Assembly: GCA_002840285.1 (NCBI GenBank)
Contig: PHAE01000007.1
Span: 1-64,000 of the forward strand
Reading direction: 5' to 3'
Origin: Firmicutes bacterium HGW-Firmicutes-11
GTDB lineage: Bacteria; Bacillota; Clostridia; Peptostreptococcales; Anaerovoracaceae
Length of the DNA stretch: 64,000 bases
Each line of letters starts with the position of its first letter. Position 1 is the first letter of the stretch. Below the pieces are notes generated by a model. The model saw nothing but the letters and a program-made list of their open reading frames with translations. It did not search any database and was not told the DNA's origin. Below are positions 1 to 64,000 of this stretch, piece by piece. The translations under genes were made by a program, and so were the position numbers.

Positions 1-134
1 GTTTGTGTGTTGCAACTCTATTTTACCAAACGGCCTCGCCCATGTCCTTTCTATTTTTGGGCTCGAATTCTAATTTGCGAAACTAATTGTACATTATCTG
101 CATCTGCTGCGCATCTGCCGTCCTTGACCGCGTG

Positions 135-222
135 GCGCTCTGCGGACCGGCTCAGGAAAAGCGCTTGCGCGCTTTTCTGTTCCTCGCTGCCCTTTCGGGT
201 TCGAATCCCTCCGAGCGCGCCA
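135..222 (+). pseudogene. decayed tRNA-Arg-like remnant
   Basis: Positions 197-222 reproduce the T-loop, 3' acceptor strand and CCA of the tRNA-Arg at 255-331 with two differences in 26 bases, but on the opposite strand. GCGCTC at 135-140 can pair with GAGCGC at 213-218, giving a tRNA-sized span. The middle is not tRNA-like: the T stem keeps only three pairs, no D arm or anticodon stem folds, and 157-176 is instead a perfect 8-bp hairpin (AAAAGCGC/GCGCTTTT). I read it as a degenerate relative of tRNA-Arg rather than a working gene. Nothing else is recognisable in bases 1-134. Confidence 0.35.
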
Positions 223-223
223 C

Positions 224-247
224 AAAAAAACCCACCTTGCGGTGGGT
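224..247 (-). terminator. intrinsic terminator of tRNA-Arg
   Basis: ACCCACC (230-236) and GGTGGGT (241-247) form a 7-bp stem with a TTGC loop. Read on the minus strand, the stem is followed by a run of seven T (A residues at 224-230 on the plus strand). It lies eight bases beyond the tRNA CCA end. Confidence 0.85.
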
Positions 248-254
248 CGTTCTG

Positions 255-331
255 TGGCACGCCCGGAGGGATTCGAACCCCCGACCTACTGATTCGTAGT
301 CAGGCACTCTATCCAGCTGAGCTACGGGCGC
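255..331 (-). tRNA. tRNA-Arg (anticodon ACG)
   Basis: A 77-nt cloverleaf on the minus strand: acceptor GCGCCCG pairs with CGGGCGT (first pair G-U), the D arm contains AGCTCAG, and the T loop is TTCGAAT. The 7-nt anticodon loop CTACGAA puts ACG at positions 34-36, which after A-to-I editing reads CGN arginine codons. CCA is encoded. It has its own promoter and terminator, so it is a single-gene transcription unit. Confidence 0.95.
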
Positions 332-351
332 ATAAAATCGTGACAAGTGAT

Positions 352-380
352 ATTATACCCATGGGGGCATGGGATTGCAA
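352..380 (-). promoter_or_regulatory. promoter of tRNA-Arg
   Basis: On the minus strand there is a -35 box TTGCAA (375-380), a 17-base spacer and a perfect -10 box TATAAT (352-357). The -10 ends 20 bases before the mature tRNA 5' end, as expected for a tRNA promoter. Confidence 0.85.
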
Positions 381-415
381 CCCTTTTATCGTTCTGGCGG
401 GAAATAATTCGGATC

Positions 416-2680
416 TTAGAGTTTTTCCAGCACTCGTGCTAGAAAGAGTTCGATGATCGCGGGGTCAAATTGTGTTCCGGCGCCGAGTCGAAGCTCTTCT
501 GCCGCCTCTTCTTTGGTCAGTGTCCGCTTGTAGGTGCGTTCGGTTGTCATGGCGTCGAAGGCGTCGGCGATGCAGATGATCCTGGCCGGCACTGAGATTT
601 CTTCTTCCTTCAGGCCTTTCGGGTAGCCGGTTCCGTCCCATCGCTCCTGATGCTCCAGCACGTACTCGGCCATCTCCGCAAATTCGTTGACTGAGCTAAG
701 GATCCGGTATCCGATCTCGGAATGCCGTTTCATCTGTTCCCATTCTTCCTCGGTCAGCTTGTTTGTATTGTTTAAAATCGACTCGTCGATGCCTATTTTC
801 CCGATATCGTGCATGACGCCGGCGACACGAATCTGGTTCACATCGTCTGTGCCGTATCCCATGCTGTCGGCAATGGCTTCGGCTATTTCGCCGACCCGTT
901 TGGAATGGAGCATTTCCCGCTTGTTTTTTTCATGCAACGTTCCGAGGATCAGGTCGACGGTCCTGCTGCGCATACTTACGCTTTCAAAGAGTTTGTGACG
1001 ATACAGATGATCTTCGGTCAGCCGGAGCAGTTCCTTGATGTCTTGGCTCACACTTGTTTTCGTTTCGTACCCAAAGGACACCGACAGGGTGATCGGTCCG
1101 ATGCGATGGCTGTTCAATCCGCTTTTCAACCGCTGGACCAGGAGGGCCGCTTGCGTTTCGTTGGTCTTAGGAAGCAATATGACGAACTCATCGCCTCCCA
1201 GTCGGGCAACGATGTCATCCTCCCGACATTCTGTCGCGATGACCTCTGCGGTTTTGATCAACAGTTCGTCTCCGACTTCGTGACCAAAGGAATCGTTGAT
1301 CAGCTTCAGGCCGTTGACATCTCCCATGATGATGGTGATCGGCAAATTGCGTTCTGTGTCAAGTCTATCGATCTCTTCTTCAAAGAATCTTCGGTTATAC
1401 AATCCGGTGAGATGATCATGGTAGCTCAAGTACTCGATTTCATCGATTCTCTTCTGTTTTTCGGTGCTGTCGCTGAACACGATCACCGCTCCCGATATTT
1501 CGTTCTGGTCCAGCAAAATCGGAGCGGCACTATCTTCGATCGCCCGTTTGGTTCCGTCTGCTGAGACCAGAATCGCATGCTCATCCAGTTCGATCGTTCT
1601 CCCATAGGTCAGGATCTGGTCGAAAAAGCTCTCGCCGATTGGCTCCGCCTTCTCATTTTCAATGCGAAACACATGGTTGAGCGGTTTTCCTATCGCTTCC
1701 TGGTTGGACCATCCGGTGAGTTTTTCTGCCACCGGATTCAAAAATGTGACCTGTCCATTTTTGTCGCAGGCAATGACTCCATCTCCCACGGATTTCAACG
1801 TTGCTTCCAGTATTTTTGTTTCTTTGGCAAGTTTGAGTTCCATTTCCTTTCGCTCTGTGACGTCAAGAAAACTGACAAGACTGGCCCATATCTTTTGATT
1901 GCTGTCTTTCACCGGAGATCCATAGATTTCCAGATACCGTTTTGTTTTATCCGGCCGTATCACGACCATATCATCGATGTGGGACACCTCTCCATTCATG
2001 CCCCGAAGGATCGGCATCTCTTCCGGCGGGTAATGATCCTCACCGTTCATGCGATATGCCTGATAGACCTCACTCAGGTTCTGCTTTGTGGCTGATGGGA
2101 GGATGCCTTGCCCCAGGAGTTCTCTGGCTGCCACGTTTGCCAATATAGGGGTCCCCGAAGGGGCATCTACCATAAAAACGCCCACCGGCATGATGTCAAG
2201 GAGCGTGTTGAATAAATTGTTTTGACGCATTAACTCGTCGCGGCTCTGGACCAAAGCTTCTTCTGATTGAACCCGATCAGAGATATTTCGGGCAAAAGCC
2301 GTCGCGCCGATGATTCGATCGTCATCGTCCCGGATCGGATTGTAAAAGGTCTCATAATAGCTGATAGCCTTGTCCCCGTACTGTTGTACTGTGCTGTGGG
2401 AGATCCCCTGCATCGCCATATCGTAATTCATTTTTGCGTTTTTACGGTCAGATTCCGATGTGATACAGTCAAGTAGATTCATGCCCATCGCAACGTCTAT
2501 ACCATAGGCATATTTCATGGCTGCCTTATGGGCTTTGTTGAAATAGTAATAATCGTAGTCCGGATCGATTGCAAGGATGATCATGTCCCTTGGACTTTCG
2601 AGGCAGGAGTGTAAGAGAAGCTGAGATTTTTTCCAGTCGTGCTGTCGTAATTTGTTGCAATCTTCCATCGTTTTTCTCAC
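416..2680 (-). CDS. PAS-GGDEF-HD-GYP cyclic-di-GMP signalling protein
   Basis: A 754-residue protein with no predicted signal peptide or membrane segment. Three PAS-type sensor domains fill roughly residues 20-410. A GGDEF diguanylate cyclase domain follows (about 420-575), with an intact GGDEF motif and an REDD inhibitory-site motif five residues before it. The C-terminal HD-GYP phosphodiesterase (about 585-750) has HDIGK and HQERWDGTGYP. Both synthesis and breakdown of cyclic-di-GMP are therefore possible; which dominates cannot be told from sequence. The GTG start is chosen because AGGAAG lies eight bases upstream; an ATG four codons further in is the alternative. It stands alone, divergent from the gene at 2774. 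The PAS ligand is unknown. Confidence 0.93.
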   Translation of the reverse strand: MRKTMEDCNKLRQHDWKKSQLLLHSCLESPRDMIILAIDPDYDYYYFNKAHKAAMKYAYGIDVAMGMNLLDCITSESDRKNAKMNYDMAMQGISHSTVQQYGDKAISYYETFYNPIRDDDDRIIGATAFARNISDRVQSEEALVQSRDELMRQNNLFNTLLDIMPVGVFMVDAPSGTPILANVAARELLGQGILPSATKQNLSEVYQAYRMNGEDHYPPEEMPILRGMNGEVSHIDDMVVIRPDKTKRYLEIYGSPVKDSNQKIWASLVSFLDVTERKEMELKLAKETKILEATLKSVGDGVIACDKNGQVTFLNPVAEKLTGWSNQEAIGKPLNHVFRIENEKAEPIGESFFDQILTYGRTIELDEHAILVSADGTKRAIEDSAAPILLDQNEISGAVIVFSDSTEKQKRIDEIEYLSYHDHLTGLYNRRFFEEEIDRLDTERNLPITIIMGDVNGLKLINDSFGHEVGDELLIKTAEVIATECREDDIVARLGGDEFVILLPKTNETQAALLVQRLKSGLNSHRIGPITLSVSFGYETKTSVSQDIKELLRLTEDHLYRHKLFESVSMRSRTVDLILGTLHEKNKREMLHSKRVGEIAEAIADSMGYGTDDVNQIRVAGVMHDIGKIGIDESILNNTNKLTEEEWEQMKRHSEIGYRILSSVNEFAEMAEYVLEHQERWDGTGYPKGLKEEEISVPARIICIADAFDAMTTERTYKRTLTKEEAAEELRLGAGTQFDPAIIELFLARVLEKL

Positions 2681-2717
2681 CTGTTTGGCTTCCTACGCAA
2701 GAAGGATCGATATTTAT

Positions 2718-2753
2718 TTGATTCATTATATCATTGTTGTATAATGGTGTCAC
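2718..2753. promoter_or_regulatory. overlapping divergent promoters
   Basis: Plus strand: TTGATT (2718-2723), 16-base spacer, TATAAT (2740-2745), serving the gene at 2774. Minus strand: GTGACA (-35, 2748-2753), 17-base spacer, TATAAT (-10, 2725-2730), serving the GGDEF/HD-GYP gene. The two elements occupy the same 36 bp, so polymerase can probably bind for only one direction at a time. Confidence 0.7.
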
Positions 2754-2773
2754 ACAAAGAAAGGACATCGCAT

Positions 2774-3241
2774 ATGGATTTTATTAAAAAAACCGCCATC
2801 ATCGGCGGCGCAGTGGTTGGGGGAATCGTCGGCGGAACGATCTCCATTATCGGTCACGTGACAAAAATCAAGATTCTGGATGAATTGGGCGACAGCATCA
2901 TCGATTCAACGATACTGACAGGGCAGATCGCGGGACAGGCGGTGAGTGGCGCCACGGATATGGTCGTGGGTGGTGTTTCAAAGAAACCGAAGCGGCTTCG
3001 CCAGGGGCGCGACGATCTTCTCGGCGCCGGTGGCCGTGTCGTAAAAAACTACATCAACAATGCAAAGCTGGTCATCGAGAATAGCGGAGAAATCATCGAT
3101 GGCGTGAAACAGCGGGACGGCAAGAAGATAATGAACGGAGCCAAGACGATGGGGAAAATCGCTGCCGTCGGTTTCATCACCGTCGGCGCGATCAAGGTCA
3201 AGTCCTACAAGGAGGAAACGGATCAGAACAATTCCAACTGA
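2774..3241 (+). CDS. small glycine-rich hypothetical protein
   Basis: A 155-residue protein I do not recognise. The N-terminus has a glycine-spaced apolar stretch (AIIGGAVVGGIVGGTISII), which resembles a glycine-zipper membrane segment. A second apolar stretch (IAAVGFITVGAIKV) lies near the C-terminus, and the middle is basic and polar. The ATG at 2774 is preferred over an upstream in-frame start because AAAGGA sits about eight bases before it, and the earlier start would fall before the ribosome site. Its 3' end overlaps the convergent polC by 19 bp. A membrane-associated role is only a guess from composition. Confidence 0.75.
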   Translation: MDFIKKTAIIGGAVVGGIVGGTISIIGHVTKIKILDELGDSIIDSTILTGQIAGQAVSGATDMVVGGVSKKPKRLRQGRDDLLGAGGRVVKNYINNAKLVIENSGEIIDGVKQRDGKKIMNGAKTMGKIAAVGFITVGAIKVKSYKEETDQNNSN

Positions 3242-6200
3242 TCGGTTTCCGGCAGGTCAGAAAGCATCCCTGCCTGTCGCATGGTCTCTAATGCAGTCTT
3301 GTTCAGTTTGGTCCGGCACCGCAGGTCGTCAATGGAGAAAAATTCGCCTTTGCTTTGTTCCTCTGAGAGCTTCTTTGCGGCGTTTTCTCCGACGCCGTTG
3401 AGCGCCATAAAAGGAGGCCGAAGCTGGCCTTCTTCGATCTTAAACCGTGTCGCATCGGACTTGTGCCTGTCATAGGGCAAAAATCCAAACCCTCTTCCAT
3501 AGCATTCCAGCGCAACCTCAAGGACGATCAACTCGTCCTCTTCTTTTTGTGTCGTGCTTTTTCCCTTTTCTTCGATTTCCCGGATCCGCCGCTTCACGCC
3601 GTGGAATCCTTCCATGATGACGGTGCTGTTGAAGTCGGTGATTTTCATGGAAAAGAACGCTGCATAAAACGCCAGCGGGTGGTAGACCTTGTAATAGGCG
3701 ATCCGGTAGGACATCATGACGTAGGCCACCGCATGTGCTTTGGGAAACATGTACTGTATGCGGCGACAGGATTCGATGTACCAGTCGGCGACACCATTCT
3801 GGGACATGATCTTTGCTTCCTCGTCGGTGACACCCTTCCCTTTTCTGACGCTTTCCATGACCTTGAACGCTACCTTGGACGGTACGCCCTTCGCGATCAG
3901 GTCGTTCATGATGTCGTCTCGTGTGGAGATAGCCTCGGTGATCGTCGCTGTTCCGTTTCGAATCAACTCCTGGGCATTGTTGATCCACACATCGGTGCCG
4001 TGGGAAAACCCGGAGATCCGTATCAGGTCGGAAAAGCGGCTTGGCCGGATATCATCGAGCATTTGCCGGACAAACCGGGTTCCAAATTCCGGTATCCCAT
4101 AGGTTCCGTGGGTCCCAGGATAGTCTTGTACAACGATGTCCAGTCCCTTTGTGCCGACAAAGATCGTATCGACTTTGGGGTCTTTCAATGGAACGGACAA
4201 CGGATCGACGCCGGTCATATCCTGTAGAAGACGAATCATTGACGGCACGTCGTGGCCGAGAATGTCGAGCTTCAAGAGGTTTTCGTCGATGGAGTGGTAG
4301 TCGAAGTGGGTGGTTATGATGTCGGTGTCCATCGCATTCGCCGGATGCTGGACCGGACAGAACTCATAGATCTCGTGACCCCGGGGCACGATGATGATCC
4401 CTCCGGGATGCTGGCCTGTGGTTCTGCGCACTCCGGTGCAACCGCTGACCAGACGCTCGATCTCCCACTTGTTGACCTCAGTGCCTTTCTCCTCGTAGTA
4501 CTTTTTGACGAAGCCGAAGGCGGTGCGCTCTGCAATGGTTCCTATGGTTCCGGCACGGAAGACGTTCTCTCTTCCGAAGATCTCTTCTAGAAATTTATGG
4601 GCAGTCAATTGGTACTCGCCGGCGAAGTTCAGATCGATGTCCGGCTCCTTGTCTCCTTCAAATCCCAGAAAAACTTCGAAAGGAATGTGGAAGCCCTCCT
4701 TGCTGCAGTTGCTTCCACAGACCGGACACAGATAGTCCGGCAGGTCGACACCACAGTCGACCCCCGGGGATTCCGGAAAGTGAGAGTGACGGCAGGCAAG
4801 GTTTTCGCAGATGTAATGGGGCGGCAAGGGATTGACTTCGGTGATCCCCGCCATGGTCGCGGCAAGAGATGAGCCGACGGATCCTCTGGATCCGACCAGG
4901 TACCCGTCCTTGAGGGAACGCTCCACTAACAGCTCTGCAGATACGTACATGACAGCATAGCCGTTGCTTATGATCGATGACAGTTCCCGCTCCAGTCGCT
5001 TTGCGACGATCTCCGGCAACGGCTCGCCGTAAAGCGCTTTGGCATTGGCAAGACAGCGGGAGCGGAGCTTCTCATCTGCGTTTTCTATTTTGGGAGGAAA
5101 TCTGCCTTCCGGTACCGGAGAGATGCATTCGATCTGGTCGGCGATTTTGTTTGTGTTTTCGACGACGACTTCTTTTGCGGTGTTTTCACCTAAATACGCA
5201 AACTCGGAGAGCATTTCTTCTGTCGTGCGCAAAAATAGGCCTTCTCCGTTTTCCGCGTCCTTATACCCTTGTCCCGCCATGAGTATCCTGCGGTAGAGGC
5301 TTTCTTCGTTGCTGCCGTAATGAGCGTCGCAGGTGGCCACCACCGGCTTGCCTGTCTTCTCGCCCAGCGCTACGATCCTACGGTTGAATTCTCTGAGTTC
5401 TTCGTCATCCTTTGCTTTGCCGGCTTCGATGAGAAAGCGGTTGTTGATGATCGGTTGGATCTCGAGATAATCATAAAAATCGGCGATGGCAACCAGCTCT
5501 GACTCCGGAAGACCGGAGACGATTCCTTGAAACACTTCCCCCGCTTCGCAGGCAGAACCGATCAACAACCCCTCCCGATACTGGGTAAGCAACTGCTTTG
5601 GTATTCTAGGCTTGCGATAAAAATGTTCCAGATGGGACAGGGAAACGAGCCGGTACAGATTGGTCAGGCCGGTTCTGTTTTTTGCAAGAAGAATGATATG
5701 GTTGGATTTTTTACCTTTTTCGTCGGTCAGATATCCTTCCATTCCGTAAATGACTTTGAGGTCCAGCTTCTTCTTTTTTACATGGCGGGCGGCTTCCGGG
5801 AAGGACTGTACTACGCCGTGATCGGTGATTGCTATAGCCTTGTGTCCCCATCCGGCGACCGTATCCAGCATCTGGTTCACGTCGTTGAGCCCATCCATTG
5901 CGCTCATCTTGGTATGGGAATGAAGCTCTACCCGTTTTTTCGCCGAACCGTCCTGCCGACCGATGGCATCGACTCTTTGAATGTCTTTTGCCATCAACAC
6001 CGCAGCTGCCTCATAGGTGTCGTGATCCGCAAGGCCTTTGACCCGGATGCGGTTTCCTTCTCTGAGTTGATCTTCCAGCTCTTCCCACTTCGCTTCCGAC
6101 GTGAACAGCTTGATACAGGCGGAGTCGGTGAGATCTGTGATCAGTAGTGTCACCATTTTTTTATTGTTCTTCAGCGAGCGGGCTTCCTTGCGAAAGATGG

Positions 6201-6591
6201 TCCCTTCGATGACCGCCGTCTCTCCGGAGGCGACCATATCGGCGATGGAAACCACTGGTTCCTTTATAGCCTTCCCGAGAATCTGCTTTCCCGGCTTTCC
6301 CTGGGCGGATTCTTTTTGCAGAAGAGGTTTGAGTTCTCTTGCTTCCTCCGGCAGGTCCTCCAGAAAGAGGATCTCAAGGTCGATCGCGGAAACATCGGAA
6401 AACTCATGCAACAACTGGCTATTGATCTTGTCTTTGTCTTCGTTTGGGATGTGAAAATTGAGAAAGACCTCCAGTTTGAGGGTATGGCTTTCCTCTTCGA
6501 TGGCGGCCCTTCCGATGTGGAAACGATAGGATCCTCCGGGACGCTTTTCAATACGGTCCCAGTTTATGTTGTGTTCCAGTACTGCTCTCAC
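3223..6591 (-). CDS. polC: PolC-type DNA polymerase III alpha subunit lacking the exonuclease domain
   Basis: The replicative polymerase of low-GC Gram-positives, here 1122 residues against roughly 1430 usually. In order: a short N-terminal domain (1-90), an OB-like domain (about 115-210), and a PHP domain starting at VELHSH (221-226) with ITDHG (255-259) and CDAHY (421-425). Then come a zinc-binding region (C595, C600, C613, C622, C625) and the palm, with catalytic DID at 651-653. The C-terminus ends QLELF, a beta-clamp-binding motif. The DEDDh proofreading exonuclease normally inserted in the PHP domain is absent: GMEGYLTD (283-290) runs directly into NHIILLAKN (297-305). The frame is open and all polymerase motifs are present, so this is not a decayed gene. 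It starts with GTG, overlapping the ispG stop by 4 nt. Confidence 0.96.
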   Translation of the reverse strand: MRAVLEHNINWDRIEKRPGGSYRFHIGRAAIEEESHTLKLEVFLNFHIPNEDKDKINSQLLHEFSDVSAIDLEILFLEDLPEEARELKPLLQKESAQGKPGKQILGKAIKEPVVSIADMVASGETAVIEGTIFRKEARSLKNNKKMVTLLITDLTDSACIKLFTSEAKWEELEDQLREGNRIRVKGLADHDTYEAAAVLMAKDIQRVDAIGRQDGSAKKRVELHSHTKMSAMDGLNDVNQMLDTVAGWGHKAIAITDHGVVQSFPEAARHVKKKKLDLKVIYGMEGYLTDEKGKKSNHIILLAKNRTGLTNLYRLVSLSHLEHFYRKPRIPKQLLTQYREGLLIGSACEAGEVFQGIVSGLPESELVAIADFYDYLEIQPIINNRFLIEAGKAKDDEELREFNRRIVALGEKTGKPVVATCDAHYGSNEESLYRRILMAGQGYKDAENGEGLFLRTTEEMLSEFAYLGENTAKEVVVENTNKIADQIECISPVPEGRFPPKIENADEKLRSRCLANAKALYGEPLPEIVAKRLERELSSIISNGYAVMYVSAELLVERSLKDGYLVGSRGSVGSSLAATMAGITEVNPLPPHYICENLACRHSHFPESPGVDCGVDLPDYLCPVCGSNCSKEGFHIPFEVFLGFEGDKEPDIDLNFAGEYQLTAHKFLEEIFGRENVFRAGTIGTIAERTAFGFVKKYYEEKGTEVNKWEIERLVSGCTGVRRTTGQHPGGIIIVPRGHEIYEFCPVQHPANAMDTDIITTHFDYHSIDENLLKLDILGHDVPSMIRLLQDMTGVDPLSVPLKDPKVDTIFVGTKGLDIVVQDYPGTHGTYGIPEFGTRFVRQMLDDIRPSRFSDLIRISGFSHGTDVWINNAQELIRNGTATITEAISTRDDIMNDLIAKGVPSKVAFKVMESVRKGKGVTDEEAKIMSQNGVADWYIESCRRIQYMFPKAHAVAYVMMSYRIAYYKVYHPLAFYAAFFSMKITDFNSTVIMEGFHGVKRRIREIEEKGKSTTQKEEDELIVLEVALECYGRGFGFLPYDRHKSDATRFKIEEGQLRPPFMALNGVGENAAKKLSEEQSKGEFFSIDDLRCRTKLNKTALETMRQAGMLSDLPETDQLELF

Positions 6592-7682
6592 TTAGTAGTC
6601 GCTCCGTTTTCTTTCATATCATCTAAAAGTCGAAACAATGCTTCGGTCACTTCACCGGGAGAATACCGCCCGACGATCTCTCCCTTTTGAAACAACAGGC
6701 AGCGATCCTTGCCAAAAGCGATCCCTACATCGGCTTCTCTTGCTTCTCCCGGGCCGTTGACCTCGCAACCCATGACCGCAACGGTGATCGGCGGTTTGTC
6801 TTCTGCTTCCCAGCGTGGTTCCAATGCCAGGATCCGTTCTTCTACTTGTGCTGTGATCTCTTGAAGATCAACCCTGGTCCGTCCGCAGGTCGGGCAAGAT
6901 ATCAGATCGATCCTTTTTTTTCGAAGGCCGGCTGCTTGAAGGATCTCTTTGGCAAAGAGCACTTCTTCCACCGGGTCTCCTGTGAGGGATACCCGCATCG
7001 TATCGCCGATCCCCGCAAGAAGCAGCGCGCCGATCCCCACCGCGGACTTCACCTTTCCGCTTGTTATGGTTCCCGACTCGGTGATCCCGATGTGCAACGG
7101 GTACGGCATCTGCTCAGCGATGCAATTGTGAGCATCGAAATTCAGTTTGGCGTTGGAGCCCTTGATGGAGACAACTATGTTGTCAAACCCGGTTTCTTCC
7201 ACTTGTCGTATCGCATTCAAGGCGCTTTCTGCCAGGGCTTCCGCTGTCACACCGCCGTATTTCACTAATAGTTCGGTTTCAAGAGAACCGGAATTCACCC
7301 CGATCCGGACCGGGATCCCCCGCTCTTTGGCGGCAGCAAAAACGGCGCGGACCCGTTCGGGCGATCCGATGTTGCCGGGATTGATCCTGACTTTGTCCGC
7401 GCCGTTTTCGATGGCGGACAGGGCAAGACGATAGTCAAAGTGGATGTCCGCCACCAGGGGCAGATCCGACAGCTTCTTGATCTGCCCGAAGGCTGCCGCC
7501 GCTTCCACATCCGGGATGGCGCAGCGAACGATCTGACAGCCCGCCTCGGCAAGCCGCTTGATCTGATCCACAGTTGCTTTCACATTTCTCGTGTCGGTAT
7601 TGGTCATCGATTGGATGGAGACAGGAGCGCCGCCGCCGATGGCCACGTTGCCGCACTGCACCTGTTTTGTGTGTCTCCTCAT
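6588..7682 (-). CDS. ispG: 4-hydroxy-3-methylbut-2-enyl diphosphate synthase
   Basis: A 364-residue IspG/GcpE. It performs the reductive step making HMBPP in the MEP isoprenoid pathway with a [4Fe-4S] cluster. The cluster ligands are visible as SCPTCGR and GCEVNGPGE in the C-terminal third, and the N-terminal TIM-barrel begins IGGGAPVSIQSMT. The ATG at 7682 is chosen because GGAG lies seven bases upstream; a GTG two codons earlier is too close to that site. Dxr, another MEP enzyme, is encoded two genes upstream in the same run. It is translationally coupled to polC by a 4-nt overlap. Confidence 0.97.
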   Translation of the reverse strand: MRRHTKQVQCGNVAIGGGAPVSIQSMTNTDTRNVKATVDQIKRLAEAGCQIVRCAIPDVEAAAAFGQIKKLSDLPLVADIHFDYRLALSAIENGADKVRINPGNIGSPERVRAVFAAAKERGIPVRIGVNSGSLETELLVKYGGVTAEALAESALNAIRQVEETGFDNIVVSIKGSNAKLNFDAHNCIAEQMPYPLHIGITESGTITSGKVKSAVGIGALLLAGIGDTMRVSLTGDPVEEVLFAKEILQAAGLRKKRIDLISCPTCGRTRVDLQEITAQVEERILALEPRWEAEDKPPITVAVMGCEVNGPGEAREADVGIAFGKDRCLLFQKGEIVGRYSPGEVTEALFRLLDDMKENGATTK

Positions 7683-7697
7683 GATCACTCTCCTCTG

Positions 7698-8702
7698 TTA
7701 TACAAAGAAACGCCCGACATCCTGGATCACCAGATAGATCATCAATGCGAACAGCAAAAGAATGCCTCCGAAATGGATCTTTCCTTCCACTTCATCGCTG
7801 ATGGCTTTGCCGGTCACCTGCCGGATCAGAAGAAATAAAATTCTTCCTCCATCCAGCGCAGGGAAGGGCAGCATGTTTACGATCGCCAGGTTCAGGCTGA
7901 TCAATGCGGTCAAATTAGCGATGTAGAGCAATCCCAGCTTCGCCTGGTCACTGATCATGCTCACGATGCCGACAGGACCCACCAGATCTTGCATGGAGCC
8001 TTTTCCGGTAAACAACAAGCCAAGATAAGAGAGCATCTCCACCGTCCAGCGCCAGGTGCTGTCCACACCGGCGATCAGTGAGCGAAATACGTTATGTTCC
8101 CCTCTTGAGGTGACGCCGATGATGCGTCTTCCATCTTCTGCTTTAACCACACCGCTGGTCAGGACGAGCGTCTCTCCTGCCCTTTCCACTGTGATCTTGA
8201 TCGTATCTCCGGTACCGGACCCGATGGTCGACAACACTTCGTCCCACTCTCTTACCTGGGTCTGGTCGATTTGTACGATCCGGTCTCCGGGAAGCAAACC
8301 CGCCGCCTCCGCCGGAAATCCGGGGCTGACTTCGTCGATGATGTTGGTCGCGAGACCGGCGATCAAGGCCATAAGGGTAATGATCACAATAGTGGTCAGG
8401 ACGTTCATCACCGATCCGGCGATCACGACCAGGCCCTTTTGCCAGATGTTTTTGTAACCGAAGGAACGGGGATCTTCTGATTCCTCGTCTTCCCCTTCCA
8501 TTTTCACAAAGCCGCCGATGGGAAACAACCGTAGCGAATACTCTGTTTCACCTTTTCCAAAGCGAAGGATCACAGGACCCATCCCCAACGCAAATTGGTT
8601 GACACGGATCCCGACCGACTTGGCGGCGATGAAATGACCAAACTCATGAACAAAGATCAAGAGACAAAATATCAATACTGCGTAGATAAACGTTGTTCCC
8701 AC
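7698..8702 (-). CDS. rseP: RIP zinc metalloprotease (RseP/RasP)
   Basis: A 334-residue membrane site-2 protease that cuts transmembrane segments of anti-sigma factors, signal peptides or division proteins. HEFGH in the first transmembrane helix supplies the zinc-binding histidines and catalytic glutamate. A PDZ domain lies around residues 125-200, and the second active-site helix carries NMLPFPALDGG with the metal-binding aspartate. The GTG start shares one base with the dxr stop (TAGTG), indicating coupling. The place between dxr and ispG-polC is the classical Firmicutes order, although proS is missing here. Confidence 0.95.
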   Translation of the reverse strand: MGTTFIYAVLIFCLLIFVHEFGHFIAAKSVGIRVNQFALGMGPVILRFGKGETEYSLRLFPIGGFVKMEGEDEESEDPRSFGYKNIWQKGLVVIAGSVMNVLTTIVIITLMALIAGLATNIIDEVSPGFPAEAAGLLPGDRIVQIDQTQVREWDEVLSTIGSGTGDTIKITVERAGETLVLTSGVVKAEDGRRIIGVTSRGEHNVFRSLIAGVDSTWRWTVEMLSYLGLLFTGKGSMQDLVGPVGIVSMISDQAKLGLLYIANLTALISLNLAIVNMLPFPALDGGRILFLLIRQVTGKAISDEVEGKIHFGGILLLFALMIYLVIQDVGRFFV

Positions 8703-9832
8703 TATGCAAGTTCCTTTCTCGTGTTGCGATCCGCTTCCAGAATGTCCGGAAGAGTCGGATCATACATTGGATCATGTCGTTCCAGGATCCGTTCGATTCC
8801 ATTTTGTATGTCGGTAAAGCCGATCCTGCCTGCGAGGAACTGTTCCACCAGGACTTCGTTGGCGGCATTCAATGCCACCGGATAGGTTCCGCCGCTTCGC
8901 AGCGCTTCGTATGCCAGTGCAAGGCAGCGAAACGCTTGAAGATCCGGAGCCGCAAAGGTCAGTTTGCCAATTGCGACGAGATCCAGGGGAGCAACCTCAT
9001 TTCTCACTCGATTCGGGTAATGCAACGCATAGCTGATGGGGACCCGCATGTCCGGCACTCCCATCTGCGCGATGGTCGAGTGATCCGAAAACTCCACCAT
9101 CGAATGTATGATGCTCTCTCTATGGATCACCACTTCGATTTTGTCCTGAGCCAGGTCGAACAGCCAGTGAGCTTCGATGACTTCCAGCCCTTTGTTCATC
9201 ATCGTTGCTGAATCGATGGTTATTTTCTGCCCCATGACCCAGTTGGGGTGTCGCAACGCCTGTTCTCTCGTAACGCTGGCCAATTCCTTACTTGTATACC
9301 CAAAAAACGGTCCACCCGAAGCAGTCAAGAGGATCCGGCGCACCGGTTGTCCTTGATTTCCTTGCAGTGCCTGGAAGATGGCGCTGTGCTCGCTGTCTAC
9401 TGGGAGTATGTTCACGCCGGCGACTTGCGCCGCGTCCATGACGATCCCGCCCCCAGCGACAAGGGTCTCCTTGTTGGCCAATGCGATGTCTTTTTTGCTT
9501 TCGATCGCTTCCATCGTGGGAGACAGCCCCCGCATGCCCACAAGAGCGTTGAGAAGCAGGTCGTACTCTGCCGTCTCGGCAAGCTGACGCAGGCCGTCCT
9601 CGCCCCATAAAACCGTAAGCTCTTTGTGACGTCGTTGCAGTGCGCCTGCATCGGATTCAGTTTCCACGCAGACGATCCCGGGCCGATGGACCAGGATCTG
9701 TTGTTCCAGAACATCCAAGTTCCGTCCGCAACTCAAAGCCGCGACGGACAAGGATTCAGGGTTTCTCTTTATGATATCCAGAGTCTGGGTGCCGATGGAA
9801 CCGGTGGAGCCCAGAATGGCAATTCGTTTCAT
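8702..9832 (-). CDS. dxr: 1-deoxy-D-xylulose 5-phosphate reductoisomerase
   Basis: A 376-residue enzyme that makes MEP from DXP with NADPH, the committed step of the non-mevalonate pathway. The N-terminal nucleotide-binding loop reads ILGSTGSIG, and the metal-binding block PVDSEHSAIFQ and the SASGGPFF-type active-site loop (here TASGGPFF) are intact. The start ATG has GAGGA about nine bases upstream. It lies 23 bp after cdsA and is coupled to rseP. Confidence 0.97.
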   Translation of the reverse strand: MKRIAILGSTGSIGTQTLDIIKRNPESLSVAALSCGRNLDVLEQQILVHRPGIVCVETESDAGALQRRHKELTVLWGEDGLRQLAETAEYDLLLNALVGMRGLSPTMEAIESKKDIALANKETLVAGGGIVMDAAQVAGVNILPVDSEHSAIFQALQGNQGQPVRRILLTASGGPFFGYTSKELASVTREQALRHPNWVMGQKITIDSATMMNKGLEVIEAHWLFDLAQDKIEVVIHRESIIHSMVEFSDHSTIAQMGVPDMRVPISYALHYPNRVRNEVAPLDLVAIGKLTFAAPDLQAFRCLALAYEALRSGGTYPVALNAANEVLVEQFLAGRIGFTDIQNGIERILERHDPMYDPTLPDILEADRNTRKELA

Positions 9833-9855
9833 GCTTAGTTTCCTCGATCATAGGA

Positions 9856-10632
9856 TCAAACTGCAAAAAGAACAAAATAGTACACGAAGGGAGCTGCAAA
9901 CAGCACGCTGTCAAACCGGTCCAGAACGCCTCCATGTCCAGGGATCAGATCTCCATAATCCTTGATGCCCATATTTCTCTTGAACATCGAAGCCGTCAGA
10001 TCGCCAAGCTGGGCTGCCACGCTTCCCAGAAGTCCGATCAGCGCTGACTGCAGGATCAGATCCGGCATCATGATATATCCGGCAATGGTACACAAAACGA
10101 TGCTGCCGATGGTTCCGCCGATGGCTCCTTCCACTGTCTTCTTCGGACTGATCTTGGGAGACAACTTGTGCTTTCCAAAAAGGTATCCGCTGAAGTATGC
10201 CATGATATCGGTTCCAAAAGCAGCAAAAAGAACCAACCAAATCATGAGTGGGGCCTGGGACCGGTCGATCAAAACCATGTGGTAGGAGAAGAATACGACG
10301 TAAAGAACACTGATCAATGTCGCCATCCCATCCGCCAGCTTTTTTCGTTCCAATTGAAACATGGAAAAAAAGCTCGCTGCCATGACAAGAACGATCCAAA
10401 GGAGCAGAAAATCCGGTCTCGGGAAGAAATATCCTCCGATGTACAGGAGCACCGCAGCACCATAGCCGATTTTGATATCGACCTTAACATCGATCTTTTC
10501 AAACCCTCCGGCAAATTCCCGAAAGCCAAGAACGGCGATCAGAAAACAAAGCGCCCAAAGAAGCGGTCCGCCAAAATACACCACGACCAGCAGGGGAACC
10601 AGGAGCAATCCGGAAATCACTCTTGTCTTCAT
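9856..10632 (-). CDS. cdsA: phosphatidate cytidylyltransferase
   Basis: A 258-residue polytopic membrane enzyme converting phosphatidic acid and CTP into CDP-diacylglycerol for phospholipid synthesis. The CDS signature is clear near the C-terminus (SMFKRNMGIKDYGDLIPGHG then GVLDRFD). The start at 10632 is chosen because its ATG overlaps the uppS stop as ATGA; the open frame extends further upstream but only within uppS. Confidence 0.96.
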   Translation of the reverse strand: MKTRVISGLLLVPLLVVVYFGGPLLWALCFLIAVLGFREFAGGFEKIDVKVDIKIGYGAAVLLYIGGYFFPRPDFLLLWIVLVMAASFFSMFQLERKKLADGMATLISVLYVVFFSYHMVLIDRSQAPLMIWLVLFAAFGTDIMAYFSGYLFGKHKLSPKISPKKTVEGAIGGTIGSIVLCTIAGYIMMPDLILQSALIGLLGSVAAQLGDLTASMFKRNMGIKDYGDLIPGHGGVLDRFDSVLFAAPFVYYFVLFAV

Positions 10633-11339
10633 TTTACGCCTCCGAACCGGCGGGATCGTCCCTGATACTCTTCGATCGCCGCGCACAAATGCGCCGGTGT
10701 GAAATCCGGCCAATACACATCGGTAAACACAAACTCGCTGTAAGCGCTCTGCCACAGCAAGAAATTCGACAGTCTCTTTTCTCCGCTTGTCCGGATCACC
10801 AGGTCCGGATCCGGAATTCCTCTCGTATACAGGTGGTCTGAAAGCTTCTGCGCGTCGATGTCTTCGATCCGCAATCTTCCTTCCCCGACTTCCGTTGCCA
10901 AGGATCTGACTCCCTGCAAGATCTCGTCTCTGCTACCATAGTTGAGAGCAATGTGAAAGGCAAGTCCGGTATTCTCTTTCGTGCGATCCAGCGCTTCATC
11001 CAGTTTGATGACCGCCTCCCGGGGGAGAGCGCTGTAATCGCCGAGCACGGTCACTCGAACGTTGTTCTGATGAAGTTCTGCCAGTTCCTTTTCCACATAG
11101 GCGACCAGAATACGGAAAATACCTCCGACTTCGTCTTCCGGGCGTTTCCAGTTTTCCGTCGAGAATGCATAGACGGTCAGATGACCGACGCCGAGGGAGG
11201 AACAGCTTTTCACGATTTCCTTCAGTACGCCCATGCCGGCATTGTGTCCGGCCAGTCGAGGCAGAGACCGCTTTGCCGCCCAACGCCCGTTGCCATCCAT
11301 CACGATGGCAATATGCAAAGGAATTCTTTCCTTGTCCAA
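10629..11339 (-). CDS. uppS: undecaprenyl diphosphate synthase
   Basis: A 236-residue cis-prenyltransferase that makes the C55 carrier lipid for peptidoglycan. The IVMDGNGRWA motif with the catalytic aspartate is at residues 13-22, followed by HNAGM, and RTSGEKRLSNFLLWQ near the C-terminus completes the active site. It appears to start with TTG: GAGGTG lies eight bases upstream, and no ATG precedes the conserved IAIVMDG. Its product feeds cell-wall synthesis, and it overlaps cdsA by 4 nt. Confidence 0.96.
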   Translation of the reverse strand: MDKERIPLHIAIVMDGNGRWAAKRSLPRLAGHNAGMGVLKEIVKSCSSLGVGHLTVYAFSTENWKRPEDEVGGIFRILVAYVEKELAELHQNNVRVTVLGDYSALPREAVIKLDEALDRTKENTGLAFHIALNYGSRDEILQGVRSLATEVGEGRLRIEDIDAQKLSDHLYTRGIPDPDLVIRTSGEKRLSNFLLWQSAYSEFVFTDVYWPDFTPAHLCAAIEEYQGRSRRFGGVK

Positions 11340-11361
11340 AGGATTGTCACCTCAATTCAAT

Positions 11362-11394
11362 ACAGGGACGGTTTTCGTTGAAACCGTCCCCTGT
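11362..11394 (-). promoter_or_regulatory. hairpin in front of uppS
   Basis: ACAG-GGACGGTTT (11362-11374) pairs with AAACCGTCC-CTGT (11381-11394), a 13-bp stem with one bulged base. It sits between the stop of the small gene at 11402 and the uppS ribosome site. No T-run follows on the minus strand, so it is not a classical terminator; RNA processing or translational tuning is more likely. Confidence 0.55.
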
Positions 11395-11401
11395 CTGCCT
11401 G

Positions 11402-11596
11402 TTATCGGAAGGAATCCGGCACCCTACATACCGTCAAGCGATAGATGCCGTCACGGATCTCCTGACGAATGACCTTTTCGATCCCGTCGGGAGGGTCTCC
11501 AAAGGGCGTTTTCGTCATCAGTATTTCGTACTCTGCTTCCGCTTCCTGTAGCAGTTTTATAGCGATCCTAAGATCGGTGCCCAGAAGATCGATCAT
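11402..11596 (-). CDS. small hypothetical protein between frr and uppS
   Basis: A 64-residue acidic protein without a domain I recognise. Predicted features are a helical N-terminal half (LGTDLRIAIKLLQEAEAEYE) and a C-terminal half ending in YRLTVCRVPDSF. It looks genuine: GGAGG precedes the ATG, which overlaps the frr stop (TGATG), and the frame lies tightly packed inside a conserved operon. A TTG one codon earlier is an alternative start. The function is unknown. Confidence 0.65.
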   Translation of the reverse strand: MIDLLGTDLRIAIKLLQEAEAEYEILMTKTPFGDPPDGIEKVIRQEIRDGIYRLTVCRVPDSFR

Positions 11597-12150
11597 CAAA
11601 CCTCCAGGATCTCTTTTTCCTTTTGTGCAATGATATCGTCGATGTCTTTGATACAGGCATCGGTTTTCTTCTGCACTTGATCCAGATCGTGCTTCAAATC
11701 GTCTTCCGTCAATTCTCCGGCTTTTTCCTGCTTTTTCAGTGAATCGTTGGCATCCCGTCGTTCGTTGCGGACGGCGACTTTTGCGTCTTCGCCCATTTTA
11801 CGGATCAGCTTTGTCAGCTCTTTTCTCCGCTCTTCGGTTACCTGAGGTATGACCAGTCGTATCGACTTTCCATCATTGGAAGGATTGATCCCCAGATTTG
11901 CCATATTGATCGCTTTTTCGATGTCCTGGATCGACTTGGGATCAAAAGGAGCGATCAGAAGGGTCCTCGGCTCCGGTGCCGAGACGTTTGCTATGTTTTT
12001 CAAAGGTGAAGGAACGCCATAGTAGTCGACCATGACCTTGTCCAGCAAAGCGGGATTGGCTCTCCCTGCACGTACTGTGTTCAGGTCTTCCTTCAGCACT
12101 GATTTTGTCTTTTCCATTTTTGTGGTGAGATCAGAAATTGTATCTCTCAT
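11596..12150 (-). CDS. frr: ribosome recycling factor
   Basis: A 184-residue protein that, with EF-G, splits post-termination ribosomes. It begins with the usual long helix (KMEKTKSVLKEDLNTVRAGR), where RAGRANPALLD is the family hallmark, and ends with the three-helix-bundle segment. Length matches the family exactly. TAAGGAGG lies eight bases before the ATG. It is followed by the small gene at 11402 and preceded by pyrH, the standard order. Confidence 0.98.
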   Translation of the reverse strand: MRDTISDLTTKMEKTKSVLKEDLNTVRAGRANPALLDKVMVDYYGVPSPLKNIANVSAPEPRTLLIAPFDPKSIQDIEKAINMANLGINPSNDGKSIRLVIPQVTEERRKELTKLIRKMGEDAKVAVRNERRDANDSLKKQEKAGELTEDDLKHDLDQVQKKTDACIKDIDDIIAQKEKEILEV

Positions 12151-12176
12151 GTTTTGATCCTCCTTACTTGTTACGT

Positions 12177-12881
12177 CTACTCAACTATGGTGCCGATTTT
12201 TTCGCCGCACACCGCTTTTACCACATTGTTTTCGCCAAAGAGACTGAACACGTGGATCGGGATGTGGTTGTCCATACATAAGGATGCTGCAGTGGAGTCC
12301 ATGACCCCCAGGGCTTTGTCCAGCAGGTCCTTGTGATTGAGGCGTTCAAAGGGTTTTGCATTTTTATTGGTCTGTGGATCATCATCGTAGACTGCGTCGA
12401 CATTCTTTGCCAACAGTATGACATCAGCTTCGATCTCCGCTGCCCGCAATGCCGCTGTGGTATCTGTCGAAAAGAACGGATTTCCGGTGCCTGCCGCGAA
12501 AATGACCACGATGTTTTTTTCCAGATGGCTGATGGCTTTTCGACGGATGTAGGGTTCGGCCACTTCTTTCATTTCGATGGCAGTTTGAACTCTCGTCGGG
12601 ATCCCCAGGGTTTCGAAGGCATCCTGCAATGCGAGAGCGTTGATGCAGGTCGCCAGCATCCCCATGTAGTCGGCTGTCGCTCGGTCCATGCTCTTGCTTG
12701 TGCGGCCGCGCCAGAAGTTTCCCCCTCCAACGACCACAGCGATCTGTACGCCGAGATCCAGAACCTGTTTCACCTGCTCGGCTACCATGTTCAGCATGGT
12801 CTCATCCAGCCCGAATTTGTTTTCTCCGGCCAGCGCTTCCCCACTGATCTTCAGCACGATCCTCTTGTATTTTGGCTTCAT
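12177..12881 (-). CDS. pyrH: UMP kinase
   Basis: A 234-residue amino-acid-kinase-fold enzyme that phosphorylates UMP to UDP. It shows the N-terminal ISGEAL, the phosphate-binding [10 protein letters not shown] and the nucleotide-site [17 protein letters not shown]. The ribosome site GAGGAGG is well placed. It lies 26 bp upstream of frr and behind the hairpin at 12906-12935. Confidence 0.97.
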
Positions 12882-12905
12882 AGTCCCTCCTCGCTAAAAA
12901 TTGAC

Positions 12906-12935
12906 TTAAGAAAAGGACACTATGCGCAGTGTCCT
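12906..12935 (-). terminator. terminator of rpsB-tsf
   Basis: AGGACACT (12914-12921) and AGTGTCCT (12928-12935) form an 8-bp stem with a 6-base loop, followed on the minus strand by TTTTCTT. A TATAAT (12939-12944, minus) just upstream lacks a good -35 box; if it is active, this hairpin would instead be in the pyrH leader and act as an attenuator. Confidence 0.75.
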
Positions 12936-12957
12936 CTCATTATACCATATTCGCTTT

Positions 12958-13872
12958 TTAGTTGTTCATCTGTTTTGCAACTTCTTCTGCAAAATTTTCT
13001 TCCTTCTTTTCGATACCTTCGCCTACTTCGAATCGTATCATCTCTACGACCTTGATCGGTTTCCCGAGGGTGTTTGCGGTCTCCTCGATGTACTGACAAA
13101 CGCTGACGTCTCCGTTTTTAACAAACTTCTGCTCGATCAGACAGGTCTCTTTCAATTCCTTCTTCAGACGACCGGCGACCATTTTTTCTACGATCTCCTG
13201 TGGCTTGCCTTCGTTGAGCGCCTGTTGGATCAAAATGTTCCGTTCGCTCTCGATGTAGGCAGGATCCACTCCCGACTCGTCGATGAAACGCGGACTCATT
13301 GATGCAACCTGCATAGCGACATCTCTGCCCATGGAAAAGACGTCTTCTTTGGAAGCTTCGGTTTCAAACCCTACGACGACACCGATCTTACCGTTGCCAT
13401 GGGTATATCCCACGTAAACGACGCCGGGGTCGCTGCATTTGACGAATCTTCGAATGCTCATGTTTTCACCGATCTTGGCGATTTTTGCATTCAGCGCGTC
13501 GGAAACGGTTCCTTCGTTCTGGAACGGTGTTGCCAGCAGTGCATCCACATCAGCGATGTCGTGAGCAAGAACCATCGTAGCAAGATCGTTGACAAAGGAA
13601 ACAAACTCTTCGTTTTTCGCAACGAAGTCGGTTTCTGAATTTACTTCAATGATCGCTGCTTTTGTGCCATCTTCAGCGAAAACCGGCTGAACAAGTCCTT
13701 GCGAAGCGACTCTTCCCGCTTTCTTTGCAGCTTTCGCCAGTCCTTTTTCCCGAAGCAATTCGATGGCTTTTTCGATATTGCCATCGGTCTCGGTCAGAAC
13801 GTTTTTACAATCCATCATGCCTGCGCCGGTTCGTTCGCGCAGCTCTTTTACCATTCCTGCAGTAACAGCCAT
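12958..13872 (-). CDS. tsf: elongation factor Ts
   Basis: A 304-residue guanine-nucleotide exchange factor for EF-Tu. The N-terminal UBA-like domain carries VKELRERTGAGMMDCKNVL, and the core has the TDFVAKNEEF signature. The ATG at 13872 is preferred over in-frame starts further upstream, since GGAGG lies nine bases before it and the family begins there. It is co-transcribed with rpsB. Confidence 0.98.
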   Translation of the reverse strand: MAVTAGMVKELRERTGAGMMDCKNVLTETDGNIEKAIELLREKGLAKAAKKAGRVASQGLVQPVFAEDGTKAAIIEVNSETDFVAKNEEFVSFVNDLATMVLAHDIADVDALLATPFQNEGTVSDALNAKIAKIGENMSIRRFVKCSDPGVVYVGYTHGNGKIGVVVGFETEASKEDVFSMGRDVAMQVASMSPRFIDESGVDPAYIESERNILIQQALNEGKPQEIVEKMVAGRLKKELKETCLIEQKFVKNGDVSVCQYIEETANTLGKPIKVVEMIRFEVGEGIEKKEENFAEEVAKQMNN

Positions 13873-13891
13873 ACGATTGGCCTCCTTCTCT

Positions 13892-14662
13892 TTACTCTTC
13901 GGTTTCGGTTTCTTCGTCTTCAACAACGTCATCGGAAGCAACTTCCGCAGCGGTGGTCAGAGGGCCTTCGTCGAAGGATTCACCCTGCTTTGCTTCAATG
14001 ACAGCATCCGCCATTCTGCCGGCGATCAACTTGACTGCGCGGATCGCATCGTCGTTGGCGGGGATGATGTAGTCTACATCGTCAGGATCGCAATTGGTAT
14101 CTACGATGCCGATGATGGGAATTCCAAGGATACGGGCTTCTTTCACTGCGATTTTTTCCTTCTTGGGATCGACGACGAAGATTGCGCCTGGCATACCCTT
14201 CATGTCTTTGATCCCGCCCAGGAACTTTTCGAGACGGTCTCCTTCTGCGCGAAGTTTGAGGACTTCTTTCTTCGTGAGAGCGCTGAACGTACCGTCGGTT
14301 TCCATCTCGCGGATCTCTTTCAGTCTCTTGATCCGAAGAGAAATGGTTTTATAGTTGGTCAGCATGCCGCCGAGCCATCTTTCGTTTACATAGAACATCC
14401 CGCAGCGCTTTGCTTCATCAGCGATTGCCGACTGCGCCTGCTTCTTTGTTCCGATGAACAGGATCGGTTTGCCGCTTTCGGTGATTTCTTTCATGAAGCT
14501 GTAAGCTTCGTCGATTTTCTTTACGGTTTTCTGGAGATCGATGATGTAGATCCCGTTCCGTTCCGTGAAGATGTAGGGAGCCATTTTCGGGTTCCATCTT
14601 CTGGTCTGATGACCAAAATGGACACCGGCTTCCAATAGTTGTTTCATAGAGATGATTGCCAT
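13892..14662 (-). CDS. rpsB: 30S ribosomal protein S2
   Basis: A 256-residue S2. It begins [20 protein letters not shown], carries the [12 protein letters not shown] signature, and has an acidic tail of about 30 residues at the C-terminus, a common length variation. AGGAGGAATC precedes the ATG. It heads the rpsB-tsf unit and has its own promoter and a structured leader. Confidence 0.98.
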
Positions 14663-14756
14663 TTTTGATTCCTCCTGGTTTTTTCCTCCACCCTGTGTTC
14701 CCTTTGAGCAACCCGATGGGCACCGGCTCGCAAGTGACAGGATGTGTGTATTGATC

Positions 14757-14777
14757 GTCTGCAGTTTGTCTGCAGAC
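14757..14777 (-). promoter_or_regulatory. hairpin at the start of the rpsB leader
   Basis: GTCTGCAG (14757-14764) and CTGCAGAC (14770-14777) form a perfect 8-bp stem with a 5-base loop. It would lie at the very 5' end of the transcript made from the promoter at 14786-14814, some 95 bases before the rpsB ATG. Autoregulation by S2 or mRNA protection is possible but unproven. Confidence 0.5.
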
Positions 14778-14785
14778 CACGAAAT

Positions 14786-14814
14786 ACTATACTATATTCC
14801 TTTGCAGAATACAA
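14786..14814 (-). promoter_or_regulatory. rpsB promoter
   Basis: Minus strand: -35 TTGTAT (14809-14814), 17-base spacer, -10 TATAGT (14786-14791). It begins directly after the tcdA stop codon, so rpsB-tsf can be expressed independently of the upstream genes. Confidence 0.8.
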
Positions 14815-14817
14815 GCA

Positions 14818-15513
14818 TTAATGTAAAAGATCTTTCACGATTTCTGCGGCGAGAAGCAACCCGGCAGACGCTGGTACGAAGGCGATGCTCGCTGGTGTCA
14901 CCGGTTCCCCTTCGAAGGTTTCCGATCGAACCGGAGGCTCGTCGGAATACACAACTTTAAGATCCTTGATTCCGATCATTCCAAGTTCCTTACGCATTTT
15001 TTTTGCGAGCGGGCAGGTGTGGGTCTTGTCGATCGTCGTGATCCGTAATCGTCCCGGATCCACCTTGTTTCCGGTTCCCATGGACGAGATCACCGGGATG
15101 CCCAGTCGCTTAGCTTCTGTGATGACTGCCAGTTTCGCCGGCACGTCATCGATGGCATCCGCAATGTAATCCCAGTCTTGCAGATGGAAGCCGGAAAGGT
15201 TCTCTTCTGTGACACAGAGCGGAAAAGTCCGGACATCGATCTCGGGATCGATATCAAGAAGGCGTTCCTTCATGACTTCCACTTTTGATCTTCCGAAGGT
15301 ACTATGCAGTGCGATGATCTGACGGTTGCAATTGGAAGGATCTACGACATCTTTGTCAACGATCCCCAATGTCCCGATCCCCGATCTGGCCAGGGCTTCG
15401 ATCAGATGACCGCCAACACCGCCGATCCCGAATACGAGTACACGGCGTTTGGCCAGTCTTTCCAGATTGTCCGTTCCGATCAGGCGCTCCGTACGACGAA
15501 ATATCTCTTTCAC
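14818..15513 (-). CDS. tcdA: tRNA threonylcarbamoyladenosine dehydratase (TcdA/CsdL)
   Basis: A 231-residue ThiF/E1-like enzyme that cyclises t6A37 to ct6A in tRNA using ATP. It has the nucleotide-binding VFGIGGVGGHLIEALARSG, then DKDVVDPSNCNRQ, and the adenylation-site MGTGNKVDP. The C-terminal two-cysteine zinc site of longer ThiF relatives is not obvious, which fits the TcdA group. The GTG start overlaps the rpoZ stop by one base (TAGTG). Confidence 0.9.
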   Translation of the reverse strand: MKEIFRRTERLIGTDNLERLAKRRVLVFGIGGVGGHLIEALARSGIGTLGIVDKDVVDPSNCNRQIIALHSTFGRSKVEVMKERLLDIDPEIDVRTFPLCVTEENLSGFHLQDWDYIADAIDDVPAKLAVITEAKRLGIPVISSMGTGNKVDPGRLRITTIDKTHTCPLAKKMRKELGMIGIKDLKVVYSDEPPVRSETFEGEPVTPASIAFVPASAGLLLAAEIVKDLLH

Positions 15514-15707
15514 TATTCTCCCCGTTTATAGGTGATCAGGTCCTCTGCGATCTCATGGACGGCAATGGAAACGGGTCGCTCGACGTCGATATCCACAAGG
15601 CTCGGTTTTCCTTCGATGATGTCTCTTGCCCGTTTCGCGGCCATCATGGCCAGGGTGTACCTGCTGTCTGCTTTTTGCTTCATCAGGTTGATGGATGGTT
15701 CCAGCAT
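15513..15707 (-). CDS. rpoZ: RNA polymerase omega subunit
   Basis: A 64-residue omega subunit that helps fold beta-prime. It shows the conserved MAAKRARDI helix and the PVSIAVHEIAEDLI C-terminal block. TAGGAGGAACGAAT precedes the ATG. It sits 21 bp after gmk, the usual neighbourhood, but coaBC-priA do not follow; tcdA does. Confidence 0.93.
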   Translation of the reverse strand: MLEPSINLMKQKADSRYTLAMMAAKRARDIIEGKPSLVDIDVERPVSIAVHEIAEDLITYKRGE

Positions 15708-15728
15708 ATTCGTTCCTCCTATGTTTGT

Positions 15729-16337
15729 TTATAACTCTTTTCTGTACTGTTCGATGAGTTCGTAAATGCTTTCCGATACCCGGGAATGCTCTGCTTTTAC
15801 GATGGCAGCCACCCGGGACACTGCCTCTGAGAGGTCGCCGTTCACAACGCAGTAATCGTATTTATCGATATAGGACACTTCCTTGAGCGCTTCTCCCAGT
15901 CTCAGGTTGATGGATTCTTCCGATTCCGAGCCGCGGCCGGTGATCCGCTTTCGCAGTTCCGACATCGACGGAGGGAGAATGAAGATAAAAATCCCGGCGG
16001 GATAGTTTTTTCGAATTTGGAGGGCTCCCTGTATGTCGATCTCAAGAACTACATCTCGCCCCATCTCCAGTTTTTTCATCACAGCATCTTTGGGTGTTCC
16101 GTAATGTTTGCCATAGACTGTGGCATATTCCAAAAATCCCCCTTTGTCTCTTACTTTGAAAAACTCTTCTTCCGAGACAAAATAATAACTGACACCGTCT
16201 TTTTCAAAAGGTCGCGGATCCCTGGTCGTCATGGATACCGACAGATCGATGTTGCTGTCTTTCGCAAGTTGTTTGCATATCGTGCCTTTGCCGGCGCCCG
16301 AAGGTCCGGAAACCACAAACAGCAGGCCTTTGTACAT
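15729..16337 (-). CDS. gmk: guanylate kinase
   Basis: A 202-residue P-loop kinase converting GMP to GDP. The Walker A motif GPSGAGKGT is at residues 11-19, and the GMP-binding core has TTRDPRPFEKDGVSYYF and EIDIQGALQI. AAGGAG lies before the ATG, and a clean promoter lies 40 bases further upstream. Confidence 0.97.
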   Translation of the reverse strand: MYKGLLFVVSGPSGAGKGTICKQLAKDSNIDLSVSMTTRDPRPFEKDGVSYYFVSEEEFFKVRDKGGFLEYATVYGKHYGTPKDAVMKKLEMGRDVVLEIDIQGALQIRKNYPAGIFIFILPPSMSELRKRITGRGSESEESINLRLGEALKEVSYIDKYDYCVVNGDLSEAVSRVAAIVKAEHSRVSESIYELIEQYRKEL

Positions 16338-16376
16338 GGGCGGCTCCTTCCAGTGGATCTGTATTCTTGAAACTTT

Positions 16377-16405
16377 ATTATACCCTAAATAAGGGTTGAA
16401 ATCAA
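16377..16405 (-). promoter_or_regulatory. promoter of gmk-rpoZ-tcdA
   Basis: Minus strand: -35 TTGATT (16400-16405), 17-base spacer, -10 TATAAT (16377-16382), 40 bases before the gmk ATG and just past the yicC stop. Confidence 0.8.
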
Positions 16406-16408
16406 ATG

Positions 16409-17293
16409 CTATTCAATGTTCTGTACTTGTTCTCTGATTTTCTCGATCTCGCTTTTCATTTCGACGACCCAGTTGGTGACTTCCACATCGTTGGCCTTCG
16501 ATCCGATGGTGTTTGCTTCCCGGTTCATTTCCTGTACCAGAAAATCCAGCTTCTTGCCGTCGGGCTGGTTGCTTTCTGCGAGAATCTTATGCAGCTGCCG
16601 TATATGGCTCTCCAGACGGACCACTTCCTCTGTGATGCTCGCCTTGTCTGCAAAGATCGCTGCTTCCAACAGGATCCTGTCATCCGGGACCTCGATGACC
16701 CCCTTTACCAACTCACTGATTCGTTCCCTGAGCTTATCCGCATACACGGCTGCCATTACCGGCGCTCTGTCGCGGATGATGGCTGCCAAATCAAGAATAT
16801 GCGATCCGCGCATCAGGATGTCCTTTGCCAGTTCTTCCCCTTCCAGTATCCGCATTTCGTTCAATTGCTGCACCGCCGCCGTTACCGGAACGGTCAGGCT
16901 CTGGATCACTTCTTCTTCCTCTTCGATGTCGGAGACCGTACGAAGAACATCCGGCATGGAAGCCAGAAGCGACACGGTGATTTCTCCCTCGAGGCCCAGT
17001 TCTCGTTTCAATTCAACAAGATTGTCATAATACCGTTTCGCTGCCGGCGTGTTCAATCGAACTGCAACATCGTCACCGGCGACGGATTCGATCATGATCG
17101 AGACTTCGATCTTCCCTCGTCTTGCGATCTCCTTGACGATTGCTTTGATTCGTTCTTCTGCGAAGGAATACCGCCTTGGCATCTTGATGGTGATGTCATT
17201 GAACCTGTGATTGACGGATTTGATCTCAACCGTGATATTGCGTTTTCCATCAGTAAATTCGCTTCGACCAAAGCCGGTCATGCTCTTGATCAT
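16409..17293 (-). CDS. YicC/YloC-family endoribonuclease
   Basis: A 294-residue member of the YicC family, some of which are endoribonucleases acting in mRNA turnover. It begins with the hallmark MIKSMTGFGRSE and has the C-terminal DUF1732 block with GSKANDVEVTNWVVEMKSEIEKIREQVQNIE-type helices (positions about 260-294). The ATG at 17293 follows GGAG at six bases; the frame reads further upstream but without conservation. The remA gene, often found between yicC and gmk, is missing here. A possible promoter is TATAAT at 17338-17343 on the minus strand. Confidence 0.9.
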   Translation of the reverse strand: MIKSMTGFGRSEFTDGKRNITVEIKSVNHRFNDITIKMPRRYSFAEERIKAIVKEIARRGKIEVSIMIESVAGDDVAVRLNTPAAKRYYDNLVELKRELGLEGEITVSLLASMPDVLRTVSDIEEEEEVIQSLTVPVTAAVQQLNEMRILEGEELAKDILMRGSHILDLAAIIRDRAPVMAAVYADKLRERISELVKGVIEVPDDRILLEAAIFADKASITEEVVRLESHIRQLHKILAESNQPDGKKLDFLVQEMNREANTIGSKANDVEVTNWVVEMKSEIEKIREQVQNIE

Positions 17294-17406
17294 CCTGCTC
17301 TCCTTCTCTTTCCAAAGAATCCATGGTATCATATGGTATTATACCTTGGGTCCTCACAATTGGCTACTGCAAAATCTGCCGGTGCAGGACCGGAGAGGAG
17401 CTCTGA

Positions 17407-19134
17407 ATGAATTTTGATGGATTTGTGACCGGTGCGGTCGTAAATGAATTGCATAAGGAACTGGCGGGCGGGCGGATCGAAAAGATATACCAACCGGAGG
17501 CCGATGAACTTGTTTTCCACATCCATTCCGGAGGAAACAAGCACCGCCTCTATCTTTCTGCAAATGGCGGCCATGCCCGGCTGCATCTTCTCAAGGAGAA
17601 GGAGTCCGGTAATCCACAAACGCCTTTTTCCTTCTGCATGCTGCTTCGCAAACATCTGCAAGGGGGACGCATCGCAGGAATTCGGCAAGTCGAGTCTGAG
17701 CGGATCGTTCAGATCGATGTGAACCATCCGGATGAAATGGGCTATTCAGTGGACAAACGCCTCATTGTAGAAATCATGGGCAAGCACAGCAATATAACTG
17801 CCGTGGAGCTTCTCAACGGCAAGATCCTCGACAGCATACGCCGCATCGGCATCGATGTGAACCGATATCGTCAGCTGATGCCCGGGCTTTCTTATCTGCC
17901 ACCCCCTTCCCAGGGGAAAAAGTCGTTTTACGAGTTGTCTGAGGATTCCCTTTCCGCTTTGCTCAAAGGCCATGCCGGGGATCCGGCGAAAGCGCTTCTT
18001 TCCGGCATCGAGGGCGTCGGGCCACTTTTGGCCGGCGAGATCGTCGAACGGGCTGTACTTGCATCCGCCAATGAAGATGTCACTGCAGGTGATATATATC
18101 CGGTACTGATGGAAATGGTGTCCTCCATCCGCAGTGAAGCTGTGTCGCCTGTCGTGTACACAGATGAGGGCAACTCACCGATCGCCTATCACATGTTTCC
18201 CCTGGCGCTCTATCGATCGCAAGGGACTCCGGTCTCTTTTCAAAGCCCCAGCGAGGCAGTAGAGTACTTTTACTCCCATCGGACGGCCACCAACCGCACC
18301 CGGCAGAAGGCGACTGACCTTCACAGAACAGTCGATACCGCTTTGAACAAGCTCTACTTGAAAAAACAACGGCTGGCGGAAGACTTGCTTGCAGCGGAAG
18401 ACGGAGACTCCTTCCGGATCTTCGGAGAACTTCTGACTGCCAATCTTCATCAACTCTCCTCCGGCGAAGCGTTGGTCGAGGTTCACGATTATTACACAGA
18501 TCTGCCGGTGGCGATCCCCCTGGATCCCCGGCTGACACCTGCGCAAAACGCTCAGAAGTACTATCGCCGGTATACCAAAATGAAGACGGCAAAATTAGAG
18601 AAAACCATCCAGATGGATGAGACCGGTACCGCGATCGCCTATCTGGAGTCGGTCACGACGTTTCTTCAGCAAGCAGAAACACCAGAGGAGATCGATGCGA
18701 TCCGTGACGAATTGACAGAAGGCGGCTATCTTCGCCGGCGGAAAGCGGGATCACGTCTGCCCGCCTCACGACTGAAACCGATGACCTTCCTTTCCAGCGA
18801 TGGATTTCACATTCTTGTAGGCCGCAACAACAAGGAAAATGATCAGCTGACGTTCAAGACGGCAGACAAAAGAGATATCTGGCTGCATGTCAAGGACAGT
18901 CCCGGGTCTCATGTGATTCTGGCTGTTGAAGGAAAACCGCCGACGGAAGTTGCCATCCTGGAAGCAGCTGCCATTGCCGCCTATTACAGCAAGGCAAGAC
19001 AGTCCGCCAATGTCCCGGTTGATTATACAAAGGTCCGATATGTAAAAAAGCCTTCCGGCGCAAAACCAGGTATGGTTATTTTCACCGACAACCGAACGGT
19101 TTTCGTTGATCCGCACCCGGGAACGCCGCTATAA
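17407..19134 (+). CDS. rqcH: Rqc2/RqcH ribosome quality-control factor
   Basis: A 575-residue NFACT protein (older name: fibronectin-binding protein). It binds obstructed 50S subunits and directs alanine tailing of stalled peptides. The NFACT-N domain (1-200) opens MNFDGFVTGAVVNEL, a helix-hairpin-helix and coiled coil fill 200-430, and the NFACT-R domain (about 445-560) includes VGRNNKENDQLTFKTA and DIWLHVKDSPGSHV. GGAG lies six bases before the ATG. It is divergent from yicC. Confidence 0.94.
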   Translation: MNFDGFVTGAVVNELHKELAGGRIEKIYQPEADELVFHIHSGGNKHRLYLSANGGHARLHLLKEKESGNPQTPFSFCMLLRKHLQGGRIAGIRQVESERIVQIDVNHPDEMGYSVDKRLIVEIMGKHSNITAVELLNGKILDSIRRIGIDVNRYRQLMPGLSYLPPPSQGKKSFYELSEDSLSALLKGHAGDPAKALLSGIEGVGPLLAGEIVERAVLASANEDVTAGDIYPVLMEMVSSIRSEAVSPVVYTDEGNSPIAYHMFPLALYRSQGTPVSFQSPSEAVEYFYSHRTATNRTRQKATDLHRTVDTALNKLYLKKQRLAEDLLAAEDGDSFRIFGELLTANLHQLSSGEALVEVHDYYTDLPVAIPLDPRLTPAQNAQKYYRRYTKMKTAKLEKTIQMDETGTAIAYLESVTTFLQQAETPEEIDAIRDELTEGGYLRRRKAGSRLPASRLKPMTFLSSDGFHILVGRNNKENDQLTFKTADKRDIWLHVKDSPGSHVILAVEGKPPTEVAILEAAAIAAYYSKARQSANVPVDYTKVRYVKKPSGAKPGMVIFTDNRTVFVDPHPGTPL

Positions 19135-19159
19135 AATTTCCATTATTTAGTATTTTTTA

Positions 19160-19188
19160 TTGTAAATGTAAATTTATTCCTGTATACT
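19160..19188 (+). promoter_or_regulatory. promoter of the zinc-ribbon microprotein
   Basis: TTGTAA (19160-19165), 17-base spacer, TATACT (19183-19188). It lies in AT-rich DNA after rqcH and 62 bases before the microprotein ATG, so the small gene has its own strong-looking promoter. Confidence 0.8.
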
Positions 19189-19250
19189 TTACTTATCGCC
19201 TCACCGCATCTGTCACAGGGTTCATGATACTGTGTAAGAGAGGGAAACAC

Positions 19251-19400
19251 ATGGCAAGAAAAGCAAAGGATACCCGTTATACACGCATCGACAGTATGAA
19301 CGATCCTACCTGCGCCTTGTGCGGAACAGACGGTGGCCTCTTGTTCAAAGAAGCCACCGTCTGTGAAGATTGCCTGATATACGTTAAATCTCTGGATTGA
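19251..19400 (+). CDS. 49-residue zinc-ribbon microprotein
   Basis: A short gene, MARKAKDTRYTRIDSMNDPT and so on, with two CxxC pairs: CALCG near residue 21 and CEDC near residue 38. Four cysteines at zinc-ribbon spacing suggest a metal-stabilised knuckle for nucleic-acid or protein binding. The N-terminus is basic. GAGGG lies six bases before the ATG, a good promoter lies upstream and a terminator downstream, so I treat it as a real monocistronic gene. A 9-bp inverted repeat (GACGGTGGC/GCCACCGTC) is embedded in the coding sequence between the two cysteine pairs. The function is unknown. Confidence 0.75.
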   Translation: MARKAKDTRYTRIDSMNDPTCALCGTDGGLLFKEATVCEDCLIYVKSLD

Positions 19401-19402
19401 AA

Positions 19403-19454
19403 CAGGGCAGACCGTAACGGTCACGGAGCCATCCCAAGCGAAGGATGGACCCTG
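19403..19454 (+). other. structured 3' region after the microprotein gene
   Basis: CAGGG (19403-19407) can pair with CCCTG (19450-19454). Inside lie two hairpins: GACCG/CGGTC (19410-19422) and CCATCC/GGATGG (19429-19448). Together they form a plausible three-way junction between the stop codon and the terminator. This may be 3'-UTR structure or part of a small RNA. Confidence 0.35.
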
Positions 19455-19473
19455 CAACAGATGCGGCGAGACT

Positions 19474-19511
19474 CCGCTGGTTCAGACTCGTTTTGAGCCA
19501 GCGGCTTTTTT
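19474..19511 (+). terminator. terminator of the microprotein unit
   Basis: CCGCTGGTTCA (19474-19484) pairs with TGAGCCAGCGG (19494-19504), 11 bp with one G-U, followed by CTTTTTT (19505-19511). It lies inside the last codons of the convergent flavin-reductase-like gene. Confidence 0.85.
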
Positions 19512-20093
19512 GAGCCGTTTTTTCGTTTTTGGTTTCATGACGGAAAAACCGAATCGCCCCAGGGTCTCCTGCTTTACGCCGAAGTATCCGCCATGGCTGA
19601 AGCATAAGAGTCCGGCTTTTTCCAGTTCAAACTTGTCTTCCCGATTGAAAAGATCCTCTCCTGCATGTACCGCAACGATGTCTGCGAAGAACACATCATG
19701 AGAAGGGAATTCGATCACATCCCGGACGCGACATTCGATATTGACCGGAGATTCGCCGATCATGGGGCAATTGACGACCGATGCCGGCAGCTTGGTCAAA
19801 GATAGTGTTTCAAACTTGTCCAGATCCCTGCCGGATCGGACACCGCAAAAGTCTGTCGCCGAAACGAGAGCTTCCGTGGTGAGGTTGACTACAAATTCCC
19901 GGCTTTTCTCTATGATGCTGTGGGACAATCTGGATTTTCGTATCGATACTGATAGGATCGGCGGTTCGGAATTCACGATGCCGGTCCATGCTACAGTGAT
20001 GATGTTGTCCTTGGTCCCGTCACTGCAACTGACCATCACCACCGGCACCGGATAGAGCATCGTGCCGGGTTTTCCCAGCAGTCTTTTCTTCAT
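19482..20093 (-). CDS. flavin reductase-like domain protein
   Basis: A 203-residue FMN-binding split-barrel protein of the flavin reductase/FlaRed group. The N-terminal half has YPVPVVMVSCSD and WTGIVNSEPPILSVSIRKSR, typical of the flavin-binding fold, and VVNLTTEALVSATDFCGV follows. The C-terminal 15 residues are lysine/arginine rich (MKPKTKKRLKKAAGSKRV). The partner and substrate are unknown. The ATG overlaps the rluD-like stop by 4 nt, so it belongs to the division/RNA-modification run upstream. Confidence 0.88.
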   Translation of the reverse strand: MKKRLLGKPGTMLYPVPVVMVSCSDGTKDNIITVAWTGIVNSEPPILSVSIRKSRLSHSIIEKSREFVVNLTTEALVSATDFCGVRSGRDLDKFETLSLTKLPASVVNCPMIGESPVNIECRVRDVIEFPSHDVFFADIVAVHAGEDLFNREDKFELEKAGLLCFSHGGYFGVKQETLGRFGFSVMKPKTKKRLKKAAGSKRV

Positions 20094-21016
20094 CTTCGCA
20101 ACCTCTCCAATACTTCCTCAAACTCTTTCGGCAAAGGACTGTTGAACTCCATATACTCTTGGGTGGATGGATGGGTGAAGCCCAACGTTCCGGCGTGAAG
20201 CATCTGTCCTTTGATGTCCATAAATGGCTTCTTAGGACCATAGACCGGGTCGCCCAGGAGCGGATGGCCGATATATGCCATATGCACCCTGATCTGATGG
20301 GTTCGTCCGGTTTCCAGCTGTGCCTCTATGAATGCAAAGCGGTCGAACCGCTCCAACACCCGATACCGGGTCACCGCCGGTTTGCTGTTGACCGGCGTGA
20401 CTGCCATTCGCAATCGATTTTTGGGATCCCTGCCGATCGGTCCATTCACCGATCCTGCATCTGCGGACGGTAAGTTGTAAACGATCGCCTGGTATTTCCT
20501 GGTGATCGTATGGTTCGACAACTGCTCCGCCAAACTCTTATGGGCTTTGTCGTTTTTCGCTATCATCAAAAGGCCGCTGGTGTCTTTGTCGATGCGGTGC
20601 ACGATGCCTGGTCGAATCACCCCATTGATCGTGGAAAGCCGATCTTTGCAGTGGAACAGGACGGCATTCACCAAGGTGCCGTCCGGATTACCGGGGGCAG
20701 GGTGAACGACCATGCCTTTTGGTTTTTCAACGACAAGAAGGTCATCGTCTTCATAAAGAATCTCAAGCGGGATGTCTTCCGGTGCAGCAGAAAGCATTGC
20801 CGGTTCGCCGTAGCGGATCTCGATCCGATCACCGGCGGCGATCCGATAGTTTTTATCCATGATCTGTGTTTCGTTGATCAGGACTTCCCCGCTTTCGATC
20901 AGCTTTTGCACATGGCTTCTTGTTGCGACTTCAAGCAAAACGACCAGCGCTTTGTCCAGTCGTTCACCAAGCACTTCTTCTTCTGCGGAAAACGAATATG
21001 TCTTGACGTTATCCAA
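20090..21016 (-). CDS. RluD-type 23S rRNA pseudouridine synthase
   Basis: A 308-residue RluA/RluD-family enzyme: an N-terminal S4 domain (about 10-70) and a catalytic domain with the HRIDKDTSGLLM motif containing the catalytic aspartate, then GRTHQIRVHM. The TTG at 21016 is the likely start: GAGGAA lies seven bases upstream and it overlaps the lspA stop by 8 nt. The frame also reads 11 codons further upstream, into lspA. It is the B. subtilis YlyB-type neighbour of lspA. Confidence 0.92.
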   Translation of the reverse strand: MDNVKTYSFSAEEEVLGERLDKALVVLLEVATRSHVQKLIESGEVLINETQIMDKNYRIAAGDRIEIRYGEPAMLSAAPEDIPLEILYEDDDLLVVEKPKGMVVHPAPGNPDGTLVNAVLFHCKDRLSTINGVIRPGIVHRIDKDTSGLLMIAKNDKAHKSLAEQLSNHTITRKYQAIVYNLPSADAGSVNGPIGRDPKNRLRMAVTPVNSKPAVTRYRVLERFDRFAFIEAQLETGRTHQIRVHMAYIGHPLLGDPVYGPKKPFMDIKGQMLHAGTLGFTHPSTQEYMEFNSPLPKEFEEVLERLRR

Positions 21017-21476
21017 GCGGCAGTTCCTCTTTTTTGATCCTTGGTTCAAAATAAAACATGTGGATCAACAGCATGCCACAACCGGCTACCACACAAATGT
21101 CTGCGATATTGAATATCGGCCAGATCTGAAGATCGAGATAGTCGACCACATAGCGAAACCGGATACGATCGATCAGATTTCCGATCCCACCGCCACACAG
21201 CAAAGCCAAAGACAACAGCATGGACCAGTGTCCGTTTGTTCGTATCCGATAAAGGTACACCAGCACTGCAACCAATGTGATCGAAGTGACCAGGATCAGA
21301 AAGCCCTGTTGTCCCTGGAGCAAACGAAACGCTGCGCCATCGTTGTGAATGTAGGTGATATGAAAGATATCCCGGATGACCGGGATCGATTGATGAAGTT
21401 CCATATTGCTGCTGATAAAATATTTAGCCAGTTGATCCAGCAGAACGATACCGGCGATCAGTAAGAAGTAAACCAT
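21009..21476 (-). CDS. lspA: lipoprotein signal peptidase II
   Basis: A 155-residue membrane aspartyl protease that removes lipoprotein signal peptides. Four transmembrane helices are evident. The catalytic aspartates sit in GNLIDRIRF and FNIADICVVAG, and the N-terminal DQLAKYFI is conserved. The start at 21476 is one base after the divIVA-like stop; the much longer upstream frame lies entirely inside that gene. Confidence 0.97.
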   Translation of the reverse strand: MVYFLLIAGIVLLDQLAKYFISSNMELHQSIPVIRDIFHITYIHNDGAAFRLLQGQQGFLILVTSITLVAVLVYLYRIRTNGHWSMLLSLALLCGGGIGNLIDRIRFRYVVDYLDLQIWPIFNIADICVVAGCGMLLIHMFYFEPRIKKEELPLG

Positions 21477-21477
21477 G

Positions 21478-22044
21478 TCACTCCTCGTTGTCTCCCCGGA
21501 GATTGACCAGGGTCTTTTCCGCAAAGTCAGAAACATCCGGCTTGTATGCAGAGTGCTCCAACATGCGTTTGATGTCTTCCATATCCTTGTCGGCAAAGAG
21601 CTCTGTGCTGAGGGTGTCGAATTTCTCAAGTTCTGCTTCCAGCAAGGTCCGGTAACGAGTGCGAAAGACGTTCAACCGGTTTTTCAGTCCCAGGATCTCT
21701 TCGTTGAGTCGTTCGACTGATTCTCTCGCTTCTCTAGTGATCCGCTCCGCGTCCAGCTCTGCGTTCTTGAGCAGAATCTCCGCCCGACGTTCGGCGCTGG
21801 CTGAAATGTCACCCATGAGCGCTTTGGCAGCTTCCAGTGTTTCCAGAACCATGTTCTCCGTCTTTTGATACCTCGCAAGTTCAGTACTCATGTTTCTGGC
21901 CTGGTCCTTCAACCTCTGGTTGTCCTCGATCAACTTTTCAAAATCAAGGGTCAGCAAATCCAGAAAGCCATCTACTTCCTCTTCCTTGTATCCTCTGACG
22001 CTCTTGGGAAATTCTTTTTGTTGAATGTCTAAGGGAGTGATCAT
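21478..22044 (-). CDS. DivIVA-domain protein
   Basis: A 188-residue coiled-coil protein. The N-terminal DivIVA lipid-binding region begins MITPLDIQQKEFPKSVRGY, followed by EEVDGFLDLL, and long coiled coils run from about 35 to 165. Such proteins mark curved membrane at the pole or septum. It overlaps yggT by 4 nt (ATGA) and has GGAGGAAA before the ATG. Whether it is DivIVA or a paralogue such as GpsB cannot be settled, but length and position favour DivIVA. Confidence 0.92.
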   Translation of the reverse strand: MITPLDIQQKEFPKSVRGYKEEEVDGFLDLLTLDFEKLIEDNQRLKDQARNMSTELARYQKTENMVLETLEAAKALMGDISASAERRAEILLKNAELDAERITREARESVERLNEEILGLKNRLNVFRTRYRTLLEAELEKFDTLSTELFADKDMEDIKRMLEHSAYKPDVSDFAEKTLVNLRGDNEE

Positions 22045-22331
22045 AAGTTTCCTCCAAGCAAAATGGGCGATAATATGGATATCAGTATCCGATTGGCAAT
22101 GCTAAGCAGTAGGAATGCAACGATCGGGGAAAAGTCGACCCCGGATGCAAGCCCGAACCTGGCTAGAAGCTTCCTGCAGGGTCCAAGCATCGGCTCGGTC
22201 ACCTGCACCAGCAAAAGATACGCCGGATACAAACGGTCTCCGGGACGGACAAACCAACTCAGGATCGCCCTTCCCAAAATGAGATAGATCAGGATTTGAA
22301 AAAAGCCATTGATGGCTCTGAGTATGATCAT
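22041..22331 (-). CDS. YggT family membrane protein
   Basis: A 96-residue protein with two hydrophobic segments (about 5-25 and 68-92) and the family core LSWFVRPGDRLYPAYLLLVQVTEPMLGP (positions 24-51). The family is linked to cell division or osmotic adaptation. GGAGG lies six bases before the ATG. It sits between sepF and divIVA, the standard Firmicutes arrangement. Confidence 0.92.
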   Translation of the reverse strand: MIILRAINGFFQILIYLILGRAILSWFVRPGDRLYPAYLLLVQVTEPMLGPCRKLLARFGLASGVDFSPIVAFLLLSIANRILISILSPILLGGNL

Positions 22332-22334
22332 GCA

Positions 22335-22823
22335 TTACCTCCAGGGATTTTTGATGCCATCCAAATAGCCGTTCTTTTGGTCGATATTTGCGGTCACATC
22401 AACGTTCTCCGGCGCAAAAACGAATATGTTATTGGCAACCTTCTGAACGTTTCCGTTGAGCGCATAGGTCGCACCGCTGAGAAAGTCAAAGATCTTTCGT
22501 GCGGTTTCTGTTTCGATCTTTTCCAGATTGATGATCACCGGCTTCTTGGCTTTCAGGCTGTCCACCAATCGCGGACATTCGTCAAAGGCCTTGGGTTCGA
22601 TGATGATCATCTTGAGCTGGTTTGGCCCGGTGGCTTTACTGGCCATGGGAACGACCCGTGTGTCCTTGCTGTCCCGGTTGTCGCCCTTTGCCTGCGGAAA
22701 GGAACTTCTGGGTTCCATCGTCCTGCGTTCCATCACCGGCTCGCTGACTGCTTCCGGCTCTTCGTCATCGATTTCTTCGATGCCGACCAGCACCTTTAGT
22801 TTACTAAAAAATCCATCTCCCAT
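22335..22823 (-). CDS. sepF: cell division protein SepF
   Basis: A 162-residue FtsZ-bundling membrane anchor. The N-terminal amphipathic helix is MGDGFFSKLKVLVG, an acidic linker follows, and the globular SepF domain starts near residue 75 with IIIEPKAFDECPRLVDSL. The start at 22823 has AAGGAG nine bases upstream. The frame runs further upstream but without the conserved helix. Confidence 0.95.
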   Translation of the reverse strand: MGDGFFSKLKVLVGIEEIDDEEPEAVSEPVMERRTMEPRSSFPQAKGDNRDSKDTRVVPMASKATGPNQLKMIIIEPKAFDECPRLVDSLKAKKPVIINLEKIETETARKIFDFLSGATYALNGNVQKVANNIFVFAPENVDVTANIDQKNGYLDGIKNPWR

Positions 22824-22869
22824 GCTGCACGCTCCTTTTGTTTTGCTATATCGATTGCTTGTATATGTA

Positions 22870-23556
22870 CTATCTTTCACCGAATATGGCGGTGCCGATG
22901 CGAACAAGATTCGATCCTTCTTCGATGGCTACCTTGTAATCGTTTGACATCCCCATGGATAACCATTTCAGATCCAACCGTGGATGACTTGTTTCTTTCA
23001 AGGTTTCGAAGAGTTCTCTCACCATGCGGAAGTAGATTCTGACCATCTCCGGATCATCCTCGAAGGGAACGATGCTCATCAAGCCCCGGATCCGAAGGTT
23101 TGGACACTGGTCCAGTATATCAGCAGCGAGTTGACGGGCTTCTTGTGTTCCCAGCCCGAATTTCGACTCTTCTCCCGCTGCGTTGACTTGCACCAGGATG
23201 TCCATCGTGATTCCATGTTCGCCGGCTCTCCGGTCGATTTCCGCGGCTAGCTTCAACGAATCCACCGAATGGATCATGCAAACCTTGTCAATAATGTATT
23301 TTACCTTATTCGTCTGCAGATGTCCAATCATATGCCACCGAACCGGTGCCACCTTGTCGTGTTTTTCGGTGATTTCCTGCACTCTGTTTTCACCGATGTC
23401 GGTGATGCCGGCTTCGATCGCGCGGTTGATCTCTTCCGCACTTCTGGTTTTCGTTACCGCCACCAGAAGAACATCCGACGATCTGCCCTCGGAACGTTGC
23501 TCTGCGCTTTTTATGATTTCTTTGATTTCTCTTATATTATCGGCTATGTGGGACAT
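22870..23556 (-). CDS. YggS/PLPBP pyridoxal-phosphate homeostasis protein
   Basis: A 228-residue single-domain TIM barrel that binds PLP through the lysine in LLVAVTKTR. GENRVQEI, WHMIGHLQTNK and LSMGMSNDY are the family landmarks. It maintains vitamin B6 and amino-acid pools rather than catalysing a known reaction. It lies next to sepF as in most Gram-positives, two bases after the gene at 23559. Confidence 0.95.
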   Translation of the reverse strand: MSHIADNIREIKEIIKSAEQRSEGRSSDVLLVAVTKTRSAEEINRAIEAGITDIGENRVQEITEKHDKVAPVRWHMIGHLQTNKVKYIIDKVCMIHSVDSLKLAAEIDRRAGEHGITMDILVQVNAAGEESKFGLGTQEARQLAADILDQCPNLRIRGLMSIVPFEDDPEMVRIYFRMVRELFETLKETSHPRLDLKWLSMGMSNDYKVAIEEGSNLVRIGTAIFGER

Positions 23557-23558
23557 GG

Positions 23559-24467
23559 CTATTTCCTTTCCGGATCGTTCAATATCTCGTCGTAGGCTTC
23601 CACTGTCGCTACTTTTTTTCGTTCCCCATCGATCGTCTGGTAGAAAAACGAATGCTCCACCAGGGAAAATCGTCCGTCACTGGCAATGACCGAGACTGGA
23701 CGGAAGACAAAGTCTCCTCCAATGTCTTTCACGAACACGCCGGGTTGTCCGTCTTCGGTTGCGATGCTTTCATTGGCAAGAAGCAGTCCTTCATAATCGG
23801 ATGTGACCACCGTCACGGCTTCCTTACGGAGTTTTGGCAGGTCTGCATAATAGCGGTCGGATTCCAGCAGGATCAACCACTGTCCCTGGTCGTCTATGAT
23901 GTCCAGGGTTCTGCACCTGACATCTCCCTTGGGGAGCTTCAGAGTGACGTAGGTTCCTTTTGTATACTTGACCGTATCTTCCTGGTCGACCCAAAACGCA
24001 GCGTACCAGCGTCCGTTTTCAACAGTTTTGTAAAGGGCTTCTCCCGCGACGGCGGTTTCCCTTTTTGTGTTTGTCATCTCGATCTCAAGTTCCTGGATCT
24101 GTTCTTTTCGTAGCGTCTGTATGGTTTCCGGTGTGAACCGTTCTTCATGGCCATCGATGTAGTAACTGATGATGTAATTGTCATCGGTGAAATATGCGCC
24201 TCCGTCGGGGATCACTTCTGTGACCTTTGATCCCTTTCGCACCAATTCTCCTTCTTCGAAATAGTATTGGATCGTTCCAGGGCCGCTGGCGGTCACCACG
24301 GTTTCGCTGCGAATGAAGTAGCAGGTCACGTCATCGGTCACGCGAAGTGTGCCGTATTCCACCAGAGAAGTTCGTGCCAAAGCCCCGGTCAGGACCGGCA
24401 AGCCATAGAGCACCGCAAAGAGACCCAGCAGCGTCACTAAAAATAGTAGCAGGAGTATTCGTTTCAT
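23559..24467 (-). CDS. HlyD-like membrane protein of the division cluster
   Basis: A 302-residue protein with one N-terminal membrane anchor (residues 3-25) and an extracytoplasmic part. SGPGTIQYYFEEGELVRKGSKV (about 62-83) resembles the lipoyl/barrel-sandwich half of HlyD adaptors. Proteins of this kind are often found between yggS/sepF and trmD-type genes in Clostridia. A partner ABC transporter is not present, so a structural role at the envelope is as likely as export. It is seven bases downstream of trmD. Confidence 0.75.
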   Translation of the reverse strand: MKRILLLLFLVTLLGLFAVLYGLPVLTGALARTSLVEYGTLRVTDDVTCYFIRSETVVTASGPGTIQYYFEEGELVRKGSKVTEVIPDGGAYFTDDNYIISYYIDGHEERFTPETIQTLRKEQIQELEIEMTNTKRETAVAGEALYKTVENGRWYAAFWVDQEDTVKYTKGTYVTLKLPKGDVRCRTLDIIDDQGQWLILLESDRYYADLPKLRKEAVTVVTSDYEGLLLANESIATEDGQPGVFVKDIGGDFVFRPVSVIASDGRFSLVEHSFFYQTIDGERKKVATVEAYDEILNDPERK

Positions 24468-24474
24468 AGTGTCA

Positions 24475-25218
24475 TTATACCTGTGTCTTCAGAAACTCTG
24501 CAAGGTCTTTGCGTTCCTCTTTGGTCAACGTTTCCTGATGCTCCAGAAAGGATGCCAGCAGTTCAGGGCGCCGCGCAGAGGTGAGCGCAAGGGATTGAAG
24601 AAACTGCCATCGCCTGATTTCTCTATGATTTCCGGACACAAGAACGTCAGGAACTTCCATGCCGCGGTACTCCCTTGGTCGCGTATATTGAGGGTATTCC
24701 AACAGTCCGGATGTGAAGGACTCGTCCTGGTGGGATTCCTTGCTGCCAAGTACCTCGGGAAGCAGCCTTGCTACGCCATCGATCAATACCATAGCGGGAA
24801 GCTCCCCACCGGTCAGGATGTAATCGCCGATGGAGACTTCCTCGATCTCCCAGTGATCAAGGATCCTCTGGTCGATGCCTTCGTAGTGCCCACAAAGGAG
24901 CACCAGTTCCGGTTTCGATGACAGATCCTCCAGCAATTTTTGGTCCAATACTTTTCCTCTCGGTGACAGGTAATAGATCGGCTTCCCCTTGGCCTTGATC
25001 TCCTCAAGACAACGAAAGACAGGGTCGGCGGACAGAACCATTCCTGCGCCACCTCCAAAGGGAGTATCGTCGACCCGATTGTGCTTGTCTTGCGTATGAT
25101 CCCTGATGTTGATGGTCTGTATCGTCAGCAGATTCTTTTCTCTCGCTTTGCCAAGAATGCTGCTGCCGATCACAGGCTCGAACATCTCGGGAAACAACGT
25201 GAGTACTTGTATGATCAT
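24475..25218 (-). CDS. trmD: tRNA (guanine-N1-)-methyltransferase
   Basis: A 247-residue SPOUT enzyme that methylates G37 of tRNAs using S-adenosylmethionine. The trefoil-knot core has LLCGHYEGIDQRI and EVSIGDYILTGGELPAMV, and the N-terminus MIIQVLTLFPEMF is typical. It overlaps rimM by 4 nt (ATGA), the conserved rpsP-rimM-trmD order. Confidence 0.98.
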   Translation of the reverse strand: MIIQVLTLFPEMFEPVIGSSILGKAREKNLLTIQTINIRDHTQDKHNRVDDTPFGGGAGMVLSADPVFRCLEEIKAKGKPIYYLSPRGKVLDQKLLEDLSSKPELVLLCGHYEGIDQRILDHWEIEEVSIGDYILTGGELPAMVLIDGVARLLPEVLGSKESHQDESFTSGLLEYPQYTRPREYRGMEVPDVLVSGNHREIRRWQFLQSLALTSARRPELLASFLEHQETLTKEERKDLAEFLKTQV

Positions 25219-25712
25219 TCTTCATCCAACCCTTCAATCAGGCTCATGGTGATCGTTCCCTCTGCAAGATCGATCTTTCGAACAAAGTCTTCCACCGCCG
25301 GAACGAGAAATGTCTTGCCGCTTTTCTTGGTGATTTCGTATAGGTCCTGTGCACTGTGCTTGATCACGTTGGTAAGACGTCCTATCTCGTTTCCTTCCGG
25401 ATCGATCGCCAGCAATCCGGTCAAGTCACTGACATAGTAGGTGTCCGGAGGAAGCGCTGGCAGGTCTTTGACTCTGATGTGAACTTCTTTCCCTTTCAAG
25501 GTTTCCGCCGCATTGCGATCATCAACGCCAGACAGCTTGATCACCATCATTCCTTTGTGTTCCCGTGCGGACTCTATCTTCTTTTCAACACCTGAGATCA
25601 AAACGTAGCCGGACCGAAAGAAGATCTCCGGGCGATCCGTGGTCAGATACACCTTGAGTTCTCCCTTGATTCCGATGGGTCCGGCGATGCTTCCCAATCT
25701 TCTTGTTTCCAT
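25215..25712 (-). CDS. rimM: 16S rRNA processing protein RimM
   Basis: A 165-residue 30S maturation factor that binds S19. The N-terminal barrel starts RRLGSIAGPIGIKGELKV, and the C-terminal PRC-barrel holds GRLTNVIKHSAQDLYEI and FLVPAVEDFV. The ATG at 25712 follows AGAGGT by four bases; ten more in-frame codons exist upstream but are not conserved. Confidence 0.96.
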   Translation of the reverse strand: METRRLGSIAGPIGIKGELKVYLTTDRPEIFFRSGYVLISGVEKKIESAREHKGMMVIKLSGVDDRNAAETLKGKEVHIRVKDLPALPPDTYYVSDLTGLLAIDPEGNEIGRLTNVIKHSAQDLYEITKKSGKTFLVPAVEDFVRKIDLAEGTITMSLIEGLDEE

Positions 25713-25733
25713 TGCTACCTCTTTAAATGGGTG

Positions 25734-25760
25734 AAGGCACATACACGCTGTATGTGCCTT
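25734..25760 (-). promoter_or_regulatory. intercistronic hairpin between khpA and rimM
   Basis: AAGGCACATACA (25734-25745) and TGTATGTGCCTT (25749-25760) form a perfect 12-bp stem with a 3-base loop. No T-run follows on either strand, so it is unlikely to terminate transcription; it may set an RNA-processing or stability boundary inside the operon. Confidence 0.6.
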
Positions 25761-25774
25761 GTTTGTATTCTGTG

Positions 25775-26005
25775 TTACTGGACGATCTCCACCGTTACCT
25801 TTTTGTTGGATTTGGCGGCTGCGGCCTTCACCACAGTGCGGATCGCTTTGGCGATCCGTCCCTGCTTGCCGATGACCTTGCCCATGTCCTCCTGTGCCAC
25901 CCTAAGTTCGATCACTGTCTCAGTCGGTCCTTCGACCGCAACGACCGTGACTGATTCCGGATGTTCAACCAGCGATTTTGCAATCGCAAGAACGAGTTCT
26001 GTCAT
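25775..26005 (-). CDS. khpA: KH-domain RNA-binding protein KhpA
   Basis: A 76-residue single KH domain. The GKVIGKQGRIAKAIR loop is the RNA-binding GxxG motif. KhpA pairs with KhpB (Jag) in Gram-positives and influences cell elongation and mRNA. It is placed between rpsP and rimM, as usual. Confidence 0.95.
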   Translation of the reverse strand: MTELVLAIAKSLVEHPESVTVVAVEGPTETVIELRVAQEDMGKVIGKQGRIAKAIRTVVKAAAAKSNKKVTVEIVQ

Positions 26006-26022
26006 TCGAATTCACCGCTTTC

Positions 26023-26313
26023 TTATTCCGCAACCTCTGTCGTGACTTCTGCGCCGGCAGATTTTCCCGGTTTGGCGATTCCCGCTTTCTTCAGCAGGGC
26101 CTTCACAGTTTCGGTGGGTTGCGCGCCATTCATCAGCCATTTTTCTGCTTTTTCCGCATCGATCTTGACTTCTGCAGGATCAGTCAACGGGTTGTAATAC
26201 CCCAGTTCTTCAATGAATCTTCCGTCTCTCGGTGCGCGGGAATCGGCTACGACAACTCTGTAGAACGGCTTCTTTTTTGCGCCCATTCTCTTCAATCTGA
26301 TTTTAACTGCCAT
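26023..26313 (-). CDS. rpsP: 30S ribosomal protein S16
   Basis: A 96-residue S16 beginning [19 protein letters not shown] with [15 protein letters not shown], both family signatures. It has a short alanine/glutamate-rich tail. GGAGGAAAG precedes the ATG. It follows ffh in the operon. Confidence 0.98.
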
Positions 26314-26359
26314 TTTCTTTCCTCCTTGGATAACTGAATATTGTTTGTTGCGTTCTATG

Positions 26360-27703
26360 TCAAGGATTGATACCTCTGAACATCTTGTTTTTTTTGTGCT
26401 TTGGCGCCATATTGAATTGCTTCATCATCTTCTTCGTGTCTTCGTATTTCCGGATCAATTGATTGATCTTTGCTACCGTAAGTCCGCTCCCCGCGGCGAT
26501 CCGCTTCCTTCGACTGGCATTGAGAAGCGATGGATCCTTGCGTTCTTCTTTTGTCATCGACTGGATGATGGCTTCCATGTGGCGAAACTCCCGTTCGCTC
26601 TGTTCCATGTTCACGTCCTTCATCTGTTTGCCCCCCATGCCCGGGAGCATATCCATCATTTTGGAAAGCCCGCCCATGAGCTTGATTTGTCCAAACTGCT
26701 CCAGAAAGTCTTCCAGCGTGAACTCATTCTTTCGCATTTTCTTTTCGAGAACAGCAGCTTTTTCCTCATCGTAGGATTCCTGCGCCTTTTCGATCAGGCT
26801 CATCATATCGCCCATGCCCAGGATCCGGGACGCCATTCGCTCCGGATGGAAGGGTTCCAACGCATCCATTTTTTCACCGACACCGATGAATTTGATGGGT
26901 TTGCCGGTGACTGCTTTGGCAGACAAGGCAGCTCCACCTCTGGAATCGCCGTCAAGCTTGGTCATGATGATTCCATCGATCCCCAGAGCTTCGTCGAACC
27001 CCTGGGCGACGTTGACCGCATCCTGACCTGTCATGGCATCGACGACCAGCAGTATCTCGTGTGGCTTGGTTTTCTTTTTGATCCGAACCAGTTCACCCAT
27101 CAATTCCTGATCGATGTGAAGCCGTCCCGACGTGTCCAGGATCAGTACATTGTATCCTTTGCGTTCTGCTTCCTTGGCGGCTTCTTCTGCGATTCGTTCC
27201 GGATCTTTGCTGTCCCGCATCGTGAACACAGGAACGCCGACGGATTTACCCACGATCTCCAGCTGATCGATCGCCGCCGGCCGATAAACGTCGCAAGCCG
27301 CCAGCATAGGATTTTTTCCGTTTTTCTTAAGGTATGCAGCCAGTTTGCCACAGGTCGTCGTTTTTCCCGAACCCTGAAGGCCGGCGATCAATAAAACAGT
27401 GAAGCCCTTGGGAGAATATGTGATTTTGCTGTTGGTGCCTCCCATCAGAGAGATCAGCTCGTCATTGACGATCTTGACGACCTGCTGTCCCGGGGTGAGG
27501 CTTCCCAGAACCTCTTCGCCAAGTGATTTCGCCTTGACAGTGGCAACAAAGTCTTTGACGATCTTGAAGTTGACGTCGGCTTCCAGCAATGCGAGTTTGA
27601 CTTCGCGCATCGCCTCGTCGATATCGGTTTCCGTCAGTACGCCTTTACCTCTGAGTTTCTTGAATACTCCCTGTAGTTTTTCCGAAAGTCCTTCAAATGC
27701 CAT
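26360..27703 (-). CDS. ffh: signal recognition particle protein Ffh
   Basis: A 447-residue SRP54 GTPase that targets nascent membrane proteins to FtsY. The order is an N domain (1-90), a G domain with GLQGSGKTT (about 108-116), DTSGR and TKLDGD, and a C-terminal M domain with the methionine-rich finger and the RNA-binding [13 protein letters not shown]. ylxM lies immediately upstream; ftsY is not in the window. Confidence 0.98.
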
Positions 27704-27720
27704 GTGCGTCTTTCCTTTGC

Positions 27721-28077
27721 TTATCGTTCCAATCCGTCGATCGCCTGTTTCATGTTGTCCAGCGCCCGATGGAATTCCTTGTCATTATCATACAGGGCCG
27801 TGAGAGCGCCGATTTCCTGCCGAACCGTATTGAGTGCCTGCTCTGTGTCGGAAAATCGTTTGACCAGGCCCAGTTTTGCTTCGAAACCCGCCAGTTTTTC
27901 CATTGCCCGCTTCAAGGCTTCGTGAACGCCCTGGCGAGTGATGTCGTATTCCTGACCGATCTCTGCCAGACTGTAGTTGTCTTCGTGATATAGACGAAAA
28001 ATCTCCCGTTGTTTTTCCGGCAACAGATCGCCGTAAAAATCATATAGCATGCTGATTTCTTTGACCTGTTCAAGCAT
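27721..28077 (-). CDS. ylxM: YlxM/p13-like DNA-binding protein
   Basis: A 118-residue helix-turn-helix protein of the YlxM family. It has YGDLLPEKQREIFRLYHEDN, then the sigma-70 region-4-like helix-turn-helix LAEIGQEYDITRQGVHEALK, and a C-terminal helix. It precedes ffh in most Firmicutes and may modulate SRP function or expression. It is the first gene after the promoter at 28104-28132. Confidence 0.92.
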   Translation of the reverse strand: MLEQVKEISMLYDFYGDLLPEKQREIFRLYHEDNYSLAEIGQEYDITRQGVHEALKRAMEKLAGFEAKLGLVKRFSDTEQALNTVRQEIGALTALYDNDKEFHRALDNMKQAIDGLER

Positions 28078-28103
28078 TGTTTCTTCCGCCTCTCAACCAA
28101 ATC

Positions 28104-28132
28104 AAGATATCACAGGCAGTGACCGGTGTCAA
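28104..28132 (-). promoter_or_regulatory. promoter of ylxM-ffh-rpsP-khpA-rimM-trmD
   Basis: Minus strand: perfect -35 TTGACA (28127-28132), 17-base spacer, -10 TATCTT (28104-28109), 27 bases before the ylxM ATG. It is probably the main promoter for a run of genes with small gaps reaching to about 19482. Confidence 0.85.
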
Positions 28133-28165
28133 CTATTTTTATTTACATCTATTGTCCTCAGAAAT

Positions 28166-28723
28166 CTAACGATGCTCTTCTCTTGTCATGGAATAACAGG
28201 CCACATCTCTCACTTCCCCATTATAGACTGTATGTGCCCGGCGCAAGGTACCTTCGTATGTGAATCCGCTCTTGTCGATGACTCTGCCGGAACGTTGATT
28301 TCTGGGATCCCGGTAGATCGCGATCATTGAAAGCTCCAGTTCGGAGAATCCATAACGGATCGCCGCTTCCACAGCTTCGGTCATGAATCCTTTGCCCCAG
28401 TGCTCCTCAGCGAGAGCATACCCCAATTCCATGCAGGTCGGCACGTTTCTCTTCGTGTCTTGTTCAAACCCAATGGATCCGATGACTTTGCCGCTGCTCC
28501 GCTCCACGATGGCCCAGCAACTGTATTTATCTAGAAAGAGATCCCGAATGATGTCCTTGGATTCTTCCACCGTCTCGTGAGGCTTCCAGCCGCCATGGGG
28601 TCCCACGTTGGGATTGCTTGCATAGTCGAAAAGATCCTCCGCGTCGTCGAAACACCAGCCGCGAAGAAGCAAGCGCTTCGTTTCTATTTGTTTCATTTCC
28701 TGCTTTTGATTGTTTTCTTCCAT
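28166..28723 (-). CDS. RimJ/RimL-type GNAT N-acetyltransferase
   Basis: A 185-residue acetyltransferase of the GNAT_3 group. It begins QIETKRLLLRGWCFDDAEDL, has the acetyl-CoA-binding block YALAEEHWGKGFMTEAV and ends with NQRSGRVIDKSGFTYEGTLR. Such enzymes acetylate N-terminal alanine or serine of ribosomal proteins or small molecules; the substrate cannot be predicted. It is a single gene, divergent from trkA. Confidence 0.9.
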   Translation of the reverse strand: MEENNQKQEMKQIETKRLLLRGWCFDDAEDLFDYASNPNVGPHGGWKPHETVEESKDIIRDLFLDKYSCWAIVERSSGKVIGSIGFEQDTKRNVPTCMELGYALAEEHWGKGFMTEAVEAAIRYGFSELELSMIAIYRDPRNQRSGRVIDKSGFTYEGTLRRAHTVYNGEVRDVACYSMTREEHR

Positions 28724-28817
28724 TGTCTGTTCTCCCTCTTCTTGTTTTTTAATGTATCAGAATCGGCCGATCTTGTCCATGCCACAGCGCGGAAGCCCAA
28801 AACAGAAGGAAAAGCTC

Positions 28818-28845
28818 TTGCGTTCATTTTCATTCGGGTTATAAT
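28818..28845 (+). promoter_or_regulatory. promoter of trkA-trkH-trkH
   Basis: TTGCGT (28818-28823), 16-base spacer, perfect TATAAT (28840-28845), about 42 bases before the trkA ATG. Confidence 0.7.
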
Positions 28846-28887
28846 GGATGTAATAATCGACATACCCAGTCAAAGGAGCTTATTGCT

Positions 28888-30252
28888 ATGAAGATCGCCA
28901 TCGTTGGGGCAGGAAAACAGGGAATTACCATAACGGAATCCCTGCTGGGTTGCGGATATGAGGTCACTCTGATCGACAAGGATCCAGAACTGCTGCAGAA
29001 AGTAGTCAGTCAGATGGATCTTTTGACTGTCAGCGGCAATGCAAAAAACATTGCGCTCCTGAAAGAGATCAAAATCAATACCTATGACTATCTGATCGCA
29101 GTAACAGATGACGATGAAAAAAACATCGTGATCTGCACCCTGGCGAAAAAACTCGGCTGCGGCAGCGTCATCGCCAGAGTCAGAGGACCGGAGCACGTGA
29201 ACCAAATGGAGTTTATCAAAGAAACGATGTCCATTGACTTCATCGTCAACCCGGATCTGGCGATCGCCAATGAAATTTCCAAATACCTGGTGGAAAAGTA
29301 CACATTGTCCGACGGCTACTTCTCCATCGGTAAAATATCGATCATCGAATTCACTGCTGACCGTCTGCCGGTGATCCTGCACAAGAAGATCTCCGAAGTG
29401 GCAAAGATGTTGGACAACATGCTCGTCGTTGCCATATCCCGCAGTGGAAAGATCATTATCCCCGATGGATCAGTCCAGGTGCAGGAAGATGATATTTTAT
29501 ATGTCCTTGGTGAAGACGGGCCGATCCAAAAGATCAATGCCATCGTTCACGAGAAGAAAAAGTTCACCGATCTGCAACGAGTCATGATCGCCGGCGGCGG
29601 AAAAATAGGATATTATCTGGCTCAGCAGCTTGCTGCTCACAACATTGCAGTCAAAATCATCGAAATCGACAAGGCCAGGTGCCAGTATCTTTCGGAGCAT
29701 TTGGATAACGTGATCGTTCTTCACGGCGATGCTACCGATCCTTCGCTTCTGGATGACGAAAATATCGACGAGATGGATGCCTTCGTCACTGTCACAGGAT
29801 TTGATGAAGAAAATCTTCTTCTTGCACTGATCGCCAACCAGAAGAACATTGAAGATGTTGTCGCCAAGGTGAGCCGGAAAAGTTACGCGGACCTCATTGA
29901 AAAAATGGGAGTGAGCATGGCTCTCAATCCTTTGGATATGACGGCCAACACCATTCTCCGATTGATACAAGGGCCCAAAAAAGTCATCTTTTCCAAGATG
30001 ATCCAGGGTCAGGCAGAGTTCATCGAAATTCTCGCGGATAAGAGCATGAAGCTGGTTGACACTCCCCTGTCCCAGTTGAATCTTCCAAAAGGCATCATCA
30101 TCGCAGCGATCCATCGTGGAGATCAGGCGATCATTCCCAAAGGTGATACCACTATTAAAGAGGGAGACCAGGTCATCATCCTCTCTCTGCTGTCCCAGGT
30201 CTCAAAGCTTGAGAAATACTTCCAGGCAAAGATGTGGAACTTTTCATTGTAA
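28888..30252 (+). CDS. trkA: Trk potassium uptake regulatory subunit TrkA
   Basis: A 454-residue peripheral membrane protein that gates TrkH. It contains two RCK_N-RCK_C repeats: the first NAD-binding motif is IVGAGKQGITITESL (residues 4-18) and the second is IAGGGKIGYYLAQQL near 233-247. Acidic DKD and EID ends follow the second strand of each repeat. AAGGAG precedes the ATG by ten bases. It is followed 30 bp later by the first of two trkH genes, so one gating protein may serve two channel subunits. Confidence 0.95.
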   Translation: MKIAIVGAGKQGITITESLLGCGYEVTLIDKDPELLQKVVSQMDLLTVSGNAKNIALLKEIKINTYDYLIAVTDDDEKNIVICTLAKKLGCGSVIARVRGPEHVNQMEFIKETMSIDFIVNPDLAIANEISKYLVEKYTLSDGYFSIGKISIIEFTADRLPVILHKKISEVAKMLDNMLVVAISRSGKIIIPDGSVQVQEDDILYVLGEDGPIQKINAIVHEKKKFTDLQRVMIAGGGKIGYYLAQQLAAHNIAVKIIEIDKARCQYLSEHLDNVIVLHGDATDPSLLDDENIDEMDAFVTVTGFDEENLLLALIANQKNIEDVVAKVSRKSYADLIEKMGVSMALNPLDMTANTILRLIQGPKKVIFSKMIQGQAEFIEILADKSMKLVDTPLSQLNLPKGIIIAAIHRGDQAIIPKGDTTIKEGDQVIILSLLSQVSKLEKYFQAKMWNFSL

Positions 30253-30282
30253 CACCCTGTCGGAAATGAGGCGCGTTGTCAG

Positions 30283-31746
30283 ATGGCATTCAACTACAGA
30301 TTGATTTTTCGCGTTACCGCTATGGTCATTTTGCTATTGGCCGTCGCCATGGTTCCGGCTATGTTCGTCAGCCTTCTTTATGGTGAGCGGGATACCGCTC
30401 TCGCATTTCTTGGCGCCATTCTTCCCACCGCCGTGGTTTCTTTGCCCTTCGTGATTTATCTGAAACCCTTAAAACCAACGATCCATATACGGGACGGGTT
30501 TCTTATCGTTTCCCTCTCCTGGATCATTGGATCGCTGTTCGGTGCATTGCCTTTCCTGATTTCCGGAGCGATCCCCGGTTTTGCTGATGCATTCTTTGAA
30601 AGTGCATCCGGCTTTACCACGACCGGTGCTTCTATACTTTCTGATGTGGAAGTTCTGCCTCGTGGCATTCTTTTTTGGAGATCCTTCACCCATTGGCTGG
30701 GAGGAATGGGCATCCTGATCTTTGCGATCGCTCTCTTTCCGTCCCTTAAACTGGGAAGTTTTTTGATTGCGAAAGCAGAGGCTCCCGGCCCCTCTCTGGA
30801 TAAACTTACACCAAAGCTCTCCGATTCTGCAAAACTGCTCTATTACGTTTACACGGGAATGACGATCGCAGAGGTGCTTCTTTTGATGCTTGGCGGACTC
30901 GACCTGTTCGATGCCATGATCCATACCTTTGGAACCGTTGCGACAGGAGGTTTTTCAAGTTACAATGCCAGCATCGCTCACTTTGACAGCCTCTATGTTG
31001 AGATGGTCGTTGTCGTGTTCATGATCCTGGCAGGAACCAATTTCAACCTGTATTTTCTCTTGCTTCGTAGAAATATGAAGGGTTTTCTCGCAGACAGGGA
31101 GTGGCGCACCTATATGGGAGTGATCGTTGCGTCCTTTGTTTCGATCACATTCCTTTTGAACCATTTTAAAATAGACGCAAGCATTGGAGAAAGCATGCGG
31201 CTTTCCATATTTCAGACGGTCACGATCCTTACTACCACGGGATTTGCTACTGCAGATTTTAGCTTTTGGCCAACCACCTGCCTGGTGATACTGCTTGTGT
31301 TGATGTTTATCGGCGGCTGCTCCGGCTCGACCAGCGGAGCAATGAAATCCATCCGGTTCCTCGTACTGTTCAAGTTGATCAAGCGAGGGATCAAGAAACG
31401 CCTCCATCCAAACGCTGTTGTGCCGATCAAACTCGCAGGAAAAAATGTAGCAAGCGATCGGGTCTCCAACATCGCCAGCTTTATTTTCACCTATTTGCTC
31501 TTGTTTGTACTTGGCGCTCTTGTCGTTTCCTTGGAAGGGACGGATCTGGTGACTGCGATCAGCGCGTCTGCCGCATGCCTCGGCAACATTGGCCCAGGTT
31601 TTGGCGAGGTTGGCCCCATGGTGAACTATGGCTTTTTATCCGCTCCCACAAAGCTCTTCCTTTCTATGATGATGATTGCAGGTCGATTGGAGCTTTTCAC
31701 GATTCTGCTTTTATTTACTCGCACGTTCTGGAATCCGGACCGGTAG
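30283..31746 (+). CDS. trkH: Trk potassium channel subunit TrkH (copy 1)
   Basis: A 487-residue polytopic protein with four pore-loop repeats. The selectivity loops read TTTGA (after residue 105), ATGGF, TTTGF and GNIGPG, each with the pore glycine. The motif APGPSLDKLTPKLSDSAKLLY lies between repeats. It imports potassium together with TrkA. The closest neighbour is its own paralogue 21 bp downstream. Confidence 0.95.
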   Translation: MAFNYRLIFRVTAMVILLLAVAMVPAMFVSLLYGERDTALAFLGAILPTAVVSLPFVIYLKPLKPTIHIRDGFLIVSLSWIIGSLFGALPFLISGAIPGFADAFFESASGFTTTGASILSDVEVLPRGILFWRSFTHWLGGMGILIFAIALFPSLKLGSFLIAKAEAPGPSLDKLTPKLSDSAKLLYYVYTGMTIAEVLLLMLGGLDLFDAMIHTFGTVATGGFSSYNASIAHFDSLYVEMVVVVFMILAGTNFNLYFLLLRRNMKGFLADREWRTYMGVIVASFVSITFLLNHFKIDASIGESMRLSIFQTVTILTTTGFATADFSFWPTTCLVILLVLMFIGGCSGSTSGAMKSIRFLVLFKLIKRGIKKRLHPNAVVPIKLAGKNVASDRVSNIASFIFTYLLLFVLGALVVSLEGTDLVTAISASAACLGNIGPGFGEVGPMVNYGFLSAPTKLFLSMMMIAGRLELFTILLLFTRTFWNPDR

Positions 31747-31767
31747 CCAGAGAAAGGGATCGCACCG

Positions 31768-33231
31768 ATGCATTTGAATCATCGTATCGTACTTAATATC
31801 TTAGGAATCATATTGGCCATCTTGGGCTTATCTATGGTGCCATCGGCTATGATCTCGATTCTTTATCGAGAATACCGTGTTGCTGTTTCATTTTTTCTGA
31901 TCCTTGTACCGATGGTCGTGTTCGGATTGATCCTACACCGGGTCGTCAAACCAAAGTCTCCCAAATTAAAGGTTCGCGAGGGATTCGTGGTCGTTGGCGC
32001 CAGCTGGCTGATCGCTTCCTTCTTCGGCGCTCTTCCTTATCTGATGTCCGGCGTTTTACCCACCTTCATCGATGCATTCTTTGAATCCACTTCCTCTTTT
32101 ACTACGACCGGGTCTTCCATCATTCAAAACATCGAATTTTTACCTCGTGGTCTTGTTTTTTGGCGATCCTTCAGTCAATGGCTGGGCGGCATGGGGATAC
32201 TGGTTTTTGCTGTTTCACTGCTTCCCGCTTTAGGGATCAGTGGTCAGCAGATCGCAAATACTGAAACACCCGGGCCTTCCTTGAGTAAACTGAAGCCCAA
32301 GATGGCGGATTCGGCAAAATTGCTCTATGCCATTTATGGCGGACTCACTTTGTCAGCGATCGCATTGCTTCTTCTAGGTGGGTTAAGCCTGTTCGATTCC
32401 TGCATCGTTGCTTTCGGAAGCGTCGCTTCCGGGGGTTTGATCAATTACAGCGCAGGCGCAGCCCATTTTGACAGTGCCTACATCGAGTTCGTCATCACCT
32501 TATTTACAATTCTTGCCTGTACCAATTTTACGCTCTATTACAGTTTGGTTCGAGGGGAAATACGGCACTTTCTCAAAGATCGTGAGCTTCACACCTTTTT
32601 AGGTCTTCTCGGGATCGGCTTCCTACTGGTGTCTTTGAATTTATGGCTATCTGATACAACCACATCATTAGGAGAAGCTCTTCGCTTTGCCATGTTTCAC
32701 ACTGCAAGTTTTGCAACTACTACCGGCGTTTTTAGCGAAAATTACGATCTTTGGCCTTCCTTCAGCAAAATGATACTGTTCATACTGATGATGGTAGGAG
32801 CCTGTTCTGCATCTACCGGAGGCGGCATCAAGATCATTCGGGTCATGGTTCTCGTTAAGCTGATTTTACGCGGTTTCTTCATCCGGCTTCACCCGCGGGC
32901 TATCGTGCCGATCAAAATCCAAAATAAAGTAGTGACTTCAGACAGCATGGCAGGTATCATGTCATTTCTGTATCTTTATCTGTTAATCTATATCATCAGC
33001 GTTTTTGTGCTTTCGTTTGAAAACATGGATCTGGTCACGACCCTTAGCGCAACAGGAGCGATCCTGAACAACATAGGAGCCGGCTTCGGGTTGGTTGGAC
33101 CCGGCGGCTCCTTTGCTGTATTTTCTCCATTTTCTAAACTTTATATGAGTTTTCTGATGATCACAGGCAGATTGGAACTCTTCACGATCCTGCTGTTCTT
33201 CATGCCTTCCTTCTGGAATCCGGATCGCTGA
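31768..33231 (+). CDS. trkH: Trk potassium channel subunit TrkH (copy 2)
   Basis: The same length as copy 1 (487 residues) and clearly paralogous, yet diverged: pore loops TTTGS, ASGGL, TTTGV and NNIGAG. All four pore glycines are kept, so it should still conduct potassium, but loops 2 and 4 differ next to the glycine and could change affinity or selectivity. Its stop codon abuts the stop of the convergent aldehyde oxidoreductase gene with no gap, so no dedicated terminator is visible. Confidence 0.94.
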   Translation: MHLNHRIVLNILGIILAILGLSMVPSAMISILYREYRVAVSFFLILVPMVVFGLILHRVVKPKSPKLKVREGFVVVGASWLIASFFGALPYLMSGVLPTFIDAFFESTSSFTTTGSSIIQNIEFLPRGLVFWRSFSQWLGGMGILVFAVSLLPALGISGQQIANTETPGPSLSKLKPKMADSAKLLYAIYGGLTLSAIALLLLGGLSLFDSCIVAFGSVASGGLINYSAGAAHFDSAYIEFVITLFTILACTNFTLYYSLVRGEIRHFLKDRELHTFLGLLGIGFLLVSLNLWLSDTTTSLGEALRFAMFHTASFATTTGVFSENYDLWPSFSKMILFILMMVGACSASTGGGIKIIRVMVLVKLILRGFFIRLHPRAIVPIKIQNKVVTSDSMAGIMSFLYLYLLIYIISVFVLSFENMDLVTTLSATGAILNNIGAGFGLVGPGGSFAVFSPFSKLYMSFLMITGRLELFTILLFFMPSFWNPDR

Positions 33232-35115
33232 TCAAAGGATCCAATCCAGTCCCAGTCGTTTTTTGGTTTTCTCGGTAGGGATTCCCGTCTTCGGATCCCA
33301 ACCCGCAAGCATATAATAGTCATCCAAAGCGGCTTCAAATGCTTCTTTTGTGATCCCGACTCCGGCGTTGGGTCCATCGGGTATGGGCAGGAACATCCGG
33401 TCAGGAAGAACATCATGTTCCCTTCCAAAGCCTTCTCTGGCATTATAAAGACGCATCATGTTGATCCGACGCTCGCCGATCTCCTGAAGTTCGGCAATTG
33501 AAGTCTCCCAACCGGTCCCGAATCTGCAAAACCGAATAAGGTCGTCTGGTCCGTATAACTGCCACGCAGGACCCCAGACGAACTGGCAAAGACATAGACT
33601 GTCCATCATGGAATAGTACTTTTGGGTCTCCAGTGCAAATTTGGCTTTGTTCTTGTCAAGAACCCCGTAATGCTCGACTTTTTCAAAATCTGCCAGTTGA
33701 TTGGACCAGATCCAGTCGTTGCTGTCTTCTGGTGCCATCAATGCCGGGTCATGCTCGGAAGACTGGTGGTCAGCGCCAAAGTTGTTCACCGCATAATTGA
33801 TTGCCAGGTTCGGCTTCATCTGGACCATGTGCGCCGGAATCTCCTGTCGTTTGCACGCCATGACAAAGTTCAGCGCCTCTCCTCCAATGAGTTCCGCAGC
33901 TCTGGCGCTGCCCTGTGCCAGAAGCTCTCCGATTCCTTTTTCCTTATAAGCGATTTTCTTGATCAATGGAGCAAAGGCCTTGCCATTTCCAAATGTCAGC
34001 GAAATCCCATCGGTATCTTTTAATGTGAGCAATTCCTTTTCAAAGCATTCCATGGCAAACGCGATGGTAGCACCACAGGATATGGTGTCGAGTCCGTACA
34101 TATTGCAGAGCTGGTTTGCTTCACAGATATCCGCTAGGTCCGCATTGCCGCAATAGGAACCAAAGGTGGAGATCGTCTCGTACTCCGGCCCTCCATATTC
34201 AGGATCTGCTTTCCCAGGGATATCCACTACCCCTTTGCAGCGGATCGCGCAGCCGAAACAGGTGTCTCTCTTCGCCAGCACTGTGCTGGTCAAAGTGGTG
34301 CCACGGATCTGATCCATGCCTTCCATGGTTCCCCTCGTCCAATTATAACTGGGGAGAAATCCTTCATCAGCGTGAAAATCAACAACTCCGGCTGTTCCGT
34401 TCAATGCAGTATCTACGATAGCAGCATTCGCTTCCATGCGTTCCTTGACATTCCCGGTAAGAACTTTTAAGCCCTCCGGATCTGCCGGGCGTACCGGCGA
34501 CTGGCGTTTTACAACAAGAGCTTTTAGATTTTTGGATCCCATCACTGCTCCTACACCATTTCGACCGTTTGCACGGCTTCGCATGTGAATGATGGAAGAG
34601 TAAGGCACACCCAGTTCGCCGGCGGGTCCAATGATCGAAGATTCCACCTTGCTGTCACCCAAATCATTTTGGATCCATGCTTCTGCTTCTCCAGTTATCT
34701 TCCCCCAGACAGGAGTGGCATCTTTGATCTGCACATTTTCCTTGTCGATGTAAAGATATACCGGGCGTTCTGATCTTCCGTGGAAAACGACGGAATCATA
34801 ACCGTTCGCTTTTAGATGCGCCGGTATAAAACCTCCGACTTGCGAATCTCCAGCGGTCCCAGTCAGGGGGCTTTTCGTCGTGACCGTCATTCGGCTCTGT
34901 CCACTGATCGGAATTCCCGTCAAGGGAGATACGGAAAAGATCAACTGGTTTTGCGGGGACATGGGGTCTGCTCCAGGAGCTCCATCCTGAAGCAAAAGAT
35001 ACATTCCCAGCGCCGACCCTCCCGGATAATATCGGTAGATGTCTGCCGGAAGAACTTCGACTGTATGTGTTTCATTCGTGAGATCCACGTGCAGAATTTT
35101 TGCATCACTTATCAT
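33232..35115 (-). CDS. tungsten-type aldehyde:ferredoxin oxidoreductase
   Basis: A 627-residue AOR-family enzyme that interconverts aldehydes and carboxylic acids with ferredoxin. The N-terminal domain has YPGGSALGMYLL and SGQSRMTVTTKSPLTG, the cofactor-binding start. The iron-sulfur ligands appear as CFGCAIRC in the middle and a cysteine pair CLC near residue 505. Being a true AOR rather than a related family member (formaldehyde or other substrates) is likely but not certain. It overlaps the unknown gene upstream by 4 nt and ends the sigma-54 operon that also encodes an alcohol dehydrogenase and an amino-acid permease. Confidence 0.9.
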   Translation of the reverse strand: MISDAKILHVDLTNETHTVEVLPADIYRYYPGGSALGMYLLLQDGAPGADPMSPQNQLIFSVSPLTGIPISGQSRMTVTTKSPLTGTAGDSQVGGFIPAHLKANGYDSVVFHGRSERPVYLYIDKENVQIKDATPVWGKITGEAEAWIQNDLGDSKVESSIIGPAGELGVPYSSIIHMRSRANGRNGVGAVMGSKNLKALVVKRQSPVRPADPEGLKVLTGNVKERMEANAAIVDTALNGTAGVVDFHADEGFLPSYNWTRGTMEGMDQIRGTTLTSTVLAKRDTCFGCAIRCKGVVDIPGKADPEYGGPEYETISTFGSYCGNADLADICEANQLCNMYGLDTISCGATIAFAMECFEKELLTLKDTDGISLTFGNGKAFAPLIKKIAYKEKGIGELLAQGSARAAELIGGEALNFVMACKRQEIPAHMVQMKPNLAINYAVNNFGADHQSSEHDPALMAPEDSNDWIWSNQLADFEKVEHYGVLDKNKAKFALETQKYYSMMDSLCLCQFVWGPAWQLYGPDDLIRFCRFGTGWETSIAELQEIGERRINMMRLYNAREGFGREHDVLPDRMFLPIPDGPNAGVGITKEAFEAALDDYYMLAGWDPKTGIPTEKTKKRLGLDWIL

Positions 35116-35786
35116 GAAATCACCTTCCTGTTTACTACAGCATCCGCTACTAACTCAAAAAATTCCAGCATTTTCACGCATTCTTCCGGTTTTAGTTTGA
35201 TCAAATGCATTACCGGCGGGATCAGGATCCACGTTGTCGATCCGACCAGCGTGCGGTTGCTTATGGCCCAGCTTTTCTTCGCCGGTTGGTAGACGACTTC
35301 CACATGGGTCATGTCAAGACTTACGATCCGGTCAATGATGAGTTTGTTGTTCAACAATTTCAAGTACTCGTCCAGTTCTTCTTCACTGCACTGGCTTCCT
35401 CCGTCGAGCCATACCGCATCTGTGATCCCCAGCTTTCCGATATTTTTTACGATGAATCTGCAATAATTGGTTTCCGGAAGACCAGGCATGGAATCGATCA
35501 CTGTTTTATGGTACAGATTATAAGCAAATGACCAGAAGCGATTTTCATAGGTATAGCCAATATTCAAATGCTTTAAATAATGAAAACCCTCACAATACAA
35601 TGTCTTGTTATGAAGTTCCGAGGTGCGGCGCTTAAGCCGTTCCCCCATTGCCATTCCGTAAAGGTCTGCAACATAATCGAGCTTTCTGTCTGCTCTTCGG
35701 TTCAATATGTGTCTTGGGATCTGCTTTTCTTTCACCCACTGATTGCCGATTCTCTCGTCGTCTCTTTTCCCTGGAAGAAGACCCAT
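35112..35786 (-). CDS. unknown protein in the aldehyde oxidoreductase operon
   Basis: About 224 residues if it starts at the ATG at 35786, which has AAAGGGG seven bases upstream. Starting at 35903 would overlap the permease gene. I do not recognise the family. It is soluble and mixed alpha/beta, with scattered tryptophans and cysteines (NYCRF and GGSQCSEEELDEYLKLL). The second half contains VEVVYQPAKKSWAISNRTLVG. The 4-nt overlap with the AOR gene suggests a coupled product, perhaps an accessory or a catabolic enzyme, but that is inference from position only. Confidence 0.7.
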   Translation of the reverse strand: MGLLPGKRDDERIGNQWVKEKQIPRHILNRRADRKLDYVADLYGMAMGERLKRRTSELHNKTLYCEGFHYLKHLNIGYTYENRFWSFAYNLYHKTVIDSMPGLPETNYCRFIVKNIGKLGITDAVWLDGGSQCSEEELDEYLKLLNNKLIIDRIVSLDMTHVEVVYQPAKKSWAISNRTLVGSTTWILIPPVMHLIKLKPEECVKMLEFFELVADAVVNRKVIS

Positions 35787-35814
35787 TTGCATGCCCCTTT
35801 CACTTTGTAGAAAT

Positions 35815-35842
35815 CCGGAGGCGATCGATCGAACGCCTCCGG
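35815..35842 (-). promoter_or_regulatory. hairpin between permease and unknown gene
   Basis: CCGGAGGCG (35815-35823) and CGCCTCCGG (35834-35842) form a perfect 9-bp GC-rich stem with a 10-base loop. Only ATTTCT follows on the minus strand, so termination would be partial at best; it could reduce expression of the two distal genes or protect the upstream mRNA. Confidence 0.6.
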
Positions 35843-35874
35843 CACATAACAACAGTCGATAGTTTGATCCGTTT

Positions 35875-37311
35875 TTATTTTCTGCTTTCCAGCCATTTTT
35901 CAACGGCTTCGTCCCAGACTGCCAGATATTCGGATCGATCCCTGATATCCATCACCAAGGCTTCCAGCGGAACGATATTGTTGATCGGCAATTTATGCAT
36001 CACGTTCCAGACGACGGCATATATTGCAACGATCACCATCATGATGAGGGCATAAAGAAATACATAAGACAAGGTATAGATCGCATACAATGCTCCTAGT
36101 ATCCCAATTGGCAAAGTGATCCAAGCAGCTGGAGTTTTCCATAGTCTTGGGAAGTCGGGATACTTTTTGCGAAGAACCAATACGTCTACCATCGCTATGA
36201 TATAAGCGATCAACCAGGTGATACAAGCGGTGTTGATAAAAATCAAGATCAGTTCAGATGTCCCTCCATTAAGAGAAATATACACCGTTGTGATCAAGAT
36301 CAAGAATACGGTAAAAGCGATTCCGTACATCGGAACTCTGTATTTTGGATGGATTCTTGCAAATATAGCTGGCACAAGGCTTTCTCTGGCCATACCGTAC
36401 AACATTCTGGGAAGCGCTGAAATATAAGCATTGCCTGTGGTAAAAGATGCGGCAATCGTCAATCCTCCCATTACGATCCCGCCCCAGAAGCCCAACGTGG
36501 CTGTTGCCGCGTCGACGTGGGGAACCGAGGATGACGCCATCAAACCTAGATCGGTATACTTTACGGCGCCGGCGACGAAAATGATATCGACGATATAAAT
36601 CGTGATCAGTCCAAATATCAAGCCATAGGGTATGTTCTTATATGGTTTTTTGTTTTCTTCTGCCATTGGACAAGCAAATTCAAAACCGATAAAGAACCAA
36701 ATGGCAGTACCGACTGCTCCGAACACCGTGTTCCATCCTCCCTCCGGAAGCAACCCTGCATTTTCCGGAACGACTGTAGCAACACCCAAAGTTTCGCCAA
36801 CACCAGCGGTTCCCATGATCGCCAGGATGAAGAAAACGACCATCATGATGATCGTCACCGTCGCTTCCGATCGCCCATAAAATTCGACACCTGTTACGTT
36901 TACCAGGATAATGATCAGAAGCAGCACCAAGGATACCGCCAATTGGGGCACTCCGACCATCTGTTCCATCGCGAGGCCACCCATAACCAGTTGGGTTCCA
37001 CCGTCTGCGGCTATCAGGACAACATAACCGCTTAACAACGCGAATGTGGCCCAAAACCTTCCTAACGCCGGCGCGGTGTAATCTGAGATCATACCGCCTC
37101 CCGGGATCATAGCTGTCAATTCACCAAAGGCGAAGGCCGTCGCCATCATCGGTATGAGTGCGATCGCTGCGCTGATAAAGGTAGCGTTCCCGGATATGGC
37201 TCCGACATTGCCTACCGAGAACATCGCTGTTCCGGATACGACCAGTCCCACGGCTGCTCCGTAAGAGGAAGGAAATCCAAGAACACGTTTTAGTTTCGTA
37301 TGCTGACTCAT
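35875..37311 (-). CDS. APC-superfamily amino acid permease
   Basis: A 478-residue protein with about twelve transmembrane segments. It begins with the family-typical GAAVGLVVSGTAMFSVGNVGA and has FIGFEFACPMAEENKKPYKNIP, the conserved loop after helix 6. Substrate is not predictable; amino acids or amines are usual. GGAGGTAAAAC precedes the ATG, and it lies 30 bp after the alcohol dehydrogenase, within the same sigma-54 operon. Confidence 0.9.
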   Translation of the reverse strand: MSQHTKLKRVLGFPSSYGAAVGLVVSGTAMFSVGNVGAISGNATFISAAIALIPMMATAFAFGELTAMIPGGGMISDYTAPALGRFWATFALLSGYVVLIAADGGTQLVMGGLAMEQMVGVPQLAVSLVLLLIIILVNVTGVEFYGRSEATVTIIMMVVFFILAIMGTAGVGETLGVATVVPENAGLLPEGGWNTVFGAVGTAIWFFIGFEFACPMAEENKKPYKNIPYGLIFGLITIYIVDIIFVAGAVKYTDLGLMASSSVPHVDAATATLGFWGGIVMGGLTIAASFTTGNAYISALPRMLYGMARESLVPAIFARIHPKYRVPMYGIAFTVFLILITTVYISLNGGTSELILIFINTACITWLIAYIIAMVDVLVLRKKYPDFPRLWKTPAAWITLPIGILGALYAIYTLSYVFLYALIMMVIVAIYAVVWNVMHKLPINNIVPLEALVMDIRDRSEYLAVWDEAVEKWLESRK

Positions 37312-37341
37312 GTTTTACCTCCTTCAAGAATAATGCGGGCT

Positions 37342-38502
37342 CTAAATAGTATAAGCTTTTTTAAATAGTTCGAGATAATCTTTTGCTGTGATCGGTCTTG
37401 GATTGCTTGGAGTTGAAACGTTTCGTTCGGAAGCCTCGGACAGCGCCTGGAAATCTGCAGGATCGATTTCGGGTATATCTTTCATCTTGGGGATCCCTAC
37501 ATCCTCACAGAGCCGTTGCAGTCCATAAACCGCTTCCATAGCCGCGTCTTCCGTCGACATACCGGCTATGTTCAAACCCATAGCCCTGGCGACGTTTGCA
37601 TGCTTCTCAAAATCCGATGACAGATTGAATTCGGTCACCGTTGGCAACAGGATCGCATTGGCGACGCCATGAGCCAGATCATACCTTCCCCCGAGCGCTT
37701 CCGCCATACAATGGACAGCGGCGACATCCGCATAGCCAAAGGCAATGCCGGCAATCGTACTTCCAAGCATCATTCCTCTGCACGACTCTAGATCCGGTGC
37801 TGTCACTGCTTTTCTAAGATTTCGTTCGATCAGATCGATCGCGTACAATGCGTATGCATCCGTGTGAGGATTTGCGACATTGCAGGTGTATGCTTCCACT
37901 GCGTGAGTCATTGCATCGATCCCGGTGGAGGCCATGATGTGAGATGGTAGTTTCAGCAGAGTCGTTGGATCGACCAGCGCCACCTTGGCTGCTGCTTTTG
38001 GATCAAAAACATTGAGTTTGATGTGTTGTTCTGAGTCGGTGACAACGGCAAAGGGCGTCACTTCGCTTCCGGTACCGGCAGTCGTTGGAATGGCTATCAG
38101 TGGAGTGATTTCCCGTTCCAATAGCTGAAACCCGCACCAATCTTTGATGTTTCCTCCATGGGTCAGCAACACGCCGATCGCTTTTGCAGTGTCCATGGAA
38201 CTTCCGCCGCCGACGGCGACCAGAAAATCGACTTGTTCCTGCTTCGCTAATTCATAACCGCTGTGACAATCCTTGTCTCTCGGATTGGGAACGATGCTGT
38301 CGAAGACAACGAAGGGAATGTCGCTCTCCTTCAAACTTTTCTCCACTGCTTGCGTCAAACCGGCTTTTATGACACCTTTGTCTGCAACCAGCATCACCTT
38401 CCCGGCTCCCATCAATCGTGCTTCTTTCCCGACGTTTTGGACCACTCCTTCTCCAAATTCGATCCTAGTTGGCAATGCAAACGAATACGTAGCCAAAGTC
38501 AT
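37342..38502 (-). CDS. iron-containing alcohol dehydrogenase
   Basis: A 386-residue group III dehydrogenase. The NAD-binding GGGSSMDTAKAIG is at about 98-110, and the metal site has GIDAMTHAVEAYT and AVHCMAEALGGRYDLAHG with the conserved Asp and His ligands. It reduces aldehydes to alcohols or the reverse. It is the first gene after the sigma-54 promoter at 38581-38597, and GAAAGGAGAG precedes the ATG. Confidence 0.93.
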   Translation of the reverse strand: MTLATYSFALPTRIEFGEGVVQNVGKEARLMGAGKVMLVADKGVIKAGLTQAVEKSLKESDIPFVVFDSIVPNPRDKDCHSGYELAKQEQVDFLVAVGGGSSMDTAKAIGVLLTHGGNIKDWCGFQLLEREITPLIAIPTTAGTGSEVTPFAVVTDSEQHIKLNVFDPKAAAKVALVDPTTLLKLPSHIMASTGIDAMTHAVEAYTCNVANPHTDAYALYAIDLIERNLRKAVTAPDLESCRGMMLGSTIAGIAFGYADVAAVHCMAEALGGRYDLAHGVANAILLPTVTEFNLSSDFEKHANVARAMGLNIAGMSTEDAAMEAVYGLQRLCEDVGIPKMKDIPEIDPADFQALSEASERNVSTPSNPRPITAKDYLELFKKAYTI

Positions 38503-38580
38503 ATCTTTCTCTCCTTTCTTCCTTAATTACAATTATGATCGACAGTTTGACCGATCAAATCATCATACCCATTTTACATA

Positions 38581-38597
38581 AGCAAAGATTATGCCAA
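38581..38597 (-). promoter_or_regulatory. sigma-54 (-24/-12) promoter
   Basis: On the minus strand the bases read TTGGCATAATCTTTGCT: GG at -24 (TTGGCAT) and GC at -12 (TTGCT) with canonical spacing. The predicted start lies near 38569, about 65 bases before the alcohol dehydrogenase ATG. The sigma factor (rpoN, 51606-53012) and an activator (40168-42150) are both in this window. Confidence 0.88.
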
Positions 38598-38655
38598 GCA
38601 GCTAAATGTTGCAATTTGGGGCTTCGATAGGGAATTAACAAAATGACAAAAAAAT

Positions 38656-38707
38656 AAATGTTCATTTTTGAAACACTCCAAATCAAATGCGTCAAAATTG
38701 AACATTT
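38656..38707. promoter_or_regulatory. putative upstream activator sites
   Basis: Two copies of the sequence TGTTCAwTTTTGAmrCA lie in inverted orientation: TGTTCATTTTTGAAACA at 38659-38675 (plus) and TGTTCAATTTTGACGCA at 38688-38704 (minus), 14 of 17 bases equal. Their outer edges form AAATGTTCA/TGAACATTT. They lie about 70-110 bp upstream of the sigma-54 promoter, the normal place for an enhancer-binding protein, with centres 29 bp apart (close to three helical turns). Confidence 0.65.
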
Positions 38708-38763
38708 TGCTATGTCTGCTGGATTTAAATGGGATAATCTCCGTGTTTTTATGTATTAAAATA

Positions 38764-40143
38764 TCACACGCTTGGCCGGATCAGTGTTCCACTGTGTGAA
38801 TTGTCTGTCATTTTTCCCTTTTCAACTGCAACCTTGCCATTTATCAGCACAAAATCGATCCCGACCGGTGGTGCGTCCGGTTGTCCTCGCCCGATGAAAT
38901 CCGCCTTGTCTAAAATTTCTTCATACCGAAACAGTACCAGATCTGCGTTCTTTCCTTCTTCGATCGAGCCAATATCATCCAAGCTAAGACGCCTCGCAGG
39001 AAGGATCGTTATTTTTCGGATCGCATCCATCAAAGACAATTCTTTTCGATCTCTGACGTAGCGTCCGATCAGGCGGGGAAACGTGCCTGACACTTCCGGC
39101 GCTCCCATCCCTGGATAATGTGGACCGTCAGCGGCATTGGTCGATACGTAAACGTAGTCCTTCTGAAGCGCCATTGTGATCGCATCAGAATCACATACAA
39201 ATGCGGTAACGAGTGTTCCCGGGGATTTCTTTCGGAGCTGCTCAAACATTTCTTGCGTACAGTGTTCTCCCACATGTATGCCGGACGCAATCAGAAGATC
39301 CTTAACGGATGCGCCGTTATACTCTTTTTCCCATCCCGGATCGAAGATATTCGTCCCGATACAAGCGGAGTAAGCGTCATAGACCCCACTGTCTGCCGTG
39401 ATGTCCAAACCGTGCTTTCTGGCTTTTTCTATGATCTTCAACGCCGGGCTCATCGCCCCTCCGATGCCTACCATATACATCAACTGTAGTATCTGAACTT
39501 TTACACCGGTGGCTTCTGCGACTCTTAAAATCTCGTCAAAAAACTGCAGGGCCTCTCTTCCATCCTTCCGAAGATGTATCGTGATCGGTCGTTCGTATTC
39601 CTTTGCCACTTTGGCCATTGAAAGAATCTCGTCATAAGATGTTCCCGGTACAAATTCCAGTCCGAAGCAGATCCCAAAAGCTCCATATTCAAGAAAACTC
39701 CTCGCCAAATCACTCATCACCATGATTTCTTTTTCCGATGCCGGTCGGTGCATGTCCGTGATCCCGACTGCATTGCGCAGCGTAAATGACTGGGATACAA
39801 AGAATCCCTGATTGACGATAAAACCTTCCTCTTCGATGGTTTTGATCGTTTTGCTGTTGATGTTGCGTTCTCCACCCAAGGTAGTCGTTCCGCCTTGACG
39901 AATCAGACACTCTGCCGAGTAGGGATTCCCATCCACATGAGAATGAAAATCCAGAAATCCGGGCGATACCATAAGTCCCGTAGCGTCGATTTCTTTTGAC
40001 CCGCGCAGCGGTACATCGGCGATCCTGGCTATCTTGTCGCCGTTGATGCCAATGCATTTTTTTGTGATCTCCTCGCCAATAACATCGATCACAGTTCCAT
40101 GGTTGATCACAAGATCAAACAATTGATCTTCCTTTTGCATCAT
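38764..40143 (-). CDS. amidohydrolase, D-aminoacylase-like
   Basis: A 459-residue metal-dependent amidohydrolase. The N-terminal composite-barrel part leads to PGFLDFHSHVDG, the metal-binding HxH, then a TIM barrel with TIHLRKDG and a conserved C-terminal LSLDDIGSIEEGKNADLVLF. The closest match I can name is N-acyl-D-amino-acid deacylase/D-aminoacylase; dihydropyrimidinase-type activity is an alternative. It lies 24 bp downstream of the sigma-54 activator and ends 167 bp before the sigma-54 promoter, so it is probably co-transcribed with the activator, not with the dehydrogenase operon. Confidence 0.85.
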   Translation of the reverse strand: MMQKEDQLFDLVINHGTVIDVIGEEITKKCIGINGDKIARIADVPLRGSKEIDATGLMVSPGFLDFHSHVDGNPYSAECLIRQGGTTTLGGERNINSKTIKTIEEEGFIVNQGFFVSQSFTLRNAVGITDMHRPASEKEIMVMSDLARSFLEYGAFGICFGLEFVPGTSYDEILSMAKVAKEYERPITIHLRKDGREALQFFDEILRVAEATGVKVQILQLMYMVGIGGAMSPALKIIEKARKHGLDITADSGVYDAYSACIGTNIFDPGWEKEYNGASVKDLLIASGIHVGEHCTQEMFEQLRKKSPGTLVTAFVCDSDAITMALQKDYVYVSTNAADGPHYPGMGAPEVSGTFPRLIGRYVRDRKELSLMDAIRKITILPARRLSLDDIGSIEEGKNADLVLFRYEEILDKADFIGRGQPDAPPVGIDFVLINGKVAVEKGKMTDNSHSGTLIRPSV

Positions 40144-40167
40144 AGAGACCTCATGTGTTTTTCTGCT

Positions 40168-42150
40168 TTATCGCTTCAATGCCCTGTATACGGTAGCCCT
40201 GCTGATTTTCAGCAGGTCGGCTGTTTTTTTGATGTTTCCATCACAGCTTGACAGTGCCATCTTGATGTAGTTATCCGTTACTGTATCCAACGGCTCAAGA
40301 CCACCAGAGAAGGGAATGCTGGGAATCGGCTCACTTGCAGCAGCGCGAATCTCGAGTGGGATCAGTTTCACTGTCAGAATCTCTTTCTCCGCCATCAGCA
40401 TCATCCGTTCGACCACATTATTCAGTTGTCTGACGTTTCCCGGCCAATCGTAAGACATCAATACCGACATTGCTTCATCGTCGATGCCCTTGACTTTGTT
40501 TTGAAATTGATTTTTATTTCTCTGGATCATGTGGTTCACCAGTGTTACAATGTCGCTCTTTCGATCCCGCAGCGCAGGCAACTTTATATATACCGTATTC
40601 AATCGATAAAAGAGATCTTCCCGGAAATTGCCGTTCTCTACTTCGTGGTTCAAATCACGGTTTGTGGCTGCAATGATCTGGACATCGACAGGAATCGGAA
40701 GATATCCGCCAATGCGAAATATTTTGTTTTCCTGCAAGACCCGAAGCAGCTTGGATTGCATATCGATGGGTAAATTGATGATTTCATCCAGGAAAAGTGT
40801 TCCCCCATGCGCAATTTCAAACTTGCCCCTGTGTCCCCCTTTTCTTGCGCCGGTGTATGCTCCCTCCTCGTATCCGAAGAGCTCGCTTTCTAGCAGTTCT
40901 CTCGGGATCGCTCCGCAGTCGACGGCAACGAAGGGGCTCTTTTTCCGGCTGCCGCAGTTATGTATCGCCTGGGCGAACATTTCCTTGCCGGTGCCGCTCT
41001 CTCCTTCGATAATGATACGAACGTTGTGTTCTGCCGCTTTTTGCGCGATCTCGATCGCATTGAGCAGCTCAGCAGATTTTCCTATGATATCATTGAAGGT
41101 GAAGAATGCCCGGTTTTCTTGATTCATCTTATCTGCCAGTTCCTGGATCTCTTCATAGCGGATAAAGAATAAAACCCGACTGCTTTCATTGGTGTGTTGG
41201 TTGACGATAAACTGATAGCTCACCACACAGTTATAGCTTTTCCGTTTTCCGACTATTTTTGCCTTTCCGATACTCTCCCCTCGCAACGCCGCCGAGATGA
41301 TCCCATTGATTTTCGGATTGGTCTGGATCAGATTGATGTTTTTTCCAATCATATCTTCCCGGTTCAAACCGGTCATCTTTGCCATTTCCTGATTGACCTG
41401 TGTTATCATGTTGCTTTCATCGACATAAATGATACCGTCAGTGACCGCATCCAAAATGTTCTTCTGATCTTCGTTTTGTCGAATCAGTTGCAGATGTGTC
41501 TCTTGAAGAAGAAACTCGTTCTCGATCGCCTTCGCTGTTGCTGTGATCATTCCCAGCATATAACGATTCGATTTCTCAAGTGGTACGGTCATGCCCACCG
41601 CCGCGACGATCTCACCGTCCTTGTTTAGGATCGGCGCTGCGTAGACCGCCTGCTTCTGCAAGATCTCACAGTAATGTTCCGCACCGACGACACCGATAGG
41701 CTTTCTGTGTCGAATCGCCAGATCGTATCCATTGGTTCCAATATTCGATTCTTCGAGTTTGCAGCCGATGCGACAATTTAGGTCCATTTCCAGAAGCATG
41801 CTTCCCTTGTTGATATTGTTCAATATCATACCATAACGATCCACGACCTGGACGCTGATATCTGTCTCATCGACGATGTCGATCATCATCTCCATGATCG
41901 GTGTTGAAATATTCAAAAGCTCTGTATTTTCACGGATCCTTCGCAACACTTCTGCCGGTTCGATGTCTTGCTCTGGCAGTTGGCCCTGCAACGCATCCAC
42001 TTTTGCCGCCTTACACCGTATCCATGATTCAACGATTTCGTCAGGTATAGTATTCTCAATCAATATATCGTTCTTAATAAAGTTCACCCAGACATGCTCA
42101 TAATGCATGAATTCCGGGTTCTCTAAATAATAAAACGGATTGAAGCGCAT
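40168..42150 (-). CDS. sigma-54-dependent transcriptional activator
   Basis: A 660-residue enhancer-binding protein. It has a GAF-like N-terminal sensor (about 60-205), a PAS domain (about 230-330) with NILDAVTDGIIYVDE, and a central AAA+ domain (about 350-590). The AAA+ domain has Walker A GESGTGKE (383-390), the sigma-54-contacting loop GAYTGA (430-435) and Walker B GTLFLDEI. A Fis-type helix-turn-helix (about 625-660) with NIKKTADLLKISRATVYRAL ends it. No receiver domain is present, so it should sense a small ligand. AAGGAGG precedes the ATG by seven bases. It most likely binds 38656-38707 and drives the adjacent operon. Confidence 0.95.
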   Translation of the reverse strand: MRFNPFYYLENPEFMHYEHVWVNFIKNDILIENTIPDEIVESWIRCKAAKVDALQGQLPEQDIEPAEVLRRIRENTELLNISTPIMEMMIDIVDETDISVQVVDRYGMILNNINKGSMLLEMDLNCRIGCKLEESNIGTNGYDLAIRHRKPIGVVGAEHYCEILQKQAVYAAPILNKDGEIVAAVGMTVPLEKSNRYMLGMITATAKAIENEFLLQETHLQLIRQNEDQKNILDAVTDGIIYVDESNMITQVNQEMAKMTGLNREDMIGKNINLIQTNPKINGIISAALRGESIGKAKIVGKRKSYNCVVSYQFIVNQHTNESSRVLFFIRYEEIQELADKMNQENRAFFTFNDIIGKSAELLNAIEIAQKAAEHNVRIIIEGESGTGKEMFAQAIHNCGSRKKSPFVAVDCGAIPRELLESELFGYEEGAYTGARKGGHRGKFEIAHGGTLFLDEIINLPIDMQSKLLRVLQENKIFRIGGYLPIPVDVQIIAATNRDLNHEVENGNFREDLFYRLNTVYIKLPALRDRKSDIVTLVNHMIQRNKNQFQNKVKGIDDEAMSVLMSYDWPGNVRQLNNVVERMMLMAEKEILTVKLIPLEIRAAASEPIPSIPFSGGLEPLDTVTDNYIKMALSSCDGNIKKTADLLKISRATVYRALKR

Positions 42151-42167
42151 GAGAACCTCCTTGTCGG

Positions 42168-42671
42168 CTATTTGTAACTACCTTTTAGCACAGCTTCCCC
42201 TAAAATGTGTCCTTGCATTTTTTTACGGAGTTGATTGAGGTAGAATCCAGACTGTAAATTCACCGGAGAATCAAGTGCATATAAAACAAGCTCGTACTCA
42301 TGGGGTGTCGTAGGAGCCGGACCTCCATAATAGTTGGTCCATTCCGGGCCGAGCCCATATGGTCCAAGCGGAGTCATCCAACTATTGCTGCCTTGGATCA
42401 AGTTGGGATTCTCCCGGCTCTCGTTCTCCCGCAGTTCCATAGCAGTCCCTGGAATGTCCGCCACCAGCCAATGGATCCAGCAAAAACCTTCCTCCGGAAT
42501 GTCGTCGTAGTCTAAAAATGTGACGGCAAAAGCAGCTGTTCCCTCAGGAGGATCATACCACCGCAGAGGAAACGAACGCAAGGGAACACCTTTCTCCGAC
42601 TCTGAAGATCGTATCCCGTATTTTTCAAGGATCCAGCCGTCGACAAATCCATCACTTTCCACACGAAACAT
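42168..42671 (-). CDS. YbhB/YbcL Raf-kinase-inhibitor-like protein
   Basis: A 167-residue PEBP-fold protein. The hallmark ligand-pocket region is visible as IHWLVADIPG and LGPYGLGPEWTNYYGGPAPTTPHEYELVLYALD (positions 101-133). PEBP-like proteins bind phosphate or phospholipid head groups; the bacterial role is unclear. It lies 19 bp after rnr and 17 bp before the activator, so it sits inside one transcription unit. Confidence 0.9.
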   Translation of the reverse strand: MFRVESDGFVDGWILEKYGIRSSESEKGVPLRSFPLRWYDPPEGTAAFAVTFLDYDDIPEEGFCWIHWLVADIPGTAMELRENESRENPNLIQGSNSWMTPLGPYGLGPEWTNYYGGPAPTTPHEYELVLYALDSPVNLQSGFYLNQLRKKMQGHILGEAVLKGSYK

Positions 42672-42690
42672 ATCTGTCTCCTCACGCTGA

Positions 42691-44637
42691 TCAAATCAGA
42701 TCAAAATCGATCTCACGCTTTGCGATATCCACTGCTGCTGCGCGCACCCTGACCTTGTCGCCAAGGGTGTAGGTCTTTCTTGTTCTTTTACCGTAAAGTC
42801 GATACAATTCCTGCTCATAGATGTACTCATCGTCGGTCAGAGACTGGACTCTCACAAGACCCTCTATCGTGTTGGGGATCTCAGCAAAGAAACCGAAGGA
42901 GGCGATTCCACTTATGATCCCGTCGAATTCTTCTCCAAGCCGATAACTCATGTACTCTGCTTTTTTAAGTTTTTCCACTTCCCGTTCCAGTTCTTCTGCT
43001 TTTCGTTCTGTGACAGAGGCGATATCAGCTGCTTCTTTCGTCTTGGATTCCAGCACTTTTCTCCGGCTTTCTCCCATCGGCTGACGCAGTGATTCCTTGA
43101 TGATCCTGTGAATGATGAGGTCCGGATATCTTCGGATCGGGGAGGTGAAATGGCAGTAATAGGTTACGCCGAGGCCAAAATGTCCTTTGCAGATCGTATC
43201 ATAATACGCCTTCTTCATCGATCGAAGCATGACGGTATTAACGACGTGTTCGATTTCCGTTCCTTCGACCTGCGCAAGGACTTCATTCAACGCCTTTGGA
43301 TGTACATGCTCCGTACTTCCCTTGAGGCGAAGGCCCAGCGTGGATAGAAAACGCTTGAATGCATCGATCCTTTCCAATGTCGGTTGCTCATGGATCCGAT
43401 AGACAAACGGCAGCTGAAGATGGAAGTAGTGCTCAGCAACAGTTTCGTTGGCGACCAGCATGAATTCTTCGATCATCCGGTTGGCGACACGTCGCTCGGA
43501 TGTTTCGACGGAAACCGGGATCCCACCTTTATCCAGTATGATATGGGCTTCGTCAAAGTCGAAATCGAGACTGCCCCGTGCCTGCCTTCTGGTTCTTAAG
43601 ATCTGCGCCAATTCCTGCATCATCTTCAATTCCGGATGAATGCGTTGATATTTCTCCATGAGTGCAGGCGTTCCTTCTTCAAGAAGATCGGAAACGTCGG
43701 AGTAGACCAACCGCTCTGTGGAACGGATCACACTTTCGAAAATCCGGTGTTCCACCACCTCTCCAGCCGGTGTGATGTCCATTGAAACAGACAGCGTCAA
43801 GCGATCCGCACGGGGATTCAAGCTGCAAATGCCATTTGACAAAACCTTTGGTAGCATCGGAAGCACGATATCAAGAAGGTACACGCTGGTCCCCCGGTTC
43901 ATTGCTTCCTTGTCAAGCGCTCCCCCCTCCTTGATGTAATGGCTCACATCTGCGATGTGGACCCCCAGTCTGACATTCCCGTTTTCTAATCGTTTGATAG
44001 AAATCGCATCATCCAGATCCTTTGAGTCCGCGCCATCGATGGTCAGGACGATCTCCTGACGCAGATCCTCACGCTGTTTGATTTCTTCCTCTGTGACCGG
44101 AAGTGCTGCATATTCTGCCTCTTTCTCCACCTTTTGAGGAAATGTCTCACTCAGTTGAAATGTGCGGACCAATGCCTTGATATCTCCCAGGGCCTCTCCC
44201 TGTTTGCTTAAAATCTCTACGATGCGACCTTCAGTTCGATGGCCTCTGGACGGCCATTTCGTTATTTTCGCTACTACTTTGTCACCATTCTTTGCGCCGT
44301 TGAAGTCTTTCTTCTGGATCATGACTTCTTCAACGAGACGACTGGATTCCGGGACTACATATCCCACTCCTCTCATGGCAGAAAAGGTTCCCACCACTTC
44401 GGTCGCCGAGCGGGCCAGAACATTGTCGATCCGCCCTTCGAGCCTCCGTCCGTCTTTCTCTGAAGAAAGTATTGTGACGGTGACTTGGTCTTTGTCCATC
44501 GCGGATCGTATTTCATCCGGCGGGATGAACACATCAAACCCGCCGGTTTCTTCCTTGTCCTCCGGAATGACAAAGCCAAATCCCTTCCTGTGCTTTGACA
44601 GGATCCCTTTGATCTTGCGTCCTTTCAGCTTGTTCAT
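42691..44637 (-). CDS. rnr: ribonuclease R
   Basis: A 648-residue 3'-5' exoribonuclease. There are N-terminal cold-shock/OB domains, the RNB catalytic domain with DGADSKDLDDAIS carrying the metal-binding aspartates, and a C-terminal S1 domain starting near residue 565. It degrades structured RNA and helps tmRNA-mediated rescue. The inner ATG at 44637 is chosen because GGAGG lies seven bases upstream; the ATG at 44643 is too close to that site. smpB and ssrA, frequent neighbours, are not seen here. Confidence 0.96.
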   Translation of the reverse strand: MNKLKGRKIKGILSKHRKGFGFVIPEDKEETGGFDVFIPPDEIRSAMDKDQVTVTILSSEKDGRRLEGRIDNVLARSATEVVGTFSAMRGVGYVVPESSRLVEEVMIQKKDFNGAKNGDKVVAKITKWPSRGHRTEGRIVEILSKQGEALGDIKALVRTFQLSETFPQKVEKEAEYAALPVTEEEIKQREDLRQEIVLTIDGADSKDLDDAISIKRLENGNVRLGVHIADVSHYIKEGGALDKEAMNRGTSVYLLDIVLPMLPKVLSNGICSLNPRADRLTLSVSMDITPAGEVVEHRIFESVIRSTERLVYSDVSDLLEEGTPALMEKYQRIHPELKMMQELAQILRTRRQARGSLDFDFDEAHIILDKGGIPVSVETSERRVANRMIEEFMLVANETVAEHYFHLQLPFVYRIHEQPTLERIDAFKRFLSTLGLRLKGSTEHVHPKALNEVLAQVEGTEIEHVVNTVMLRSMKKAYYDTICKGHFGLGVTYYCHFTSPIRRYPDLIIHRIIKESLRQPMGESRRKVLESKTKEAADIASVTERKAEELEREVEKLKKAEYMSYRLGEEFDGIISGIASFGFFAEIPNTIEGLVRVQSLTDDEYIYEQELYRLYGKRTRKTYTLGDKVRVRAAAVDIAKREIDFDLI

Positions 44638-44668
44638 GTTCATTCCTCCATCGCAGTTCTTTGCTTAC

Positions 44669-44696
44669 AGTGTAGCACAGAAAGAGAAAAAGACAA
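44669..44696 (-). promoter_or_regulatory. rnr promoter
   Basis: Minus strand: -35 TTGTCT (44691-44696), 16-base spacer, extended -10 TGCTACACT ending at 44669. It is located between the hppA terminator hairpin and rnr, so the rnr-ybhB-activator-amidohydrolase unit can start here. Confidence 0.65.
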
Positions 44697-44700
44697 ATAT

Positions 44701-44730
44701 GGGCTGTCTCAATGTTCATTGAGACAGCCC
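44701..44730 (-). terminator. terminator of hppA
   Basis: GGGCTGTCTCAATG (44701-44714) and CATTGAGACAGCCC (44717-44730) form a perfect 14-bp stem. On the minus strand ATATTTGTCTTTTTC follows, which is T-rich though interrupted. It lies 61 bases beyond the hppA stop. Confidence 0.8.
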
Positions 44731-44790
44731 TGCTCGTTCTGAAGCTTGTATTGATTTCGATAAGACTGCCAGTCTAGTATCTTGATTTGA

Positions 44791-46815
44791 TTAAAGCAGG
44801 CTGCCGAAAGAAACAAAGAGTGGCGCGAACACGACGGCAACGATGGTCATCAACTTGATCAGGATGTTGATGGAAGGGCCGGAGGTGTCTTTGAACGGAT
44901 CACCGACGGTGTCTCCAACAACAGCGGCTTTGTGTGTATCGCTGCCTTTGCCGCCGTAGTGGCCTTCTTCGATGTATTTTTTAGCGTTGTCCCAGGCGCC
45001 GCCGGCGTTTGCCATCATGATCGCCAGCAAAACGCCGGCTGACAGTGCTCCTGCAAGCATGCCCCCCAGCGCTTCCGTACCCATGATCAGGCCGACGGCA
45101 AGGGGAGCGATGATCGCCAGAAGACCGGGGGCCATCATTTCTCTCAAAGCTGCTTTTGTGCTGATATCGACACAACGAGCATAATCCGGCTTTGATGTGC
45201 CGGCCATTATCCCTGAATCTTCCCGGAATTGGCGGCGAACTTCTTCGATCATCTGGTTCGCTGCTTTTCCGACGGAATTCATCGTCATAGCGGAGAATAG
45301 GAATGGTAGCATCGCGCCGATGAAGAGTCCGGCAATGACCAGGGGATTGAGCAAACTAATTTGGGAAAGGCCTGCCAGCTGTGAGTAGGAAGCGAAGAGA
45401 GCCAACGCTGTCAAAGCGGCAGAGCCGATGGCAAATCCTTTTCCGATGGCGGCGGTCGTGTTGCCGACTGCGTCGAGTTTGTCGGTGATCGCCCGTACTT
45501 CCTTTGGAAGTTTGGACATTTCTGCAATGCCTCCTGCATTGTCGGATACCGGGCCGTATGCGTCAACGGCTACGACCATTCCAGTTGTAGATAGCATTCC
45601 AACCGCAGCCAGAGCGATGCCGTACAGTCCGGCAAAGGCATTGGCGATCAGGATCCCTGCTGCTATGAAGAGGATCGGCCACACGGTTGACAGCATACCG
45701 ATCCCAAGCCCGCTGATGATCGTCGTCGCAGGGCCGGTTTGGCTTTGCTCGGCGATCTTTTTTACATGCTTGTAATCTCCGGAAGTGTAGATCTCGGTGA
45801 TTTTACCGATCGCAGTTCCAACCAACAGGCCGGAAATAACAGCGATCGCGGGATTTAAATTCTGGAAAAAGAGTTGACTGAGTATCAGAGAGACCACGAT
45901 AACGATGGCTGCGCTGATATAGGTTCCTGCGTTCAGTGCTGTCGCAGGATTGCCGTCTTTCTTGCCACGGACCATCATGATGCCGATGATCGATGCAATG
46001 ATGCCTGCTGCTGCCAGTAGCAGCGGAAACACCGAGCCACCAACCGGGTCAAGCTCAAAGCCAGCTCCGATCAGAGGATTTACGAAAGGAATGACAACTG
46101 CCAGCGTGATGGCTGAAATCAACGATCCTACATACGACTCAAAGAGGTCGGAGCCCATACCGGCGACGTCACCTACATTGTCTCCAACATTGTCAGCGAT
46201 GACCGCCGGGTTTCTCGGATCGTCTTCTGGAATCCCTGCTTCCACTTTTCCGACCAGGTCGGCGCCAACATCGGCTGCCTTCGTATAGATGCCTCCTCCG
46301 ACTCGGCCAAAGAGAGCCATCGATGATGCGCCCAAGCCGAAACCGGTGACAACGGAAGCGCTTTCGACTCCCATCAGGACAAATATGCTACCAACACCCA
46401 ATAGTCCAAGGCCTGCGACACAAAGTCCCATGACGGCTCCGCTGCGGAAGGCAACCTTCAGCGCTTTGCTCATTCCATCAACTCTGGCAGCATTGGCGGT
46501 TCTTACATTGCCCTTTGTGGCGACCTTCATGCCGAAGAAACCGGCTAGAACGGAGAATAATGCCCCAACCACGTAGAGTCCTGCGGTCGTCCAGTCGATG
46601 AAGAATCCCAGAATCAAAAATAGAGCGATGATAACGAATACCATCGTTTTATATTCTCTTCGCAGGAATGCCATTGATCCCTCGCGGATAAATCCGGCGA
46701 TTTCCTTCATTCGTTCCAGACCTTCGTCCACCTTGTTGATCCATGCGGAGAGCGCATAGGCGACCACCAGTGCGGCGATGGCACAAACAGGCGCAATAAT
46801 CGCTAATGTTTCCAT
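44791..46815 (-). CDS. hppA: membrane-bound ion-pumping pyrophosphatase
   Basis: A 674-residue protein with about 16 transmembrane segments that couples pyrophosphate hydrolysis to cation pumping. The catalytic motifs [11 protein letters not shown] and [19 protein letters not shown] are intact. The sequence [10 protein letters not shown] has alanine where potassium-independent enzymes have lysine, so it belongs to the potassium-dependent class; many of these pump sodium. The best Shine-Dalgarno (GGAGG) is 13 bases from the ATG, longer than usual. Pyrophosphate from biosynthesis would thus be a source of ion gradient in a fermenter. Confidence 0.96.
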
Positions 46816-46876
46816 TTCTTTCGTTGTTCCTCCTTTTAAAAACCTTCAAAAAATTCAGATTTCATCATAACGCACG

Positions 46877-46900
46877 AAGAGGCGCTACGCAGCACCTCTT
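46877..46900 (-). promoter_or_regulatory. hairpin between secG and hppA
   Basis: In minus-strand RNA, AAGAGGUGC pairs with GCGCCUCUU (46877-46885 with 46892-46900), 9 bp with one G-U and a 6-base loop. It is not followed by a T-run. It may limit read-through from secG into hppA or protect the eno-secG message. Confidence 0.4.
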
Positions 46901-46948
46901 TGTGTATTTTCAAATCAATCGTTTGCGCGATCGATTGAACCGATCATC

Positions 46949-47179
46949 CTATTCGATCGCTACCAGTGCTAGCGAGCATAAGATAAAACACACGGCACCG
47001 ACCACACTTATTTTGCTTAGGATCGCTTCGTATCCTTTGCTTTTCTTTTTACCGAACAGTTGCTCCGCTCCGCCGCCAATGGCTCCGGAAAGACCAGCGC
47101 TCTTGCCTGACTGTAGCAATATGCTTGCTATCAGTACAAGACTGGCCAACGACAACACAATCATCAGGAATATCCTCAA
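46949..47179 (-). CDS. secG: preprotein translocase subunit SecG
   Basis: A 76-residue protein with two transmembrane segments and the loop SILLQSGKSAGLSGAIGGG, the SecG hallmark. The start is TTG at 47179: a perfect GGAGG lies seven bases upstream, and no ATG is better placed. It sits after eno, as in many Firmicutes, and helps the SecYEG channel export proteins. Confidence 0.92.
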   Translation of the reverse strand: MRIFLMIVLSLASLVLIASILLQSGKSAGLSGAIGGGAEQLFGKKKSKGYEAILSKISVVGAVCFILCSLALVAIE

Positions 47180-47289
47180 TATCGCACCTCCTTTATCAGA
47201 TTTGCACAATGATTCTATCACACCGGTTCCTGCGAATCAAGAAAAGTTGTGACAATTTGAAAACAATTTCTATTTTAGCGCTTTCATCT

Positions 47290-49337
<2,048 letters not shown>

Positions 49338-49339
49338 CG

Positions 49340-50545
49340 TCATCCTCCTGTTTTCGTTTCCACATCCTGTAGCACGGCGACACCTGGCAATGTTTTGCCT
49401 TCCAGGTATTCCAGAGAAGCACCACCTCCGGTCGATATGTGGGTCATCTGCTCCGCCAGCCCGAATTGCTGTACTGCTGCTGCCGAGTCACCCCCGCCGA
49501 TGATGGTCGTTGCTTTGCTTTGGGCCAGCGCTGTTGCTACGGACAAGGTACCTTGAGCGAACCGCGGCATTTCAAACACACCCATCGGTCCGTTCCACAC
49601 GATGGTCTTCGCATTGCTGATTTCTTCTATGAAGGACTTGATCGTTTCCGGACCGATATCGAGCCCCATGCGATCTTGCGGGATATGATCCGCAGAATAT
49701 ATCTGGGCGGGCGCATCTTTGTCGAAGGCAGTTGCTGCCATCACGTCGACGGGCAGTATCAATGTCACACCCTTGTCGATCGCCTTTTGCATCAGCTGTC
49801 CGGCCAGCTCCACCATCTCTGATTCCAATAAGGATCCACCAATTTCATATCCTTTGGCCTTCAGGAACGTAAATGCCATCCCTCCGCCAATGATCAAGCT
49901 ATCGACTTTATCAAGGAGATGGTCGATCACCGGTATCTTGTCGCTCACCTTCGCGCCACCCAGGATCGCAAGAAACGGGCGATCCGGGTTCTCCACCGCA
50001 TTCCCCAGAAAACGGATCTCTTTTTCCATCAGGAACCCGGAGACCGACGGGAGGAATTCTGCGATCCCTGCAGTGGAAGCATGGGCTCGATGAGCGGATC
50101 CAAAGGCATCATTGACATAAATGTCGGCCAGTGAGGCGAGATCTTTTGAAAAACCCGAGTCATTCTTTGTCTCTTCCTTTCGGAAGCGCACATTTTCCAG
50201 TAGTACGATCTGTCCCGGCAGCAAGGCCTCTGCAGATTTTTTGACGCCGTCGTCGACGACCGACGGAGACGCCAGAAAGGCGACTTCACGCTCTAAAAGC
50301 GCAGCAAGCCGCTTGGCCACCGGAGCCAGCGTGAAGACCGGATCCGGTCCATCCTTGGGTCGCCCGAGATGGGACAGAAGAAGAATGGATGCACCCTGTT
50401 CCAACAAATAGTGTATCGTCGGTAAAGCAGCCTGGATCCTGGTGTCATCGGTTATCAATCCATTTTCGTCCTGAGGGACGTTAAAATCACAACGCACGAT
50501 GACGCGCTTTCCGTCAACGTCGATGTCCCTGATCGTTTTTTTCAT
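49340..50545 (-). CDS. pgk: phosphoglycerate kinase
   Basis: A 401-residue two-domain kinase generating ATP from 1,3-bisphosphoglycerate. It shows [15 protein letters not shown], the [11 protein letters not shown] substrate site and the nucleotide-binding [15 protein letters not shown]. The ATG at 50545 begins the conserved N-terminus; its Shine-Dalgarno is weak (GGGT), which suggests coupling to gap. It overlaps the region of tpiA's ribosome site. Confidence 0.98.
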
Positions 50546-50558
50546 TGCAGTGTACCCG

Positions 50559-51602
<1,044 letters not shown>

Positions 51603-51605
51603 TTA

Positions 51606-53012
51606 TCAGTAACGTTTCCGTTTGCTTGATGAGGGCAAGTTCATCTCATCTCTATATTTTGCGATCGTACGACGGGAGATATCGATACCCTTTTTCCCCA
51701 ACGTCTCGGCGATCGTCTGGTCCGACAAAGGCGACTTCGGGTCTTCCGTTTCTACCATTTCCCGTATCAGGGATTTGACGCTCTCCGATGCGATCCCAGT
51801 GCCATCACTGCCGGAGACACCGCTGGTGAAGAAGAACTTGATTTCAAACAGGCCTCTCGGGGTCTGCATGTATTTGCCATTGATCGACCGGCTGACGGTG
51901 GACTCATGGATCCCGACTTCTTCTGCGATCTGTTTCAGTGTCAGCGTCTTTAAATGCTTCGTTCCGTGTTCAAAGAAATCGATCTGGTAGCGAACGACTG
52001 CGCTGACCACATTGTAGATCGTCTGACGTCGCTGTTCGATGCTTTTGATCAGCCACAATGCTGAGTTGAACCGACCGGTCAAAAACTTCGATAAGCTGGA
52101 GTCCTTCTCGGATTCCGTCAACATCTTCTGGTAAAACGGGCTGATGTTGAGACGAGGCGCCGTGCAATCGTTCACAATGACGATGTACTCACCGGCGACT
52201 TTTTCCACAGTGACGTCCGGTACGATATATCGGTTGTCTCCCGGACAGCAGTATTGACGGCCGGGCTTTGGTTCCAGCGTCTTGATCATGTCACTGATTT
52301 CCTGAACCTCCTTGATGGAGATCCCCACCGATTTTGCGATGTTTCCCATCCGGTTGGCGGCGATATCTTCCAGATGTTCTTCAATGATCGTGCGGACCTC
52401 AGGAGCATCGTATCCGGAATGAACCATTTGGATCAGGAGACATTCCCGGATGTCTCTTGCTCCCACCCCTACCGGATCAAATCCCTGGACGACCCGCAGC
52501 GCTTCGATCACTCTGGATTCTTTGATACCGAACACCTTTGCAACTTCATCCACTGTCGATGTCAGGTATCCGTTTTCATCCAGTGCTTCGATCAAATAGC
52601 GCGCGACCTGTTTGCAGGCAGGGCGCATATTTGCAAGCTGGAGCTGCAGCAAAAGATGTTCGGTCAAAGTGACGTCCGAAGAGACAAACTGCTCAAAGGT
52701 ATAATCGTTGGGTTCTTTCGGGCTGGTCCACTGTTGATAACTGATATCGTCGTATTCCCGCTCTTTGAAGTGCTCTGCCCAGTCGTATTCCGGTTCTTTT
52801 TCCACCGGCTCGTTTGGTTCCGTGGGCTCCTGTGGTTCGACAGACTCCGTTCGTTCGACCTTTTCCAGAACCGGGTTCGTCAGAAGCTGCTCCTGGACAA
52901 AATGATCCAGCTCCTGTGTATTGAACTGCAGGATCTGAATCGCTTGAATCAGCTCTGGTGTCATCACCAGTTTCTGTGTCTGTTCAATTGTGAGTTCGTA
53001 GCCCAGTTTCAT
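51606..53012 (-). CDS. rpoN: RNA polymerase sigma-54 factor
   Basis: A 468-residue RpoN. Region I is glutamine/leucine-rich (LTIEQTQKLVMTPELIQAIQ), an acidic linker follows, and a core-binding domain and helix-turn-helix lead to the RpoN box RRTIAKYRDEMNLPSSS near the C-terminus. It recognises TGGC/TTGC promoters such as the one at 38581. It is placed directly upstream of gap and appears to be co-transcribed with glycolytic genes. Confidence 0.97.
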   Translation of the reverse strand: MKLGYELTIEQTQKLVMTPELIQAIQILQFNTQELDHFVQEQLLTNPVLEKVERTESVEPQEPTEPNEPVEKEPEYDWAEHFKEREYDDISYQQWTSPKEPNDYTFEQFVSSDVTLTEHLLLQLQLANMRPACKQVARYLIEALDENGYLTSTVDEVAKVFGIKESRVIEALRVVQGFDPVGVGARDIRECLLIQMVHSGYDAPEVRTIIEEHLEDIAANRMGNIAKSVGISIKEVQEISDMIKTLEPKPGRQYCCPGDNRYIVPDVTVEKVAGEYIVIVNDCTAPRLNISPFYQKMLTESEKDSSLSKFLTGRFNSALWLIKSIEQRRQTIYNVVSAVVRYQIDFFEHGTKHLKTLTLKQIAEEVGIHESTVSRSINGKYMQTPRGLFEIKFFFTSGVSGSDGTGIASESVKSLIREMVETEDPKSPLSDQTIAETLGKKGIDISRRTIAKYRDEMNLPSSSKRKRY

Positions 53013-53057
53013 TGCAACTCCGTTTATCTGCTATAACGACCAAACTACATTATATCA

Positions 53058-54680
53058 TCAATACTTGGATATCTCTATTACAAATTGGCCGATTTTCTTC
53101 AGGTGCTGGGCAACATGCTCCATACTGTTGATCAGATCGATGAACATGACACCGGATCCCGGATGACATTGCCCTTGGGAAAGACGTTCGATATGGCGCT
53201 CCCGCATGGAGGTTTCGATGTCTTTGATCTTGATCTCGGAGGATAGAATGCTGTTGGCCATCATCCGGTCTTTTTCTTCCATGGCTTTGGTCAGTCCGTC
53301 GATCATTCCACAGATGCGCTGGTGAAAGTCAACGATGTCCTGTTGGGCGTCGATGCTGAAGCGGATCCCATTTTCCTTTTTGCTGATCGAAAGTTCGGCA
53401 AGATTGATGGACAGGTCTGAGATTCGTTCGATGTCACCGGTCACTCCCAACATCAGATTGAGCATTTCATGTTGCTCTTTGGTAATATTCTTTTGAGCTA
53501 ATTTCACAAGATAGATCTCAATGTCCTTTTGCAAACGTATCAGCATCGCTTCCCGTTCCCGAAGCTGCCCAAGATCCCTGTCATCTCCCTTGTCGACACA
53601 GTGGCAGCTGGTGCGAAAACTGTCAAAGGACATTTTTGCAAGTGTGATCACTTCATTGTACGTTTGGGCCAGCGCCAAACCAGGTGTTTCCAGCATTCTT
53701 ACGTCCAGATTTCCGGTATCCTGCTCTGCCTTCTTTTTTGCCGGCACCAACCGGTCCGATACTCCAACAAATACCCGGATCAAGGGTAGGCAAATGATGG
53801 TCGTCCCCAGATTGAACAGTGTATGGGCATTCGCCAGTTGTCTGGGCAGATGGTCTGGTGACAGCATCACGAGAAAGTCAACGATAAAGTACTGAAAAAT
53901 AAGGACGACCAGCACGGTGCCGAACAGATTGAACAGCAAATGGATGACTCCCGCTCTCTTAGCAGTCCTGCTGGCGTCTCTGGTTTCCCAGATCGCAGAC
54001 GTGCACTTCCCGACATTGATACCCATGATAAGAGGAACTGCCATTTCCAATGTGATGAGACCCTGTGCAGACATGGCGATCATCACGCCGATCAAAAGAC
54101 TGCTGCTCCGAACGAGACTGGTCACAACAAAGCCGATCAAAATAAGTATGATATATTCTGACATTCCCGGCTGACCGAACGCAAGCAGTATATCCATTGT
54201 TGTATTCATGTCGCGCAGCGGGCCCATTCCCATTTCCATGAAAATCATGCCAATGAACATGATGCCGAATCCGACAAAAATCTCTGCAGTATACTGCACA
54301 CGCTTGGTTTTTGAATACTTCCAGAAAATCGCGGCAACACCTACGATACTTGGAGCGAGAAGCTCGAATCGGAACGCCAGAAGCTGTCCCGTTATGGTCG
54401 TTCCGATATTGGCGCCCATGATCACTCCTGCCGCCTGTACCAGAGACATCATGCCCGCATTGACCATGCCAACCACCATGATCGTCGTAGCGCTGCTCTT
54501 TTGATTGATGCCTGTTACTACGATCCCTGCAAGTATGCTCATGAAGGTGTTTTGGCCTGAGGCCTCGAGAAGTCGCTGCCCGCGGTTTTCCGAGACCCAT
54601 TCCAGGGAATCCTTCATGACCTCTATTCCATACAGGAGAAGTCCGGCACCTCCCAGAATCTGAAAGAGTATGATCCACAT
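53058..54680 (-). CDS. Na/Pi cotransporter II-like protein with PhoU domain
   Basis: A 540-residue protein: two NptA-type membrane repeats (about 1-130 and 160-300) and a cytosolic PhoU-like C-terminal domain (about 345-540). The family repeats normally carry QSSS in each half; here they read NQKSSATT and LVRSSS, so the glutamine is replaced by lysine and arginine. The phosphate role is therefore uncertain; such proteins may carry another anion or act in signalling. It stands between trmL and rpoN. Confidence 0.88.
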   Translation of the reverse strand: MWIILFQILGGAGLLLYGIEVMKDSLEWVSENRGQRLLEASGQNTFMSILAGIVVTGINQKSSATTIMVVGMVNAGMMSLVQAAGVIMGANIGTTITGQLLAFRFELLAPSIVGVAAIFWKYSKTKRVQYTAEIFVGFGIMFIGMIFMEMGMGPLRDMNTTMDILLAFGQPGMSEYIILILIGFVVTSLVRSSSLLIGVMIAMSAQGLITLEMAVPLIMGINVGKCTSAIWETRDASRTAKRAGVIHLLFNLFGTVLVVLIFQYFIVDFLVMLSPDHLPRQLANAHTLFNLGTTIICLPLIRVFVGVSDRLVPAKKKAEQDTGNLDVRMLETPGLALAQTYNEVITLAKMSFDSFRTSCHCVDKGDDRDLGQLREREAMLIRLQKDIEIYLVKLAQKNITKEQHEMLNLMLGVTGDIERISDLSINLAELSISKKENGIRFSIDAQQDIVDFHQRICGMIDGLTKAMEEKDRMMANSILSSEIKIKDIETSMRERHIERLSQGQCHPGSGVMFIDLINSMEHVAQHLKKIGQFVIEISKY

Positions 54681-54719
54681 TTCGTTGACTGTTTCCTTTC
54701 TATGCTTATATCCGACCTG

Positions 54720-55205
54720 TCAGACTAATTCAGGAAATCCTCGTTGCCGCAATGCTTCATATACAACGATGGCGGCTGAATTTGCCAGATTGAGAGAACG
54801 AAGCCTCTCATTGTCTCCCATGGGGATTCGTATGGTACGATCCCAATGTTCTTTGATCAATGCTTCGGGAAGTCCTGCTGTTTCTCTTCCAAACAAAAGC
54901 ATTGCATTTTCCTCATATTGCACATCTGTGTGGCGTTGTCTGCCTTTGGTCGTGAGTAAATACATCGGACGGTGCCGGTGATCCTCCAGGAACGACGCCA
55001 GGTCTTCATAGATCTCAAGGTCTACAAAGTCCCAATAATCGAGTCCTGCCCGTTTGACTGTCGCATCATCCACTGAAAAACCCAATGGTTTAACGAGTAT
55101 TAGCTTCGTCCCTGTCGCAGCGCAGGTCCTTGCGATATTGCCTGTATTCGGCGGGATCTCTGGTTCTACGAGGACGACACAGAGTTTGCATTCGTTGCTT
55201 TCCAT
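54720..55205 (-). CDS. trmL: tRNA (cytidine/uridine-34-2'-O)-methyltransferase
   Basis: A 161-residue SPOUT methyltransferase of the TrmL (YibK) type, modifying the wobble base of leucine tRNAs. The knot region contains VEPEIPPNTGNIARTCAATG, LFGRETAGLPE and NLANSAAIVVYEALRQRGFP. It is a compact domain with no extra RNA-binding part, as expected. It is divergent from hom. Confidence 0.95.
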   Translation of the reverse strand: MESNECKLCVVLVEPEIPPNTGNIARTCAATGTKLILVKPLGFSVDDATVKRAGLDYWDFVDLEIYEDLASFLEDHRHRPMYLLTTKGRQRHTDVQYEENAMLLFGRETAGLPEALIKEHWDRTIRIPMGDNERLRSLNLANSAAIVVYEALRQRGFPELV

Positions 55206-55239
55206 AATAATATTTTTCGATTCCTTTTGAAAGACTTTA

Positions 55240-55268
55240 AAGACAATTATTGTTTATTATAATATAAT
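55240..55268 (+). promoter_or_regulatory. possible hom promoter
   Basis: AAGACA (55240-55245), 17-base spacer, TATAAT (55263-55268). A second TATAAT starts at 55258. The -35 is weak, and the AT-rich stretch makes this only a candidate. Confidence 0.45.
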
Positions 55269-55298
55269 ATCGTGATAGATACTACTGGAGGTAAAAAT

Positions 55299-56285
55299 AT
55301 GATAAAAAAACAGATCGTGGTTGGGCTCCTGGGATTTGGCAATGTTGGCACAGGAACGTATCAGGCGCTGGAAATGAATCGGGAAGCCATCAAAGAACAA
55401 AGTGGCCTTGATATATCGATTGGAAAGATCCTTGTGCGGGACCCGCAGAAAGACCGCAGCATATCTATTCCCCCAGGCGTTTTGACCGATGATGCAGGGT
55501 CCATCCTTAACGATCCAACGATCGATATTGTCGTCGAACTGCTTGGAGGCCTCCACCCGGCAGGCGAATTGATGCTACAAGCGATGAACAATGGCAAGCA
55601 TGTGGTAACAGCCAATAAGGCGGCGCTCGCCGCCAATTTCAAAGCATTGGAAAAAGCCGCCATCGACAATGGGGTTCAACTGCGTTATGAAGCCAGCGTC
55701 GCAGGTGGGATTCCGATTCTCAACGCGATCCGCACAGCGCTATGTTCCAATCAGATCCTGGAAATCAAAGGCATTCTCAACGGCACTACAAACTATATGC
55801 TGACGCAGATGACCGATCACGGACTGGCGTATGACGATGTGCTCAAGACCGCCCAGGAAAAAGGATTCGCGGAAGCCGACCCGACCGATGACGTTGAGGG
55901 CTATGATGTAGCAAACAAATTGTCCATCCTGATCGCTCTCGCTTTCGGTACGATAGTATCTCCAAAAGATATCCCGACGAAAGGAATCAGCGGCATCACG
56001 AAGGAGTTTATCGGCGAGGCAAAGTCCAGAAACAATAAAATCAAACTGATCGCCACCGCGCGAAACAACGGCGCAGGGCTTGAATACCGGGTCGAACCGG
56101 AGGAAATACCGTTCCATCACCCTTTGGCTGGCGTCAACAACGAATTCAACGCCATATTTATTGAAGGAAATGCAGTTGGCGAGTTGATGTTTTATGGAAG
56201 AGGCGCAGGTCCTTTACCGACCGGCAGCGCCGTCTTGGGCGATATCATCGACATCGGAAAAACGATCGTCCCCGGACGCGTATAA
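55299..56285 (+). CDS. hom: homoserine dehydrogenase without ACT domain
   Basis: A 328-residue enzyme reducing aspartate semialdehyde to homoserine for threonine/methionine synthesis. The NAD-binding GLLGFGNVGTGTYQAL is at about 8-23, the catalytic region has TANKAALA and LNGTTNYMLTQM, and GFAEADPTDDVEGYDVANKL is the signature. Typical Firmicutes Hom is about 400-430 residues with a C-terminal ACT domain; this one stops after the catalytic part with a normal stop, so threonine feedback through ACT is not expected. GGAGGTAAAAAT precedes the ATG. Confidence 0.93.
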   Translation: MIKKQIVVGLLGFGNVGTGTYQALEMNREAIKEQSGLDISIGKILVRDPQKDRSISIPPGVLTDDAGSILNDPTIDIVVELLGGLHPAGELMLQAMNNGKHVVTANKAALAANFKALEKAAIDNGVQLRYEASVAGGIPILNAIRTALCSNQILEIKGILNGTTNYMLTQMTDHGLAYDDVLKTAQEKGFAEADPTDDVEGYDVANKLSILIALAFGTIVSPKDIPTKGISGITKEFIGEAKSRNNKIKLIATARNNGAGLEYRVEPEEIPFHHPLAGVNNEFNAIFIEGNAVGELMFYGRGAGPLPTGSAVLGDIIDIGKTIVPGRV

Positions 56286-56309
56286 TGCTAGCAAACAGGA
56301 GGAATAGAA

Positions 56310-56810
56310 ATGAATCTATACAATGATTGGAAAGAATTGATGGAAAACCAGACCGACGAAAGCTTTGAATCGTTTTGGGAAACCTACAGTTCTGCGGAAA
56401 CCAGGATCTATAAATCAATTTTAGAAAAGAAAAGCGAATTGGTCACCGGTATCGTATCAGAACTGGCTGCCCAAACCGAAACCGACCTAGTCATTTTCGC
56501 CGGTTTTCTCGACGGGATCAACGACAGCCTTCGCGTGCCCCTGGTTCTTGACACCGTGACCGCAGATACCCAATTGAACCTGTCGATCGATTTTGAAGCC
56601 CTCTATCTCAATATGATGAAAGCAAAAGCCGATTATTTGTTTACGTTGGACGAATGGGGCGACATCCTTTCGGAAGAAAAACGGCAGCAGATCGCAGACC
56701 TCTACCGCCGTTCCAGAACCGTAGTCAAAGAGAAAACACCAGGCAGAAACGACCCTTGTCCCTGCGGCAGCGGCAAAAAGTTCAAGAAATGTTGTGGCGC
56801 AAATCAGTGA
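56310..56810 (+). CDS. SEC-C motif protein
   Basis: A 166-residue protein. The first 140 residues are alpha-helical and acidic with no family I can name. The last 22 form a SEC-C zinc-binding motif ([18 protein letters not shown]), the same metal-binding tail as in SecA. Function is unknown; SEC-C proteins often bind ribosomes, SecB or nucleic acid. AGGAGGAATAG lies before the ATG. It lies 24 bp after hom and ends 4 bp from the convergent ridA. Confidence 0.85.
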
Positions 56811-56814
56811 CCCG

Positions 56815-57192
56815 CTATCTGGCTGCGATCGCTTCGATTTCTACGCCGACTCCTTTCGGGAGATCGCGGACGGCAAAACAGGATCTTGCCGGATAGTCCT
56901 TTTGAAAAAAGCTCTGGTACACTTCATTCACTGCTCCGAAATCACCGATATCCGCCAGTAATATCGTGACTTTCACCACATCCTCCATGGTAAACCCACC
57001 GGCTTCGACGATGGCCTTCACGTTTTTCATGGACCGCTCTGCCTGATCAACGATATCTCCGGTCACCAATTCTCCGGTTTCCGGATCGATCGGAATCTGC
57101 CCCGCTGTATACAAAGTCCCACCAACGAGGATGCCCTGGGAATACGCTCCGACAGCTGCCGGGGCTTTTTCTGTCTTAATGACCTGTTTCAT
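56815..57192 (-). CDS. ridA: RidA-family reactive intermediate deaminase
   Basis: A 125-residue member of the YjgF/YER057c/UK114 family. It removes reactive enamine/imine products of PLP enzymes. The hallmark GAYSQGILVGGTLYTAGQIP and the arginine in PARSCFAVRDLPKG are present. It lies 18 bp after the nth-aroD fusion gene, apparently in the same transcript. Confidence 0.95.
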   Translation of the reverse strand: MKQVIKTEKAPAAVGAYSQGILVGGTLYTAGQIPIDPETGELVTGDIVDQAERSMKNVKAIVEAGGFTMEDVVKVTILLADIGDFGAVNEVYQSFFQKDYPARSCFAVRDLPKGVGVEIEAIAAR

Positions 57193-57210
57193 TTCATTCT
57201 CCCTTCTAAG

Positions 57211-58623
57211 CTATAAAGAAAGTATTGATAACGCATTACGCAATTGCTCGATCCGGATCTGCCCTGGAGCGGATGGATCGTTGCCTGCCGCAAAGGTGAC
57301 GCAAGATCCAAACTGACCGCCGGCGATGCGGCTCAGCCGTCCTTTGTCACCCATCGAGATGGTGATCAACGGCGGCATTCCGTGTTTTTTCCAAATGCGT
57401 TCTGATGCTGCAAGCAGACGAAGCACATCGTCGTCCTCCACCGCCATGACCGCAAGTTTGGGCAAATCGGCCCCATAAGTCAACATGTGTTCGAGGATCG
57501 CTTCCATTTTTCTTTGCGATGGCGTTCCGGTCAATCGATGGCTGGACAAAACGCTGATGATCCCATTGGATGCGCTCTCTTGTAGGAGTATCCGGATCCT
57601 CTCTTCTGCACAACTATATTCGACATCCACCAGATCGACCAATTTCGATCGGATCACGGAGCTGACCAGATCCATGTAGTCTGATTCCGAAAGACTGCCT
57701 TCGCCTCCTTCTCTCTTGCTTCGGTAGGTAAAAAGCAACGGGGTCTGCTGCATTTTTCCCCGCAGGTCTTTGAGAATTCGAAGAAGTTCAAGAGGCTCTT
57801 TTGAAAAACACAGATCCGCCCTCCACTCAACCAGGTCCGGAGTTGCTGCTTTTACGGCTTCGACTTCCTTCCATAGCTCCATTTCTGTAGTGGCAACGAG
57901 AGGAATGCAGATCTTGACTGTTCCGCTCCCAAGCTTGAGGTCTCCGATTTCTATCGCTTTTGTTGTTGTGTTCTTCGTGTTCATCGGCTCCAACCCGTTC
58001 CTTCTGCACCAAGGCAATAAAACGCAGTTCTGGCACTTTGGGTTTCTGGCACTGCAAATACTTCGTCCGTGCAAAATCAAAGAGTGATGCATCATGATCC
58101 AGTCGGCGACAGGAATAGCAGTCATCAGAGCTTCTTCGGTTTTGGTGACATCGGATTCTTCTGTCAGACCGATCCGATTGGACAGTCGGAACACGTGGGT
58201 ATCGACTGCGATCCGTGGTACTCCGAAGCCGACAGCCAAAACCACATTGGCAGTTTTCCGGCCAACGCCGGGCAGCGAAAGCAATGTTTCATACTGCTCC
58301 GGGACCTGACCGCCGAACTTTTTGGAGAGAATGCTGCTCAATTCGATGATGTTCTTTGCCTTCGTCCGATACATACCGATGCGGCGTAGAATTCCCTCGA
58401 CCTCGACGGGATCCGCTTCTGCCAATGCTGTAGCATCGGGAAACCGAGAGAACAGAATCGGCGTGATCTGGTTGACGCTCTTGTCCGTAGTCTGGGCGGA
58501 AAGAACCACCGACACCAGCAGCTGGAACGGATCTTGGAATTCCAATGCACAGTCAGCATCCGGATACGCCCGTCGCAGTACTTCAATGATCGATCGTATT
58601 TCGCTGGTTTTGACCTTTGCCAT
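57211..58623 (-). CDS. endonuclease III / 3-dehydroquinate dehydratase fusion
   Basis: One open frame of 470 residues with two complete enzymes. Residues 1-210 are endonuclease III (Nth): helix-hairpin-helix LPGVGRKTANV (117-127) with catalytic Lys123, Asp141 in VDTH, and a [4Fe-4S] set C190, C197, C200, C206 with the correct spacing. Residues from about 214 are type I dehydroquinate dehydratase (AroD): EWRAD (266-270), RSKREGG with Glu305, His362, Lys389, Arg432 and the SAPGQ end (451-455), all catalytic positions kept. No stop separates them. An ATG at codon 214 with GGAG only three bases before it could also allow separate AroD. The start at 58623 has AAGGAG upstream. Confidence 0.92.
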   Translation of the reverse strand: MAKVKTSEIRSIIEVLRRAYPDADCALEFQDPFQLLVSVVLSAQTTDKSVNQITPILFSRFPDATALAEADPVEVEGILRRIGMYRTKAKNIIELSSILSKKFGGQVPEQYETLLSLPGVGRKTANVVLAVGFGVPRIAVDTHVFRLSNRIGLTEESDVTKTEEALMTAIPVADWIMMHHSLILHGRSICSARNPKCQNCVLLPWCRRNGLEPMNTKNTTTKAIEIGDLKLGSGTVKICIPLVATTEMELWKEVEAVKAATPDLVEWRADLCFSKEPLELLRILKDLRGKMQQTPLLFTYRSKREGGEGSLSESDYMDLVSSVIRSKLVDLVDVEYSCAEERIRILLQESASNGIISVLSSHRLTGTPSQRKMEAILEHMLTYGADLPKLAVMAVEDDDVLRLLAASERIWKKHGMPPLITISMGDKGRLSRIAGGQFGSCVTFAAGNDPSAPGQIRIEQLRNALSILSL

Positions 58624-58660
58624 GAAACTCCTTGCGTTTGGGCCAGTGTTGATAAAAGTT

Positions 58661-58689
58661 ATTATAAAGGAAAGCCAGAGCAGAGACAA
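58661..58689 (-). promoter_or_regulatory. nth-aroD promoter
   Basis: Minus strand: -35 TTGTCT (58684-58689), 17-base spacer, perfect -10 TATAAT (58661-58666), 37 bases before the ATG. The operator at 58700-58713 starts 10 bp upstream of the -35 box. Confidence 0.8.
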
Positions 58690-58699
58690 GAAAAAGAAA

Positions 58700-58713
58700 T
58701 GACCCACGGGTCA
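58700..58713. promoter_or_regulatory. palindromic operator 1
   Basis: TGACCCACGGGTCA, palindromic except for the central CA. It lies between the nth-aroD promoter and the efflux promoter, upstream of both -35 boxes. It matches operator 2 in 13 of 14 bases, a spacing and symmetry typical of TetR-family sites. Confidence 0.8.
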
Positions 58714-58720
58714 TTTTCTA

Positions 58721-58749
58721 TTGACTTTTCGTATGTCTCCTTTTACTAT
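58721..58749 (+). promoter_or_regulatory. promoter of the RND efflux operon
   Basis: TTGACT (58721-58726), 17-base spacer, TACTAT (58744-58749). It is bracketed by the two operators, eight bases after the first and 16 before the second. Confidence 0.85.
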
Positions 58750-58765
58750 TAAGGTTGCTAGAAAT

Positions 58766-58779
58766 TGACCCGCGGGTCA
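58766..58779. promoter_or_regulatory. palindromic operator 2
   Basis: TGACCCGCGGGTCA, a perfect 14-bp palindrome, beginning about ten bases after the expected transcription start. Binding here would block elongation or open-complex clearance. It is the best candidate site for the TetR protein encoded at 63027-63659. Confidence 0.85.
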
Positions 58780-58806
58780 TATACTGAACTACCGGAGGAT
58801 TGGGCA

Positions 58807-59868
58807 TTGGAGACGCAGAAAAAGAGCAAGAAAAAGTGGATTCTCATCGTTGTTTTATTAGTGGTGGCAGTCTTGGGCGGTTATCGCATCATGGAAGCCA
58901 TCAAACCGCAGGCCACTGCGGAAACGGTACCGATCAACGTCACTGTCGGGACAGCATATATCGGTTCCATCTATGCGACATCGCCGTTGACCGGCAGGAT
59001 CGACCCCATCGCCTCAGCATCGGTCGTTCCGATGGCTGCAGGAGAAGTGACCGCTGTCTATGTCTCTCTGGGAGATCAGGTTCAGAAGGGAGATGTGCTT
59101 TTTAAGATGGACAACACACAGATGGCTACATCCTACCAACAGGCGAAAATTGCATATACTTCAGCCTCTTTGGACTTTGAACGCATCTCTGTGCTTTATA
59201 AAGAAGGTGCGGTTTCTCTTCAACAGTACCAGGGAGCAAAAGCACAGCTGGATGTCTCTGCTCAAAGCTTGGCATCCGCTTCCGATGCAATGAACAACTA
59301 CACTGTCACCTCCCCTATCGATGGTTTTATCACCTCTGTCAATGTTTCAACGGGTAGCCTTGCCTCCCAGGCGATGCCTTCCGTCACTATTGCCGACACC
59401 AGCCAGTTGGAGATCAATACCGGCGTTTCGGAATATCTGATCAGCCGTGTGAAACCTGGCGACAACGTCGATATCTTCATAAAAACACTTTCGGAAGCAC
59501 CCTTCACCGGCATCGTGAAAGCGATTTCTCCCGCACCGGTGGCCGGAACATTGACGTATCCGGTGACCATCTCTGTGGAAGATCCCAGCGGCACGGTCAA
59601 GGCTGGTATGTTTGCCGAGGTACAGGTCGTCTCTGAGAGGAAAGATGACGTTCTTTGTATCCCATCAGGAGCTGTGTTCATCAAATCGGGAGAATCAAGA
59701 GTCGTCGTGCTCAAGGATCGGATCCCCTCGATCATCACAGTAAAGACAGGTTTGGACAACGGAACGCTGGTCGAGATCCTGTCCGGACTATCCGTAGGAG
59801 ATGTGGTGGTTACCACGGGTCAGCAATATGTGACCGATGGCGAAGTCGTCAATATTGTCGGCGAGTAG
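58807..59868 (+). CDS. RND efflux membrane fusion protein
   Basis: A 353-residue HlyD/AcrA-type adaptor: a membrane anchor at about 12-28, a lipoyl half-domain around VVPMAAGEVTAVYVSLGDQV, a coiled-coil hairpin (about 100-165) and C-terminal barrel domains. TTG at 58807 is the likely start because GGAGG is eight bases upstream; a TTG at 58765 would overlap operator 2 and lacks a ribosome site. It would link the pump at 59882 to the cell envelope; no outer-membrane factor is expected in a monoderm. Confidence 0.9.
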   Translation: METQKKSKKKWILIVVLLVVAVLGGYRIMEAIKPQATAETVPINVTVGTAYIGSIYATSPLTGRIDPIASASVVPMAAGEVTAVYVSLGDQVQKGDVLFKMDNTQMATSYQQAKIAYTSASLDFERISVLYKEGAVSLQQYQGAKAQLDVSAQSLASASDAMNNYTVTSPIDGFITSVNVSTGSLASQAMPSVTIADTSQLEINTGVSEYLISRVKPGDNVDIFIKTLSEAPFTGIVKAISPAPVAGTLTYPVTISVEDPSGTVKAGMFAEVQVVSERKDDVLCIPSGAVFIKSGESRVVVLKDRIPSIITVKTGLDNGTLVEILSGLSVGDVVVTTGQQYVTDGEVVNIVGE

Positions 59869-59881
59869 TGGGGAGGCGCAA

Positions 59882-62800
59882 ATGAACATATCAAAAATCT
59901 CCATCAATCGACCGGTCACGACGATCATGCTAGTGTTCGTGATCCTCCTTGTTGGTACGGTGTCACTTTTGGGATTGCCTATGGACCTTTTGCCCGAGAT
60001 CGAACTGCCCATGGCGATCGTAATCGTGGATTATCCTAATGCCGCTCCGGAAGAAGTTGAGACCATGGTGACCAAACCGATGGAACAGGCTTTGGCTTCC
60101 GTCGAAAACATGGATTCCATAACTTCTATGACCACGGAAGGCCGAGCGATCGTCATGGTTGAATTCACGATGAAAACCGACATGGATTTCGCGACGCTGG
60201 ACATGAGAGAAAAAATCGCCATGATCCAGGGCTTTCTTCCTGCAAGCGCAACAGATCCCATGGTGCTTAAAATGAGTATGGATTTCACCCCGGTAGTCGC
60301 CGTCTATGTCTCAGGAGACAAGCCTCTCGCTGAGCTCAATCGGGAAGTGGAAGATAGTATCCTTTCCTATTTTGAGCGTTCAGCCGGCGTCGCATCGGTA
60401 GATCTGTTCGGCGGTGTCACGGAAGAGATCGCTATCAATTTCAATCAGGAAACCCTCAGCGGGTACGGACTTTCCCTTTCAACCGTTAGTCAGCTGCTGG
60501 CAGCGGAAAACGTCAATATGCCCGGAGGCGATGTATCGAAAGGGACGACAAAGGTCATCGTACGTACTCTGGGAGAGTTTCGTTCCATCGATGAGATCAT
60601 GCAGATGCCGATACCATTGGCAGACCGAAGCGTGATCCGGCTTTCCGAACTGGCAACGATCGAACGGGGATACCAGGAACAAACATCCATCAGTCGTGTA
60701 GATGGAGTCACTGCCATCGGTATCTCGGTCAGCAAGCAGTCCACAGCGAACACGGTTGATGTATCCGACGGCATTGCCAAAACACTTGACACGTTAAGGG
60801 AAAGGTATCCCGATCTAACGTTCACTGTCGGCTTCGACCAGGCGGATTATATCAAAGGATCGGTCACTTCTGTAGCTCAATCGGCATTGATCGGAGCTTT
60901 GCTCGCGATACTGGTGATCTTCTTCTTCCTGCGCAGCATGAGCTCGACCATGATCATCGCGATATCGATACCTACCTCATTCTTTGCAACCTTCGCCTTG
61001 ATGAATCTGACCGGAATGACGTTGAATCTCATCACCCTTTCCTCCTTGACCCTTGCTGTCGGAATGCTGGTAGACAATTCCATTGTCGCGCTTGAAAACA
61101 TTTACAGGGTCAGTCGCGAGGAAGGCGGCCGATCTTCAAAAGAAGCCGCGCTGATCGGAAGCAAGCAGATCGCTTTGGCCGTTTCCGCATCGACGTTGAC
61201 CAGCGTCGTGGTTTATCTGCCCATCGCTTTGAGCGGTGGCATCGCGTCAGTATTGTTCGCTGATTTTTGCTGGACCTTTATCATTTCTCTGATGGTCTCT
61301 CTCCTGGTCGCCATCAGCGTCGTCCCCATGTTGAGTTCCCAGCTTTTGGACCGGACCGCATCTCCGGACTATTTGAGGATAGGAAAGCACCATTATCGTT
61401 ATCGTTTTGTACCCTACTTCACGAAATTTATCCAGTGGCTTACCGATGCTTACGTCGAATTGCTTCGCAAGACCCTTATTCACAGGAAGAAAGCGGTCAT
61501 CATCTGCCTTGTCATCTTTTTGGTCTCTTCTGCTTTGGTTGGCGTCGTCGGCATGGAATTCATGCCGGCAGCCGATGAAGCTGCGTTCTCTGTCAATGTA
61601 AGCACTCCATACGGAACTTCGCTTGAAGAAAAAGATCGGTTCATGATGCAGGTCGAGGATTACATTTTAACTCTGCCTGAGTTGGAGCACTGTTCTGTCG
61701 ACATTGGACAGGCGGGCTTTTCTGGCATGGGTGGAGGAGCCGATGCCACCATGAGTGTGACCCTGGTTCCCAAGCAGGATCGAAAGCGTACTATCTGGGA
61801 AATCATGGATGCCACAAAGAAGGAATTTGAAGGTTTTGTAGGCGCGGAAGTCACTCTTGTCGAGACCGCTTCCGTCAACGCGCTTCTCGGTGGCAGTGAT
61901 ATATCTCTCTCCATCCGTGGGCCAGAGCTTCCAGTGCTGCGTGAAGTGGGAGAGGATCTGGCGGCGGCCCTTCTCCAGATTCCCGGAGTGAAAGAAACCA
62001 GTACCAGCATACAGGAAGGCAATCCTGAGGTTCGTGTCATTCTGGATCGTAACACCGCTTCCTTCTATGGTGTGAACGCATACCAGCTTGCCACCGGCCT
62101 TGAAAATTCTCTGAACGGAACCACCGCGACGCGTTTGAAGATCGATGGGGATGAGATCCAGGTCAATCTTTCCTTGACCGATGCGTACGGAGCGTCTATC
62201 GACAATATGAAGCAAATTTTGATACCCACCATAACCGGAGGATCTGTTCCGGTCGGCCAGATCGCTACCCTTGAGTTTGGCAACTCGCCGACGAGGATCG
62301 ACCGCATCAATCAGGAGCGCTATCTGACCGTCGATGTCGCCATCGAAGGTGATGATCTTGCCGCGGTCTCGAATCTGGTGTTCGCGCTGGTCGACGAGTA
62401 TCCCTTCCCTGCGGAGTATTCCTATGTAGAAGGAGGATTGTACGACCAGATGATCGAAGCCTTTGGTGATCTCCTACTTGCCTTGGTTGTTGCGATACTG
62501 TTGGTCTACATGGTTCTCGCCTCCCAATTTGAATCACTGACCCAACCTTTCATCGTCATGATCGCGATTCCCTTTGCCATGTCCGGTTCCTTTATCGCCT
62601 TGTTCCTGACCGGAAAAACACTCTCCATCACTTCGTTCCTTGGTCTCATTATGCTTGTCGGGATCGTGGTCAACAATTCTATCCTGATCATCGAATTTAT
62701 ACGTCAAAACAAAGACACGATGGATCGCGATCAGGCGCTGGTCCAGGCGGGAAAGACGCGACTTCGACCCATCCTGATGACGACCCTCACGACTTGCGTC

Positions 62801-63040
62801 GGCATGATTCCCCTCTCTTTAGGATTCAGCGATGGAGGAGAGATGATGTCGCCTCTGGGTGTTTCCATCATCGGCGGACTTTTAGGCTCGACTGCCGTAA
62901 CTCTGCTTCTCGTGCCGGTCCTGTATGCTATCGCTGATGACTCCAGGAACAAACGGATCGAGAAAAAACGTCGCCGGGAAGCAGAGATCCATCAGCTGAT
63001 CGAGAAATGGAACGAGGAGGGATCTCATGGTCATGCTTAA
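59882..63040 (+). CDS. RND efflux transporter permease
   Basis: A 1052-residue AcrB/SwrC-type proton-driven pump with two six-helix halves and two large extracellular loops. The proton-relay helix has GMLVDNSIVALENI, with one Asp kept where classical AcrB has two. The second half repeats GIVVNNSILIIEFI. GGAGG lies five bases before the ATG. It follows the adaptor by 13 bp and overlaps tetR by 14 nt. Probable roles are export of drugs, surfactants or lipophilic metabolites. Confidence 0.94.
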   Translation: MNISKISINRPVTTIMLVFVILLVGTVSLLGLPMDLLPEIELPMAIVIVDYPNAAPEEVETMVTKPMEQALASVENMDSITSMTTEGRAIVMVEFTMKTDMDFATLDMREKIAMIQGFLPASATDPMVLKMSMDFTPVVAVYVSGDKPLAELNREVEDSILSYFERSAGVASVDLFGGVTEEIAINFNQETLSGYGLSLSTVSQLLAAENVNMPGGDVSKGTTKVIVRTLGEFRSIDEIMQMPIPLADRSVIRLSELATIERGYQEQTSISRVDGVTAIGISVSKQSTANTVDVSDGIAKTLDTLRERYPDLTFTVGFDQADYIKGSVTSVAQSALIGALLAILVIFFFLRSMSSTMIIAISIPTSFFATFALMNLTGMTLNLITLSSLTLAVGMLVDNSIVALENIYRVSREEGGRSSKEAALIGSKQIALAVSASTLTSVVVYLPIALSGGIASVLFADFCWTFIISLMVSLLVAISVVPMLSSQLLDRTASPDYLRIGKHHYRYRFVPYFTKFIQWLTDAYVELLRKTLIHRKKAVIICLVIFLVSSALVGVVGMEFMPAADEAAFSVNVSTPYGTSLEEKDRFMMQVEDYILTLPELEHCSVDIGQAGFSGMGGGADATMSVTLVPKQDRKRTIWEIMDATKKEFEGFVGAEVTLVETASVNALLGGSDISLSIRGPELPVLREVGEDLAAALLQIPGVKETSTSIQEGNPEVRVILDRNTASFYGVNAYQLATGLENSLNGTTATRLKIDGDEIQVNLSLTDAYGASIDNMKQILIPTITGGSVPVGQIATLEFGNSPTRIDRINQERYLTVDVAIEGDDLAAVSNLVFALVDEYPFPAEYSYVEGGLYDQMIEAFGDLLLALVVAILLVYMVLASQFESLTQPFIVMIAIPFAMSGSFIALFLTGKTLSITSFLGLIMLVGIVVNNSILIIEFIRQNKDTMDRDQALVQAGKTRLRPILMTTLTTCVGMIPLSLGFSDGGEMMSPLGVSIIGGLLGSTAVTLLLVPVLYAIADDSRNKRIEKKRRREAEIHQLIEKWNEEGSHGHA

Positions 63041-63659
63041 AGAAGCCAAACAGGATAAAAGGGATCTGATTCTAGCAACTGCGCTTCAACTGTTCATCGA
63101 CCGAGGCTACCTGGAGACGAAGGTCATCGACATTGCCATCGCGGCAGGGATCGCCAAGGGATCAGTCTATGCCTATTTCCCCAGCAAAGAGGCTTTGTTT
63201 GTAGAACTCCTGAAAGAATACGTCGTTGTCCCATATGCCGAATTCAAGGATAGTTCTGAACGAACCGATGCGACTTGCAGCGATAAATTACGTCAATTCG
63301 TACAATTTGAACAGAAAGTTGCTCTTCGTTTTGGCAATGGAAAAAACTTCATCGATCTGCTCTATGCTGAAAAAGGTCTTTCCCGCCAGCCTGAGCTCGA
63401 ATCGGTGATGCGGCAGTTGATGCAACTGCGATTTACCCTTGTCTATGGCATCGTTGACACAGGCATCCGCAAGGACGAGTTTTCCGGTAAAGATCCTCAC
63501 CTCCTCACCCTGTCGCTCATGGGTTCCATCGCCATGTATATCAGCCACCAGTGTGGCCTGTTGTCGCATGCTGCGGAATATGTCCCTGCCGGTTCTCGAT
63601 CTGGGGACATGGCAGAAGACGTATTTTTCGAGTTCCTCTTTCATGGGTTACGTCGTTAG
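63027..63659 (+). CDS. TetR-family repressor of the efflux operon
   Basis: A 210-residue regulator. The N-terminal TetR helix-turn-helix (about 10-57) reads LILATALQLFIDRGYLETKVIDIA and IAKGSVYAYFPSKEALFVEL across positions 15-60, and a helical ligand-binding domain follows. GGAGG lies six bases before the ATG, and the start overlaps the pump gene. Being the last gene of the operon controlled by the paired palindromes, it should repress its own synthesis until a pump substrate binds. Confidence 0.92.
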   Translation: MVMLKEAKQDKRDLILATALQLFIDRGYLETKVIDIAIAAGIAKGSVYAYFPSKEALFVELLKEYVVVPYAEFKDSSERTDATCSDKLRQFVQFEQKVALRFGNGKNFIDLLYAEKGLSRQPELESVMRQLMQLRFTLVYGIVDTGIRKDEFSGKDPHLLTLSLMGSIAMYISHQCGLLSHAAEYVPAGSRSGDMAEDVFFEFLFHGLRR

Positions 63660-63723
63660 AAACAGCTAAAATTTGAACTGGTTACAAAGTCCCGATCGTC
63701 TTTGGGTGAGCGCCGGTTTTTGA

Positions 63724-63759
63724 GTGATAGGAGCATTGAAATTTCAATGCTCCTATCAC
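63724..63759. terminator. 36-bp perfect palindrome after tetR
   Basis: GTGATAGGAGCATTGAAA (63724-63741) is followed immediately by its exact complement (63742-63759). As RNA it gives a long hairpin about 65 bases after the tetR stop. Only ATTTA follows on the plus strand, so termination may be weak; on the minus strand TCAAAAA follows. It could also be a binding site. Confidence 0.55.
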
Positions 63760-63866
63760 ATTTACCGAATAGTTAAAAAATTTGAAAAACCTCTTCCCAA
63801 AGGTCGTGTTTCTATTGTATAATGAATGCGTATTATTTCCCCTATCTTTTATTATGGAGGTGTAAA

Positions 63867-64000
63867 ATGGCACAATTCACACAGAAGGAAACAGGTGGGT
63901 TGTACGAATTGACCGATGAGGCTCGTGTCTTATTGGCCGGTTCAAAGTACTTCAACGACGACTTGGCACCTACTTCCGTCTCCCAACGGACTTGGACGAC
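63867..64000 (+). CDS. NCS1-family permease, N-terminal fragment
   Basis: The first 44 codons of a gene cut by the window edge. The sequence begins MAQFTQKETGGLYELTDEAR and contains YFNDDLAPTSVSQRTWTT, which matches the cytosolic N-terminus of cytosine/purine/allantoin (NCS1) permeases just before helix 1. GGAGG lies six bases before the ATG, and a TATAAT lies at 63818-63823 without a convincing -35. Substrate cannot be told from this part. Confidence 0.65.
   Translation, partial: MAQFTQKETGGLYELTDEARVLLAGSKYFNDDLAPTSVSQRTWT

Follow-up and report, generated by a model that had tools for sequence, protein, structure and literature searches.

Fusions of shikimate pathway enzymes

Type I 3-dehydroquinate dehydratase (AroD) forms one half of the AroD-AroE bifunctional enzymes of plants (PDB 2gpt) and of some archaea and bacteria (PMC11237513). 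In those enzymes AroD is N-terminal and its partner is the next enzyme of the pathway, whereas in the protein described here AroD is C-terminal and follows endonuclease III (Nth). With a DNA glycosylase as its N-terminal partner, this protein falls outside the class of bifunctional shikimate fusions (of the AroDE, AroKB or AroKE kind). The endonuclease III of PDB 1orn, which we take to be from Geobacillus stearothermophilus, aligns by sequence with the Nth half (residues 7-211 of the fused protein against 8-212 of a 226-residue chain), but it has no second enzyme at its C-terminus. No report of an Nth-AroD fusion was found in open-licence PubMed Central papers.

Other fusions occur in the family of G000, the source genome of the analyzed window (the whole 64-kb stretch of DNA). 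In genomes G022, G025 (cut by a contig end) and G119, AroD and shikimate kinase (AroK) lie in one frame, as confirmed by Pfam, and a shikimate-kinase-like stretch behind AroD was seen by eye in G052, G089, G1273, G1272, G056, G021 and G102. The confirmed cases resemble Nth-AroD in placing a type I dehydroquinase in frame with another enzyme; they differ in that the partner is C-terminal and belongs to the same pathway as AroD. At another locus (L109, on contig C62 of G041), the frame that carries the AroD match (996-1793, with one TAA counted inside) is about 600 aa long, and on visual inspection its C-terminal part resembles the ATPase of an ABC transporter.

The source genome itself encodes an AroK-AroE fusion on contig C12, where open reading frames for aroA, aroC and DAHP synthase were also recognized. 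Matches to this fusion that are full-length (from residue 1 or 2 to at least 425, without a stop) were found in 10 of the 139 family genomes sampled, G000 included; this count omits three shorter matches (to 327-335) in long frames, and one further genome has a TGA inside the match. The AroK-AroE fusion therefore appears to be recurrent or old. Like Nth-AroD, it joins two enzymes in frame by a short junction, but its partners share a pathway and it occurs in those 10 genomes. In G022, G025 and G119, where AroK is fused to AroD, AroE matches stand alone; the fusion partner of AroK thus seems to differ from lineage to lineage. In-frame joining of neighbors is common in this family, mostly within one pathway, and it is by its partner that Nth-AroD stands out.

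Structure of the fused gene and its product

The minus-strand frame runs without a stop from ATG 58623 to the stop codon at 57213-57211 and encodes 470 aa, in agreement with the first-pass annotation, which had described a single open frame holding both enzymes (Table 1). The mechanical ORF opens farther upstream, at GTG 58707. ATG 58623 is the likelier start, since AAGGAG lies four bases 5′ of it and the aligned position is ATG in G022, G007 and L051 and TTG in G025 (G031 was left out of this comparison, a contig end cutting its nth).

Table 1. Coordinates of the nth-aroD locus in the window and of fused shikimate genes in the source genome and its family.
Feature	Position	Strand	Remarks
Nth-AroD fused ORF	57211..58623	-	470 aa; Pfam and NCBIfam; AAGGAG before ATG 58623
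Endonuclease III domain	57985..58623	-	residues 1-213; HhH motif; Fe-S cysteines 190, 197, 200, 206
Type I 3-dehydroquinate dehydratase (AroD) part	57214..57984	-	residues 214-470; PF01487, TIGR01093
Junction/linker after fourth Fe-S cysteine	57952..58002	-	about residues 208-224; ACA/AAC-rich run
Candidate internal start ATG (M214)	57982..57984	-	anti-Shine-Dalgarno duplex -8.0 kcal/mol
Candidate internal start TTG (L211)	57991..57993	-	AAGGA five bases upstream; duplex -7.7 kcal/mol
ridA (Ribonuc_L-PSP)	56815..57192	-	PF01042; 18 bases downstream of fused gene
AroD-AroK fusions	L070 1504-2805; L026 3-1184; L078 892-2229		Pfam
AroK-AroE fusion	L097 1474-2826 (G000 contig C12)		451 aa; NCBIfam matches for both halves

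Pfam placed HhH-GPD at residues 37-170, together with HHH, in the first half of the protein, and DHquinase_I (PF01487) at residues 239-465, covering profile positions 1-230 of 230. The NCBIfam models nth (TIGR01083; 253.9 bits, cut-off 211.7) and aroD (TIGR01093; 194.6 bits, cut-off 139.3) both scored above their cut-offs and assign the two halves to these families; no combined Nth-AroD model was among the 13 NCBIfam families listed for the protein. The C. difficile AroD of PDB 3js3 covers residues 218-468 by sequence. The Nth half contains LPGVGRK (117-123), VDTH (140-143) and CSARNPKCQNCVLLPWC (190-206), the last conforming to the Fe-S loop pattern C-X6-C-X2-C-X5-C; we take these to be the HhH motif with the catalytic Lys, the motif of the catalytic-site Asp and the iron-sulfur loop, respectively. 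In the AroD half we located EWRAD (266-270), FTYR (298-301), REGG (304-307), SSHR (360-363), LPKLAV (387-392), SRIAGG (431-436) and SAPGQ (451-455), which presumably provide the Schiff-base Lys, the His and the substrate-binding Arg and Glu residues. Judged by these profiles and motifs, both enzyme domains are complete in the one frame, as had been claimed.

An AlphaFold2 model of the fused protein had a mean pLDDT of 89.8 and a pTM of 0.56, the latter a value to be expected if the two domains have no fixed orientation to each other. Its input was a 24-row alignment (A2), in which a TAA of row L003 was read as Q. An alternative alignment (A1; P0001 and 64 fragments) was discarded, AroD fragments having been placed on the Nth part at 20-27% identity. 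In Foldseek comparisons with the PDB, the AroD half matched 3js3 (TM 0.94) and 1qfe (0.96, both by target length) and thus has the type I fold. The Nth half matched 1orn with a TM of 0.64 and an rmsd of 5.4, and is therefore the weaker part of the model. The only stretch of at least three residues with pLDDT below 50 comprises residues 215-220, roughly where the first-pass annotation had put the linker (207-216). The predicted picture is of two folded domains on a short, flexible and probably disordered link.

The junction and possible internal starts

Junction length was counted in nucleotides between the codon for the fourth Fe-S cysteine (Cys206) and the conserved I/V codon in the first strand of AroD. 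It is 57 nt in G000, 42 in G031, 41 in G007 and L051, and 53 in G025 and G022; the junction of the fusion is thus the longest of the six compared, exceeding that of G031 by 15 nt. The two coding sequences are in the same frame in G000 and G031 and in different frames in the other four. The ACA/AAC-rich run of the G000 junction encodes NTKNTTTK, and Asn, Thr and Lys abound in the linker. Measured from the conserved strand, M214 lies seven codons farther upstream than the ATG of G031, which weakens it as the ancestral AroD start. Taken with the longer junction, this position indicates that the event involved more than one base change.

The suggestion that an internal ATG might give free AroD is borne out as far as the codon is concerned: M214 is an in-frame ATG, and the TTG at L211 is a second candidate. 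The anti-Shine-Dalgarno duplex of the nth start, computed like the others against an assumed 16S tail, has an energy of -7.9 kcal/mol, against -8.0 at M214. M214 is matched or exceeded in strength by only 15% of the window's 488 internal ATGs. Among 53 presumptive gene starts in the window, 64% are stronger than M214 and 36% as weak or weaker, the best pairing within the first 60 codons having been taken for each, which flatters those starts. The GGAG at M214 leaves three bases to the ATG. Production of free AroD from M214 or L211 is possible on these signals.

Genomic context

The source genome is a 1.93-Mb draft in 75 contigs, estimated as 95.85% complete. Searched with the full-length query, it yielded the fused gene and one other match, on contig C38, with 26% identity to residues 31-206, which appears MutY-like by reading of the match. 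A type II dehydroquinase (AroQ) was not found in the source genome, while 7 of 14 control genomes were positive. With a single Nth-type and a single type I AroD match and no AroQ, the cell seems to have no endonuclease III and no dehydroquinase other than those of the fused gene, as judged from this 96%-complete draft.

The ridA gene behind nth-aroD probably belongs to the same operon. The opposite strand beyond it carries genes for a SEC-C protein and for homoserine dehydrogenase. Upstream, and divergent from nth-aroD, there is an RND efflux operon with a gene for a TetR-type regulator at its far end. Two palindromes, TGACCCACGGGTCA (58700-58713) and TGACCCGCGGGTCA (58766-58779), are located 66 bases apart between nth-aroD and the RND operon; 0.22 matches are expected by chance at one mismatch, and the TGACCCGCGGGTCA palindrome recurs upstream of nth in L023 (at 2222). 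These palindromes are putative operators of the TetR-type regulator (63027-63656) and might also act on nth-aroD.

Elsewhere in the window, two tandem 487-aa frames (30283-31743 and 31768-33228) have similar N-termini and are probably duplicated; we presume that they encode potassium-uptake (TrkH-like) subunits. At 33235-42150 the gene for a sigma-54 activator is followed on its own strand by genes for an amidohydrolase, an iron-containing alcohol dehydrogenase, an amino acid permease and an aldehyde ferredoxin oxidoreductase, the whole possibly being one catabolic unit.

Distribution of fused and separate nth and aroD genes

Searches with the full-length query gave an uninterrupted match to both halves in G000 alone among 148 family genomes. 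Among the matches listed for 393 genomes of the order (E <= 1e-60), G000 alone was fused, and the same was true of 391 genomes of the class and 398 of the phylum at E <= 1e-83, a threshold that may miss distant fusions with weaker scores; the four samples overlap. The nearest arrangement was that of G031, in which the match is interrupted by one TAA. A query with the AroD half detected AroD in 107 of 349 family genomes, in 12 of which, G000 included, it lies in an open frame of at least 400 aa. In the other 11 the extra length is C-terminal of AroD or is a short stretch without an Nth match, and six of these long frames, inspected at the locus, contain no Nth. A scan of named genomes, which may have left out the record nearest the window, yielded 30 loci, and its three long matches (L032, L034 and L051) all represent separate genes. 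The search for the same domain order in related genomes, which the first-pass annotation had proposed as a check, thus brought no second Nth-AroD frame in any sample, the 349 family genomes of the AroD query included. In the samples searched the fusion is not seen to recur in a second lineage, and on them a widespread fusion was rejected.

Separate nth and aroD genes stand side by side in five genomes of four other genera: G031, G022 (loci L005/L032/L070), G007 (L007/L034), G025 (L026) and G093 (L051/L073), G007 and G093 being of one genus (g8). Their order and orientation are the same as in the fusion, but stops are kept between them. An ATGA overlap joins the two genes in G007, L051 and G025; in G031 they share a frame, interrupted by one TAA, and in G022 they are parted by a short gap with several stops. 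According to a reading of the ORF ends, a ridA-like gene follows aroD in G031, G007 and L051 and aroD-aroK in G022 (the contig of G025 ends inside its aroD-aroK frame). By the same reading, genes for SEC-C and/or homoserine dehydrogenase are found on the far side in G022, G007 and G093/L051, with other genes after ridA in G031, and RND-type genes lie upstream in G022, G007 and L051 and, after one more frame, in G025. In G031 the contig ends within nth, and the upstream side falls beyond it.

In relatives the separate genes overlap or lie almost end to end, so that shared expression of nth and aroD probably preceded the fusion. PMC10666635 reports that in unidirectional gene pairs overlaps of 4 and 1 nt are far more frequent than any other spacing; on that account the starting state of nth-aroD is ordinary. 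It is the Nth-AroD pairing that is unusual, while the mechanism is ordinary.

Six of the 32 distinct AroD sequences in the fetched loci, G000 included, are nth-adjacent, a count that covers these loci and is to be set against the 107 AroD-bearing family genomes. In the AroD tree a single branch separates the six rows from all others (92/94; recovered in 90% of 200 bootstrap trees). This tree carries long-branch warnings (the end branch of G000 measures 5.23) and joins long branches, and it was not used to place G000 next to G031. In the Nth tree (56 rows) four changes of the adjacency label are required inside a group of 19 rows, and the group of 18 rows to which G000 belongs (95/77, not starred) excludes G031. 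On these trees adjacency is clustered, and its history is not simple, given the four changes needed. AroD of the fused protein shares 36-41% identity with the other nth-adjacent sequences, which share 38-54% among themselves.

Origin of the fusion

As far as one assembly shows, the fusion is real and confined to a single uncultured clostridial lineage. We consider it probable that an ancestral tandem nth-aroD lost the nth stop by chance, yielding one two-domain product in this lineage. The ancestral state would have been an nth-aroD-ridA block beside the divergent RND efflux operon, and with the loss of the stop codon the two cistrons would be read as one; a small insertion or repeat expansion combined with stop loss is a plausible route. 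The product would be a polypeptide of about 52 kDa (estimated from its length), in which each domain folds and works independently, tethered by the flexible linker, and which would serve as the only endonuclease III and dehydroquinase of the cell. The joining itself would be near-neutral, and some free AroD may perhaps arise from M214 or L211. The first-pass annotation had weighed accidental gene joining against a tie into one expression unit. The joining of neighbors is supported by the separate adjacent genes of relatives, which lie in a largely conserved block, and by the lack of the fusion in every other genome examined; an expression link probably predates the fusion. No sign emerged that DNA repair and the shikimate pathway are functionally linked.

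The open frame might instead result from an assembly or sequencing error, the true state being an ATGA overlap obscured by bases miscounted toward the end of nth. The sequence ATGAAC at M214 does hold TGA in the frame shifted by one, like the ATGA overlaps of G007, L051 and G025, and the frame rests on one draft assembly. However, no homopolymer at the junction is longer than four bases, and G031 shows that nth and aroD can occur in the same frame in this family. Moreover, the long open frames of the window (53 in number, each of at least 150 codons from stop to stop and overlapping by less than 30%) total 61.5 kb of its 64 kb, and the sequence does not have the appearance of an assembly riddled with frameshifts. 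An error of this kind is very improbable, and a hidden frameshift in the Nth-AroD frame is unlikely. Another reading accepts the frame but supposes that the cell contains mainly separate enzymes, either because translation of AroD begins internally, at M214 or L211, or because the exposed linker is cleaved. It is favored by the pairing at M214, which is close to that of the nth start and which few internal ATGs match, by the AAGGA before L211 and by the low model confidence of the linker. We regard it as unlikely, since the spacing at M214 is only three bases, most presumptive starts in the window are stronger, and ribosomes starting at nth must still make the full-length product.

Selection for the joined state is very improbable. 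It would require that dimeric AroD makes Nth bivalent, or that the amounts of the two enzymes are tied, to the benefit of the cell. The dimeric state of type I dehydroquinases speaks for it, as do the motifs, which both domains retain, and the Asn/Thr/Lys-rich linker, which exceeds the junctions of five relatives; yet no second fused lineage was found in the samples searched, Nth and AroD share no pathway, and an unfused version in an overlapping operon could work equally well. Decidedly doubtful, too, is a combination in which one frame gives two products, a bivalent Nth-AroD held together by dimerizing AroD and free AroD from an internal start. If true, the only endonuclease III would be carried by a metabolic enzyme and made in fixed proportion to it, which would be a novel type of physical connection joining base-excision repair to aromatic biosynthesis.

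A stop codon lost between two adjacent genes, the origin that we favor, makes Nth-AroD a clear case of operon neighbors fused without a shared pathway, and a warning against Rosetta-stone inference of function when one genome alone shows a fusion. The pairing is known from one draft genome. In this organism two functionally unrelated housekeeping enzymes, apparently the sole copy of each, have been joined, and related genera may show the intermediate stages: separate genes overlapping by ATGA, and a pair in one frame with a single stop left between them.
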